This document shows, in pieces, positions 1 to 47,490 of a DNA stretch of 47,490 nucleotides. The first letter of the stretch is position 1. Each line of letters opens with the position of its first letter. Origin of the DNA: Campylobacterales bacterium (lineage in GTDB: Bacteria > Campylobacterota > Campylobacteria > Campylobacterales > Sulfurimonadaceae); assembly GCA_024280035.1 (NCBI GenBank), contig JAJRQV010000006.1, positions 1-47,490 of the forward strand, given 5' to 3'. The notes beneath the pieces are model-generated. The model was not told the origin of the DNA, did not search any database, and saw only the letters and a list, made by a program, of their open reading frames with translations. A program made the position numbers and the translations under genes.

Positions 1-2
1 GT

Positions 3-155
3 GGAAGTCGTGGCGGAAACGGCGGCGGTAATGGAAATGGTGGAAACCGTAATAACTCACGTGGTGGACGAAGTAATGAGCAAAGAAAACGTGGTGAAAG
101 TGCAACAGGCAAACCTAGCCGTAAACCAAGAGCAAGAGCTTCACACAGAGACTAA
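3..155 (+). CDS. DEAD-box RNA helicase, C-terminal tail (5' truncated by window edge)
   Basis: Only the last 50 codons are in the window. In the frame starting at base 3 they encode a Gly/Asn/Arg-rich tail (SRGG, GGGNGNGG, SRGGRSNEQRKRGES) ending in a basic stretch (KPSRKPRARASHRD) and TAA. RGG-type tails like this are typical of bacterial DEAD-box RNA helicases, where they add non-specific RNA binding. The helicase core lies outside the window, so the family is inferred from the tail alone. The stop overlaps the stop of the convergent tex gene by four bases. The longer open frame starting at base 1 reads through a different phase and has no family features. Confidence 0.6.
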   Translation, partial: GSRGGNGGGNGNGGNRNNSRGGRSNEQRKRGESATGKPSRKPRARASHRD

Positions 156-2257
156 TAACTTAATACTAGACTCAGTCCAACTTTTCCTCTTTCATGATCT
201 ATAGAAACTACCTCGATTTGAGGTAGAAACTGGTTGATTGAGAGTACTTCTAAGGGGTGAGAAATACGTTTCTCGCTCATCTTCGAGATATGTATCATGC
301 CATCATTTTTTAAGCCTATATCTACAAAGGCTCCAAAGTCCGCAATATTTCTTACAATACCCGAAACAAATGAACCCTCTTTTAACATATTAATCTCAGT
401 AATACCCTCTTTAAAGGGAATAGCAGGAAGATCTTCACGGGGGTCGAATCCAGGTTTTTGAAGTTCTTTAATGATATCTTTTAAGGTCTCTTTACCTACC
501 CCAAGTTCATTAGCTTTAGCATTTACATCAATAGTACTTAAGTCCAAACCTTCAAGCTCTTGAGCTATTTTGTACGACTCAGGATGTATCCCTGAATTAT
601 CAAAAACTGACTTACCTTCTTTAATCCGAATAAAACCAGCCGCTTGTTCATACGCCTTAGCGCCAAGACCTTTAACCTTCAATAGCTGAGACTTAGCCTT
701 AAAGTTTCCATTTTCCTCTTTATAAGAGACAATGTTTTGAGCTATCTTAATCCCTATGCCTGCAACATAAGAAAGTAAGGTGGCAGAAGCTGAATTTACA
801 TCAACGCCCACTCTGTTTACTAAGTTACTCGTCACGTCATTAAGTTTCTTTTCTAAAAGTTTTTGATCAACATCATGTTAGTACTGACCAATACCTAAAG
901 ACTTGGGGTCAATCTTAACCAGTGCTGCCATAGGGTCACGTAACCTCTGTCCGATAGAAATAGCACCGCGAATGCTAACATCAAGGTCAGGATATTCCTG
1001 TGCTGCGAGTTTTGAAGCAGAGTAAACAGAAGCACCCGCTTCGGATACAACCGTGTAGTTGAGTTTAGAATTTTCTTCTTTGTTAAGCCTTGCAAAAAAC
1101 TCTTGTGTCTCTCTTGAACCTGTTCCATTACCAATAGCAACGGCTTGAATATCATACTTTTTGCAGAACTTAAAAATGATTTTTTTTGAGCCCTCGTAAT
1201 CATTTCTAGGTTCAGTAGGATAAATCACAGCATGTTCTAAGTACGTCCCATTTTCATCTATTAAGGCGAGTTTACAACCTGTTCTAAAAGCAGGGTCAAC
1301 TGCGAGAATGACTCTTTTACTCACGGGTGGTGTCATTAAAAGCTGGTTGAGGTTTTTCCCAAAAACATTAATAGCAGCAAGGTCAGCTTTTTCTTTGAGT
1401 TCTGCTTGAACCTCTCTTTCAAGAGAAGGAAGAAGCAGTCTTTTAAGACCATCTTTGTGCGCAGCAAAAAGAAGTTTCTCTGAGCTTGAAGCATGTTTAG
1501 CAATTTTATATTTTTTTATGTTCTCTTCAATACGCTCGGTGTCTATTTTAATCTTTACAGAAAGCTCTTTCTCTTTAACCGCTCGCATAATCGCGAGGTA
1601 TCTGTGTGAAGGAATATAAGCCACTTTTTCACTGTGTTCAGCGAGTTTGGTGTAAAGACCTTTTTCATTAAAAGACTTGGCTTTTTTAACTTCTAAAATG
1701 CCATAACGTAACATAGAATTTCTTATGGCTTCTCTCTCGCGTGGTTGGTCAGCATAGCGCTCTGCAAGTATGTCTTGAGCACCTTTTATGGCTTCATCGA
1801 CGGAGCTTACTTTAGTATTGATAAAACCCTTAGCCTTAGTTCTAAAAGTAGCTTCTGACTCTCTTGCCGATTGTAAAATATTAGCAAGAGCAGTTAAGCC
1901 GTTTGCTATTGCTGTTGCTGAACGAGAACTTTTTTTCTCTTTAAACGGACGATAAATATCTTCTAAAACCCTAAGTGTTTGTGCTTCATTTATGCTCTTT
2001 TTTAGAGTCTCACTAAGGGTTGATCGTTCACTAATGAGTCGAGATATCTCTTCTTTACGCTCAAGAAGCTTTTTAGAACTGGCATATATATCTTCAAAAT
2101 CACGAAGCACGTCATCACTCGCGCCTCCGGTAAGTTCTTTTCTATACCTCGCAATAAAAGGGATAGTTGAACCCTCCTCAAGGAGTTTTAAAATGTTTTG
2201 AATATGTTCTTTTTTAAGGGGTGTTTTTTGCTCTAAGAGTGAAATTAAATTTATCAT
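152..2257 (-). pseudogene. tex: Tex transcription accessory protein, interrupted by an in-frame TAA
   Basis: Tex is a nucleic-acid-binding transcription accessory protein. Read through, the frame is 701 residues, a normal length for the family in this phylum. It holds the N-terminal helical region (residues 1-60), an RNase H-like YqgF domain starting near residue 320 (AVDPAFRTGCKLAL), a helix-hairpin-helix part (LLSYVAGIGIKIAQNIV) and a C-terminal S1 domain over the last 75 residues. Codon 460 is TAA (878-880 on the plus strand) inside the signature normally read GQYQHDV: GQY is followed by stop, then HDVDQKLLEKKLNDV in the same frame. A CAA to TAA change explains it. The GTG at 835 could restart an HhH-S1 fragment, but I see no reason to think it does. 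The gene is either a recent pseudogene or contains a base-call error. Confidence 0.9.
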
Positions 2258-2287
2258 AAGAGAATTATACAGTTTTGTAAACGGGTG

Positions 2288-2327
2288 AATGTGTAAATGT
2301 GTAAATGTGGGAATGTGTGAATGAGGG
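2288..2327. repeat. Five-copy octamer tandem repeat upstream of tex
   Basis: Five consecutive 8-base units in the gap between fetB and tex: aatgtgta, aatgtgta, aatgtggg, aatgtgtg, aatgaggg. The first two are identical and the rest diverge progressively. It lies about 30 bases upstream of the tex start codon, so it falls in the probable tex leader or promoter. No function is evident. Confidence 0.7.
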
Positions 2328-2354
2328 CATTACTCTTTAGCGTTAGGAATGCTT

Positions 2355-3053
2355 TTATTTTGATTCATCTTTTAGTTTTTGCAGGAGGAGGTAAAGAATG
2401 GTAGAAATACCTGAACTTCCTAAGACCATTGCCACCACAACAATTTGGTACCGAACGGCTACAATTGGGCTTACCCCTGAGAGTATCTGCCCGGTCATCA
2501 TTCCTGGAAGTGAGACTAAACCTACTGCTAAAAGTGCATTAATCTGTGGAATCATAGATGCCTTAAACGCGATACTTCGCGCACCTTCATAGTCTAAAAC
2601 CCTTCTCTCCTTTTCAAAACGTTCTGCGCTCAGAGCAACAGCATTCATAGCATTGGCATAAATCATACCTGCAAGTGGAATTACAATCTCTGGACGATAC
2701 AGAGGTTCTAAGTCGAGGGTGAGTGAAAGTACAATGCCTAGGTTAAAACTTCCTCCAAGGGCAATAGAAATAAATAAGATGAAATAACTTCTTAGGTTTT
2801 TATCTTCTAGATTACGTAAGGCTATGAGGCTTGAAACCGCTATCATAAAGACAATGATAATCGCACCTAAGTACATTGAATTATTGGCAAAGATAAAGTT
2901 TAAAACATAACCGATTAAGATAAGTTGTCCAACCATTCGAAGTGTTGCAAGAGGGACTTCAATTGAATTTCCAATCCATTTATAGTAAAAATAGCTGACA
3001 ATAATAAGAGGAAAAAGCATATAAAGAAGATTAAGTATAGGGATAGTTTGCAT
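2355..3053 (-). CDS. fetB: FetB-family (UPF0014) ABC transporter permease
   Basis: A 232-residue polytopic membrane protein matching the FetB/YbbM (UPF0014) family, the permease of the FetAB transporter implicated in iron export in E. coli. Visible features are repeated hydrophobic segments, the TLRMVGQLILIGYVL segment near residues 37-51 and the conserved loop before the last helix (GLVSLPGMMTGQILSG, PIVAVRYQI). It lies 11 bases downstream of glsA and is probably cotranscribed with it. The usual ATPase partner FetA is not adjacent: the neighbours are glsA and tex. It may use an ATPase encoded elsewhere. The family call is secure; the iron role is carried over from E. coli. Confidence 0.85.
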   Translation of the reverse strand: MQTIPILNLLYMLFPLIIVSYFYYKWIGNSIEVPLATLRMVGQLILIGYVLNFIFANNSMYLGAIIIVFMIAVSSLIALRNLEDKNLRSYFILFISIALGGSFNLGIVLSLTLDLEPLYRPEIVIPLAGMIYANAMNAVALSAERFEKERRVLDYEGARSIAFKASMIPQINALLAVGLVSLPGMMTGQILSGVSPIVAVRYQIVVVAMVLGSSGISTILYLLLQKLKDESK

Positions 3054-3064
3054 AGGTTTTCTTC

Positions 3065-3997
3065 TTAAAACACTGACGAGGCGGTTTGTGTTGTAAAAAA
3101 CTCAAGAATCTTCATACCTCTATAAGAGTTTCCTTTTTCATTAAGTTTAGGACTCCAAACAGCAACGGTGTATTTGAGTGGATGAATGGCAATGATGCCC
3201 CCTCCAACACCACTTTTTCCAGGAAGCCCCACTTCAAAGGCAAACTCACCTGCCTCATCATAAAAACCACACAGTTGCATAATAGCATTGATACGTTTGG
3301 TTTTGCTTGGGCTTATAACCTCTTTTTGAGTGAGAAGGTTCATTCCATCCGAGCTAAGGTATGTTACGGCTTGGGCTAACTCTGCACAAGACATCTCTAA
3401 AGAACACAGATGAAAGTAGAAGTCTAAGACCTCTTCAACATCATTATTAATGTTGTTATACGACTTCATAAAGTTAACCATCGAAGCATTACGGTAACCA
3501 TGTTCTTTTTCAGACAAGGCAATGCGTTCACAATAGTTAATCTTAGGATTTCCTACGAGTTCTCTTACAAAGTCTAAAAACTCCTCTTTCGGTTGGTTGA
3601 GACGAGATACCAAAACATCACAAATCAGCAGAGCCCCTGCATTAATAAAAGGATTTCGAGGAATGCCTTTTTCTTGTTCCAAGCGAAACAGAGAGTTAAA
3701 GGCATTTCCCGAAGGTTCTACTCCAATGCGTTCCCAAAGTTTTTCCTCTTCAAGCTTAAAAGCAAGGGTTAAAGAGAGTACCTTAGCAATACTTTGAATT
3801 GAAAACTTCTCATTTGAGTCACCATAAGCAAAGTTTTGTTTGTCTGCAGTAATCAAATGAATGCCAAATTTTTCAGGATTAACATGGGAGAGTTCAGGAA
3901 TGTAAGAGGCAACTTCACCAAGATTGGGAATCTGTTTGAGCTGTTCTGGAAGTTCTAAAAAGACCTTTTCGAAGGCAAATTGTTCTTTTGAGTTCAT
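3065..3997 (-). CDS. glsA: Glutaminase
   Basis: A 310-residue glutaminase of the serine-dependent beta-lactamase-like fold, hydrolysing glutamine to glutamate and ammonia in the cytoplasm. The SxxK catalytic motif is seen at residues 69-72 (QSIAK), followed by the conserved NPFINAGAL segment and the late GLPGKSGVGGGI loop. The length matches the usual 305-310 residues. The start is ATG at 3997. It is the first gene of a probable two-gene unit with fetB. Nothing in the coding sequence looks damaged. Confidence 0.93.
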   Translation of the reverse strand: MNSKEQFAFEKVFLELPEQLKQIPNLGEVASYIPELSHVNPEKFGIHLITADKQNFAYGDSNEKFSIQSIAKVLSLTLAFKLEEEKLWERIGVEPSGNAFNSLFRLEQEKGIPRNPFINAGALLICDVLVSRLNQPKEEFLDFVRELVGNPKINYCERIALSEKEHGYRNASMVNFMKSYNNINNDVEEVLDFYFHLCSLEMSCAELAQAVTYLSSDGMNLLTQKEVISPSKTKRINAIMQLCGFYDEAGEFAFEVGLPGKSGVGGGIIAIHPLKYTVAVWSPKLNEKGNSYRGMKILEFFTTQTASSVF

Positions 3998-4060
3998 CCT
4001 CTTTCCTATGTTATTAAAGTTATACTACAATACTAACCACTTAATATAAAGGAAGACTTT

Positions 4061-4690
4061 ATGAACAATGATTTTACCAAAGCGATGGCTTTTAGACATG
4101 CCTGCAAGATTTTTGACGAGACAAAAAAGATTTCAGATGAAGAGATACGTTACATCCTAGAAGCAGGGCGAAAGTCGCCTTCTTCTTTTGGAATGGAAGC
4201 GTGGAAGTTTTTAGTTATTAGTAATGAAACACTAAAAGAAAAACTTAGACCTGCATGTTGGGATCAGGTTCAAATCACTTCATGTTCACATTTGGTGGTT
4301 GTTTTAGCAGGTATCGAGAGTGTTAAGGTAGAAACAGGCATTCCAAAACAGCGTTTTGCACGACGTGAAATGCCTGAAGATAAGTTAGAATTTTATCTGG
4401 GTTTGTATGCAGGTCACTTAGATAAAACCCTAAGTTCGGATGAAAATATCTACTCATGTACAGCAAGACAAACCTACATTGCAGCAGGAAATATGATGAC
4501 AGCTGCTGCTTTCATAGGCATTGACTCCTGCCCGATTGAGGGTTTAGATAAAAATGAAGTTGAGAAGATTTTAGACTTAGATACTTCGAAGTTTCAAGTA
4601 GCGATGTTACTTCCTTTGGGTTACCGACTTAATGAGCAGTCAAGCCAACAAAGAGAGCCATTTGAGGATATTGTGGAGTTTATTAAGTAA
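4061..4690 (+). CDS. NAD(P)H-dependent nitroreductase family protein
   Basis: A 209-residue FMN-dependent oxidoreductase of the nitroreductase (NfsB-like) superfamily. Near the N-terminus it has AFRHACKIFDETKKI and then RKSPSSFGMEAWKFLVI, the segment that contacts FMN phosphate and flavin. Later come the TYIAAGNMMTAAAFIGIDSCPIEG region and the C-terminal LPLGYR motif. The natural substrate cannot be read from sequence; homologues reduce nitroaromatics, quinones or flavins. The ATG at 4061 is preceded by an aaagga ribosome-binding site. It is divergent from glsA across about 60 bases that would hold both promoters. Confidence 0.88.
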   Translation: MNNDFTKAMAFRHACKIFDETKKISDEEIRYILEAGRKSPSSFGMEAWKFLVISNETLKEKLRPACWDQVQITSCSHLVVVLAGIESVKVETGIPKQRFARREMPEDKLEFYLGLYAGHLDKTLSSDENIYSCTARQTYIAAGNMMTAAAFIGIDSCPIEGLDKNEVEKILDLDTSKFQVAMLLPLGYRLNEQSSQQREPFEDIVEFIK

Positions 4691-4698
4691 GAGTGAAT

Positions 4699-4765
4699 AG
4701 TCAGTATCATGAAATGAATTAAACAGATTTTTAAATCAACTTAATTTGTTAAATCTGTGGACGAC
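4699..4765. repeat. Dispersed palindromic repeat, copy A
   Basis: An intergenic copy of a repeat family also seen at 4800, 4904 and 8187. It contains gaattaaacagattt and, about 30 bases later, aaatctgtggac, in the same order and spacing as the copy at 8187-8247. It is followed by acttggctcttaa, which recurs in similar form after copy B. With copies B and C it fills most of the 270-base gene-free stretch between the nitroreductase and the DUF1501 gene. Confidence 0.7.
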
Positions 4766-4799
4766 TTGGCTCTTAACATATTATAAAATAAGAGCGATG

Positions 4800-4868
4800 C
4801 GTCAGTGTGATTAAACGAATTAAAGAGATTTATTCTCTGCTCCGACTAATCTGCGTAATCACGTTGAC
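4800..4868. repeat. Dispersed palindromic repeat, copy B (diverged)
   Basis: A long imperfect inverted repeat: gtcagtgtgatta at the left pairs with taatcacgttgac at the right, around a variable centre. Its right flank (aactagctcttaa) resembles that of copy A. It is more diverged from the others in the arms but has the same length and layout. Confidence 0.6.
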
Positions 4869-4903
4869 AACTAGCTCTTAATACTCTTAATTTAAGAAAA
4901 AAC

Positions 4904-4930
4904 GTCCACAGATTAAAGGGATTTAACAGA
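4904..4930. repeat. Dispersed palindromic repeat, half copy C
   Basis: The left arm of the repeat, gtccacagattaaaggga followed by tttaacaga, nearly identical over 26 bases to the left arm of the copy at 8187-8247. The matching right arm is missing, so this looks like a truncated copy. It lies just downstream of the DUF1501 gene stop. Confidence 0.7.
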
Positions 4931-4962
4931 GAAAACTGGCTCTCTTTGCTAATATATTTTGC

Positions 4963-6366
4963 TTAGGGTGTGAAAAAAGTCTGCCCATTTACGGGTGGAT
5001 TAATTATGCCATATCCACCTGTTAATGCTTCAGGGTTTTGAACACCATGAATAGCATAAACAGTTGCGGCAACACTTAAGGGTTCACACCAATACGTACC
5101 CTCTTTGGGTTTTAACCAGATACGTCCACTTTGAGGTTGACCACCATTATCTACAATGGTCTCACCAACAATAGCATCTGTTCCCCCTACATGATTAAAA
5201 TATTCTTTACCTCCGAGTAAATACACGTTTTGTAAATTACCATGATCCCAACCATATGAGGTGTTAAGGTTAACATTTCTACCCAACTCACCATACACAA
5301 TAATACTAATTTTACCTTTTTTATTGATACCGTCTAAGTGACGCATACCTGCTTCTAAAGCAAGAAAAAGATTATTCATTCTTCTGGTGTAGGTTCTTTG
5401 TGTATAAGAGTGATCATCCCAACCACCTAAACCACCTGTTCCTAGGGTAATAGTACGTGTTGTACTGCTAGAGTCTAAAAACTCAATAGCCGTAGCTAAG
5501 GTTCTATGAAAAGTGTCATTTTCAAGATAGTTATACGTACCAAGATATTTATCTTTTCCATTAACATCTCTCTCTGATGAAATAGAATTAATCTTTTCAA
5601 AAATAGTTTTTCGGTTATCTAAAAAACTGTTCATTCTTGCAACATCATTGTTGTTTTTTGCAAGGTCTTCAAAATCAGTATCTACTTGAGGAAGTGTTGA
5701 TGTGTACCCACTTATACTTCTCTCTTCATTGGTATAAAAAAGACTTGAACTCATATTTCGAGTAAAAGGGTTAGAAAGTCTATAATCAATAGAAACAGGT
5801 TTAAGTGCTAAACCCTCGCCTCCTGAGTAAAAAGCATTCTCTCCTGTTAAAGAGACAAAAGGAAGATCAAGAGAGTCATATTTTCCATTGTTTTGCATTA
5901 AACGAGAGAGGCTTGTAAGGTAGCCTGCATTATTAATGTCAAAATTACCTTTCATGTTTTGTAGGGTACAAGAACCATGTGACTTATTATTAACGAGTTC
6001 ACGTTCTGCAGAGTAACAGGTTCGGATAATGGTCATCTCATTATTGTCAAGCATACGTTGCATACTCTCTCCACCTGCTTCTGCCCATAAGTCATAATTA
6101 TCAATTTTACTTAAATAACTTGAACCAAAATAACTGGTATAACTTTTTTGTGATGAGGCTTCAATCTCATCTAAGTTTGAAAGGTTTCCAGACAAAGGAG
6201 AAGGTCCTCCACCTAAGAAAATAATGATGGTCTGTCTATTGGCATTAAACACAGTAGAGCTAAAGCTAATAGAAGACAAATCCGCTGTTGTAGCATAAAT
6301 ATATTCTGGCATTAAAAGTGAGCCAGTTGTAACTATGGTGAGTTTAATAAATCCTCGTCTGTTCAT
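4963..6366 (-). CDS. DUF1501 family secreted protein with twin-arginine signal
   Basis: A 467-residue protein of the DUF1501 family, distantly related to alkaline-phosphatase-superfamily sulfatases. The N-terminus has a twin-arginine motif (NRRGFIK) followed by a hydrophobic stretch, so Tat export is likely. Family-typical segments are QTIIIFLGGGPSPLSG near residue 45, GTGGLGGWDDHSYTQR, IVYGELGRN and SYGWDHGNLQNVYLLGG, supplying conserved Asp/His residues. The molecular function of the family is not established. Its start overlaps the stop of the upstream lipoprotein gene by one base (TAATG), so the two are translationally coupled. DUF1501 genes are usually paired with a DUF1800 partner, which fits the neighbour. 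Confidence 0.85.
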   Translation of the reverse strand: MNRRGFIKLTIVTTGSLLMPEYIYATTADLSSISFSSTVFNANRQTIIIFLGGGPSPLSGNLSNLDEIEASSQKSYTSYFGSSYLSKIDNYDLWAEAGGESMQRMLDNNEMTIIRTCYSAERELVNNKSHGSCTLQNMKGNFDINNAGYLTSLSRLMQNNGKYDSLDLPFVSLTGENAFYSGGEGLALKPVSIDYRLSNPFTRNMSSSLFYTNEERSISGYTSTLPQVDTDFEDLAKNNNDVARMNSFLDNRKTIFEKINSISSERDVNGKDKYLGTYNYLENDTFHRTLATAIEFLDSSSTTRTITLGTGGLGGWDDHSYTQRTYTRRMNNLFLALEAGMRHLDGINKKGKISIIVYGELGRNVNLNTSYGWDHGNLQNVYLLGGKEYFNHVGGTDAIVGETIVDNGGQPQSGRIWLKPKEGTYWCEPLSVAATVYAIHGVQNPEALTGGYGIINPPVNGQTFFTP

Positions 6367-8024
6367 TACTTTATCTCCTTATAAAAATAGAGTTCGTCAG
6401 TTCTTAGTAGATATTCAAAAATTAGATAATTTAAGACATATCTGTTGTAATAACGGATGTAAGCTTGGTAGTCTTTATCTGTGTTCTCATACAGTAGACT
6501 ATTGTTGTAGTAGCTCTTATTAATATGTTGAAGTAAAACATCTAACTCTTGAGCATTACTTGGTCGGTTAAGAATGCTATTAAAAACATAATTAATATAA
6601 TTTGTATTGGTTGCATTGGCATCATTTTCTACAGTTACATAATTTTCTGCTGCCATAAATATTTTACTACTAACACCTCTTCGTGACCCATTCTTATAAT
6701 CACTCATAATATAAGCACTGTTTTTTGTGTCATTATCAGCATTATTAGGGTTGTAACTTAGGGTGGCATCAATAGAACGTGTTCTGAAAATTCGAGTGCG
6801 TAAATAATCTTGTGCAAAGGCAAAAGAGATATCATCCAAAGGAACACGAACAATTTTTCCAAGTTTATATTTCATAGATGATTGACCCATCTTATCCATG
6901 GCATCAGAGAGATTGTTAAAGGTGTAATAATACGAGTTGTAAGAAAGCTTTTTCATTAAAGAAAAAGTGAGTTCTTCAATACTCTTCGCTCTTTGTGTAT
7001 GTAAAAGGTACTCTTTTGAAAAAACAATCTGTTTAAGAATGTCAGACCATGCCTCGGGATTAGAACTTACAATTTTTGAGATAATTTGACTCTGTTTAGA
7101 AGCATCGGTATCCGTAAACATAAAATGTACAAGTCGGGTAACGACACCTTTTGTAAAAGAGTCTGAATTGGCTAATGCTGAGTAGAAGTCAACACCTGTA
7201 GTAAAGTGCATATCACCTAAGAGGCTTAGCGGTTGTGTATTTCTATCTAAAGAGACAACCAATGTGTATGCATATCTACTTAAGTGCCAGTTTTTTAAGG
7301 CTTGTGCTGCAAAAGGGACATCTTCATCATTATTATCTAAGGCATAAATTTCTAGCATTTCACGACCATTATCTTCAGGGCTTCGAAATCGTCTCCAGTT
7401 TTCATCACTCATCATATGCTCAAAAGTAGAGTAACGCATACTCACTTCATCTTGCATGTGATAGTATAAGCGATTATAAACAGCATAAGCATCAGGATAC
7501 GAGACAGTATCTAACTCAGATGCAGGGGAAAAGAGTATGGTCTGTGTTAAAATATAACTCATCCAGTGATTAAAAAAGTTTTTATCAAGGTCTTTCATAA
7601 GTGCAAATCGTGAAAGCATAATATTTTGAGGCTTACTGTCATTACTGTAGTAATGTTCTGTATCATGTATTTCAGATTCAACTTCATCCATATTATTCGT
7701 ATCATAAAGTAGCTGATTATTAATGTCAGAAATAAAAGTCGAGGAATCAATACGTGTTTTGAGTTCACTGTAGGTGTAAGCATAAAACAGAGTACTTAAT
7801 AACTTGTCTGCAACTTCATACTGCTCTTGAGTACTTAAGGCATTAAAACTAGCATCATCAAGTTGCTCAAGGTTAAAGGCTGAAGAAGGTAGAACTGATG
7901 CGTATTTAACAATGTCGTTTTCAACCAAAGCAGCTTCTACACTAGTATCTGAAGTCTCACCTCCACAGGCGGTAAGAAAAAAGAGGGGAATTATAAGAGA
8001 AAGTAAATATAGATATCGTGACAT
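6366..8024 (-). CDS. DUF1800-like lipoprotein, partner of the DUF1501 protein
   Basis: A 552-residue exported lipoprotein. I place the start at the ATG at 8024, because an aaaagga ribosome-binding site lies six bases upstream and the product then begins directly with a signal peptide ending in the lipobox LTAC. A longer frame is open to 8078 but adds an unlikely leader. The sequence SPEDNGREMLEIYAL and the later LVHFMFTD resemble DUF1800, the family that normally accompanies DUF1501. The match is weak elsewhere, so I call it DUF1800-like. It probably sits in a membrane facing the periplasm and acts with the coupled downstream protein in an unknown process. Confidence 0.65.
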   Translation of the reverse strand: MSRYLYLLSLIIPLFFLTACGGETSDTSVEAALVENDIVKYASVLPSSAFNLEQLDDASFNALSTQEQYEVADKLLSTLFYAYTYSELKTRIDSSTFISDINNQLLYDTNNMDEVESEIHDTEHYYSNDSKPQNIMLSRFALMKDLDKNFFNHWMSYILTQTILFSPASELDTVSYPDAYAVYNRLYYHMQDEVSMRYSTFEHMMSDENWRRFRSPEDNGREMLEIYALDNNDEDVPFAAQALKNWHLSRYAYTLVVSLDRNTQPLSLLGDMHFTTGVDFYSALANSDSFTKGVVTRLVHFMFTDTDASKQSQIISKIVSSNPEAWSDILKQIVFSKEYLLHTQRAKSIEELTFSLMKKLSYNSYYYTFNNLSDAMDKMGQSSMKYKLGKIVRVPLDDISFAFAQDYLRTRIFRTRSIDATLSYNPNNADNDTKNSAYIMSDYKNGSRRGVSSKIFMAAENYVTVENDANATNTNYINYVFNSILNRPSNAQELDVLLQHINKSYYNNSLLYENTDKDYQAYIRYYNRYVLNYLIFEYLLRTDELYFYKEIK

Positions 8025-8186
8025 ACATAATCCTTTTGGAGGAATCATATATCTTAAATGTAAATAAAAAGTGAACAATGATTAATTTTTTTTAAATATT
8101 TTATATAATTAAAACTAATCTTAGGAGATAAAGTTTTCATAGATAAAAGCCTAGTTATATCAGCATTGTTATAGAAAGAGCAGTCT

Positions 8187-8247
8187 GTCCACAGATTAAA
8201 GGGATTGAACAGATTTAAAATCAGCTTAATCAGCAAAATCTGTGGAT
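8187..8247. repeat. Dispersed palindromic repeat, complete copy D
   Basis: The best-formed copy of the intergenic repeat. Arms tccacagatt (8188-8197) and aatctgtgga (8237-8246) are perfect inverted complements, with a 39-base centre containing gattgaacagattt and agcttaatcagc. It lies directly after the stop of the DksA-like gene and upstream of the DUF1501/DUF1800-like unit. Confidence 0.75.
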
Positions 8248-8250
8248 AAT

Positions 8251-8586
8251 TTAGCGCTTAAGACATTGCATGCAATGTGTTGATTCCGGTAATAGAAGCA
8301 GTCTGTCAAAACTTATAGGCTCGTCACACTCTACACACAGACCAAAGTCTTCATTCTCAATTTTGCTCAGGGCATATTTTAGTTTTGTTTGACGAAGAAG
8401 GGCTTCTTTGAGCGTCTTTTCATAAATTACTTGGTCATTCATTAATTCAAAACGACCGAGTGTACCTAAGGCACACTCTGGGGTAATAGGTTTGGTGAGG
8501 TTTTGAAGTTCTTTTATCTCTTTTTCAAGTGCGTTGAGGTCATCAAGAAGTTGCCGTTTTATGGCATGTTGTTCTAGGGATGTCAT
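8251..8586 (-). CDS. DksA/TraR-type zinc-finger protein
   Basis: A 111-residue protein with an N-terminal helical half and a C-terminal four-cysteine zinc finger, CVEC...CMQC, as in the DksA/TraR family. Members with the acidic coiled-coil tip bind in the RNA polymerase secondary channel and act with ppGpp; it is not certain that this short member does. It is shorter than E. coli DksA (151 residues). Its start lies eight bases downstream of the DUF234 gene, so the two probably form one transcript. Confidence 0.8.
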   Translation of the reverse strand: MTSLEQHAIKRQLLDDLNALEKEIKELQNLTKPITPECALGTLGRFELMNDQVIYEKTLKEALLRQTKLKYALSKIENEDFGLCVECDEPISFDRLLLLPESTHCMQCLKR

Positions 8587-8594
8587 AATCTTAA

Positions 8595-9512
8595 TTAATA
8601 ACGTTTGTTAGTATTCTCAATAAGGTCGCTTTTTCCTAAGTCTTGAAGTAGAGAGTTAAGGTTCTTCTGTGCTAAGAGTTTAAGCCCTTCGCCTTTCTCA
8701 TTTTTAAGCTCATTAGAAAAACCACTTTTAGAAAAAATTAGATAGATGTCAGGCTTAAGGTCAATAGCTTCACAGGTCTCTTTTATCTTAGTAAGTTCAG
8801 ACTTTTTAGCCTTAGACTTAGAAAACTTCCACGCTCCCGCAATAATTTTACCTGACTTTGTTTTAGCCAAAATATTAATGTTATAGTCAAAGTCCCAATA
8901 CGAACCTATCTTTTGAAGCGGATCAGACTTAGCAAAACTCTCTTTAACGAGTTCAAGAACAAGTCTTTCGTAAATAAAGTTTGAAAACTCAGGTTTTGCA
9001 TTTTCCCAAGCCTTCTCAAATTCATCAAACTCACCCTCTTTAATGCCCTTATAAAAAGGTGAAACCGAAGCAAACCAAAACCGCATAAACGGAAGGGTAA
9101 AAAGAAGTTTATCTGAAACCTCTTCTTTCTCATCAAGTGGTTTCATCTGAGACTTCTCACGAAGTAAAAGGTTATTATCTACAAGGAAATCAATAGAATC
9201 TTCGCCTTCATTACGACCTGTCTGAGCTTTCTTAAAAGCAGAATGTTCGCGTCTGTCTCCCGTAGCAATGGCAGAAAGAAGTAAGTGATGAAGTCGGTTA
9301 GACTGAGTTATCTTAGTAATATCGCCATGAATATAACGGTAATTAGCCAAAACCTTCTCTTCAATGATAGTCTCCAAAGGTTTACTCATATCAACCGTCC
9401 ATCCCATCCCCCCCAAAACAGAAAAGTATTCAATAGCTTGTTCAATGTTTTGAGGATTGTTCTGAAAACAGAAAGAACGAAATTGTTGAAGTAAAGACGG
9501 AAAGTTTGACAT
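8595..9512 (-). CDS. Stand-alone DUF234 domain protein
   Basis: A 305-residue soluble protein. Its second half resembles DUF234, the nuclease-like domain found at the C-terminus of archaeal-type STAND ATPases: FMRFWFASVSPFYKGI and then YWDFDYNINILAKTKSGKIIAGAWKF. In the related fold the latter segment carries the acidic and lysine residues of a PD-(D/E)XK site; here the central acidic position reads NIN, so activity may be lost. The ATPase half is absent. A winged-helix region probably lies at residues 20-100 (the IHGDITKITQSNRLHHLLLSAI area). Role unknown; it heads the unit with the DksA-like gene. Confidence 0.6.
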   Translation of the reverse strand: MSNFPSLLQQFRSFCFQNNPQNIEQAIEYFSVLGGMGWTVDMSKPLETIIEEKVLANYRYIHGDITKITQSNRLHHLLLSAIATGDRREHSAFKKAQTGRNEGEDSIDFLVDNNLLLREKSQMKPLDEKEEVSDKLLFTLPFMRFWFASVSPFYKGIKEGEFDEFEKAWENAKPEFSNFIYERLVLELVKESFAKSDPLQKIGSYWDFDYNINILAKTKSGKIIAGAWKFSKSKAKKSELTKIKETCEAIDLKPDIYLIFSKSGFSNELKNEKGEGLKLLAQKNLNSLLQDLGKSDLIENTNKRY

Positions 9513-9763
9513 AAATGACCTTTGGTTTTAATGGTGTAATTATAGCTGAATTGTTGTCAGTATCGTTAGTGTTTAATGTGTTCACTACATATCAAAGAGA
9601 AGTTTCTTCTTTAAAACTTAAATTTTATTATGCAGTTACAGTATGTAACGTGTTCTGTTTCTTGATAAGTTCTATTAATAAGATTTATAAGTTATCATGA
9701 AAACTTTAATTTATGAACAAAGTGTTTAGGTATTAAATTGTTATACATAATAAGAGAAGAATA

Positions 9764-9982
9764 ATGAGTTTAGAAGAATATCAACTAGTAATAAAAGAAC
9801 ATAAGCTTAATGATTTTAGATATCTATTTCTTCTAACGCTAGAAGACATAAGGTCATTAGCTTATATGCCATATAAATTAGTAGGATCTGGACATCCAGG
9901 AACAGAATCCCATATTAGATTAAATGGACCAGTGATAGCTGCTTATCGATTAGGTGAAGAGTTTTATATTATGTATAATAAT
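9764..9982 (+). pseudogene. 5' fragment of an unidentified gene, cut by IS remnant
   Basis: An open frame starts at an ATG with a good aagagaag ribosome-binding site and encodes about 73 residues before running into the IS end at 9983. The sequence (SLEEYQLVIKEHKLNDFRYL, then RLNGPVIAAYRLGEEFYIMYN) looks like genuine coding sequence, but I do not recognise the family. The last few residues before the stop at 10000 come from the IS end. The 3' part may have been lost, or could be related to the fragment at 10207-10530; neither can be shown here. The 250 bases upstream (9513-9763) are AT-rich and hold no gene I can support. Confidence 0.5.
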
Positions 9983-10225
9983 TGTCAACGGCGGAGTTAA
10001 ATTCGACAGTTATTTCGTAAAAAAAATTACGAATTGTAACCTTAAGCGACGATAATTATTTAACTCCTTTTACTGATTTAGTAGCTTGAAACTTATATAA
10101 GTCTGAATCAACAAGACCTTCTTCTTTCTTTTCTTTCAAGCGATAAGAGTCTCCAAGTATATTAATCACGTGAGAATGATGCAGTAACCTATCTAAGATA
10201 GCCGTTGTGACCACCTTATCATTTG
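9983..10225. mobile_element. IS21-family remnant: one terminus plus the end of istB
   Basis: The element end begins tgtcaacggcggagtt at 9983, with the TGT terminus usual for IS21-family elements. Next come a short hairpin (ttcgtaa/ttacgaa at 10014-10033) and the 3' end of istB on the minus strand. istA, most of istB and the other terminus are absent, so this is a deletion derivative that cannot move itself. The right boundary, somewhere near 10207-10230, is set by where IstB similarity fades into another frame on the plus strand. Without an intact second end no target duplication can be identified. Confidence 0.7.
10056..10224 (-). pseudogene. istB: IstB-like ATPase, C-terminal fragment
   Basis: The last 56 codons of an IS21 helper ATPase. 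The segment DKVVTTAILDRLLHHSHV followed by GDSYRLKEKKEEG is the family-typical C-terminus. The P-loop and sensor motifs needed for ATPase function are missing. It reads from the right of the remnant towards the terminus at 9983, the normal orientation of istB in an IS21 element. Confidence 0.75.
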
Positions 10226-10530
10226 TAGAGATTACACTTCCTCAAAGTGATAGACCTCAAGTGCTGTTTTTAAGCTCTTATGCTGCGATTAATTGGATTA
10301 TTAATAACCCATATAATACAGAATTAGAAGCGGTAATAATGAACTTTTTTGCGCCTAACTCAACAGTTTCAAATGAGGGAGATACTTTTGTTATTAAAGC
10401 ATTTGATTTAAGTAGGAATACAAATGACCTTACATAGGGTCAAGCAGGTATTGTTTCTATGACAGGACGAGAAGAAGATTATATTAATAACGACCACTAT
10501 GCACAAGATTTTGAAATTTCTGGATTATAA
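10207..10530 (+). pseudogene. 3' fragment of an unidentified gene with an in-frame TAG
   Basis: The frame is open from about 10207 and encodes an unrecognised protein end (ITLPQSDRPQVLFLSSYAAI, NPYNTELEAVI, then GQAGIVSMTGREEDYINN) to a TAA at 10528. A TAG at 10435-10437 interrupts it in frame; the frame stays open on both sides. The true 5' end is missing, replaced by the IS remnant, so the apparent GTG start is an accident of the junction. It is probably the tail of a gene whose front was deleted together with most of the IS. Confidence 0.5.
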
Positions 10531-10540
10531 TAAATGAGTA

Positions 10541-10572
10541 TGTAGTAAGAAAGAGTGTCTTTTCTTACTACA
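10541..10572. terminator. Hairpin between converging units
   Basis: A perfect 12-bp stem, tgtagtaagaaa (10541-10552) with tttcttactaca (10561-10572), around an 8-base loop. It lies just after the stop of the fragment at 10530 and before the convergent flavodoxin gene, where a bidirectional terminator would be expected. There is no long T tract after the stem, so efficiency is uncertain. A weaker hairpin (aaacata/tatgttt) follows at 10584-10607. Confidence 0.55.
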
Positions 10573-10654
10573 CTGGAGAGGATAAACATATTAACTCTTA
10601 TATGTTTGTACTCTCATTATCTTATTTAGCCTATATTTAGAACATAAGCGTTTC

Positions 10655-11152
10655 TTAAAAATCCCTTTTAATATCTTCATACCAATTTTTTAAACGCTGG
10701 TCTGTAAGTTCATTTTGTGAGTCTTCATCAATACATAAACCCATAAACTTTTCATCAATAACAGCAATACTCTCATCAAAGTCATAACCTTCCGTAGACG
10801 TCTCTCCAATAACCTTTCCTTCTTTAACTTTTTCGTAAAAGAGTCCTATGGAGTCACAAAAGGTTGAACCATAACCTTCTTGGTCTCCTAGACCTAAGAG
10901 GGCTATGGTTTTGTTGCTGAAGTCTATCTCATCTAAGTTGTCAACAAAGTTATTCCAATCATCTTGAAGGTGTCTATCATGCCATGTTGAACTGGCAAAG
11001 ATGAGGTAGTCATAGGCAGAGATTTCTTTTACATTACTTCCAAAAATATCAATTAAATCTACCTTATCTTCACCAAAGTGTGCAATAAGACGTTGACAAA
11101 CATTTTCAGTATAACCACCATCGCTTCCGTAAAACATTCCAATATGTTTCAT
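10655..11152 (-). CDS. fldA: Flavodoxin
   Basis: A 165-residue long-chain flavodoxin, a soluble FMN electron carrier. The phosphate-binding loop is FYGSDGGYTENV at residues 7-18, and SSTWHDRHLQDDW (around residue 54) matches the conserved flavin-contacting TPTWxxGELQDDW. The LLGLGDQEGYGSTFCD segment is the second flavin loop. In Campylobacterota flavodoxin commonly serves pyruvate and 2-oxoglutarate oxidoreductases, which suits its place 12 bases downstream of fumC. Gene intact; family secure. Confidence 0.92.
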   Translation of the reverse strand: MKHIGMFYGSDGGYTENVCQRLIAHFGEDKVDLIDIFGSNVKEISAYDYLIFASSTWHDRHLQDDWNNFVDNLDEIDFSNKTIALLGLGDQEGYGSTFCDSIGLFYEKVKEGKVIGETSTEGYDFDESIAVIDEKFMGLCIDEDSQNELTDQRLKNWYEDIKRDF

Positions 11153-11164
11153 AATAGCATCCTT

Positions 11165-12547
11165 TTAAATCATATCTTCAGGGTTTACCCACTTTTTAAA
11201 ATCTTCTTCACTTACAAGTTCAAGTGCTAAAGCTGCTTCAAGTAAGGTAGACTTGTCTTTATGGGCTTTCTTTGCAATCTTAGTAGCATTATCATAGCCG
11301 ATATGGGGGTTTAAGGCGGTGACTAACATTAAAGACTCATCCCTGAGTTGGGCTATTCGTTCTTCATTAGCGGTAATACCTATGACACATCGGTCTGTAA
11401 AAGAGTTTACTCCATCACTCAGTAGGGTAATGGATTGTAGAAGGTTGTAAATCATTACAGGTTTAAAAACATTCAATTCGAAATGCCCGTTAGAACCGGC
11501 TATGCTTATGGTGGTATTGTTTCCCATGACTTGTGCACAAATCATTGTAAGAGCTTCGTTCTGGGTTGGATTGACTTTTCCGGGCATAATAGAAGAGCCA
11601 GGTTCATTTTCAGGAAGAGAAATTTCGCCTATTCCACATCGTGGACCTGAACCTAGAAGTCGAAGGTCATTAGCTATTTTCATAAGGCTTACTGAAATGG
11701 TATTTAAAGCACCGCTGGCTTCTACAATTGCATCATGTGCAGCTAAGGCTTCAAACTTGTTTTCTGCAGTTTCAAAAGGAAGTTGGGTTAAGTTTTTAAC
11801 CTCTAAGGCAAAGTCCTTATCAAAACCTTTGGTACTGTTAATGCCTGTTCCAACAGCTGTTCCGCCTTGGGCGAGTTTAGCTAAGGCTGGCATTACGGCA
11901 TGAACCCTTCGAATAGAGTTTTCTATCTGAGCACAATATCCTGAAAACTCTTGTCCTAAACTCAGTGGTGTTGCATCTTGTAGATGGGTTCTTCCAATTT
12001 TAATAATTTTTGAAAAGGCTTCTGATTTTTTAAGGAGTTCAAAACGAAGATGTTGAAGAGAGGGTAAAAGTTTATGGCTTATCTCTTCAAGGGCTGCAAT
12101 ATGCATGGCAGTAGGAAAGGTGTCATTTGAGGACTGCCCTAAATTACAATGGTCATTAGGATGAACCGGTGTTTTACTGCCTATCTCTCCTCCTAGACTC
12201 TCAATAGCACGATTAGAGATAACCTCATTGGCATTCATATTACTCTGTGTTCCTGAACCTGTTTGCCAGATGGAAAGGGGGAAATGTTCATTAAGTTTTC
12301 CCTCCATAACCTCTGTGGCAGCTTGCATAATGGCATCAGCAACACTTTTATCTAAGAGCCCATACCTTAGGTTAACCTTTGCAGCACAATACTTTACAAC
12401 ACCTAAGGCACGTATAATAGAGGCGGGCATGGTCTCAATACCTATAGGAAAATTTATTAGTGAACGTGCTGATTGTGCACCATAATACTTGTCTGTAGGG
12501 ACTTTAAGCTCTCCAAAGGAGTCACTTTCTAAACGAAATTCTTTCAT
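11165..12547 (-). CDS. fumC: Fumarase class II
   Basis: A 460-residue class II fumarate hydratase, interconverting fumarate and malate. The superfamily signature [15 protein letters not shown] is present around residue 315, with the [14 protein letters not shown] and [17 protein letters not shown] segments that build the active site. The length is normal (about 460-465). It heads a probable two-gene unit with flavodoxin. Its 5' end faces gph across about 200 AT-rich bases that must hold divergent promoters. Confidence 0.96.
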
Positions 12548-12753
12548 AATATATCCTTTAACAAGCTAATTATAAAATATCTAAGTATAAGAAATAGTAA
12601 TTATTATCAATTAGAGCTATTTTAAGATGTGAGATTAAGGTAACAAAATCTTAGTAAGTTTTTAATTTATACCGCTTTTTGGCTTTTGTAATTAAAGCTT
12701 TTATTTTAAAAAGGTATAGTTTTAGTCAATAATAATTATAACAAGGTCTTAGA

Positions 12754-13440
12754 GTGAAACTCGGTAATAAAAAACTTATCTTATTTGATTTAGATGGCAC
12801 ACTTGTAGACAGTGTTCCTGACTTAGCCTTAGCCCTGAATGATATGTTAAAAAGCTTAAATCGTGAGAACTTTAGTGTTGAAATTATTCGCTCTTGGGTG
12901 GGTAATGGGGCACAAACTCTTGTTAAACGAGGGCTTTGTGGTTCTTCTGATATAGATGAAAATTTAGATGAAGCCTTATTTGAAAAAGCCTTGGCTATTT
13001 TTCTGAAGTCGTATGAAAAGTTCTTATGTGTAGAAACAGTGACTTATCCTCATGTTGTTTCTACACTTCAACGTTTAAAGATGCAAGGTTTTAGACTGGC
13101 TCTGGTGACTAATAAACCTTTTGATTTTATTCAGCCTCTTTTAGAGGGTTTAGGTATGAAAGATATTTTTGAACTCTGTTTAGGTGGGGACTCTTTAAAG
13201 AAGAAAAAACCTGCTCCAGAGCCTCTTTTATATATTTGTGAAAACTTAGGTATTAGGGTTGAAGATTCTGTAATTGTGGGTGATTCAAAGAATGACATTC
13301 TTGCGGCTCACTCAGCTAAGATGCAGAGTATTGCGGTGACATATGGTTACAATTATGGCGAAGATATACGTGTTCATAATCCTGATTATGAAGTAGATAA
13401 TTTTGCCGAAATTCTTCCACTTTTAGGGCATAAAGCTTAA
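12754..13440 (+). CDS. gph: HAD-family phosphoglycolate phosphatase
   Basis: A 228-residue HAD hydrolase of the phosphoglycolate phosphatase type. Motif I is FDLDGTLVDS near residue 10 (catalytic aspartates), motif II is LVTNKPF and motif IV is VGDSKNDILAA. The C1 cap between motifs I and II fits the Gph/PGP subgroup, so it probably dephosphorylates 2-phosphoglycolate formed during DNA repair. The GTG start at 12754 is the earliest in frame, and an aaggtc site precedes it. The next gene begins five bases after the stop, so the two are cotranscribed. Confidence 0.85.
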   Translation: MKLGNKKLILFDLDGTLVDSVPDLALALNDMLKSLNRENFSVEIIRSWVGNGAQTLVKRGLCGSSDIDENLDEALFEKALAIFLKSYEKFLCVETVTYPHVVSTLQRLKMQGFRLALVTNKPFDFIQPLLEGLGMKDIFELCLGGDSLKKKKPAPEPLLYICENLGIRVEDSVIVGDSKNDILAAHSAKMQSIAVTYGYNYGEDIRVHNPDYEVDNFAEILPLLGHKA

Positions 13441-13444
13441 GTGT

Positions 13445-14881
13445 ATGAAAAAAGATGAAAAGGCAAAAATAGCTGTTGTAGGTGGGGGAATAGCCGGTTC
13501 AACAATTGCTCTGTATTTGAGCGAATTGGGTTTAGATATTACACTTTTTGAGAAAGGACCTTCTTTAGTGAATGGCCCTCCTATCTGCCATCTTCATGCA
13601 GGGGGTAATCTTTACAGAGAGATTTCTGATGAACAGTGTATTACCCTCTTAAAAGAGTCTATTGACCTTGTGAAGTTTTATCCTGATGCAGTAGATTATA
13701 GACCTACTGTTATTGCAGTTCCTCTTGATGATGCGGGTAAACCACAGGAGATGTATAGACGTTTAAATAGACTTAAACAAGAGTATGCTCGTTTAATTGA
13801 AGACGATAGTTCTAATGCGGTCTTGGGCAGAAGTTCGGAGTATTATAAACTGTATGAGTGTGCAGAGTTAGAGTCTTTAAAAGAGAAAAAGGGTGTTAAA
13901 AAACCTAAAAACGCTGATGAATGGATGATAGCCGTGGCTAAACATCTGGACTTAGAAAAGTTACAATTCCCTCTTATTTTGGTTCAAGAATATGGTTTAA
14001 ACCTTTTTCGTCTTGCTTCGGTAGCGAGTTTAACACTAAGACAAAAAGAGAATTGTGAGCTTCTTTTTAAACATAAGGTGACTAATCTTCAGAAAAATTG
14101 TGGAAATAATAAATGGTGTGTTTCTTATGATTTTGAGGGAAAATCGGAAATAGAGTCTTTTGATTTTTTAATTAATGCCGCCGGTTTTCGAACAGGTAAC
14201 TTAGACGATATGTTAGGGTATAAACGTGAGCGTTTTGTTGAGTTTAAAGCGGCTTATGTGAGTCAATGGGAAAATTATGAAACCTGGCCAGAGGTGGTCT
14301 TTTTTGGTGAACGTGGGACACCTAAGGGAATGGCACAGTTTACCCCTTATCCGGGTGGATATTTTCAACTTCATGGCATGACAAAGTCGATTACACTTTT
14401 TGATGAAGGTTTAGTTAAAAGCTCAGACAAGAGTGCGCAACCTGAACTCGACACAAAGTTTTTAGATAAGATTGAAAAGAGATGGAAAGATGAAGACGCT
14501 AAACAAAGAGGAAAACTTGCGGTGGATTATTTAAGTTCTTATATTCCTGAGTTTGAAGGGGCTAAGGTCTGTGCTAAACCCCTTTTTGGAGCGCAACAAA
14601 TTCCAGGAAATGATGATAGTTTAAGAGCCTCTAATGTTTCGTTTGAAGATGAGTTTTATGCCCGTTGTGAGATTGTTAAAGCCTCTTCTGTTTTAAGCAT
14701 GGCAGACAGGATTACGCAACAACTCATTTATCTGGGTTATGTAGAAGAAAAGATGTTAGGTAAACGTAATTTTACAACCATGAAAGCCTTAAAAACAGAA
14801 GATATTACCGATTGTGCAGAGTCTTTGTGTACGGACAGAAACTATCCTCTGTGTTTAGCCCACACAGTAGTAAGCTCATAA
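13445..14881 (+). CDS. FAD-dependent oxidoreductase (DAO superfamily)
   Basis: A 478-residue flavoprotein. The dinucleotide-binding GxGxxG is at residues 13-18 (VVGGGIAGS), followed by the acidic end of the second strand (LFEKG). A second family segment, FLINAAGFRTGNLDD, lies near residue 245. The DAO/GlpD/malate:quinone oxidoreductase superfamily is clear, but the substrate is not. Its location with gph and near fumC suggests oxidation of a small hydroxy acid, and this is inference. No transmembrane helix is evident. It is the second gene of the unit starting at gph. Confidence 0.7.
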   Translation: MKKDEKAKIAVVGGGIAGSTIALYLSELGLDITLFEKGPSLVNGPPICHLHAGGNLYREISDEQCITLLKESIDLVKFYPDAVDYRPTVIAVPLDDAGKPQEMYRRLNRLKQEYARLIEDDSSNAVLGRSSEYYKLYECAELESLKEKKGVKKPKNADEWMIAVAKHLDLEKLQFPLILVQEYGLNLFRLASVASLTLRQKENCELLFKHKVTNLQKNCGNNKWCVSYDFEGKSEIESFDFLINAAGFRTGNLDDMLGYKRERFVEFKAAYVSQWENYETWPEVVFFGERGTPKGMAQFTPYPGGYFQLHGMTKSITLFDEGLVKSSDKSAQPELDTKFLDKIEKRWKDEDAKQRGKLAVDYLSSYIPEFEGAKVCAKPLFGAQQIPGNDDSLRASNVSFEDEFYARCEIVKASSVLSMADRITQQLIYLGYVEEKMLGKRNFTTMKALKTEDITDCAESLCTDRNYPLCLAHTVVSS

Positions 14882-14891
14882 AATAGCCTTT

Positions 14892-15074
14892 TTACTCTAA
14901 TAAGTCTTTTTTCATAAAAAGGTAAAAAGGTGCTAAAAATGGTACAAAGATAATTCCAATTCTCCAAAACACTTTTTGTTCTTTATCTTTAAAATGTGCT
15001 CCAAATATTGAAATTGCAGAGTAAATCCAGATGGCTATAAATAAGAAAAACAGGGCAATTGCATAATTACTCAT
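14892..15074 (-). CDS. Small membrane protein, PLDc_N-like
   Basis: A 60-residue protein with two hydrophobic segments (residues 4-24 and 37-54) joined by a short charged loop (FKDKEQKVFWR) and ending FYLFMKKDLLE. This pattern resembles the PLDc_N (phospholipase D nuclease N-terminal-like) membrane domain found as free-standing small proteins in many bacteria. An aggagc ribosome-binding site precedes the ATG. It converges on the FAD oxidoreductase gene. No function can be assigned. Confidence 0.65.
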   Translation of the reverse strand: MSNYAIALFFLFIAIWIYSAISIFGAHFKDKEQKVFWRIGIIFVPFLAPFYLFMKKDLLE

Positions 15075-15254
15075 AATAAGCTCCTTCAGACTTTATTTAT
15101 TCTATTATTGCCTTTTTCGACCAAGAAGTGTGTTAAAAATTTATACTAAAATTCCCATTGCAAGGAGAAATAAACTTCGTAGAGATGGATACGCCAAAAT
15201 TATAAGTTTTTAAAGATGTTTTCTCTACAATGTCTACTATTCACAGGAGAATTA

Positions 15255-16391
15255 ATGTCACGAAGCAGTACTGTTATTACAATTTTACCTTTTTTACTGA
15301 TATCCCTTATTATGCAGGTTTATCATTTATGGGGCTGGTTAAGTAGAGAGGGTTGGATTCAGTATTTTATAATGGCTGAGGTCTATATTTTACTCTTTAT
15401 TAGTTTCTTATACCTTCGTTCCATTTACCGTTTACACAACAGGTGGGTGAGTCTGCTTACCCTAGTTATTGTCTCTCTTTTTTATTTTATTTTTAGTAAT
15501 GAACAAAGTGGTGTTTCGGGTATGCTTAACTCGTTATGGTACATTAATATTCTTATTTCTGTTATTGCTTCAGCATGGTTAGTTGTTCTTATTTTTGGTT
15601 TTTCTTGGTCTTTTACAGAACTTATAAAACAGAATATACAACTGAAAAGTATGTTGGTTGTTTTGGGGCTTATTGCCTTAAGTACCCTTATCACCTATCT
15701 TATTAAAACCATGCAATTACCTGATGGTGTTTTAGAAAGAATCTGGGATTCAGATAAGTTACGTACCCTTTGGTTTCTTATTGAACCTCTTATCGTGTTA
15801 TCGTTTTCTATGATAAGTATCTACTTTTATCTTATGAAAAAAACAGGAGCTGCGTTAAAAAAAGAGTATGTTTTAATGCTGCTTTTGATTGTTTCATTGG
15901 TTTTTGAATACTTTATTAATGGTTTTAGTTTAGTAACCCTAAGAACGGTACTCTACTTTGTAGGTCTGTACTGTTTTTTTATGCTTGTTAAAAATGAAAG
16001 AGAAAATAATCTATTTTTAAGCTCTATTTTTCTTGTTTTAATCAGTTTACATCTTTATTATTATTCTGCTTCTCCTGCTTTTTTTACCCTAAAGGCTTTT
16101 CCTCTATTTTTACATAATTCTATGATTGAGAGTATTAAAATATTTATTGCAATTTTTATTTTTATTCTGGGCTGGAAAAGTGTAAAAGAAAACAGGTTTG
16201 AGTTTCGACTAATCATGATTTTAGTAATTATTGTGGCATATACCTATACTACTCAAAGCCGAGGTATAGGTGTTCAGTTTTATGACATAGTAGCAATTAC
16301 AGCGATGCTTAAACTCACCGCCTTGTACCTTGTTTTTGTATATGGTTTTTATTATTTTAGACCTATAAAACCTACTGAAAAACTTTCTTGA
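15255..16391 (+). CDS. Polytopic membrane protein of unknown function
   Basis: A 378-residue protein with roughly ten to twelve hydrophobic helices and short charged loops. I take the ATG at 15255 because an aggag site lies six bases upstream; an in-frame ATG at 15216 has no such site. No catalytic or transport motif is visible. One loop (TYTTQSRGIGVQFYD) near residue 335 stands out as the most polar conserved-looking stretch. No neighbour suggests a role: it stands alone between a convergent-side small membrane gene and a DUF3817 gene. Confidence 0.65.
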   Translation: MSRSSTVITILPFLLISLIMQVYHLWGWLSREGWIQYFIMAEVYILLFISFLYLRSIYRLHNRWVSLLTLVIVSLFYFIFSNEQSGVSGMLNSLWYINILISVIASAWLVVLIFGFSWSFTELIKQNIQLKSMLVVLGLIALSTLITYLIKTMQLPDGVLERIWDSDKLRTLWFLIEPLIVLSFSMISIYFYLMKKTGAALKKEYVLMLLLIVSLVFEYFINGFSLVTLRTVLYFVGLYCFFMLVKNERENNLFLSSIFLVLISLHLYYYSASPAFFTLKAFPLFLHNSMIESIKIFIAIFIFILGWKSVKENRFEFRLIMILVIIVAYTYTTQSRGIGVQFYDIVAITAMLKLTALYLVFVYGFYYFRPIKPTEKLS

Positions 16392-16397
16392 TAAAAG

Positions 16398-16423
16398 GCT
16401 CGCTTTAGAGATACTAAGCGAGA
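16398..16423. terminator. Imperfect hairpin after the membrane protein gene
   Basis: ctcgctttag and ctaagcgag form a stem with one bulged base around agata, starting a few bases after the stop at 16391. No strong T tract follows, so it is a weak candidate for an intrinsic terminator. Confidence 0.4.
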
Positions 16424-16503
16424 CTAGTTAATACAAAAGATATAGTTAAAAATAAACTTATAATAAGTATAATCCACAATTATTGAAATTTGGAGTTTTA
16501 TTT

Positions 16504-16806
16504 ATGAAAAAAGATGTTTTAGATTATTTTAGATTAATTGGTTTTATTGAGGGGATGTCGTATTTAAGCCTATTGATGATAGCTATGCCACTAAAATATG
16601 TTTACGGTTATGCTGATGCAGTAAAAGTAGTTGGAATGGCACATGGTCTCTTATTTATTTTATTTCTTGTTCTTTTATCAGGAAGTGCTTTTAAATATCG
16701 CTTTTCACCTGCTTTAATTATTGCATTTTTTGTAGCTTCATTAATCCCTTTTGGAACATTTTTTATGGATAAAAAACTTAAAGAGATTAAATACCTTTGT
16801 GTATAG
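16504..16806 (+). CDS. DUF3817 family membrane protein
   Basis: A 100-residue protein with three hydrophobic helices. The N-terminal FRLIGFIEGMSYLSLL, the MPLKYVYG loop and the KVVGMAHGLLFILF helix are characteristic of DUF3817 (YdzA-like) proteins, whose function is unknown. I chose the ATG at 16504, which follows a ggag site by nine bases, over the in-frame upstream start at 16483. It appears to be a single gene. Confidence 0.8.
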   Translation: MKKDVLDYFRLIGFIEGMSYLSLLMIAMPLKYVYGYADAVKVVGMAHGLLFILFLVLLSGSAFKYRFSPALIIAFFVASLIPFGTFFMDKKLKEIKYLCV

Positions 16807-16858
16807 TAGAAGTTTGCCTTAGCGGTATTCATAAGCATTAACTTGTTATAATAAAGAG

Positions 16859-17685
16859 ATGAAAAATATACTAAGATTTCTTTTTTTATCTCTTCTTTTT
16901 AAGATTTCTCTTATTGCTTCACCTGAGGCTCAAGCGGCTCTTTTAGCCCATGACGCTTACCTTAGTCCCCCAGAATTTTTACTAAAATACAAAAGCCCTG
17001 AATATGAACTTGTTTCAAAAAAAGCAGACAAGATTAATTTTTATATTTTTTCAAAAAAAAGAGAACTTATTATTGTTTTTGAAGGAACAAATAGTTTAGC
17101 AAGTATTCAAACTGACTTGGATTTAAAAGAGGTATCTTTTTTAAATAATGAAAAGAGTAGGGTGCATAATGGTTATTTTTCTGAGGCAAAAGCGGCTTAT
17201 GTAAAACTTTCTCCTTATTTAAATAAAGAGAAAAAAATTATTATTATTGGGCACAGTCTTGGAGGCGCAGTAGGGCATCTTTTAGCCGCTTTATTATATA
17301 AACAATCTTATCTTGTTCAGCTCTATACCTTTGGTGCGCCTCCGGTTGGAAATGAAGACTTTGTTATGATGATAAAAGATCTGCCACATAAGAGATATAC
17401 CCATGTTTTGACCTTATTCCTTTGCTAAAAAAAGAGTATATCTCTAAGGTAAAAGAGGCACTCACTTATGTTAATGCTGAGTTAGGTGAAGATGAAGGTT
17501 TAGTGAGTGTATTAGATTCTATTCATGCCTTCTCTTATAGTTATATGCATCAAGGTGAACATTTTTATATCTACAATTTAGGCAGGCTTTCTAAGGGCTA
17601 TGAAGAGAGCGCTTGGTATTCTCAGGTCTTAATGCGAGCAGAACTATACCACTCTTCAAAAAACTACCTTGAAGGTTTACAGTAG
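16859..17685 (+). pseudogene. Class 3 lipase, split by a one-base deletion
   Basis: A secreted alpha/beta-hydrolase of the lipase class 3 family: signal peptide, VFEGTNSLASIQTDL, then the nucleophile elbow GHSLGGA with Ser133, and FGAPPVGNEDF. Translation in the first frame ends at 17428, while the family-like continuation is in the +2 frame from about 17410 (DLIPLLKKEYISKV) to 17685, with a probable catalytic His in the C-terminal part (SYMHQGEHFYIY). Adding one T to the tttt run at 17406-17409 restores HVFDLIPLL and one frame of about 275 residues. This is either a real frameshift mutation or a homopolymer miscall. Confidence 0.8.
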
Positions 17686-17696
17686 TAAATCGTTTT

Positions 17697-18266
17697 TTAA
17701 AGACCTATCTCTGAAAAATCTTGACCATTCATTTTTCTACGCTCTCCATTTCGTTCATAAAACCAACCTCGTATAGCAACACCATCTTCCATTTTTATAG
17801 AAAACTTTTTATTTCCATTTTTATAATACTCTTGGGTTGTACCATCAAGTTTACCCTTATCATTAAAGTTAAGTTTTGCTTTGATATTTCCATTAGGATA
17901 ATAAACCTTCTTAGAACCCGTAATCACTCCTTTTTGGTAGTGCGAGATAGAGCGAAGTTGCCCATTAGGATAAAACTCTTTTTGGTAACCATCAAGCACC
18001 CCATTAAGCATAGGAATTTCAGCCTTAATTTGCCCCGTTTCGTAATAACCGGTGGTCATACCATTAACCTTTCCATTTAAGAACTTAGTGTCTGTTTTAA
18101 TTCTACCACTTTTGTAATAGGCACGTGCAGTTACATTTAAAACACCATTTTTATAACGTCTTTCAAATTTAGTTTTTCCATTAGGGTAGAGGACTTTTTT
18201 TACCTCTGCACTGAGTGAGGCAGTTGCTATTAGTGATACTAATGCAAGGCTAATAAGTTTTTTCAT
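17697..18266 (-). CDS. Secreted MORN-repeat (YwqK-like) protein
   Basis: A 189-residue exported protein. After a signal peptide (cleavage near residue 20) it consists of about seven repeats of the form YYxNGxxKxxxxxxNGxxxGxx (for example YPNGKTKFERRYKNG and YKNGNKKFSIKMEDG). These are MORN_2/YwqK-type repeats. YwqK proteins are often labelled antitoxins by homology, but with a signal peptide and no toxin partner here that role is unlikely. It follows the RND pump gene by 35 bases on the same strand and may be the last gene of that unit. Confidence 0.78.
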   Translation of the reverse strand: MKKLISLALVSLIATASLSAEVKKVLYPNGKTKFERRYKNGVLNVTARAYYKSGRIKTDTKFLNGKVNGMTTGYYETGQIKAEIPMLNGVLDGYQKEFYPNGQLRSISHYQKGVITGSKKVYYPNGNIKAKLNFNDKGKLDGTTQEYYKNGNKKFSIKMEDGVAIRGWFYERNGERRKMNGQDFSEIGL

Positions 18267-18301
18267 TTTAATTCCTTAAAATTTAGTTTTTTTATGTACA
18301 T

Positions 18302-21300
18302 TTAAAGTCCTAATTTATCTGGACTAACATGCTCTTTAATGCCTTCTCCTGGATGTGGATGGGGTACATTACTCTCATCTCTTGGACAGATGGCAACGGT
18401 GTTGTCAATGAGTACAGGTACTAAGAATAAAGAGACAACCGTAGCGGCAATAGAACCAAAGATAAGGGCAATACCTAAACCTCCAAAGATAGGGTCTGTT
18501 GAAAGAAGCAGACTTCCTAAAATAATAGCAACGGCAGTCATTAAGATAGGTTTAGCCCGTGTTGCTGTTGAGATGGCAATGGCACGTCTTTTTTCTACGC
18601 CTTTTTCAATAAGTGCCTTAGAAAAGTCAATCAATAGGAGTGAACTTCTTGCACTGATACCCATTAAAGAGATAAAACCAATTAGAGAAGTTGCGGTTAA
18701 AAAGAAGTTTGTTCCAGCAAAAACTAAAGAGATAATATCAGTAATAAAATGCCCTACAATTACACCAATAATAGAGAGAACACTTGCTAATAAAATAATC
18801 CCACTCAGTGCAAATGATTTGTAATATACTACCATAAGTAAAAACATTAAAATAAGCGCAGCAATAAAGGCTCCTCCTAAGTCACGGAAGGTGTCAAGAG
18901 AGACTTTCATCTCTCCATCCCAGCGTAAAAGAAGTTTTTGTTTTGTTTTTTTATCAATAAGATGCAGGTCAAATATATACGTCGTTATACCTGGATCTTT
19001 AGTGATATTAAAATCTTTTGAGAGTTTTTGGATAAGGGTGTCTCTTGCTTCAAGAAGAGGATACACCTGAGATACCATGTCACACTCTGCTGTAATTGTG
19101 ACAAGATTACGAAGGTCTTTTCTGAAAATTGTTGGAGAAGAGTCGATGGCTTTAACCTCGACTACCTCTTTAATAGGAATCATCATACCCATTGGATTAA
19201 GCAGTTTTAGACGTGAAAGTTTCCAGTACAGACCCTCTTTTGTATTGGGCTGAATTAAACGGCTCTGCTCATCAAGACGAACAAAAATAGGAATCTGGTC
19301 TTGTTGAGTCTGAGAGTTTTTAACGGCAACAATCATACCTTCAAAGGCGAGATAAATAATATTATTTACCTGCTCAACACTGAGGGCACTGCGTATTATT
19401 TTCTCTTTATCAGGAATGATTTCATAATAAGTATAAATATCATCTTGCATAATATCTACATCCACTAACCCTTCAGTATTTTTGAGTACATTGGCTATTT
19501 ACCCGCTGTTTTACGCATGAGTTTGGCATCATTACCAAAAAGGTTAATCACAATAGTTGCCATTGTTGGTGGACCTGAAGGCATTTCTACAAATTTAATA
19601 CTTGTCCCTTTTACTAAAGGTTCACATGCTTTTTGTACAAGAGGGCGAATTCGGTGAACCATCATATAAGAGGGTTCATCCCTATGGTGTTTATCACTAA
19701 GGTTAACCACAATTTCAGCTTGGTTTTTCATGCGTTTAAGGGCACTTCCTTTAACTAAACCTGCATAATCAAGAGGTGCACCCTGAGCAAGAAAGACTTC
19801 CATATCATGAACCTCCGGCTCTTTTTTGAACTCTTGCAAGATACAGTTAGTGACCTTTTGAGTCTCTTCAATAGAAGAGTTTGTAGCCGTGTCTATGTAG
19901 ATACTAAAGGTGTTGGCACTTTTTCCCGGAAGCATTTTGGCTAAAACCATCTTTGTGGGAATCATCATCACAGCAAAAACAAAAGCAAGGGTAATATAAA
20001 GAATTACCTTTCTCTTCTTTTTAGCTGATTCTAAAATGGTGTAAATCAACTCTTCCATTAGTGATTCCCTTTAACACGTTTAATAATCTTTTTAGCCAAA
20101 TAAGGAGTAAAGACATAAGCGACAAAGAGAGACACCGCTAAAGCAACGGGTACATTAAGGGGTATTGGTTTCATAAATTGCCCCATCATACCTCCGACAT
20201 AAGCCATAGGTACCATAGTTAAAATAATGGCAATAGTAGCAATATTAGTTGAAGGTCCAATCTCATCAGTTGCTTCAATAATAACTTCATCAAAACTCTG
20301 ATCTTGTGTCTCTTTAAGGTGCATACGTCGGTGAATGTTTTCAATAACAATAATTGCATCATCAACAATGAGCCCCAGACTCAGTAAAAAAGCAAAGAGG
20401 GTAATTCTATTAATAGTTTGGTCAGTCATATAAGCAATAAATAAGGTAGCAGCAAGAATCATTGGTACGGCAATGGAGACCACTAAAGATTCACGCCATC
20501 CTAAAAATGGAATTAAAATAAGCCCAATAATTGCAATGGTAATGGTAAGGTGGTGAATCAGTTCACTCACGGCTTCATCCGCACGAATACCATAATTACG
20601 TGTAACAATATAACCAATGCCTAAGTTCTCTAGGACCTCATTATTTTCTTCAAGTTTATCAATAACATTTTTAGCAATATGTACAGCATTAGTTCCTTTG
20701 AGTTTAGAAATAGTTAGGGTGACTTGAGGAATAGGGTTGTCAAATGAGGCATTATCATCACCCTTGACTAATTGAGACTTCTGAAAGTTTTGAATATCAT
20801 AACTATAATCTACCTCTGCGATGTTTTTAAGGTAAATAGGTGAGCCACTGTATTGGGCAACAATAAGATTTTTTAAGTCATCAATATCTTCAATCCCATT
20901 TTGTACCCCAAAAACCATAATAGAAGTTCCAGAAGAGGGTGCATCTATGTTAGGTGCATTATTGGCAATGGCTTGAACGGACTGTGTTATTTGTCCTAAA
21001 GAGAGGTGATAAGCCGAGAGTTTGTCTAAGTCTACTTGTATATTAAACTGGGGTTTATTGATTCCCTTTAGGGTGCTTTTAGAGACATTATTAATGGCAT
21101 TAATGGCTTGTTGAATATCTCTTACGAGTCTATACTGTTTTATTTTATCGGGGTTAATGAGATTTTTTTGGTAAAAAGCGATGGTAACAACAGGAATATC
21201 AATGTCAATATCAAAGGGTTTAATTAAAGGAGCCTTCACCCCGCTAGGTAGCTTGTCCATATTTTGCATAACTTTGTCATACAGTTTAAGGTTTGAGTCT

Positions 21301-21629
21301 TCTCTGTCTTCACCAATAAAATATTGAACATTAATCATGCCCACATTATTCATTGCCGTTCCATATACCTGCTCTACACCCTTAATCTCTCGAATACGTC
21401 TTTCTAAGGGTTTAATAACAACATTAGTAATTGCCTCAGGAGCAGCACCAGGAATAACAACAATAATAGAACCCCCACTGACTTCGATTTATGGGTCTTC
21501 TTCTCTTGGTGCGATATTAAGAGTAATATAACCTAAAAGAAGAATGGAGATAGCAAGAAGCATTGTTAATGGATTATTAAGAAAGGTGCTTGCTAAGCGA
21601 CCTGCAATATTTTTACTTTTATACTGCAT
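18302..21629 (-). pseudogene. RND efflux pump inner-membrane protein, broken at three places
   Basis: The ATG at 21629 starts an AcrB/HAE1-type RND transporter of about 1,109 residues once repaired. The TM4 motif GLIVDDAIIVIENIHRR and TM segments such as LLSLGLIVDD and FISLMGISARSSLLLIDF are clear. Lesions: TAA at 21489-21491 (codon 47; EEDP-stop-IEVSGG where Gln is usual); an apparent one-base deletion around 20056-20059, leaving a TAATG junction after KGNH; and another in the aaa run near 19495-19497, where one extra A restores GKIANVLKNTEGL. The total length of 3,328 bases, one more than a multiple of three, agrees with two single-base losses. As read, no functional pump can be made, although its adaptor is intact. 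Confidence 0.88.
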
Positions 21630-21641
21630 ATTGCGTACCCT

Positions 21642-22475
21642 TTAATCGTCTAAAAGACGTTTATCATCCACATGGATGAGTATTTTCGCATACATACCGG
21701 GAAAGACTTTATCATTGCTTTTGTTAAAATCAACAATTATCTTAAAGGTATGCGCCATTGGGTTTGCATTAGGAATAATAGATTTAATAATACCATTGGT
21801 ATGGTATTTCAAAGAGGGAATGGTAATCTTAACTCTTTGGTATTTTTCTACATACTTAAGGTCAGATTCGGCAACTTCACCCTCTATTTGTAAATGGTCA
21901 AGGTCAACAATAATCATACTCAACATTCCTGGAGCAACAAGATCACCTACACGAATGCGTTTTTCAACAATAATCCCATCATTAGGTGCTTTAACCTCAA
22001 GGTAGCCTGTAATTGTAGAGACTTGTTTAATCTTTTCTGCAGCATTTTTTACAAGAACTTGTGCGGCTGCTAACCCTGCTGAGACATTATCGGCGGTGAT
22101 ATCAAGATTTTCAAAATCAGATGAATTGACCATTCCTCGTGACTGCATAAGACCTTTTTCTCTTTTTATTGAACGCATTCGTGTACGATAGATATCAACT
22201 ATGGCTACGGCTTGTTCTAAGGCAAGGTCAGCCTGATTTTTTAAGATATCAAATTCAGCTGATTCAAGTTCAAAAAGGGTATCTTCGCGTTTAACCTTAT
22301 CCCCAATATCGAAATATACGTTTTTGATATAACCCATATATCGTGGACCAATCATCTTCTGATTATAAGAGACAACAGTACCTGTAATAGGCAGTTCCAT
22401 AGCAAAAAGATGTGTAGATATTAAGACTAATATTATTAAAAATTTAGTTTTCAAAAGAGATGCCCCCTTATTCAT
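21642..22475 (-). CDS. RND efflux periplasmic adaptor (membrane fusion protein)
   Basis: A 277-residue adaptor of the HlyD/MFP type that links an RND pump to an outer-membrane channel. It has an N-terminal hydrophobic signal/anchor, the lipoyl-like halves (IGDKVKREDTLFELES and the later VKAPNDGIIVEKRIRVGDLV), an intervening alpha-hairpin (residues 75-140) and a beta-barrel part (VKITIPSLKYHTNGIIKSI). It is somewhat shorter than typical AcrA. It lies 12 bases upstream of the pump gene. No TolC-type channel gene is in the operon. Frame intact. Confidence 0.88.
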   Translation of the reverse strand: MNKGASLLKTKFLIILVLISTHLFAMELPITGTVVSYNQKMIGPRYMGYIKNVYFDIGDKVKREDTLFELESAEFDILKNQADLALEQAVAIVDIYRTRMRSIKREKGLMQSRGMVNSSDFENLDITADNVSAGLAAAQVLVKNAAEKIKQVSTITGYLEVKAPNDGIIVEKRIRVGDLVAPGMLSMIIVDLDHLQIEGEVAESDLKYVEKYQRVKITIPSLKYHTNGIIKSIIPNANPMAHTFKIIVDFNKSNDKVFPGMYAKILIHVDDKRLLDD

Positions 22476-22484
22476 TACGACTGT

Positions 22485-22892
22485 TTACCAGTGGCGAACT
22501 TGAGTATGACACTCCATACAACTTTTCATTATTTTTGTATATGCTTGAACAGCCTGAGCCATATCCCCATCACTAAAACGTTCCAAAATAGTTCTTGCTT
22601 TTTGATCGATTTTTTTAACGATTTTATTTGTAAATTTTACTTTTTCATTCATGTAGCGTGTCATTGGATCTTTTTCTTCTTTTTCTTCTAAAGGAGGTTC
22701 GATTCTTCTGATTGCATCTGAAAGGGAAATAACTCCCATTTCTACAAGATCTTTATTATTATAGAAAAAACCTGTCTCAATTTGAGACATTGCTTTAGCC
22801 ATTATCTGCATATCTTCAACACGATGTTTTTTCGTATAAGCCTGAGCAAAAAGTGCTGTACTAAGTAGTAAAAAGAGGAGAGTGCGTTTCAT
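22485..22892 (-). CDS. Periplasmic cytochrome c (c556/c'-like), first gene of the efflux unit
   Basis: A 135-residue exported protein with a signal peptide ending ALFAQA and one haem-binding motif CMECH five residues from the C-terminus, the position used in cytochrome c' and c556 four-helix bundles. The rest is helical and charged. I chose the ATG at 22892, which follows an aaggga site, over an in-frame start at 22928. It lies nine bases upstream of the RND adaptor gene and is transcribed with it. A redox or metal-sensing partner role is possible but is inference. Confidence 0.78.
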   Translation of the reverse strand: MKRTLLFLLLSTALFAQAYTKKHRVEDMQIMAKAMSQIETGFFYNNKDLVEMGVISLSDAIRRIEPPLEEKEEKDPMTRYMNEKVKFTNKIVKKIDQKARTILERFSDGDMAQAVQAYTKIMKSCMECHTQVRHW

Positions 22893-23253
22893 GAATTTTC
22901 CCTTGATTTTTTTTGTAACTAGAAGCATTATAACGAAAGAAATTCTAAAAATGTTCGCAAAAATACATGCTGATACAATTCATAATTAATGTGATAAAAA
23001 TGTGATGAATACTTTATATAAGCTCTGTATGTCCCTATATTACGGGTTTTCATTATGTCAGAGTTTGTCACTTATAATTCTTATTATAAATTTTTATGAA
23101 GTTAAGATAAGTAAGTAAAATAGGTAGTTATAAGAGTTTTTTATCTTATAAAAAGACCTTTATATAAATTTTTGTGATAATTTTTCTTAAGAATAAGCTC
23201 AGTATTTGAGGGATATAGTTTTCCTAAGACACATCGTTTTATAAGGAGAAAGA
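22893..23253. other. Gene-free divergent promoter region
   Basis: These 361 AT-rich bases separate the leftward efflux unit from the rightward hendecad-repeat gene, so both promoters must lie here. For the rightward gene, tatagt at 23214-23219 is a possible -10 box, and aaggag at 23243-23248 is a clear ribosome-binding site. I found no open frame, RNA gene or repeat that I would call. Confidence 0.5.
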
Positions 23254-24030
23254 ATGAAAAAAGTATTGGTAGCAAGCGTTCTTGCATTAACAGCATTAAC
23301 TACAACAGTGAATGCAGGTGATTTTAGTTTTGGTGATATGTTCAAGGATATGAAGGACGCAACAACAACTATGAGTCATGATGCACGTGATACTGCAGAT
23401 TCAATGAAAGATGGTGCAGTTGAAACAAGTAAGAGCGGGGAACGTACAGCTACAAGCTTAGGTCATGATGCACGTGATACGGCTGTTAAAGTATCAGATG
23501 ATATGAAAAGTAGTGAGGTGGCTACAGTTAAAAGTGGTGAAATCTCAACAACAAGTGTAAGTCGTGATGTTCGTGATAGCACAGTTGAACTTGCAGAAGA
23601 TGGAAAAGATTCTGTAACCAATGCTTCTCGTGATATGAAAGATAGCTCAACAATGGCTACAAAAGACTTTAAAGACAGTACCGTTGCCGTATCTCATGAT
23701 ATGACAGACTCAACAAAAACTATCTCTAATGATGCAAGAACATCAACAACGACTGTTTCAAATGATATGCGTGATTCAACAGACAGTGTTTCTGATAATG
23801 TGAATGACTCTACCAAAACAGTATCACATGATGCAAGAAAATCAACAACTTCTGTTTCACATGATTTACGTGACTCTACAGACAGTGTTTCTGATAATGT
23901 GAATGATTCTACTAAAACAGTATCACATGATGCAAGAAAATCAACAAAAACGATCTCAAACGATGTAAGAAAATCTACGTCAGATAATGATTATGCTGAT
24001 TACAAACGTTATAAAGATTCAAAAAAATAA
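23254..24030 (+). CDS. Secreted hendecad-repeat protein, LEA-like
   Basis: A 258-residue protein with a signal peptide (cleavage after A21). From residue 29 to 244 the chain is nineteen 11-residue units plus one 7-residue unit, without other insertions. The later units follow [VI]-S-[HN]-D-x-[RN]-[DK]-S-T-x-[ST], for example VSHDARKSTTS and VSHDLRDSTDS. Such 11-mers favour a long amphipathic helix with a hydrophobic stripe three turns apart, as in group 3 LEA proteins and some right-handed coiled coils. There is no cysteine and little aromatic residue until the tail (DYADYKRYKDSKK). Probably a periplasmic or surface stress or spacer protein; no neighbour proves this. A strong terminator follows, so it is monocistronic. 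Confidence 0.8.
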   Translation: MKKVLVASVLALTALTTTVNAGDFSFGDMFKDMKDATTTMSHDARDTADSMKDGAVETSKSGERTATSLGHDARDTAVKVSDDMKSSEVATVKSGEISTTSVSRDVRDSTVELAEDGKDSVTNASRDMKDSSTMATKDFKDSTVAVSHDMTDSTKTISNDARTSTTTVSNDMRDSTDSVSDNVNDSTKTVSHDARKSTTSVSHDLRDSTDSVSDNVNDSTKTVSHDARKSTKTISNDVRKSTSDNDYADYKRYKDSKK

Positions 24031-24078
24031 AAGTAGTGCCTTAGGCATCTACTTTTTTTAAAGAGGCTTTTTGCCTCC
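24028..24078 (+). terminator. Intrinsic terminator of the hendecad-repeat gene
   Basis: aagtagtgcc/ggcatctactt form a stem with one bulge around tta (24031-24052), followed by ttttttt. A second small hairpin, gaggc-ttttt-gcctc (24063-24078), comes directly after. The first begins at the stop codon of the repeat protein gene and has the full form of a rho-independent terminator. Confidence 0.8.
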
Positions 24079-24086
24079 TGAAATGT

Positions 24087-24119
24087 ATATATAAAAAATA
24101 GTTTGTATTTTTTATATAT
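24087..24119. repeat. AT-only inverted repeat before the next gene
   Basis: A perfect 14-bp inverted repeat (24087-24100 and 24106-24119) made only of A and T with a 5-base centre, gtttg. It lies about 24 bases before the start codon of the gene at 24143, ahead of its gagga site. It could be a second terminator, a leader hairpin or an operator for a dimeric regulator. Confidence 0.6.
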
Positions 24120-24142
24120 GAATTTGTTATGAGGAACTCAAA

Positions 24143-25216
24143 ATGGAAAAAAAGTATATTGGTTATTTGTCTTTAAGTGTCATACTCTTATTAAGCAGCT
24201 CTCATTTAAGCGCTACAACTGCAGATAAGACAAAAGAGGGGAATACGGTCAATATAACTTTACCAAAGGTTCCTATCCCTCCTAAGGCTCCCTCAGTGGA
24301 TGCAAAAGTAATTCCTGCCGTAAAGGTTCGTGTTAATGGAAAGCTTAAAAACCCTCAAACCCAAGAAGAGAGCAAAAAAAGTGGCATACTTTTTAGTAAA
24401 CGTGTTCCGCCTGTAGTAGCAGAATCACCTAAAGCCGTTGCTAAAAAAAGTAATTTAGTAGGAGATGTGAAAAACTCTCGACTTTCGGCTTATCTGCGTA
24501 CACCTTTTTTATCTAAGGGTGAGGTTATTTCTAAGTTAAAAGATGATTTTATAGTCTTAGCCAGTTATAACTTAGATAAGAATGCAAATCTTACTTCAAT
24601 TGTTTTTACTAATAAAAAGATGAGTTCTGCTGCGAGTAAGAAAAAAAGAGGTTTTGCAGGAACACTTCGTCTTTTAATTGACGAAAAAAATGCTTTCATT
24701 AGTATCACGAATCCTATGTATATGATGAAGGCTTTTATGCAAGATGAGTATCAGCAAGACTTAGCAATGGATACGCTTGAAAAAATTAATAATGCCTTTG
24801 ATGGGCTGAAACCTTCAAAAGATATTTTAAAGGTTTCAGGAATTGCAAATTATCAGTTTATGTTAGGTCTGCCTTCTTATGAAGATATGACAGAGGTGGC
24901 AAGCGGAGACACTAAGGCTCTTTTAAAAAAAGCACGTCAGTCTAAAAAAGTGGTGTATGAGCAAGCACTTAGTAATGGAAGTATTGTTGTGGGCATCAAG
25001 CTCTCGGATAAAACAAGACAATTTATTAATACTATTGGGACTGCCAATGCAACACTTCTTCCTTATCCTATTTTGATTGAAAACAATAAGGCGAAAATTC
25101 TTGCACCAAAATATTATATTGCAGTGATGTATCCTATGTTGTCTATGTCAGAATTTATGGCTATCTCTTCCATACCCGGAGAGATTGAAAAAGAGTGTGA
25201 TCAGATTTTTCGTTAA
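24143..25216 (+). CDS. Secreted protein with DUF302-like C-terminal region
   Basis: A 357-residue exported protein: signal peptide (to about residue 25), a Pro/Lys-rich linker (residues 38-105, with LPKVPIPPKAPS), then a folded region of about 240 residues. The end, LPYPILIENNKAKILAPKYYIAVMYPMLSMSEFMAISSIPGEIEKEC, has the pattern of DUF302-type proteins of sulfur-oxidising Campylobacterota, as I recall them; the match is not verified. The earlier part (FAGTLRLLIDEKNAFISITNPMYM) resembles the same fold. Ribosome-binding site gagga. Function unknown. Confidence 0.55.
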   Translation: MEKKYIGYLSLSVILLLSSSHLSATTADKTKEGNTVNITLPKVPIPPKAPSVDAKVIPAVKVRVNGKLKNPQTQEESKKSGILFSKRVPPVVAESPKAVAKKSNLVGDVKNSRLSAYLRTPFLSKGEVISKLKDDFIVLASYNLDKNANLTSIVFTNKKMSSAASKKKRGFAGTLRLLIDEKNAFISITNPMYMMKAFMQDEYQQDLAMDTLEKINNAFDGLKPSKDILKVSGIANYQFMLGLPSYEDMTEVASGDTKALLKKARQSKKVVYEQALSNGSIVVGIKLSDKTRQFINTIGTANATLLPYPILIENNKAKILAPKYYIAVMYPMLSMSEFMAISSIPGEIEKECDQIFR

Positions 25217-25236
25217 AATGAAGCTGTGATGGAGAT

Positions 25237-25268
25237 AAAAGAGTGCTAAGTATTTAGCACTCTTTTTG
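25237..25268. terminator. Bidirectional intrinsic terminator
   Basis: A 13-bp perfect stem, aaaagagtgctaa (25237-25249) with ttagcactctttt (25254-25266), around a 4-base loop, flanked by A on one side and T on the other. It lies between the convergent genes ending at 25216 and 25273 and can serve both. Confidence 0.9.
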
Positions 25269-25272
25269 TAAA

Positions 25273-26070
25273 TTACTCTTTGTTTGTTGCTGTCTTTTCT
25301 AAAGATGCCTCTTCTTCTTTACTCTCTTCTTGAATAGACTCTTCTTTTGTTGGTGTTTCATCACTCTTTTGAACATTTGTATCTTGAGTTTGACGTGTAT
25401 TGCTTTCTATTTTTATTAAAATTAACATCATTACAAAGAACATCAGTGTTACAAAAACAAGGGCGGCTATCACAAGATTTGTAAACAGTGAGGCTTTTAG
25501 CGTAAGGGTGCTGTTTTGATTGACTTTTGCCTTTTCAAGTTGATCTTGTATTTGTGCATTAAAGTCATTTGCAAACCAATTTAGAAAATTTGCCCATTGA
25601 ATTACTTTTACATCAGCACCACTTTTTATCTGTTGCCCATAGGCTTGTAGATTTTTAGTCTCATTTGCAAGTTGTTTTAAATAAGAAGATTTAAGATCAG
25701 CATTATAATGTGAAACTAAAACAAAAAGATATTTTTCAAAATCTTCAGCATTAACAGCGTTTTGATTGACAGACTTGGCATAATTTGAAAGGTTACTGAA
25801 TGCAATTGCACTATATTTTTCAAAATCTTTGTGAAATTGTTCTTTCTCTTTTTTTAGAATATCTGGGCTTTTTACTGTGTTTTGATCTTGTGTTGAAAAG
25901 TTTTTATAGGTTTGAAACTCTTCAAATTTAACCTCTGGAGGCTGAACTTTTTCTTGTGTACTTGAAAACTCTTGAACAGCAAAAACTCCCCCACCAATAA
26001 CAGCAACTAAAGCAACTAATGAGACGACTAATCCCAACCCACGAACCAATGAAAAAAACATATTACCCAT
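25273..26070 (-). CDS. Two-TM membrane protein with a large periplasmic domain
   Basis: A 265-residue protein with a TM helix at about residues 8-31, a helical soluble region of about 160 residues predicted in the periplasm (rich in Asn, Lys and aromatic residues), a second long TM helix (around 195-220) and a 45-residue Glu/Lys/Ser tail (EESIQEESKEEEASLE). I recognise no family. The topology resembles sensor or scaffold proteins without an effector domain. A single gene by its spacing. Confidence 0.65.
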   Translation of the reverse strand: MGNMFFSLVRGLGLVVSLVALVAVIGGGVFAVQEFSSTQEKVQPPEVKFEEFQTYKNFSTQDQNTVKSPDILKKEKEQFHKDFEKYSAIAFSNLSNYAKSVNQNAVNAEDFEKYLFVLVSHYNADLKSSYLKQLANETKNLQAYGQQIKSGADVKVIQWANFLNWFANDFNAQIQDQLEKAKVNQNSTLTLKASLFTNLVIAALVFVTLMFFVMMLILIKIESNTRQTQDTNVQKSDETPTKEESIQEESKEEEASLEKTATNKE

Positions 26071-26492
26071 AGAAAAACCTTTAGCGAAAATGTGATTTTA
26101 TAATGCTAATGATTTGAAAAAATATTTGCATTACATATACTCTTTAGTATATCTAAATTTTACTAATACTATAATACAGTTTAAAATTAAGACTCAATAA
26201 GTACTTAAAAAAGAGTACAAAAATTCCGAATTTGTAACATGTTTTCAGTAAAAAAATGAGAAAAAATTAATTATTATATATAATAATTAATTATAATTAT
26301 AAATATTTTTTAGCTCTATAATTAGGCTTAAAATTTTAAGAAAAAAAAGATGTTTTGTATGGAATGTTATACACTAAATAGTGAAATATTGGGTGTTTTT
26401 TTAAGGATTTTGAAGATAATAAAACAGTACTATAAGGTTTAGTTATAGTGAAGTAAAAGTTCTCAATGCTATACTTTCATCAAAGGAAAATC
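26071..26492. other. Gene-free AT-rich divergent region
   Basis: About 420 bases of very AT-rich sequence between the leftward two-TM gene and the rightward yaeQ gene. It contains the perfect 28-base palindrome listed separately and several A and T tracts (phased runs around 26220-26350 that may bend DNA). No open frame or RNA gene that I can support. Both flanking promoters must lie inside it. Confidence 0.5.
26265..26292. repeat. Perfect 28-base AT palindrome
   Basis: aattaattattata followed immediately by its exact reverse complement, with no spacer. In such AT-rich DNA short palindromes are common, but 14 bp per arm is long. It may be a binding site for a dimeric protein or a cruciform-prone element; no gene nearby identifies a binder. 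Confidence 0.75.
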
Positions 26493-27023
26493 ATGGCAGC
26501 AAATGCAACAATCTACAAGGTTAATGTAAACATAGCCAATATGGATATGAACTATTATGCAGAACATAATCTGACCTTAGCCAAGCATCCTTCAGAAACT
26601 GATTTTCGTTTAATGCTAAGGATAATAGCATTTGTTTTAAATGCAGATGAGAATTTGAATTTTTCTAAGGGCATATCCTCAGATGATGAGCCTGATCTAT
26701 GGGCAAAGGCTCTTGATAGCTCGATTACACTTTGGATAGACTTGGGGCAGCCTGATGAAAAACGTATTCGTAAGGCATGCGGGCGTTCTGAAAAAGTGAT
26801 TATTTATACCTATCAAGAGGGGGCAGCGCTTTCATGGTGGAAAACAGCTGAAAAAGATTTAAAACGTTTTAAAAACTTGAGTGTAATTAAACTAGACTTT
26901 AGTGCAGCTCTATAAGTTTTAACCCAACGTTCAATGAGCTTATCATCTAATATTTGTGATGGTGAGATTACTCTGCTTAATGATGAACACAATATTGAAG
27001 TCAATCAAGAGACTTGGAAATAA
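26493..27023 (+). pseudogene. yaeQ: YaeQ family protein, interrupted by an in-frame TAA
   Basis: YaeQ proteins have a PD-(D/E)XK nuclease-like fold; their cellular role is not settled. The start is ATG at 26493 with an aaagga site. Family landmarks are IYKVNVNIANMDMNYY, the HPSETDFRLMLRIIAF helix, EPDLWAKALD, LWIDLGQPDEKRIRKAC and IIYTY. Codon 141 is TAA (26913-26915). The same frame continues for 35 more codons with the expected C-terminus, QRSMSLSSNICDGEITLLND, to a final TAA at 27023. Read through, it is 176 residues, the usual size. A single substitution explains the break. It converges on the GGDEF gene with three bases between stops. Confidence 0.87.
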
Positions 27024-27026
27024 TTC

Positions 27027-28817
27027 CTATTGAAGGCTTTCAACCCTATTTCTTCCTCCCTCTTTAGCGATATAAAGAGCCTTGTCTGCTCTTAGAATAA
27101 TATCTGAGATGTTTTCGTCTTTTTCATGATTAACCTGTGTGACACCTATACTAATACTAACAGATAAGTTCTTATCACATTCTGGAATATTTAGAGTATA
27201 AATAGCTTTGCGTATTCTTTGTGCGAGTGCCAAAGCATCTTTTAAAGAGGTTTGTGGGAGTAAAATAATAAATTCTTCGCCTCCATAACGTGTCACAATA
27301 TCACTTTGTCGAGCTAATTTTTTTAAGATGTCAGAGCAATAAATAATGACCTTATCACCAACTTCATGTCCATAGGTGTCGTTAACATTTTTAAAATGGT
27401 CCATATCTAGCATAAGTAAAGAAAGATCTTGTTTGTAACGTTTTGTCGTCTGTAGTATCTGTTGGGAAACATTGATAAAATACCTTCGGTTATAAAGTTG
27501 GCTAAGTGAGTCAGTTGAAGCTTCTAAGGTAAGTTCAGCCCTGGTTTCTTCTAACTCTTGTGCCTGTTTTTGTAACTGAGTATTCATTTTTTGGAGTTCT
27601 TGTGTTCGCTCTTCAATAGCATTTTCTAAATACTGTTCTGTTTTAGATTGTTCCATAAGCAGTTCATTTTGATACAGAAGTTTTTGATTTCGATTTTGAT
27701 TATAACGGGTAACTAAGATATAAGAGAAAAAGATAATTTCAGTAAACGAACCTACAATATATAAATAACGTGTAAGATCATTATTAGGAAGTAAACCATT
27801 AAATGTTAATGTCATAAGCGCCATACCGGGCATGTAAATTACAAGAGCTAAAAGATACAACTTAATATTTTCAGCATAACTCTCTCTCCATGCCTTAAGG
27901 GTAATGAACAGAAGTATAATAAAGAAAGAAGAAGCATATATATTAAAAAATAGATTAGTATTAGGGACTTGGAGGGTGATACTAAGGGTAAAGAGTATGG
28001 AAATAAAAGCAAAATATTTAAACACTTTGTACATTGTTGGTGCTCTGCTTTTAAGCTCAAGAAAAGTGATGGAAAACAGGGCTAAAAAGAGAATAACTAA
28101 GGTTCCTGTAGCATGTACCCCCTCATTCCATGAAGGTAAACCAAGAAGTAGGTAACTCCCGCAAACTGTACTTATCCAAATAATAAATGAAGATACATAA
28201 GCGATATAGTAGATATAAATTTTATCTCTAATTATTTAAAATAAAAAACTAACAAGTAAGAGTATAAACAACAAAATACCTGAATAAAAAAGATGAAAAT
28301 CAGTTAAACTAATACGATTAGGTTTGGAAAATTCTTTTTGAGTATAGACTTGAAACTCACCTATAAAAGAAGAAACAGTTCTACCTTGAACATAAAAAGT
28401 TTTTTGCTCACCTTTTTGAATTGTGAGTGAATATGCAGGATTTACATCTTGTATACTTCTGTCTTGAAGTTTAATATCTAAGCCATTATTATCTTCAATC
28501 CATTGTCCATTCTTTGGGCTGTACACGTTGAGTTCTGTCCAAAAAGGTTCAGTAAAATATAAAATAAAATTTGTGTTTGATGTATTGTTTTCAAGTATGA
28601 TTTTAAACCATGCTGTACCTGAATGGTAACCTAGGGCAAATTGACTTGGAAGTTCTTGTGTAAACTCTGTTTGAGAAATGTCTTGAATATTTAATTGAGA
28701 TAAGGCATCATGAAAGTAGAGGATTTTAAAATTTTCAAGTCGGGGAATATCCTCTTTTATTGGCGTAGCATAAATAGAGGTGAAGAGTAATAAAAAGAAG
28801 ATAATGAATCGCATCAA
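27027..28817 (-). pseudogene. 7TM-DISM diguanylate cyclase (GGDEF), interrupted by an in-frame TAA
   Basis: Read through, a 596-residue receptor: signal peptide, extracellular 7TMR-DISMED2 domain (about residues 25-160, with GTAWFKIILEN), seven membrane helices, a coiled coil (EERTQELQKMNTQLQKQAQE) and a C-terminal GGDEF domain with active-site GGEEF and an inhibitory RxxD site (RQSD) five residues before it. It should make c-di-GMP in response to a periplasmic ligand. Codon 194 is TAA (28236-28238) inside the first membrane helices: LVSFLF-stop-IIRDKIYIYYIAY. TTA to TAA fits. The Met at 28034 is internal to the 7TM region, so the downstream part is not a separate normal gene. Confidence 0.87.
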
Positions 28818-28971
28818 TACTTTTCCTTTAGCCCGCTAATAATAGTATATTTTAAAATATTATTACTTTATTGATATTAATTTTTATTATATATAAAAAA
28901 CTTAAGCTAATAAAAAGTGCAAAGGGGAAGAAAGATTAGATATCATTACAAAAAATAATAAAGGTATATCA

Positions 28972-29553
28972 ATGTTTTTCTTCAATAAAGTCGTGATAAG
29001 TCTCTTAAGTTTAGCTCTATTTTCATCTGTGTATGCGAATGAAAAAAAGGTGAAATACTTAGGTCTTTTTTCAAAAACACAGAAGTCATATGTAGTAGGG
29101 AGTGGAGAAGATAGTATTAAAATAAAACGGGTGATGACACCCTGCGCTAAAAATGCTGGTTTTTTTCAAGGTTTTGTTCCTGTAAAAGGGGTGACACCTG
29201 TGACTGAGGCTGATTTATTAAGGGCTTTAAATGATAAAAATTCTATTGTTGTAGATATGCGTATTCAAGAGCAGTTCTTAAAAGAGACTATTCCTTTGGC
29301 GATTAATATTCCTTATTTAGAGATGGAGTTACGTCTTAATGAGCTAGGCTGTAAAATAGAGGGTGAAAACTGGAACTGTAAAGAAGCTAAAAAGGTGTAT
29401 GGTTTTTGTAACGGACCCGTATGTGCTCAATCGCCTATTGCGATGAAAGCAATGGTTAGAAATGGTTTTCCTGCTGAAAAGATTTTTTATTATCGTGGTG
29501 GAATGTTAAATTGGGCAGCCTTAGGTTTAACAACCGTAGAAGGTGAGTTCTAA
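28972..29553 (+). CDS. Periplasmic rhodanese-like protein
   Basis: A 193-residue exported protein with a signal peptide to about residue 22 (SSVYA) and a rhodanese fold. The domain includes SIVVDMRIQEQFLKETIPLAINIPY, and the active-site loop has the persulfide cysteine in FCNGPVCAQS. The typical loop is CxxGxR-like; here two cysteines flank NGPV. Rhodaneses carry sulfane sulfur, and this location suits sulfur metabolism of a sulfur-oxidising Campylobacterota; the substrate is unknown. An aaagg site precedes the ATG. Confidence 0.82.
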   Translation: MFFFNKVVISLLSLALFSSVYANEKKVKYLGLFSKTQKSYVVGSGEDSIKIKRVMTPCAKNAGFFQGFVPVKGVTPVTEADLLRALNDKNSIVVDMRIQEQFLKETIPLAINIPYLEMELRLNELGCKIEGENWNCKEAKKVYGFCNGPVCAQSPIAMKAMVRNGFPAEKIFYYRGGMLNWAALGLTTVEGEF

Positions 29554-29609
29554 TCATTAAATTTTTTATGTAAACTCTTTTTTTATACTTAACTTTTCTG
29601 TTATTGTTT

Positions 29610-29615
29610 TATAAT
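29610..29615 (+). promoter_or_regulatory. Probable -10 box of plsY
   Basis: A perfect TATAAT lies 25 bases before the plsY start, with the gaggag ribosome-binding site just downstream. No convincing -35 hexamer is seen at the normal spacing, as is common in Campylobacterota promoters. It implies a short leader. Confidence 0.45.
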
Positions 29616-29634
29616 GTTGACAGAGGAGTTGTTT

Positions 29635-30204
29635 ATGCTTATAACTTCAATATTTATATTTTTTTCTTATCTTTTAGGTTCTTTATCTGCAGCAATTATT
29701 ACCTGTAATCTTATGGGCTTAAGGGACCCAAGAACAGGAGGTTCACAAAATCCTGGTGCTACAAATGTGTATAAACTTTATGGTAAAAAACCTGCTATTT
29801 TTACCTTAGTAGGCGATCTGCTTAAGGGTTTGATTCCTGTTTTATTTGCAAAACTTTATGGTATGGATAGTGTTGCTCTTTCTTTAATTGCTTTGGCATC
29901 TTTTTTAGGGCATCTCTACCCTCTGTTTTTTGCTTTTAAAGGAGGAAAGGGGGTTGCCACGCTTTTTGGTATTCTTATTGCCTTAAATATTTATGTTGCT
30001 GGCTTAAGTTTAATGACATGGTTAGTGATGATTAAACTCTATAAACTCTCTTCTTTGTCATCTTTAGTTAGTTCTCTTTTAATGCCTTTTTATTTTTACA
30101 TTTTTGATCTAAATTTTGTTTATATAGGTTTTGTTTTTACTGCTTTTATCATCTGGAGACATCAAAGTAATATTATAAAAATTGTTAATGTAACGGAGGA
30201 TTAG
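29635..30204 (+). CDS. plsY: Glycerol-3-phosphate acyltransferase PlsY
   Basis: An 189-residue integral membrane enzyme that transfers an acyl group from acyl-phosphate to glycerol-3-phosphate, the first step of phospholipid synthesis. The three PlsY motifs are visible: SQNPGATNVYK, the FKGGKGVAT segment and, at the C-terminus, WRHQSNI. Five or so membrane helices. I use the ATG at 29635, with gaggag six bases upstream, and not the in-frame ATG at 29614, which overlaps the -10 box. This essential enzyme has an intact frame. Confidence 0.93.
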   Translation: MLITSIFIFFSYLLGSLSAAIITCNLMGLRDPRTGGSQNPGATNVYKLYGKKPAIFTLVGDLLKGLIPVLFAKLYGMDSVALSLIALASFLGHLYPLFFAFKGGKGVATLFGILIALNIYVAGLSLMTWLVMIKLYKLSSLSSLVSSLLMPFYFYIFDLNFVYIGFVFTAFIIWRHQSNIIKIVNVTED

Positions 30205-30264
30205 AGCATTTAATAAAGGTTGATATCACTTTGTAAAAGTATTGATGAGATTAGAAGAGTTACT

Positions 30265-30603
30265 TTAGTTTTGTTCAAAGTCTGTTTGGTAGATATATTC
30301 TGCAATGATTTTTAGTGTTGGGAGGTCAAATGCTAATTCTGGCATGATTTCATGCTTCGCAATCGCGTCATGCATTAAAGAGGTCTCTTGTTTAGGTTTG
30401 TGTACCCAAGTCGACATATAACGGATAAAATCTTTTTTCTTAGGAAAGGCATCAAGGTATCTGCTTTTAAACTCTTTGACTGAGGGTGCCGAAACAGTTC
30501 GGTTTATCTCATGACAGGTAGTACAGTTACCATTAAAATACAAGGGTGCATTAACGTCAGCATAAAGGCTTAAAGCAAAAAGAGGTAAAAATAGTTTTTT
30601 CAT
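30265..30603 (-). CDS. Small periplasmic cytochrome c
   Basis: A 112-residue exported c-type cytochrome: signal peptide (to about residue 17), haem motif CTTCH near residue 32 and a candidate axial Met in HEIMPELAF. Class I monohaem cytochrome by length. It lies 32 bases downstream of the CpxP-like gene on the same strand, so it is probably cotranscribed. Electron partners cannot be read from the sequence. Confidence 0.82.
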   Translation of the reverse strand: MKKLFLPLFALSLYADVNAPLYFNGNCTTCHEINRTVSAPSVKEFKSRYLDAFPKKKDFIRYMSTWVHKPKQETSLMHDAIAKHEIMPELAFDLPTLKIIAEYIYQTDFEQN

Positions 30604-30635
30604 ACCAAAGAGTGTACAAAAAAACTATCACAATT

Positions 30636-31031
30636 TTATAAACTTGGGAGTAAATCTAATTGTTCACTTGTAAGTACTTTTTGGGTCTTATAAACACACT
30701 TTAAATGTACCATAGTTGCTTTAGACTTGTATTTGGCTATTTGCTCAACTAATGTGCTTAACTCTTGAGGTTTTTCTCCAGCAACGATGCGATGGGCAAG
30801 TTCTTGTTCTAGGGGTTCAAGAAGTTTTTTTAATTTTCCAAGTTCGTGCATAGTCTCTTCTCGAATAGAAAGAAGTTGTGGTTTTTGTTTGGCGGTGAGT
30901 TCTAAAAAATCGTTATCCCAATTTTTAGCTATTTTTTTTGTATAGTGGGGAATTAAACCCTGCGATAAAAATGGGGGCCGTGCAAAAAGTGTTGCACCTA
31001 GAATAGAAATGACTAGAATGAGTTTTAACAT
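30636..31031 (-). CDS. Spy/CpxP-like periplasmic protein
   Basis: A 131-residue exported protein: signal peptide, then an all-helical region with two LT-x-x-Q-like motifs (ELTAKQKPQL and VLTSEQLDLL), the hallmark of the CpxP/Spy family of periplasmic chaperones and metal-stress sensors. The helix between them is rich in Glu and Leu. First gene of a unit with the small cytochrome c. The family call rests on the motif layout. Confidence 0.68.
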   Translation of the reverse strand: MLKLILVISILGATLFARPPFLSQGLIPHYTKKIAKNWDNDFLELTAKQKPQLLSIREETMHELGKLKKLLEPLEQELAHRIVAGEKPQELSTLVEQIAKYKSKATMVHLKCVYKTQKVLTSEQLDLLPSL

Positions 31032-31146
31032 GATTTTCCTTTTGACTTATTATACCTTTAATATATAAATCGATTTTTATATATTTAGCTTATATTCACA
31101 AAGAACTGATATACTCTTGAAAATTTAAACTAATTAAGGACTCTTA

Positions 31147-31764
31147 ATGTTAAAACTTATTCTATCTGCAATGCTTATTGTTGGTCTTGCTCAAGCAAAT
31201 GACCACTCAAAAGGACGTTGTGAACTCTCTCAAGAGGGTGCATTTAATGTAAACTTTGTAGCCTATAAAACAGCAGCTAAAAAAGGTGTTGGTGCAAGCT
31301 TTGATAAGGTTAATTATACAGCTATTGCTCCTGTTGGAAAAAACTTTCGTGAAATTCTTGTTGGTTCATCTGTTGTAATTGATACAAAAAGTGTAAATTC
31401 TAAGAATAAGGGTCGTGATGAAAAGTTAGTAAAGTTTTTCTTTCAAAACATGAAGGGTGAAACGATTACTGCTAAAATCTTAGATTATAAGGCAGTTAAG
31501 GTTGCTAAAGGAGAGCCTAAAAAAGGAACCCTAATCACTGAAATTACAATGAATGGTATTAAAAAACAAGTGCCAATGAATTACATGCTTAAAGAAGGTG
31601 TTTTAAAAGCAGAGGGTGTTATTGATATCTTTGATTTCTCAGGAAATACAGCATTAGCAGCAATTAATAAGGCATGTTTTGATCTTCACCAAGGCAAGAC
31701 TTGGAATGATGTAGCGATTAGTTTTACAACTAAAATTAAAGCAGTATGTTACCCCGTGAAGTAA
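31147..31764 (+). CDS. YceI-family periplasmic protein
   Basis: A 205-residue exported lipocalin-like protein. It has a signal peptide ending AQA, then beta-rich sequence with FVAYKTAAKKGVGASFDKVNY, FREILVGSSVVIDTKSV and GRDEKLVKFFF, which follow the YceI pattern (binding a polyisoprenoid or other amphiphile in a barrel). Three cysteines (residues 25, 181 and 203 or so) could form disulfides. It is transcribed divergently from the CpxP-like gene. Confidence 0.78.
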   Translation: MLKLILSAMLIVGLAQANDHSKGRCELSQEGAFNVNFVAYKTAAKKGVGASFDKVNYTAIAPVGKNFREILVGSSVVIDTKSVNSKNKGRDEKLVKFFFQNMKGETITAKILDYKAVKVAKGEPKKGTLITEITMNGIKKQVPMNYMLKEGVLKAEGVIDIFDFSGNTALAAINKACFDLHQGKTWNDVAISFTTKIKAVCYPVK

Positions 31765-31766
31765 GC

Positions 31767-32111
31767 TTAGGCTTCTTCACTTTGAGCTTGAGAATCTTCT
31801 TCAGATTTCTCTTCTTGTTTAGGTTCTACTTTTCTCTCTTTAGTAACAGCCTTAGAAATAATCTCAATATAACACTCATCCCATGACGCTTCACTTGCCT
31901 TGTCTAAGGCAGTAATAATTTCAGAAGCATTCATCTCTTGCTTATCGTCGCTATTTTTTCCAAAAGCACATTCAAAATCCCAAAAGGTTGTATCTTCTGG
32001 AAGTTTCTTTTTACGTTCACGTTTTAAGTAACGGCGTATATCATACTTAATTGAGTCAAGTACGCGTTCAGGTTTTTTGTTTTGTGCAGTAAGTTTAAAT
32101 ACTTTTTTCAA
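31767..32111 (-). CDS. DUF6172 family protein
   Basis: A 114-residue soluble protein: MKKVFKLTAQNKKPERVLDS at the start, a basic helix (YLKRERKKKL), then TTFWDFECAFGK. The C-terminal 20 residues are acidic (EEKSEEDSQAQSEEA). This small family is found across Campylobacterota and some other proteobacteria and has no known function. It converges on the YceI gene, with two bases between the stops. Confidence 0.75.
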   Translation of the reverse strand: MKKVFKLTAQNKKPERVLDSIKYDIRRYLKRERKKKLPEDTTFWDFECAFGKNSDDKQEMNASEIITALDKASEASWDECYIEIISKAVTKERKVEPKQEEKSEEDSQAQSEEA

Positions 32112-32218
32112 GTTTTGCCTTTTGTTGACTTCGGGCAGAACAAAGAGTTTTGCAAGAAGTCTATATTAATAAGCGAATTGTACTATAATTCGGAATATAA
32201 AATACAAAGGAAGTACTT

Positions 32219-32710
32219 ATGTGTGACTTCAATAACTTAAGTGATGAAGAAAAAGAGAAATACCACAATCTTTTTTTAGAAAAAGCAGATGCCTTTGGGG
32301 GTACAAATTTCTTTTTACAACTTCTAGAGGGTATTCGTAAACATAAGACACATCCTCTTACCGCAAAACATTCTGAATTTAAATTTTCTCGTGGAAATGT
32401 ACGTTGGGAAAAGGTGATTTTTAAAGATAAACTCAACCTTCTTATTAAAACAAGGGTAAATGAGAGTAAAAATGGAAACTTTTTACCTCCTAAAGAGGAT
32501 AAAAGCTATAAAAGTGTAATGAGCTTAGTACGAGCACTTGCCCCCATTAAGTTTACAGTGACACCTAAGAATATGAATGATGGAGAAGGTTTTACCTTTA
32601 AAGCCTTTGATAAAATTGATGAAGAGACAACTCGTCTTAATCCTCTTTTTGATGCGCTGTTCTTTTGTTCAGTTGACACCATTAAAAAAGTTCTTTCGTA
32701 TAAGGTTTAG
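32219..32710 (+). CDS. Conserved hypothetical protein
   Basis: A 163-residue soluble protein, charged, with an N-terminal NLSDEEKEKYHNLFLEKADAF and a central PLTAKHSEFKFSRGNVRWEK stretch. I do not recognise a named family, and there are no catalytic motifs I can point to. It has a good aaggaag ribosome-binding site and lies two bases upstream of the YwbE-like gene, so it is probably cotranscribed with it. Confidence 0.65.
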   Translation: MCDFNNLSDEEKEKYHNLFLEKADAFGGTNFFLQLLEGIRKHKTHPLTAKHSEFKFSRGNVRWEKVIFKDKLNLLIKTRVNESKNGNFLPPKEDKSYKSVMSLVRALAPIKFTVTPKNMNDGEGFTFKAFDKIDEETTRLNPLFDALFFCSVDTIKKVLSYKV

Positions 32711-32712
32711 AG

Positions 32713-32907
32713 ATGTTAGATGGATGTGAAAGAAAAAATATAAAATCAGGAATGTCTGTGGCTATTGTTCTTAAACAAGACCAAAATACAGGCTATCTGA
32801 CAGATGGTATAGTACGAGATATCTTAACAAAGTCAGCAAGGCATCCGCATGGAATTAAAGTACGTCTGATGAGCAGAGAAGTAGGGCGAGTAAAAGAGAT
32901 TTACTAA
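32713..32907 (+). CDS. YwbE family protein
   Basis: A 64-residue protein that matches the YwbE (DUF2196) family over its whole length: MSVAIVLKQDQNTGYLTDGIV then TKSARHPHGIKVRL and VGRVKEIY. The family is widespread, small and of unknown function; its fold suggests nucleic-acid binding. Start two bases after the upstream stop. Confidence 0.85.
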   Translation: MLDGCERKNIKSGMSVAIVLKQDQNTGYLTDGIVRDILTKSARHPHGIKVRLMSREVGRVKEIY

Positions 32908-32918
32908 TTAATAGTTTT

Positions 32919-32939
32919 TAGGTACTACAGTAGTACCTA
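32919..32939. repeat. Perfect inverted repeat after the YwbE gene
   Basis: taggtactac and gtagtaccta around one central A form a perfect 21-base palindrome 12 bases after the stop at 32907. As RNA it folds to an 8- to 9-bp hairpin and is flanked by ttttt at its left, so it could end transcription in either direction. The stretch to 33182 otherwise holds nothing I can call. Confidence 0.6.
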
Positions 32940-33154
32940 GAATGACTTTACTTTTTAAAAAAATTGCATAAAATAGAGATTTTTTGAAAAATAAATGCGT
33001 TTGAGCTACTGTTTAAGATATAAAGCAGTGATTGAAACTATTAATGAAGATGAAATAAACCAATTTACAACCGCATGTACATAATGAAATATAATCATGT
33101 TTTAAGTATATAAAATCTTTGTGAACAAAAAGTTAATGGGGGAGTTTTAAAGGT

Positions 33155-33170
33155 TCAGACCGAAGCCTGA
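33155..33170 (-). terminator. UUCG-loop hairpin after the cold-shock gene
   Basis: On the minus strand tcaggc-ttcg-gtctga forms a 6-bp stem (one G-U pair) closed by a UUCG tetraloop, 12 bases beyond the cold-shock stop codon. Only a weak T stretch follows, so it may stabilise the mRNA end as much as terminate. Confidence 0.55.
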
Positions 33171-33182
33171 GGGTGCCACTGA

Positions 33183-33401
33183 TTAAAGTGGAGTTACGTT
33201 CTCAGCTTGAGGACCTTTTTGACCTTCACCAATTTCGAAAGTCACTGCTTGACCTTCTTGAAGAGAAACACGACCAACACCAGTGTTGTTTACTTGACGG
33301 AAATGTACGAATACATCAGCTCCACCATCTTGTTGTTGGATAAATCCGTAACCTTTTTCATCATTGAACCATTTAACAGTTCCGTTTTTTAATTCTGCCA
33401 T
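33183..33401 (-). CDS. Cold-shock domain protein (CspA family)
   Basis: A 72-residue single-domain cold-shock protein that binds single-stranded RNA and DNA. RNP1 is KGYGFI and RNP2 is DVFVHF, both intact; the start is [18 protein letters not shown] place the start at the ATG at 33401; the frame is open ten codons further upstream, but the family begins here. A single gene with a long AT-rich leader, as usual for csp genes. Confidence 0.95.
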
Positions 33402-33684
33402 GTGTATACCTTGTATATAAAAATTTTTCACTTTCCGGAGAAAATGGATTTAAATTCGGTGGAGTCTTTCGGTATAACAGAGCTTACTCGTATATATTAC
33501 CCAAAGATGAACTCGATCCTCATCTTTCATCGGGGACATTGTATCTGTTTTTTTCTATTTTGTAAATTGTTTTGTGAAATTTTATGGAAAATTTGCAAAT
33601 ATTCTACTGATTTGTAGTTTATCTGCTCCCTTGGGCAGGTGAAAAGAGGGAATTTGTTATTGTTTTGTAATATTATAAAATATT
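33402..33684 (-). promoter_or_regulatory. Long leader and intergenic region of the cold-shock gene
   Basis: About 280 gene-free bases between the csp start and the end of rsmG. On the minus strand aaagatga and tcatcttt (33507-33531 region) form a perfect 8-bp hairpin, and a run with G-rich ends follows. Long structured leaders let csp mRNAs respond to temperature in other bacteria; that it happens here is inference. No open frame is convincing. Confidence 0.45.
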
Positions 33685-34260
33685 TTAGCTTTCGATGAGC
33701 AGATAGTGCCTTTTATCAGTTTTTATTATTTTTACGTGTTCTGCATCTTGAATTTCACCATAAACGCGTTCGCCTTTAAAGAATAAAAGAAGGGTTCCTT
33801 TATGAATAAAGGGTTGTGCGAAGTCCATTAGGGTGTTTGTTTCTGTCACCGCTCTAGAGGTAATGAAGTCATAAGCAATAGGAGAAACTTGTTCAATTCT
33901 TTTATTAAGGACTTCAACATTGTCTAAACCAAGGTCTGCTTTAATAAATTGTAAAAAACTTGAACGTTTTGAAAGGGGCTCTACTAAGGTGAACTGAGTT
34001 GAACGCAGTGCCATGGCAAGAATAAGACCTGGAAAACCTGCTCCTGTTCCAATATCTAAGGCATTTTTGATCTTAGGTAAAAAAGAGACAGGAAACACAG
34101 AATCATAAATATGTTCAGCAACAAGACTTTTTGTTGTAGCGCCCGTAAGGTTATGAATCTTATTCCATTTTAGAAGATGATCGGTATAACGTTGAACATG
34201 TTCATAAAATGTATCGGGTAAAACGATTTTGTCTGACTCAAGTTGTGTTTTTAAATCCAT
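33685..34260 (-). CDS. rsmG: 16S rRNA (guanine527-N7)-methyltransferase RsmG
   Basis: A 191-residue SAM-dependent enzyme that methylates G527 of 16S rRNA. The N-terminal helix HVQRYTDHLLKWNKIHNLTG and the SAM loop ALDIGTGAGFPGLILA are typical, and ITSRAV carries the conserved catalytic arginine region. The length fits the shorter Campylobacterota form. It is divergent from the permease gene at 34362. Confidence 0.93.
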   Translation of the reverse strand: MDLKTQLESDKIVLPDTFYEHVQRYTDHLLKWNKIHNLTGATTKSLVAEHIYDSVFPVSFLPKIKNALDIGTGAGFPGLILAMALRSTQFTLVEPLSKRSSFLQFIKADLGLDNVEVLNKRIEQVSPIAYDFITSRAVTETNTLMDFAQPFIHKGTLLLFFKGERVYGEIQDAEHVKIIKTDKRHYLLIES

Positions 34261-34329
34261 AAAAAGTGCCCTTTAGCCCAAATTTGGTAGTGTCTAATTC
34301 GGGTTTAATAATATTTTTGAATTATAAGA

Positions 34330-34335
34330 TATAAT
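34330..34335 (+). promoter_or_regulatory. Probable -10 box of the permease gene
   Basis: tataat 27 bases ahead of the preferred TTG start at 34362. The alternative TTG at 34335 would lie on the box itself, which argues for the later start. Confidence 0.45.
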
Positions 34336-34361
34336 TGCTTATCTTAAAGTATGGTACTCAA

Positions 34362-35321
34362 TTGAATCTATTTATAAAAAAAATAAGCTATCTTCTTTTT
34401 ATGCTGTTTCTTATCTCCTTAATCTCTTTTGCTGCCATTAATGCTGCACCCAACTCTTTTTTCTCTGCAGGTGAACTTAATCCTAATATGACACCAGAGG
34501 TCTTGGCACACCTAAAAGCAGTATATGGCTTAGATAAACCTCTGTATATGCAGTATTATGACTGGATGATAAACTTAGTCACACTTGATTTTGGAGTCTC
34601 TTTTGTAAGTGGGCAAAATGTAATTGACATGGTAAAAGACCGTATAAGCATTACCTTAATTATGAATATTACCTCTATGTTCCTTGTTTTTCTTATTTCA
34701 GTGTACCTTGGAATTAAAGCAGCAATGAATGCAGGAACACTGAGTGATTTTTTAATTAAACAACTTTCTTTGTTCTCTTTTTCTATGCCCTCATTTTATT
34801 TAGCCCTTCTTCTTATCTTAGGTTTTGGGGTTGAGTTAGCGTGGTTTCCAATTGCAGGTCTACACTCTATAGAAGATAAGGTAGGTTTTGCATATTACAC
34901 TGATATGGCATGGCATCTTTTTATTCCTATTAGTGTTATGGTATTTGTTTCTATAGGTTCAATGATTGTTTATATTCGTTCTTTAGTGAATGAGATTTTA
35001 AAGTCTGATTATTACTTTTTTGCTAAGGCTAGAGGTTTAAATGATAAGCAACTGCTTAGGTATTATGTTCTGCCTAATCTTATGCCCCCTATTATTACAC
35101 TTTTAGGGCTCTCTTTGCCAGGTCTTATTGGGGGTTCTGTCATTTTAGAGTCTATTTTTGGAATTGAAGGGATGGGACAACTTTTTTATATGTCTGCTTT
35201 AAGTAGAGACTATCCTGTTATAATGGGTATCTTAATGGTAACAGCCTTTTTAACACTGCTTGGAAATATGTTTGCAGATGTGATTTTATTGAAGTTAAAC
35301 CCTTATTTTAAAAGAGGGTAA
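34362..35321 (+). CDS. DppB/OppB-type ABC transporter permease
   Basis: A 319-residue inner-membrane permease of the peptide/nickel transporter class, with about six helices. The start region LISLISFAAINAAPNSFF and the long LKAVYGLDKPLYMQYYDWM segment are as in DppB, and the EAA loop AKARGLNDKQLLRYYVLPN contacts the ATPase. I prefer the TTG at 34362 because the product then starts MNLFIKK, like the family, and the upstream TTG overlaps the -10 box. No DppC, ATPase or binding protein gene lies next to it; its partners must be elsewhere. Confidence 0.82.
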   Translation: MNLFIKKISYLLFMLFLISLISFAAINAAPNSFFSAGELNPNMTPEVLAHLKAVYGLDKPLYMQYYDWMINLVTLDFGVSFVSGQNVIDMVKDRISITLIMNITSMFLVFLISVYLGIKAAMNAGTLSDFLIKQLSLFSFSMPSFYLALLLILGFGVELAWFPIAGLHSIEDKVGFAYYTDMAWHLFIPISVMVFVSIGSMIVYIRSLVNEILKSDYYFFAKARGLNDKQLLRYYVLPNLMPPIITLLGLSLPGLIGGSVILESIFGIEGMGQLFYMSALSRDYPVIMGILMVTAFLTLLGNMFADVILLKLNPYFKRG

Positions 35322-35324
35322 AAC

Positions 35325-36218
35325 TTAGAGACAGTGCGGAACATTTAAAACACATTCTGTCTCACTGTGCTGTGTTTCAAGTTGAATAGTAGAATGATGT
35401 ATTTTTAAATTATTATGTAAATATTTTTGAATCTGAAGTAAAAAATCATTATCTAAGGCATCCGTCTCTACAATCAGATGTACACTCAGTGCAGTTTCGG
35501 TAGTACTTAAGGGCCAAATATGTAAGTCATGTATACTTTGAACCTTGTGTAAACCTTCTAAATACTGTCTGACTTCTTTAATATCAGTGTCCTTAGGTAC
35601 AGCGTCTATAGCGTAGTTAATAGAATCTTTAAGTAATCCCAAGGTAGCAATAAGAACAACACCTACAATCACAAGAGTAATGAGCGGATCAATCCATAAC
35701 CAATCTTTTATAAGGATAAGTATACCTGCAAGAACAACACCCACGGAGACCAGTGCATCTGCTGCCATATGTAAAAATGCCCCACGAATATTTAAATCAT
35801 CTTTTTGCCCCTTAAGAAAAAGGAGTGCGGTAAAGGTATTAATGATAATGCCAATTGCAGCCACAATAATTATTGTCATTCCTTCAATGGGTTGAGGGTT
35901 TTTAAAACGACTTATCGCCTCCAATATCATCGCACCAAGGGCAATAAGAAGAATCATAGCACTGGCTAAAGAGGCAATTATCGTTACTTTTTTTAAACCA
36001 TAGGTTCGTTTTTCGTTCGCTGTTTTTTTGGCTAAAAATGTTGCTCCCCAAGCAAGACAAAGACTAAATATATCACTTAGATTATGCCCCGCGTCTGCTA
36101 AGAGTGCTAATGAGTCTGATAAGATGCCATAAGTGGCTTCAATAAGGACAAAAATAATATTAAGAGAGATTCCAAGAGCGAAAGAGAAATTGTAGTCTGT
36201 GCTGTGTTGATGGCTCAT
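35325..36218 (-). CDS. Cation diffusion facilitator (CzcD/ZitB-like metal exporter)
   Basis: A 297-residue CDF-family transporter exporting Zn or related divalent metals in exchange for protons. The metal site motifs are ADAGHNLSD in TM2 and HMAADALVSV in TM5 (HxxxD in each). Six helices are followed by a cytoplasmic ferredoxin-like domain of about 85 residues ending in a Cys/His-containing tail (HSETECVLNVPHC). It converges on the permease gene with three bases between. No regulator gene is adjacent. Confidence 0.9.
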   Translation of the reverse strand: MSHQHSTDYNFSFALGISLNIIFVLIEATYGILSDSLALLADAGHNLSDIFSLCLAWGATFLAKKTANEKRTYGLKKVTIIASLASAMILLIALGAMILEAISRFKNPQPIEGMTIIIVAAIGIIINTFTALLFLKGQKDDLNIRGAFLHMAADALVSVGVVLAGILILIKDWLWIDPLITLVIVGVVLIATLGLLKDSINYAIDAVPKDTDIKEVRQYLEGLHKVQSIHDLHIWPLSTTETALSVHLIVETDALDNDFLLQIQKYLHNNLKIHHSTIQLETQHSETECVLNVPHCL

Positions 36219-36309
36219 ACCGTTTCCTTCGTTAAGGAGTATAGGTATGTATTATAAGATTAAAGATGAATATATGCAATAGCTCAGTACCGCATATATA
36301 AAATGTAGT

Positions 36310-37443
36310 TTATTTAAATAAGGCCTCTAGAGAATCGATTCCCTCTCTCTCTTCTTCAATTTCACCTGTTTCAGAAGTTGACATACCCTCTTGTTCTTCA
36401 AGTTCAATAGCATAACTCGTAAGCATTGAAGCCAGACGGATATTAATTCCGCTTCTTCCAATAGCTTTTGATTTTTGATCACTTGGAAGTACAACAACGG
36501 CTTTATTCTCTTCACCTTCTTCAGTGTCTAAAATTCTTACTGAAGAGATAATAGCAGGGCTCATTGCACGTGAGATAAACAGTTCAGGAACATTAGTATA
36601 TTCAACACAGTCAATATTTTCACCATTAAGCTCTTCACTTACTGCATTAATACGAACACCCTTTACCCCTACCGTTGCACCAACAGGGTCAACTTTTGGA
36701 TGCGTAGAATAGAGTGCGATTTTTGCACGTTCACCTGGGATACGAGCAGAATGTTCGATGATAACAGTCTCATCATTAATTTCTGGAACTTCAAGTGCTA
36801 AAAGCTCTTCTAAAAACTTAGGACTAGTACGAGAAAGTTCAATCACCATACCCACTTCTTTGTCAACATTAACACGTCTAACAACAGCTTTAAGAATCTC
36901 ACCTGGTTTAAAGATCTCACCCTTGATACGGCTTTTCATTGGAAGAATAGCACGAATTTCATCTAACTCAATAAAGGTATTTTGTTGATGGTCAACACGG
37001 GTAACACGCCCACTTACAATAGTTCCAATCTTACCTTTGAACTTATTATAAAGCTCATCTTCTACAAGTCTTTGAATATGAAACTCAATTTCTCTATGAA
37101 GTTGCCCTGCAGCAGTACGACCATAGTCTTCTAATTTATGCTCTTGATGAAGTTGGTCATCAATTTCAACATCTTCATCCAACTCTTTTGCATCAGTTAA
37201 AGAGATATACGCATCTGCTAATTCCCCTTGAAGCTCTGGGGCATCATCTGCAACAACAGTAATAATTTGAAAAATATTAGCTGCGCGAGTCTCTTCATTG
37301 ATTTCAACTTCATACTCAAAGTGATCAGAAATAACACGTTTAGCTGTCTGTTTAAAAGCTGTTTTTAGTGCTTCTTTCACTTTTTCAGGTTCAAGCCCTT
37401 TTTCTGCTGCAATTGCTTCAATAATATCTACTATTTTTTCCAT
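36310..37443 (-). CDS. nusA: Transcription elongation/termination factor NusA
   Basis: A 377-residue NusA: an N-terminal RNA-polymerase-binding domain (residues 1-125), an S1 domain (GKIGTIVSGRVTRVDHQQNT), KH1 (RTSPKFLEELLALEVPEI) and KH2 (AIGRSGINIRLASML). The C-terminal acidic repeats of E. coli NusA are absent, as usual in this phylum; the tail is acidic. An essential gene with an intact frame. It is not in the common rimP-nusA-infB order here, and the gene on the other side is divergent. Confidence 0.95.
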   Translation of the reverse strand: MEKIVDIIEAIAAEKGLEPEKVKEALKTAFKQTAKRVISDHFEYEVEINEETRAANIFQIITVVADDAPELQGELADAYISLTDAKELDEDVEIDDQLHQEHKLEDYGRTAAGQLHREIEFHIQRLVEDELYNKFKGKIGTIVSGRVTRVDHQQNTFIELDEIRAILPMKSRIKGEIFKPGEILKAVVRRVNVDKEVGMVIELSRTSPKFLEELLALEVPEINDETVIIEHSARIPGERAKIALYSTHPKVDPVGATVGVKGVRINAVSEELNGENIDCVEYTNVPELFISRAMSPAIISSVRILDTEEGEENKAVVVLPSDQKSKAIGRSGINIRLASMLTSYAIELEEQEGMSTSETGEIEEEREGIDSLEALFK

Positions 37444-37600
37444 GAGTAAATCCCTTTAAAATTATTAATATTGATAAGTTTATTTAGGAGAACAGATTCA
37501 TCCGCATAGAGACCTCAAATAGGTACTTTGCTAAATCTTATCAAAAAGTAATTGGATTATACATAAACTTGTCTTAATAAGCTCTTTATTTATAAGAAGA

Positions 37601-37606
37601 TATAAT
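37601..37606 (+). promoter_or_regulatory. Probable -10 box of the 37643-43319 gene run
   Basis: tataat 37 bases before the start codon of the HP0268-like gene, followed by an agaagga ribosome-binding site. No clear -35 element. It would drive the whole same-direction run of genes to 43319. Confidence 0.5.
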
Positions 37607-37642
37607 CGCGGTAATATAACTCACAAAAGAGAAGGAAAATTT

Positions 37643-37885
37643 ATGGATTTAAAATTAGTTCGTGAAGATGTAACTGCTAAACCAAAGAAAACAACACTTA
37701 AAAAAATTGAAGAGACTGTAGCAAAAACAGGTTCTGCAATTATTTATTTTGATAGAGATAACTCTCATAAAGACCTTATTGCCTTAGGTGAGCACTTTGA
37801 AGAGACTGAAAAATCTTTTTACATGAGAGAAGTACGTTACGGTCTTAATGACAATGATTATATGTATGAGGTTCATGTACTGTAA
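37643..37885 (+). CDS. HP0268-like small protein
   Basis: An 80-residue protein matching the HP0268 family of Campylobacterota, whose Helicobacter member has an Smr-like fold and is reported to nick DNA. Segments VKKTTLKKIEETVAKTG (approximate) and AIIYFDRDNSHKDLI are recognisable, as is the YEVHVL end. Its position directly before miaB and the DUF374 acyltransferase is the order I recall from H. pylori (HP0268-HP0270), which supports the call. Confidence 0.8.
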   Translation: MDLKLVREDVTAKPKKTTLKKIEETVAKTGSAIIYFDRDNSHKDLIALGEHFEETEKSFYMREVRYGLNDNDYMYEVHVL

Positions 37886-37914
37886 TCGTTTTACGATTTC
37901 AAAAGCATAAATGA

Positions 37915-39216
37915 ATGTCTAAAAAAGTATTTATTGAAACCTTAGGTTGTGCCATGAATGAGCGCGACACAGAACATATGATTGCTGAACTTAGGGATAA
38001 AGAGGACTATGAAGTCACTTTTGACTCTACTGAAGCTGACTTGATTCTGATTAATACCTGTTCGGTACGTGAGCGTCCTGTGCATAAACTTTTTTCTGAA
38101 TTAGGGGCTTTTAATAAGTATAAAAAACCCAGCACTAAAATTGGTGTTACGGGATGTACAGCCTCTCACTTGGGTGCAGAGATTATTAAACGTGCGCCTT
38201 ATGTTGATTTTGTTTTAGGGGCACGTAATGTTTCTAAGATTACAGAAGTTCTTCACAGACCCAAAGCGGTTGAGATTGATATTGATTATGATGAGTCTCA
38301 ATTTGCTTTTTCAGAATTTCGGGGTTCATCACATAAAGCGTATGTTAATATCTCTATTGGATGTGACAAGGCATGTACCTTTTGTATTGTTCCTAAAACC
38401 CGTGGAGATGAGATTTCCATTCCTGCTGATCTGATTATTAATGAATGCATTAAAGCCAGTGATAAAGGTGCTCAGGAGATTTTTCTTTTGGGGCAAAATG
38501 TAAACAATTATGGTCGCCGTTTTTCAGGAGATCATGAGAAAATTACCTTTGCAGAGCTTTTAAATAAGATTTCTAAGATTGACAAGGTAAAAAGAATTCG
38601 TTTTACTTAACCTCACCCTTTTCATATGGATGATGCATTTTTAGAAGAGTTTGCTTCTAATGATAAAATCTGTAAGTCTATGCACATGCCAATTCAAAGT
38701 GGCTCAAGCGAGATTTTAAAGATGATGAAACGGGGTTATAACAAAGAGTGGTTTTTAAACCGTGCCTTAAAACTACGTGAGCTTGTACCGAATGTTTCTA
38801 TCTCAACAGATATTATTGTAGCTTTCCCAGGGGAAAGTGATGATGACTTTAAAGAGACTATCGATGTAATGAGACAGGTTCGTTTTGAACAGGTTTTCTC
38901 ATTTAAGTACTCTTCTCGTCCTTTAACAGAAGCGGCTGAAATGACCAACACTGTTGATGAAGAGGTGGCTTCGGAACGTCTTGCTTATCTTCAAGGTTTT
39001 CAAAACTCTATTACGGATGAAGTGACCAACGCCCTTTTAGGTAAAACAGTCGAAGTCTTTTTTGAAGAGTCTCGTGATGGCGGTTTTATAGCCGGACGTA
39101 GTGATAATAACTTTTTAATTAAGGTGTATGCAGATGCTTCTCTTTTAGGAACTTTTGCAAAGGTTAAAATCATTAAAACGGGACGGATGTCTCAAATAGG
39201 CGAGATTATTGCTTAA
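37915..39216 (+). pseudogene. miaB: tRNA-2-methylthio-N6-dimethylallyladenosine synthase MiaB, interrupted by TAA
   Basis: MiaB is a radical-SAM methylthiotransferase modifying A37 of tRNAs. Read through, it is 433 residues: UPF0004 domain with three Cys ([27 protein letters not shown]), radical-SAM motif CDKACTFC (residues 150-157) and a C-terminal TRAM domain. Codon 232 is TAA (38608-38610) in the invariant RFTSPHP motif: RFT[12 protein letters not shown], so TCA to TAA fits. The frame is continuous on both sides. Truncation before the second half of the radical-SAM barrel would abolish activity. It is the second gene of the run. Confidence 0.93.
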
Positions 39217-39838
39217 GAAGTTTCTACGTAAACTTGCCTCAACCTTACTTCCTTTTATAGGTGCACTTTTTATGCGCCTTATCTACCTGACCTCTAAAAA
39301 AACCTTTCATTTCCCTGATAATATTCCTGAGTAACGCTGTATTATTGCTTCTTGGCATGGTGACTTACTGATGCAACCTTTTTCATACAGAAAATGGAGA
39401 AAAAAGCCTAAGGCGGTGATAATGATTTCTGAACATTTTGATGGAGAGATGATTGCAAAAACGGTGGGGCATTTTGGTTTAGAAACGATTCGTGGTTCAA
39501 CACGACGTGGGGCAGCGCGTGTACTTCTTCAAGCCATTAAAAAAGTAAAAAAAGAGGGTTATGACTTAGGCATTACTCCTGACGGTCCTAAGGGACCAAG
39601 GTTTACAGTGAGTGATGGAATTATTGTTGTTTCTCAAAAAGCCGATAAAAACATTGTCGTGTTAAACTGTATTGCTAGTGCCTATTGGCAATTAGGTTCA
39701 TGGGATAAATTTATTATCCCTAAACCTTTTTGTCATCTTCAGTTTTACTGTAGTGAGCCATTTAAAGTGACTAATATGCCGATGAAAGAGGCAAAAGAAG
39801 TAGTTTATGATAAACTAATGGAACATTCACTGCAATAG
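39209..39838 (+). pseudogene. DUF374 lysophospholipid acyltransferase-like protein, interrupted by TAA
   Basis: A 209-residue protein of the DUF374 acyltransferase family (HP0270-like), probably involved in lipid or lipid A acylation. The frame starts at a TTG at 39209 overlapping the miaB stop, with hydrophobic N-terminal sequence (STLLPFIGALFMRLIYL). Codon 42 is TAA (39332-39334) after FPDNIPE, then RCIIASWHGDLLMQP follows in frame; the HGD motif is catalytic in this fold. Later come GSTRRGAARVLLQAI and GITPDGPKGPR. The first residue after the Glu is normally Lys, Glu or Gln, so any single base change to T could cause the TAA. The start codon is not certain. Confidence 0.83.
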
Positions 39839-39911
39839 ACGTGGGAGATAAGACCTATTCTCAAACACTTGAGAATGAAAATTGCTTTATTCAAAGTAAA
39901 AAAGGAAAAGT

Positions 39912-40385
39912 ATGGAAAGTACAATCAGTCGATACAAATCTCCAATGCTTATAGCACTTGTCTTACTCTTTAGTATGCTTGCGTACTTCTTTTTCCATCC
40001 TTCTTACCAAAAGTCTTTAGAAGCAAAGCTCCACTACACTATGGGTGATTATCAAAAAGCCTATACACTATCAAGTGAGGCATATGCCCTTGAACCTTAC
40101 AATCGTATGGCAAACTCGATTATGGTGCAGTCTAAGTATGCACTTCGGTATGTTAATTATAATACACAAGCCCAAAAATACCTTGATGTTATTAGCGGGT
40201 ATGCTAAACAAGAAAAGATTATGCTTGCTGAGCAGATGCGTATTAAAATGATGTGTGATATTATGATAGATAAACATCAGAAGATGCAAGCTACTATTTT
40301 AATTGATAAAGACCTTGTCAAACAGTCTCTAAGATATTATGAGCAGTTTGTGGATTTACATGAAAAACTTATTAAAACTTTATAA
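39912..40385 (+). CDS. Membrane-anchored TPR-like protein
   Basis: A 157-residue protein with one N-terminal TM helix (residues 12-30, PMLIALVLLFSMLAYFFF) and a helical remainder that contains TPR-like pattern LEAKLHYTMGDYQKAYTLSSEAYALEPYN. An aaaggaa site precedes the ATG. Its 3' end overlaps the recombinase start by 26 bases, so it belongs to the same translationally linked group. No defined partner. Confidence 0.65.
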   Translation: MESTISRYKSPMLIALVLLFSMLAYFFFHPSYQKSLEAKLHYTMGDYQKAYTLSSEAYALEPYNRMANSIMVQSKYALRYVNYNTQAQKYLDVISGYAKQEKIMLAEQMRIKMMCDIMIDKHQKMQATILIDKDLVKQSLRYYEQFVDLHEKLIKTL

Positions 40386-41193
40386 ACTTTCCTTTTTAGA
40401 CTATTTGAGTGATATCCGAGGCTACTCTGACTTAACTGTAAAAACTTATGCCATGGCTATTGATGAGGCTTTTTTATATATTAACATGGAAAAAGAGTCG
40501 AGTCTTATTCTTAATCTTAATCCTTATCGTCTAAAAATAGCTCATCTTAATTCAAAAACTATTTCTAAAAAACTCTCTTCTTTACGCTCTTTTGTTAAGT
40601 TTATGCAAGACAGAGGTGAAAAAATTATGCTCAAAGGAGATGCGCCTATAAAAGTAGCAAAAACTTTACCTAAGCCTATCTCTTATGAACATATTTTAGA
40701 AGCCTTAGAAATTGCAGAGCTTCAAGATAAGTTAATGATTATGGTTTTATACACCTTAGGGCTTCGTATAAGTGAACTCTCTTCTTTACGTTTAGATGCA
40801 ATAAGTTCACAATGGATTCGTGTTGTGGGTAAAGGAAAAAAAGAGAGAGAACTACCTTTATTAGATAAAACTTCTCATTTGATTGAGTTATATAAGCATG
40901 AATTTTCTCCAAGGGTGTTTCTTTTTGAGAAAAATGGAGCAAAATTAAGCGAAAATACTCTAAGATATAAATTAACAACACTATTTAAAAAAATCGGCCT
41001 TCACGTAACACCACATATGTTACGTCATTCTTATGCAACGCATCTATTAAACTCAGATGCAAGAATTGCCGATGTTAGTGAACTATTTGGGCATTCATCT
41101 ATGGCAACAACGCAGATTTATACTAAACTTAGCTCAAATCTAAAGATGAAAAATTATCAGAGTGCTCACCCTTTATCACGAGGAGACAGATGA
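40360..41193 (+). CDS. Tyrosine recombinase (Xer-like)
   Basis: A 277-residue phage-integrase-family recombinase with a SAM-like core-binding domain (1-100) and the catalytic domain: Arg in LGLRISELSSLRL, Lys in KGKKERELPL, HxxR in HMLRHSYATHLL, His in FGHSSMATTQ and the nucleophile Tyr in IYTKLS. All catalytic residues are present. Length and architecture fit a Xer-type enzyme or a small integrase. The start at 40360 (MKNLLKLYKLS) is preferred over an in-frame ATG at 40339. Its stop overlaps the next start (ATGA), so it is coupled to the PilM-like gene. A dif-like target site was not found. Confidence 0.85.
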   Translation: MKNLLKLYKLSFLDYLSDIRGYSDLTVKTYAMAIDEAFLYINMEKESSLILNLNPYRLKIAHLNSKTISKKLSSLRSFVKFMQDRGEKIMLKGDAPIKVAKTLPKPISYEHILEALEIAELQDKLMIMVLYTLGLRISELSSLRLDAISSQWIRVVGKGKKERELPLLDKTSHLIELYKHEFSPRVFLFEKNGAKLSENTLRYKLTTLFKKIGLHVTPHMLRHSYATHLLNSDARIADVSELFGHSSMATTQIYTKLSSNLKMKNYQSAHPLSRGDR

Positions 41194-42263
41194 AACTTTC
41201 AAATCTTATAAAAAACCTTTACCAACAGGTTTTTATTGGGCTTGTTGTTCAAAATACAGAGGTAAAAGTTTGTGTGCAGATGCTTAAGGGTAAAAAAGTA
41301 GAAAAAGAGGTTAAAAAGCATTTCGAAATTTCTCACGCAAAACCCAGTGAAGAGCTAAATGCTTTTATTAAACAATATATGGATGAGTCTCCTTTTTCTT
41401 ATGTTTCTATCTTAAATGATGCCCTTGTTCAAGGTGCACTTCCAACGTGTTCTATGCACGAGGCAGAAAACTTTAGTGATTTAGCCTCTTGTGTGACCTT
41501 ATGCAATGAGAATAATTGGATGGTATATGCGGAGAAATCTGAACTTAATGCCTTGCAAAAACGTTTTTCTGTTACGGGTGTAGATTTTATCTTCTCTCCC
41601 TTTTTACTGCTTTCAAACTTTTTTAAAGACAAAACAGAGGGTAAAGCAAGTCTTTTAGTTTTAATTCAACATGACTTTTTAAGTCTGTGTGTTTTTTGTG
41701 AGGGTAAGCTTCTGTTTGCACAACACTATAATATGACTGATGCCGTAGAAGATGAGTCTTTAAGTGAAGAGATAGAAGAAAATTCGGTAGAGAGTTTAGG
41801 CTTTGACTTGGATGATGAAGATAGTCTGTCTATTAATCTAGATGATATAGATGCCTTGGATGAACTTGATGCCTTAGATGACTTGGATAATCTTGATGAC
41901 TTAGACGATTTAGATGAACTTGATGATATTGAAGATTTTGAAGAGTCTTTAAATGATGCGGTTGAAGAGTCTGAAATTGCCTTAGAAGAAGCCAAGAGTA
42001 AGCATGAGTCTAAGATTGATAATTTTTCTGATGAGTATAAACATTTTCAACTAATACAAGGGGCGCTTAATCAGTTCTATGCAGATGATAAATATAATAA
42101 TCAATTTGTTGAAGAGGTTTATATTGCCAATACAAATGAAGATGGGCATGATTTAGTAAAGTTTTTAGAAGAAGAACTTTTTGTATCTGTTTTTAAACGT
42201 ACTATTGATATTGAAAAAGAGTTAGTCAGTATGTCAATTGAGGAGGCTAGAAATGAGAAATAG
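41190..42263 (+). CDS. PilM-like protein with an acidic Leu-Asp-x repeat tract
   Basis: A 357-residue protein whose position and size suggest the cytoplasmic actin-like platform protein of type II/IV secretion or competence machines (PilM/GspL-like): beta-strand start FIGLVVQNTEVKVCVQMLKG, YVSILNDALVQG and HDFLSLCVFCEGKLLF. The match is by layout and not by strong motifs. Residues 217-249 are eleven uninterrupted Leu/Ile-Asp/Glu-x triplets (for example LDELDALDDLDN), within a highly acidic region from about 178 to 272. The rest of the gene is ordinary. Start ATG overlaps the recombinase stop. Confidence 0.55.
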   Translation: MKLSNLIKNLYQQVFIGLVVQNTEVKVCVQMLKGKKVEKEVKKHFEISHAKPSEELNAFIKQYMDESPFSYVSILNDALVQGALPTCSMHEAENFSDLASCVTLCNENNWMVYAEKSELNALQKRFSVTGVDFIFSPFLLLSNFFKDKTEGKASLLVLIQHDFLSLCVFCEGKLLFAQHYNMTDAVEDESLSEEIEENSVESLGFDLDDEDSLSINLDDIDALDELDALDDLDNLDDLDDLDELDDIEDFEESLNDAVEESEIALEEAKSKHESKIDNFSDEYKHFQLIQGALNQFYADDKYNNQFVEEVYIANTNEDGHDLVKFLEEELFVSVFKRTIDIEKELVSMSIEEARNEK

Positions 42264-42774
42264 TTTTATTAGACCTCGTAAAAAAAGCCTTATTAGCCCT
42301 GAATTTAAACTTCTTTTCTTTTTCTTCTCTATTACCTTGGGAATGTTAGTAAGTTCATACGGTTTTTTAAAAGTTAAAGCAGTTATGTATGAGACAACAC
42401 GAGCTGAACTCATTAGTAAAAGTGAGATATTAAAAACAGATATTATAAATATGAATGAAGAAATTGCTTTTATTAAGATTGAAAAACAACATGCAGAGGG
42501 TGTTTACACTAGTAATACAGTTTTAAAAGAGAGTATTCATAATCTGTTTGACTTAGTACCTCAAAAAATAACACTTTCAAAAGCAGATCTAAAAGAAGAT
42601 GAGTTAATACTTTATGGTATTACCCCGAATAAAGAGGTGTATGAATTTTTACTTCTAGCTCCTTTACGTTCAATCTTTCATCGCTCTTATACAAGTTATT
42701 ATGCGATGGAAAATGGTTGGTACTCTTTTGTATCAAAAAACTATCTTGATAGAGAATTGGCAGTAGTAGAATGA
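42253..42774 (+). CDS. PilN-like membrane protein
   Basis: A 173-residue protein: short basic N-terminus (NSFIRPRKKSLISPEFK), one TM helix (FFFFSITLGMLVSSYGFL), a coiled coil and a small C-terminal domain (LFDLVPQKITLSKADLKEDELILYG), the architecture of PilN. The start is the ATG at 42253, preceded by gaggagg at the right distance; an ATG at 42238 is in frame but lacks a site. It overlaps the PilM-like gene by 11 bases and the next gene by 4 (ATGA). Confidence 0.6.
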   Translation: MRNSFIRPRKKSLISPEFKLLFFFFSITLGMLVSSYGFLKVKAVMYETTRAELISKSEILKTDIINMNEEIAFIKIEKQHAEGVYTSNTVLKESIHNLFDLVPQKITLSKADLKEDELILYGITPNKEVYEFLLLAPLRSIFHRSYTSYYAMENGWYSFVSKNYLDRELAVVE

Positions 42775-43319
42775 AGTTTCATATCTCAAGACAGATGATT
42801 TATATCCTCTCTTTATCTGTTGTTTTTTTAGTTGTTGTATTTATATTTGCCTTTGCTGTTCTTATCCCTATGGGTAAAGAGTACCGTGTAGCAAGAATGG
42901 ACACAAAAAAGATATCTTATCAAGTTGATATGATTCAAGGTGAATATGATAAGGTATATGCGAATTTAAAAACACTTAAGGCAGATAACCGTCATGTTAT
43001 TGGTGCGTATACAACAGTTTTTAATTCTGAAAGATTTAGTAAAATTCATGCACAACATTTTGAAAGTTTTTCACTTTCAAAACTGAGCTCACCACAACAA
43101 GAAGATGATTTTGCAGTGTATGAGGTAAATACATCAACTTTAATTAATTCACCTCAAGGTTTTTACGACTTTTTAGATGCTGTTAACAAAAGTGATAATA
43201 TTGTTAGTGTTAACTTTCCTATTCATTTTGAACGCGATGCTAATTTAATTAAGTCATCATTTACTATGCATGTTTATGCAGCCAATAAACAAGATAAAGA
43301 CTCAGATAAAGAGTTATAA
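42771..43319 (+). CDS. PilO-like membrane protein
   Basis: A 182-residue protein: one TM helix (residues 8-30), a coiled-coil stretch and a ferredoxin-like domain with SPQGFYDFLDAVNKSDNIVSVNFPIHFE, as in PilO or GspM/CtsX-like inner-membrane proteins. The operon appears to end here because the next gene converges. The secretin and ATPase genes expected for such a machine are not in the window. PilO-like is my inference from layout. Confidence 0.6.
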   Translation: MKFHISRQMIYILSLSVVFLVVVFIFAFAVLIPMGKEYRVARMDTKKISYQVDMIQGEYDKVYANLKTLKADNRHVIGAYTTVFNSERFSKIHAQHFESFSLSKLSSPQQEDDFAVYEVNTSTLINSPQGFYDFLDAVNKSDNIVSVNFPIHFERDANLIKSSFTMHVYAANKQDKDSDKEL

Positions 43320-43339
43320 AACCTTTTTATACACCCTGT

Positions 43340-44341
43340 CTATTCAAGTGAACAGGGCATAAAACGCGTATAAAGAATAAAAGCCATAGGATGCTTAAAA
43401 AGGTAAGGGCGGAGTTTATTGGGAATGCCTAAGACTCTGCACTCTTCTTTAAAGGCTTTATCCATACTCTCTTTGATATAAGGGGCAATATAATAAATTC
43501 CCTTATCTAAAATAATCAAAAACTTTCTACCAGCAATAACTTCATCTGAAGACTTTAGCTCTTGTCTTTGTAAGGCAGTTAGCATATAATTTTTAGATTT
43601 TAAAATCTTGTCAATATGAAAGATATCACTGCGTTTATCAGCGGTACTAAAAAAGAGACTTAAGTTATCTACCTCTTTAATATCAACTTCTTTAATGAGA
43701 CTGTTAACATCTTCTTCAAGGTATGTAAAACTCTGTTTAATCCCCTCTTTATAATGATGAATAAGTTCAGTCGCTATCTCATGTCTAAAATAGTTACGTT
43801 TGTAGCTAGTGTCATTATTACTTTCATCATGAAAATACTTGATTTTTCTGTTTTTTAAATAGTAGATAATCTCTTCTTTAGAGTTTTCAAGAAGAGGGCG
43901 AGAAAGAATATAAGTAGAACGTTTCTCATCTTTTTTCATACCTAAAAGTTCAGCCGAACCCGCACCCTTACATAACTGCATAAGCATCCATTCTAAACGA
44001 TCTTGTAGATGATGACCTGTAAGCAGATGGGTGTAATTATGTTTTTTAATGAGTTCTTCAAAAAAATCATACCGAACACAACGTGCCTGATATTCAAAGT
44101 TTTTCTCAATTTTTTCTGCTCTTAAAAGGTGACAGTTAAGATTAAACTTTTTAGCAAGTTCTTGGGCATATCTTACCTCTTCATCTGCCTGAACTCTTAA
44201 CCCGTAATTTACAATAGCAATATCAAAATCTATCTTATGCTCAAGAAGAGAAAAAAAGAGGGCAGTGGAGTCAGCCCCTCCTGAAAAAGCGAGTAGAGAT
44301 TTTTTTAAAGAGCTGAGATTTTGTGAGTTTAAAAGACTCAT
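43340..44341 (-). CDS. tilS: tRNA(Ile)-lysidine synthase TilS
   Basis: A 333-residue ATP-dependent enzyme that modifies C34 of the tRNA(Ile) CAU anticodon to lysidine, an essential step. PP-loop LLAFSGGADSTALFFSLL is at residues 15-32. HHLQDRLEWMLMQLCKG and NYFRHEIATELI (KRNYFRHE) are the family motifs. The C-terminal domain is the short form of this phylum. It lies eight bases downstream of rimO and is cotranscribed. Confidence 0.94.
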   Translation of the reverse strand: MSLLNSQNLSSLKKSLLAFSGGADSTALFFSLLEHKIDFDIAIVNYGLRVQADEEVRYAQELAKKFNLNCHLLRAEKIEKNFEYQARCVRYDFFEELIKKHNYTHLLTGHHLQDRLEWMLMQLCKGAGSAELLGMKKDEKRSTYILSRPLLENSKEEIIYYLKNRKIKYFHDESNNDTSYKRNYFRHEIATELIHHYKEGIKQSFTYLEEDVNSLIKEVDIKEVDNLSLFFSTADKRSDIFHIDKILKSKNYMLTALQRQELKSSDEVIAGRKFLIILDKGIYYIAPYIKESMDKAFKEECRVLGIPNKLRPYLFKHPMAFILYTRFMPCSLE

Positions 44342-44349
44342 AATAGGCT

Positions 44350-45699
44350 TTATGAGATTACAGTAGCGGTAAGAATATCACCTACTTTTTCAGTAATACG
44401 AGCAGTATAAACCTTTCCAAACTCAAGTGTAGTTCCTTCTGCAAGTTCATTATCATTAACATAAATTTCACCATCAATTTGAGGTGTCCATCCAAGCTCT
44501 CTTGCCGAAAGTAAGAACTCATGTTCATCACTTTCACCATCAATAACAATTTCTACAGTCTGTCCGACTCTTGCTTGTAAACTCTTATTCATTACCTCTT
44601 GGGCAATTTCTCCCATGATTTCGGCACGTTCATTTATGAGCTCTTGTGTAAGTTTTCCTTCCATCTCAAAGGCATCTGTTCCCTCTTCATCCGAATAAGC
44701 AAAGGTAGAGATTCTGTCAAATCCAAAAGAGCGGGCAAAGTCGCACATCTCATCAAAATCTTCTTGACTCTCTTGAGGATGCCCTACAATAAAAGAGGTT
44801 CGTAAAAAAGCATTAGGAAGAGATTTAATATACTCCAACTGTTCAATAGTTTTCTCTTTTGAAAAACCACGCTTCATGAGTTTGAGCATCTTGTTTGAGA
44901 TATGCTGAATAGGCATATCAAAATAATTATGAAAAATCTTAGATTCATTCATAACTTTTAAAAGTTTTAGACTCGCAGTGGTTGGATAAAGGTATAAAAG
45001 GCGGGCAGAACGCACACCTTCAATCAGTTCAATTCTTTGAATTAAATGGGTAAGACCATCTTTCACATTTTTATCTCTTAGGTAAGAGCTTGAATCTTGA
45101 GAAATAAAAGAGAAGTCATAATAACCTTGTCTAACTAAACTCTCAACCTCTTGTGCAACAATGTCTAAGTCACGTGAATTGAGTTTACCTTTAAAAGAGG
45201 GAATGGCACAAAAAGAACAGGTCTGATTACAGCCTTCGGAGAACTTGATATAAGCATGATAAGAAGAACCCGTAATCACACGTTCTTCTTTTCCAATAAG
45301 GTAGGTTTTTTCAGAAAATCGGCTCTGTTTAGCGGCGAGTAGGATGTCAATCTGGTCATAATCACCCACACCAGTAAAAATATCAACCTCTTTCATCTCT
45401 TTTTGAAGATCATCTTTATAACGCTCACTCAGACATCCTGCCATCACTAAAAGAGAGTCCTCTTTACGTTGGTCATGAAGGTTAAGTACAGTATTAACAC
45501 TCTCTTCTTTAGCCGCATCAATAAAACCACAGGTATTAACAATAATAACATCAGCCTCTTCACTAGAGTCTGTCATCTCAAAATCACGAAGTTTGCCTAA
45601 CATTACCTCAGTATCAACAAGATTTTTAGTACAACCTAAAGATACAATATGGAGTTTTTTTACGGGTTTTTCTTCAGTAAATGTCATGTTTTTGTGCAA
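44350..45699 (-). CDS. rimO: Ribosomal protein S12 methylthiotransferase RimO
   Basis: A 449-residue radical-SAM enzyme that methylthiolates Asp89 of S12. Three Cys of the UPF0004 domain (SLGCTKNLVDTE, VNTCGFIDAAKEES, GCLSERY), the radical-SAM motif CNQTCSFC and a C-terminal TRAM domain with GEIYVNDN are present. The frame opens at 45726; I prefer the TTG at 45699, preceded by aagga seven bases upstream, to an ATG at 45687 with no site. It is the intact paralogue of the broken miaB. Confidence 0.92.
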   Translation of the reverse strand: MHKNMTFTEEKPVKKLHIVSLGCTKNLVDTEVMLGKLRDFEMTDSSEEADVIIVNTCGFIDAAKEESVNTVLNLHDQRKEDSLLVMAGCLSERYKDDLQKEMKEVDIFTGVGDYDQIDILLAAKQSRFSEKTYLIGKEERVITGSSYHAYIKFSEGCNQTCSFCAIPSFKGKLNSRDLDIVAQEVESLVRQGYYDFSFISQDSSSYLRDKNVKDGLTHLIQRIELIEGVRSARLLYLYPTTASLKLLKVMNESKIFHNYFDMPIQHISNKMLKLMKRGFSKEKTIEQLEYIKSLPNAFLRTSFIVGHPQESQEDFDEMCDFARSFGFDRISTFAYSDEEGTDAFEMEGKLTQELINERAEIMGEIAQEVMNKSLQARVGQTVEIVIDGESDEHEFLLSARELGWTPQIDGEIYVNDNELAEGTTLEFGKVYTARITEKVGDILTATVIS

Positions 45700-45782
45700 G
45701 AGTGTTCCTTCTGTATAATAATGCAATTATAGCTAAATTTTAGCATACACATCTGATACACATATCTTGTATATAATATGAC

Positions 45783-45788
45783 TATAAT
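45783..45788 (+). promoter_or_regulatory. Probable -10 box of msrP-msrQ
   Basis: tataat at 45783-45788, 22 bases before the msrP ATG, followed by an aagga ribosome-binding site. A second tataat lies at 45772-45777. No clear -35 element. Confidence 0.4.
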
Positions 45789-45809
45789 GCGTGAAGACAA
45801 GGATATAAG

Positions 45810-46772
45810 ATGAATATAATTACTAAGGCACCGTGGCAACTTAAAGAGTCAGATGTGACGGATGAAAAAATCTATAATGAACGTAGAACCTTAATGAAAA
45901 TTGCAGCAGTAGCAGGAGCAGGGGCTATGATGCCTACTGCCTTGCCAGCAAGTTCAGATATCCCTGGTACAACCTTGAATTTTAGTAAAAATAGTGCGTA
46001 TCATGAGGCAAGTTTAACAGATTATGACAAGATTACTACCTATAACAATTTTTATGAATTTTCTTTAGCGAAGGATGGACCCTCTAAACTTGCCCATACT
46101 CTTGAACCTGAAGATTGGAGTATTGAAATTACAGGTGAGGTAGAAAAAAATATTACTATTGATGTCAATGAGATGATTTCTAAGTTCCCTTTAGAAGAGA
46201 GAATTTACCGATTTCGTTGTGTAGAGGGTTGGTCTATGGTAGTTCCTTGGGTAGGATTTGAACTCTCTTATTTATTGAAAAAAGCGGGTTTAACTTCTAA
46301 GTCTAAATTTGTACAGTTTCAGACAAAAAATGATCCAAGAATGTTCCCTGAACAAAATAAAAAGGGATTTTTAGCTAATATCCCTTTCCCTTATGTCGAG
46401 GGGCTTCGTATAGATGAAGCCATGCACCCTTTAACCCTTTTATCTGTAGGGCTTTATGGTAAAACTCTGCCAAAACAAAACGGTGCGCCTATTCGTTTAG
46501 TTGTGCCTTGGAAGTATGGATTTAAAAGTATTAAGTCAATGACTCATATACATGTTAGTGAAACTCTAACAGACAGTACTTGGAACATTGTAAATCCAAG
46601 AGAGTATGGGTTTTACTCAAATGTAAATCCTGAAGTCTCTCATCCTCGGTGGTCTCAGGCAAAAGAGAGACCCTTAGGTGCTTTTTTTAAAAAACGTACA
46701 GAGATTTTTAATGGTTATGCAGATGAGGTGGCAGGTATGTATAAGAATATGGACTTAAGAAAGAATTTTTAA
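45810..46772 (+). CDS. msrP: Periplasmic methionine sulfoxide reductase, molybdopterin subunit MsrP
   Basis: A 320-residue Tat-exported molybdoenzyme that repairs methionine sulfoxide in periplasmic proteins. The Tat motif is NERRTLMK. The molybdenum-binding cysteine is in RFRCVEGWSMVVPW near residue 137, followed by family segments KYGFKSIKSM and VNPEVSHPRWSQA. The length matches (about 330). It lies 11 bases upstream of msrQ. Intact. Confidence 0.94.
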   Translation: MNIITKAPWQLKESDVTDEKIYNERRTLMKIAAVAGAGAMMPTALPASSDIPGTTLNFSKNSAYHEASLTDYDKITTYNNFYEFSLAKDGPSKLAHTLEPEDWSIEITGEVEKNITIDVNEMISKFPLEERIYRFRCVEGWSMVVPWVGFELSYLLKKAGLTSKSKFVQFQTKNDPRMFPEQNKKGFLANIPFPYVEGLRIDEAMHPLTLLSVGLYGKTLPKQNGAPIRLVVPWKYGFKSIKSMTHIHVSETLTDSTWNIVNPREYGFYSNVNPEVSHPRWSQAKERPLGAFFKKRTEIFNGYADEVAGMYKNMDLRKNF

Positions 46773-46783
46773 AGAAGATAGAA

Positions 46784-47356
46784 ATGAAAAAAATTATTTG
46801 GTTGGTGGCATTTTTGCCGCTTTTATATATTGTTTATAAGTTTGCATGGGGCATTCCTTATTTAGACAGTGTGGCTGCTTTTATTTATGAGCATGGAGGT
46901 AAATCTTTAGGTAAACTACCTAATGACCCCTTAAAATTTGCAGCCGACACCTTAGGTATTAATGCGATTCATTTTTTAATTGCTACCTTAAGTATAAGCC
47001 CTTTAAAGTCGTATCTAAAAATTAATCTAATAAAACACAGACGTCTTCTTGGGCTTTGGGCATTTGCATATACTTTTATGCACTCTTTATTCTTTTTTAT
47101 TGTTGAAAATGAGGGGAAGTTTAGTTTAATGATAGAAGATGCTTATAAACGTCCTTTTGTGTTTTTTGGGCTGTCGGCTTTTTTAATTCTTTTTATGATG
47201 GCACTGACCTCACCAAAAAAACTTTTTGCAAAGTTTGTAAAATGGCATAAATTGGTTTATCTTGCTGTGGTTTTTATTATCTTTCATTTTGTGATGTCTC
47301 AAAAAATCATAGCCTTTGATGTTGCCGTGTATGTAGGTATCTTGGCAGGTTATTAG
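46784..47356 (+). CDS. msrQ: MsrQ haem b membrane subunit
   Basis: A 190-residue membrane protein with six helices that passes electrons from the quinone pool to MsrP. The haem-ligand His residues typical of the family are visible: RHRRLLGLWAFAYTFMHSLFFF (approximate) and the WHKLVYLAVVFIIFHF helix. The C-terminus is close to the normal length. The protein functions as a pair with msrP. Confidence 0.9.
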   Translation: MKKIIWLVAFLPLLYIVYKFAWGIPYLDSVAAFIYEHGGKSLGKLPNDPLKFAADTLGINAIHFLIATLSISPLKSYLKINLIKHRRLLGLWAFAYTFMHSLFFFIVENEGKFSLMIEDAYKRPFVFFGLSAFLILFMMALTSPKKLFAKFVKWHKLVYLAVVFIIFHFVMSQKIIAFDVAVYVGILAGY

Positions 47357-47360
47357 TCTT

Positions 47361-47389
47361 AAGGCTCTTGAAACGTTAAGAGCCTTTTA
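47361..47389 (+). terminator. Intrinsic terminator after msrQ
   Basis: aaggctctt and aagagcctt pair over nine bases around an 8-base loop, followed by tttt. It starts four bases after the msrQ stop. The remaining 100 bases to the window edge hold nothing I can call. Confidence 0.85.
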
Positions 47390-47490
47390 TTTAATTATTT
47401 ATAAAAGGGTAGAGCTGCTTATTGGATTGAATGAGTTTTGTTGCTAATGAATCAATAATATTTTTATACATTTTTACAAAAGCAGAGGCA

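Follow-up and report, generated by a model that had tools for sequence, protein, structure and literature searches.

A secreted hendecad-repeat protein family associated with an RND-type adaptor and a cytochrome c'-like protein in Campylobacterota

Hendecad (11-residue) repeats are known from surface stalks such as tetrabrachion and NadA (PMC6191539). These right-handed (11/3) coiled-coil stalks, with undecad segments in the case of NadA, are secreted and elongated and have a hydrophobic seam with 4-3-4 spacing. Group 3 LEA proteins (LEA_4, with a TAQAAKEKAGE-like 11-mer) show the same period in a hydrophilic chain, while apolipoproteins, apolipophorin III and perilipin 4 (Plin4) combine 11- and 33-residue repeats in an 11/3 amphipathic helix with one-sided charge. 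In RND tripartite efflux systems, on the other hand, we know of no counterpart of an accessory cytochrome, a DUF302 protein or a hendecad protein. Here we describe HEND, a protein that is like each of these hendecad proteins in the features named and whose gene lies beside RND genes. The window, i.e. the whole stretch of DNA that was analysed, comprises 47,490 nucleotides from a Campylobacterales bacterium of the Sulfurimonadaceae (contig JAJRQV010000006.1).

The HEND gene (23254-24030, plus strand) is a stop-free open reading frame encoding 258 amino acids (pI 5.0). Residues 1-21 (23254-23316) constitute a Sec-type signal peptide without a lipobox, MKKVLVASVLALTALTTTVNA, which is followed by GDFSF; the junction (A, then D/G-F-S-F) is conserved in an alignment of 31 homologues (alignment A1), and the protein is thus secreted, as a sequence-only reading of the window had stated. 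The signal peptide precedes a conserved head (residues 22-101, 23317-23556) with the sequence DFSFGDMFKDMKD..., SxERT... and degenerate hendecads. Mean column identity in the head is 64% in the same alignment, and indels in this region are exactly 11 residues long. Register analysis located a lone unit of 7 residues, MKDGAVE, at residues 51-57 (23404-23424). The regular hendecad array (residues 102-244, 23557-23985) has the consensus VSNDxRDSTKT, with a core of V/I, A/M/L and T/V and with acidic and basic flanks. The C-terminal tail (23986-24027) carries the motif [DE]Yxx[YF]xx[LFYW][KR], kept in 34 of 84 homologues, and is predicted to be a short charged helix (pLDDT 89). A motif search for N-glycosylation sequons (D/E-x-N-x-S/T) in HEND found none.

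Residues 29-244 (216 amino acids) break down into 19 units of 11 residues plus the unit of 7, which bears out the earlier description of this stretch. Identity at lag 11 was 35.1% (z=12.4); z reached 11.4 at lag 22 and 15.2 at lag 33 and was at most 1.4 at all remaining lags from 2 to 39. A recent 99-bp tandem duplication (3 x 11 codons, 2.2 copies, 91% matches) lies within the array at 23729-23947 (plus strand). It is only part of the cause of the periodicity, because the conserved, non-duplicated first half of HEND by itself gave z=5.7 at lag 11. The hydrophobicity spectrum peaked at 3.66 residues (11/3=3.667), with a power of 289 as against a shuffled maximum of 90. The 11-mer originally proposed, [VI]S[HN]DxRxSTx[ST], scored 95, far above shuffled sequences in their best phase (mean 29.7, maximum 44), but strict adherence to it begins only at about residue 102, the earlier units being degenerate.

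The register is kept family-wide, a median of 92% of motif starts sharing one phase modulo 11. V/I, A/M/L and T/V occupy positions a, e and i of a hydrophobic seam, with 4-3-4 spacing after relabelling. With its continuous hendecads, 4-3-4 core and spectral peak at 3.66, HEND has the sequence hallmarks of an 11/3 right-handed coiled coil, and its hydrophobic moment is 0.345 at the 11/3 angle versus 0.036 at the heptad angle. When 33-residue windows of 60 homologues were counted, K/R lay on one flank of the seam in a ratio of 912:31 (912 of 943 basic residues) and D/E on the opposite flank in a ratio of 1170:153 (1170 of 1323 acidic residues); shuffled sequences gave about 1:1 in both cases. 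When helices run parallel, the right flank of one faces the left flank of its neighbour. By coiled-coil rules, opposite charges on the two flanks would therefore favour parallel bundles or sheets and disfavour antiparallel ones, and the charge pattern favours HEND helices that are parallel and laterally salt-bridged. The AF2 monomer is a near-continuous helix, but its mean pLDDT is 47 and its pTM 0.16. Such low confidence would fit either a chain that folds only in an oligomer or one that is conditionally folded, and going by the model HEND might be disordered, or helical only under certain conditions. The hydrophobic content is about 20%, and one core position is mostly Ser.

Divergent from HEND lies CYC (22485-22892, minus strand), which encodes a secreted monohaem class II protein with a C-terminal CxxCH motif (CMECH) and weak similarity to cytochrome c'. 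It is followed on the minus strand by MFP (21642-22475), encoding a short HlyD/RND periplasmic adaptor, by the first (20058-21629) and second (18302-20058) halves of an RND permease, and by a gene for a secreted MORN_2-repeat protein (17697-18266) that is often the last of the RND operon. Both permease halves are intact in relatives and broken in this genome, the first by an in-frame stop at codon 47 and the second by a frame shift near 19498; either sequencing error or decay may be responsible. Downstream of HEND, SEC3 (24143-25216, plus strand) encodes a secreted DUF302-fold protein of 357 amino acids. Its AlphaFold model (AF2, pLDDT 75) matched the DUF302 structure 1j3m with a probability of 0.98 and a Foldseek E-value of only 0.033, and longer SEC3 homologues match Pfam DUF302.

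Our locus set contained HEND at 79 loci, the adaptor family at 68, the cytochrome at 67 and DUF302 at 48. In the commonest layout the order is MFP, CYC, HEND, DUF302, the first two being transcribed leftwards and the last two rightwards. Beyond MFP there are usually two genes that together encode a split RND permease, to which Sulfurovum adds a TolC-type channel. With a true RND adaptor, a permease and the Sulfurovum channel, the neighbours of HEND resemble the tripartite efflux systems of Campylobacterota (AcrAB/MexAB type), from which they differ in the split permease and the very short adaptor. A divergent lineage (L122) has two array-less HEND genes and then MFP, all on a single strand. 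In one subgroup of Sulfurimonas (L008, L046, L047, L052-L054), HEND is separated from the RND genes by a gene for a DUF481 outer-membrane protein. One apparent neighbour family ('family 6') was discarded, as it consisted of antisense ORFs of HEND itself.

Co-occurrence was surveyed in 397 high-quality genomes of the phylum. Strong HEND matches were present in 19 of them; a weak partial match, which would have been the twentieth (G365), was left out of the count. An adaptor subfamily scoring at least 345 bits was found in all 19 HEND genomes and in none of the 378 others, the next best genome scoring 281. The cytochrome subfamily (at least 155 bits) accompanied HEND in 19 genomes and occurred once without it, in a genome (G430) where CYC has an unrelated setting; no genome had HEND without the cytochrome. 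The long DUF302 subfamily (at least 370 bits) was confined to 16 genomes, all HEND-positive, and was missing from three HEND genomes. The bit-score cut-offs were placed after the fact at visible score gaps, and the Fisher p-values of 7e-26 or smaller ignore phylogeny, the genomes being related. The link between HEND and its partners survives separation, the DUF302 gene being distant from the HEND locus in G387, G326 and G413, and it survives rearrangement, as in L122. The adaptor copy lies about 119 kb from HEND in G267, and three module genes are on separate contigs in G064. Synteny of this kind indicates functional association, not contact.

In none of the 397 genomes did HEND occur without the adaptor and the cytochrome, so that it probably functions within a cell-envelope machine instead of protecting the cell against stress. 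The sequence-only reading had considered that a LEA-like protein might protect the periplasm from desiccation, salt or cold, and HEND is indeed hydrophilic, has the 11-residue period and is probably weakly folded alone. However, perfect tracking of an RND-type adaptor and a cytochrome, i.e. of a specific transport and redox module, is not predicted by a general protectant. No LEA family of Pfam or NCBIfam was matched, even at E<=1, the composition is Ser/Thr/Asp-rich instead of Ala/Lys/Glu-rich, and unlike group 3 LEA proteins HEND has a signal peptide and belongs to a fixed genomic module. In addition, its carriers are mostly MAGs from hydrothermal vents and other sulfidic sites, as judged mainly from isolate names. 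A protectant role therefore seems very improbable.

We propose instead that HEND forms a parallel 11/3 coiled-coil rod in the periplasm or at the surface, as the scaffold of an adaptor-cytochrome-DUF302 envelope module that usually includes a split RND pump; we would put the chance of this slightly below even. The 11-residue repeats would form a long 11/3 helix whose hydrophobic seam is bordered by basic residues along one edge and by acidic residues along the other. Copies of HEND would assemble in parallel, either coiled around one another in a right-handed sense or packed side by side into a helical sheet, and the resulting rod of variable length would be the structural or scaffold part of a module comprising the short RND/HlyD adaptor, the cytochrome c'-like protein and the DUF302-fold protein. 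Computation shows the repeat of HEND and its register, the signal for secretion and the asymmetric charge, as well as the conserved synteny and the co-occurrence; we infer helicity in vivo, parallel assembly and physical contact with the adaptor. The low AF2 confidence, the mostly-Ser core position, the low hydrophobicity and the broken RND pump of this genome count against the rod. Since HEND co-occurs perfectly with a single adaptor subfamily, its function can be approached by genetics in culturable Sulfurimonas or Sulfurovum, and the repeat with its one-sided charge offers a natural system in which to study how 11/3 helices assemble.

At least 90 HEND homologues were found, in Sulfurimonas- and Sulfurovum-like genomes. 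Related proteins were present in 17 of 100 near-relative genomes. They also occurred in 93 stretches of public genome sequence, practically all from Campylobacterota; most of the carriers are MAGs with labels such as Sulfurimonas, Sulfurovum or Helicobacteraceae. HEND was absent from all five genomes of the same genus that were searched and is therefore an accessory gene. Searches of profile libraries, among them Pfam, NCBIfam and PHROG, gave nothing above threshold, and no characterised family matches HEND. The sequence-only reading knew of no described equivalent in the phylum; the family is in fact common in Campylobacterota, although it is not described in the literature searched. HEND is thus a new, widespread and uncharacterised hendecad family in sulfur-metabolising Campylobacterota, and the multi-gene envelope module to which it belongs, likewise previously undescribed, is patchily distributed among vent sulfur bacteria. 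Similarity to a phage tape-measure protein (PHROG, E=0.0018) was dismissed as repeat-driven, since neither the signal peptide nor the synteny nor the genomic context resembles those of a phage. Membership of the Ag473 lipoprotein family (NF047840) was rejected too, as HEND scored 19.2 bits against a cut-off of 100 and has no lipobox. A check for plasmid carriage gave no match.

Across the family the array spans about 14 to 45 unit-equivalents; several genomes have two to four tandem HEND copies. Tandem paralogues (2-4 per locus) were seen at L083, L089, L090, L091, L095, L061, L065 and L086, which are of Sulfurovum or Sulfurimonas type. An inverted duplication CYC-HEND-HEND-CYC at L123 (G267 C1:1251264-1252919) is possibly an assembly artefact.

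A rod-like repeat of variable length, with tandem paralogues and a recent duplication, would also suit an extended surface stalk or adhesin, the second proposal of the sequence-only reading, for which the hendecads of tetrabrachion and NadA provide a precedent. Nevertheless, neither a lipobox nor a YadA-type anchor nor a sorting signal was found, and a Pfam scan found no membrane anchor or head domain in HEND. The protein differs from tetrabrachion and NadA in having no S-layer arm, head, anchor or homology to them, in being Ser/Thr/Asp-rich and in its linkage to an RND adaptor; adhesins need no adaptor or cytochrome so tightly linked to them. We regard the stalk as unlikely. A trimeric autotransporter adhesin was rejected, as the Pfam scan did not find a YadA-type C-terminal anchor and the C-terminus is a short charged helix.

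The main rival to the rod is an apolipoprotein- or perilipin-like amphipathic coat, which is possible, if somewhat doubtful. The best profile matches of HEND, though weak, were Pfam Apolipoprotein (E=0.006) and PDB apolipophorin-III (E=0.008). The 33-residue super-repeat and one-sided charge resemble those of Plin4 (PMC5889406, PMC8064757), the hydrophobic moment of 0.30-0.38 falls within the values (0.26-0.48) of 11-mer helices known to bind lipids, and the low AF2 confidence is compatible with conditional folding. On the other hand, PF01442 scored 16.7 bits against a cut-off of 90, which places HEND outside the apolipoprotein family, and the hydrophobic fraction of about 0.2 is lower than that of all lipid-binding helices in the published comparison. 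Per 33 residues the net charge comes to about -1, and droplet binding was abolished in Plin4 made that negative (PMC5889406, PMC8064757). HEND is also bacterial and secreted, unlike apolipoproteins, apolipophorin III and perilipin 4. In favour of a coat, FadL-type outer-membrane channels for hydrophobic compounds (Pfam Toluene_X) adjoin DUF302 or adaptor-RND paralogues (L055, L130, L137), but they rarely adjoin HEND itself, and a hydrophobic cargo is only putative. L137, a second DUF302 locus in the same genome as the window (contig C104, about 979-4339), has a channel of the FadL type together with two DUF302 genes, one intact and the other broken by several in-frame stops.

As a lead, zero-valent sulfur is a candidate substrate of the module. 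DUF302 genes have been placed in sox clusters (PMC5037610), and one has been likened to a member of an sqr operon (PMC5061849); these links are suggestive only. An adaptor/permease pair of the RND type shares one locus-tag range with a DUF302 gene in Bradyrhizobium, and both appear in the same microoxia table (PMC6515984). A TolC/HlyD gene set of Sulfurovum indicum is induced by S0 (PMC10045233) and might plausibly be a HEND-type module, a link that we do not count as evidence. The DUF302, FadL and S0-induction leads point towards hydrophobic or sulfur substrates without being proof. If the cargo is of this kind, HEND bears on the handling of elemental sulfur by these bacteria, which a transcriptome study called 'not clearly understood' (PMC10045233). 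A more specific proposal is that HEND is a secreted giant 11/3 amphipathic helix, an analogue of apolipoproteins and perilipins serving as coat or carrier for a hydrophobic substrate, which might be zero-valent sulfur, between the envelope and the RND-adaptor/cytochrome/DUF302 machine. We think this improbable; if true, it would explain part of the unsolved elemental-sulfur step in Campylobacterota.

HEND has its own promoter and a strong terminator, both of which had been recognised from the sequence. The conserved promoter (23187-23222, plus strand) consists of a direct repeat with 11-bp period, TTAAG-N6-CTCAG, and an extended -10 element, GATATAGT. The general form TTMAG-N6-YYYAG-N9-GNTATAG (here 23187-23218) was present upstream of 32 of 84 homologues, including this one, and in none of the shuffled sequences. 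A generic sigma-70 scan missed this promoter, and in a genome-wide search for a regulon with a common promoter it was the sole exact match. The direct repeat is similar in geometry to the HP1043 operator of Helicobacter pylori, in which the centres of two TTTAAG repeats are 11 bp apart (PMC5253667), and by this analogy an HP1043-type regulator (HsrA/CosR orthologue) may act on the HEND promoter. The intrinsic terminator (24029-24056, plus strand) is a good hairpin of -12.2 kcal/mol followed by a U-run (z=-4.1). Elsewhere in the window, a 27-bp tandem repeat at 41841-41926 (plus strand) encodes an acidic DDLDELD tract within an ORF of 357 amino acids (41190-42263) that lies among co-directional genes.
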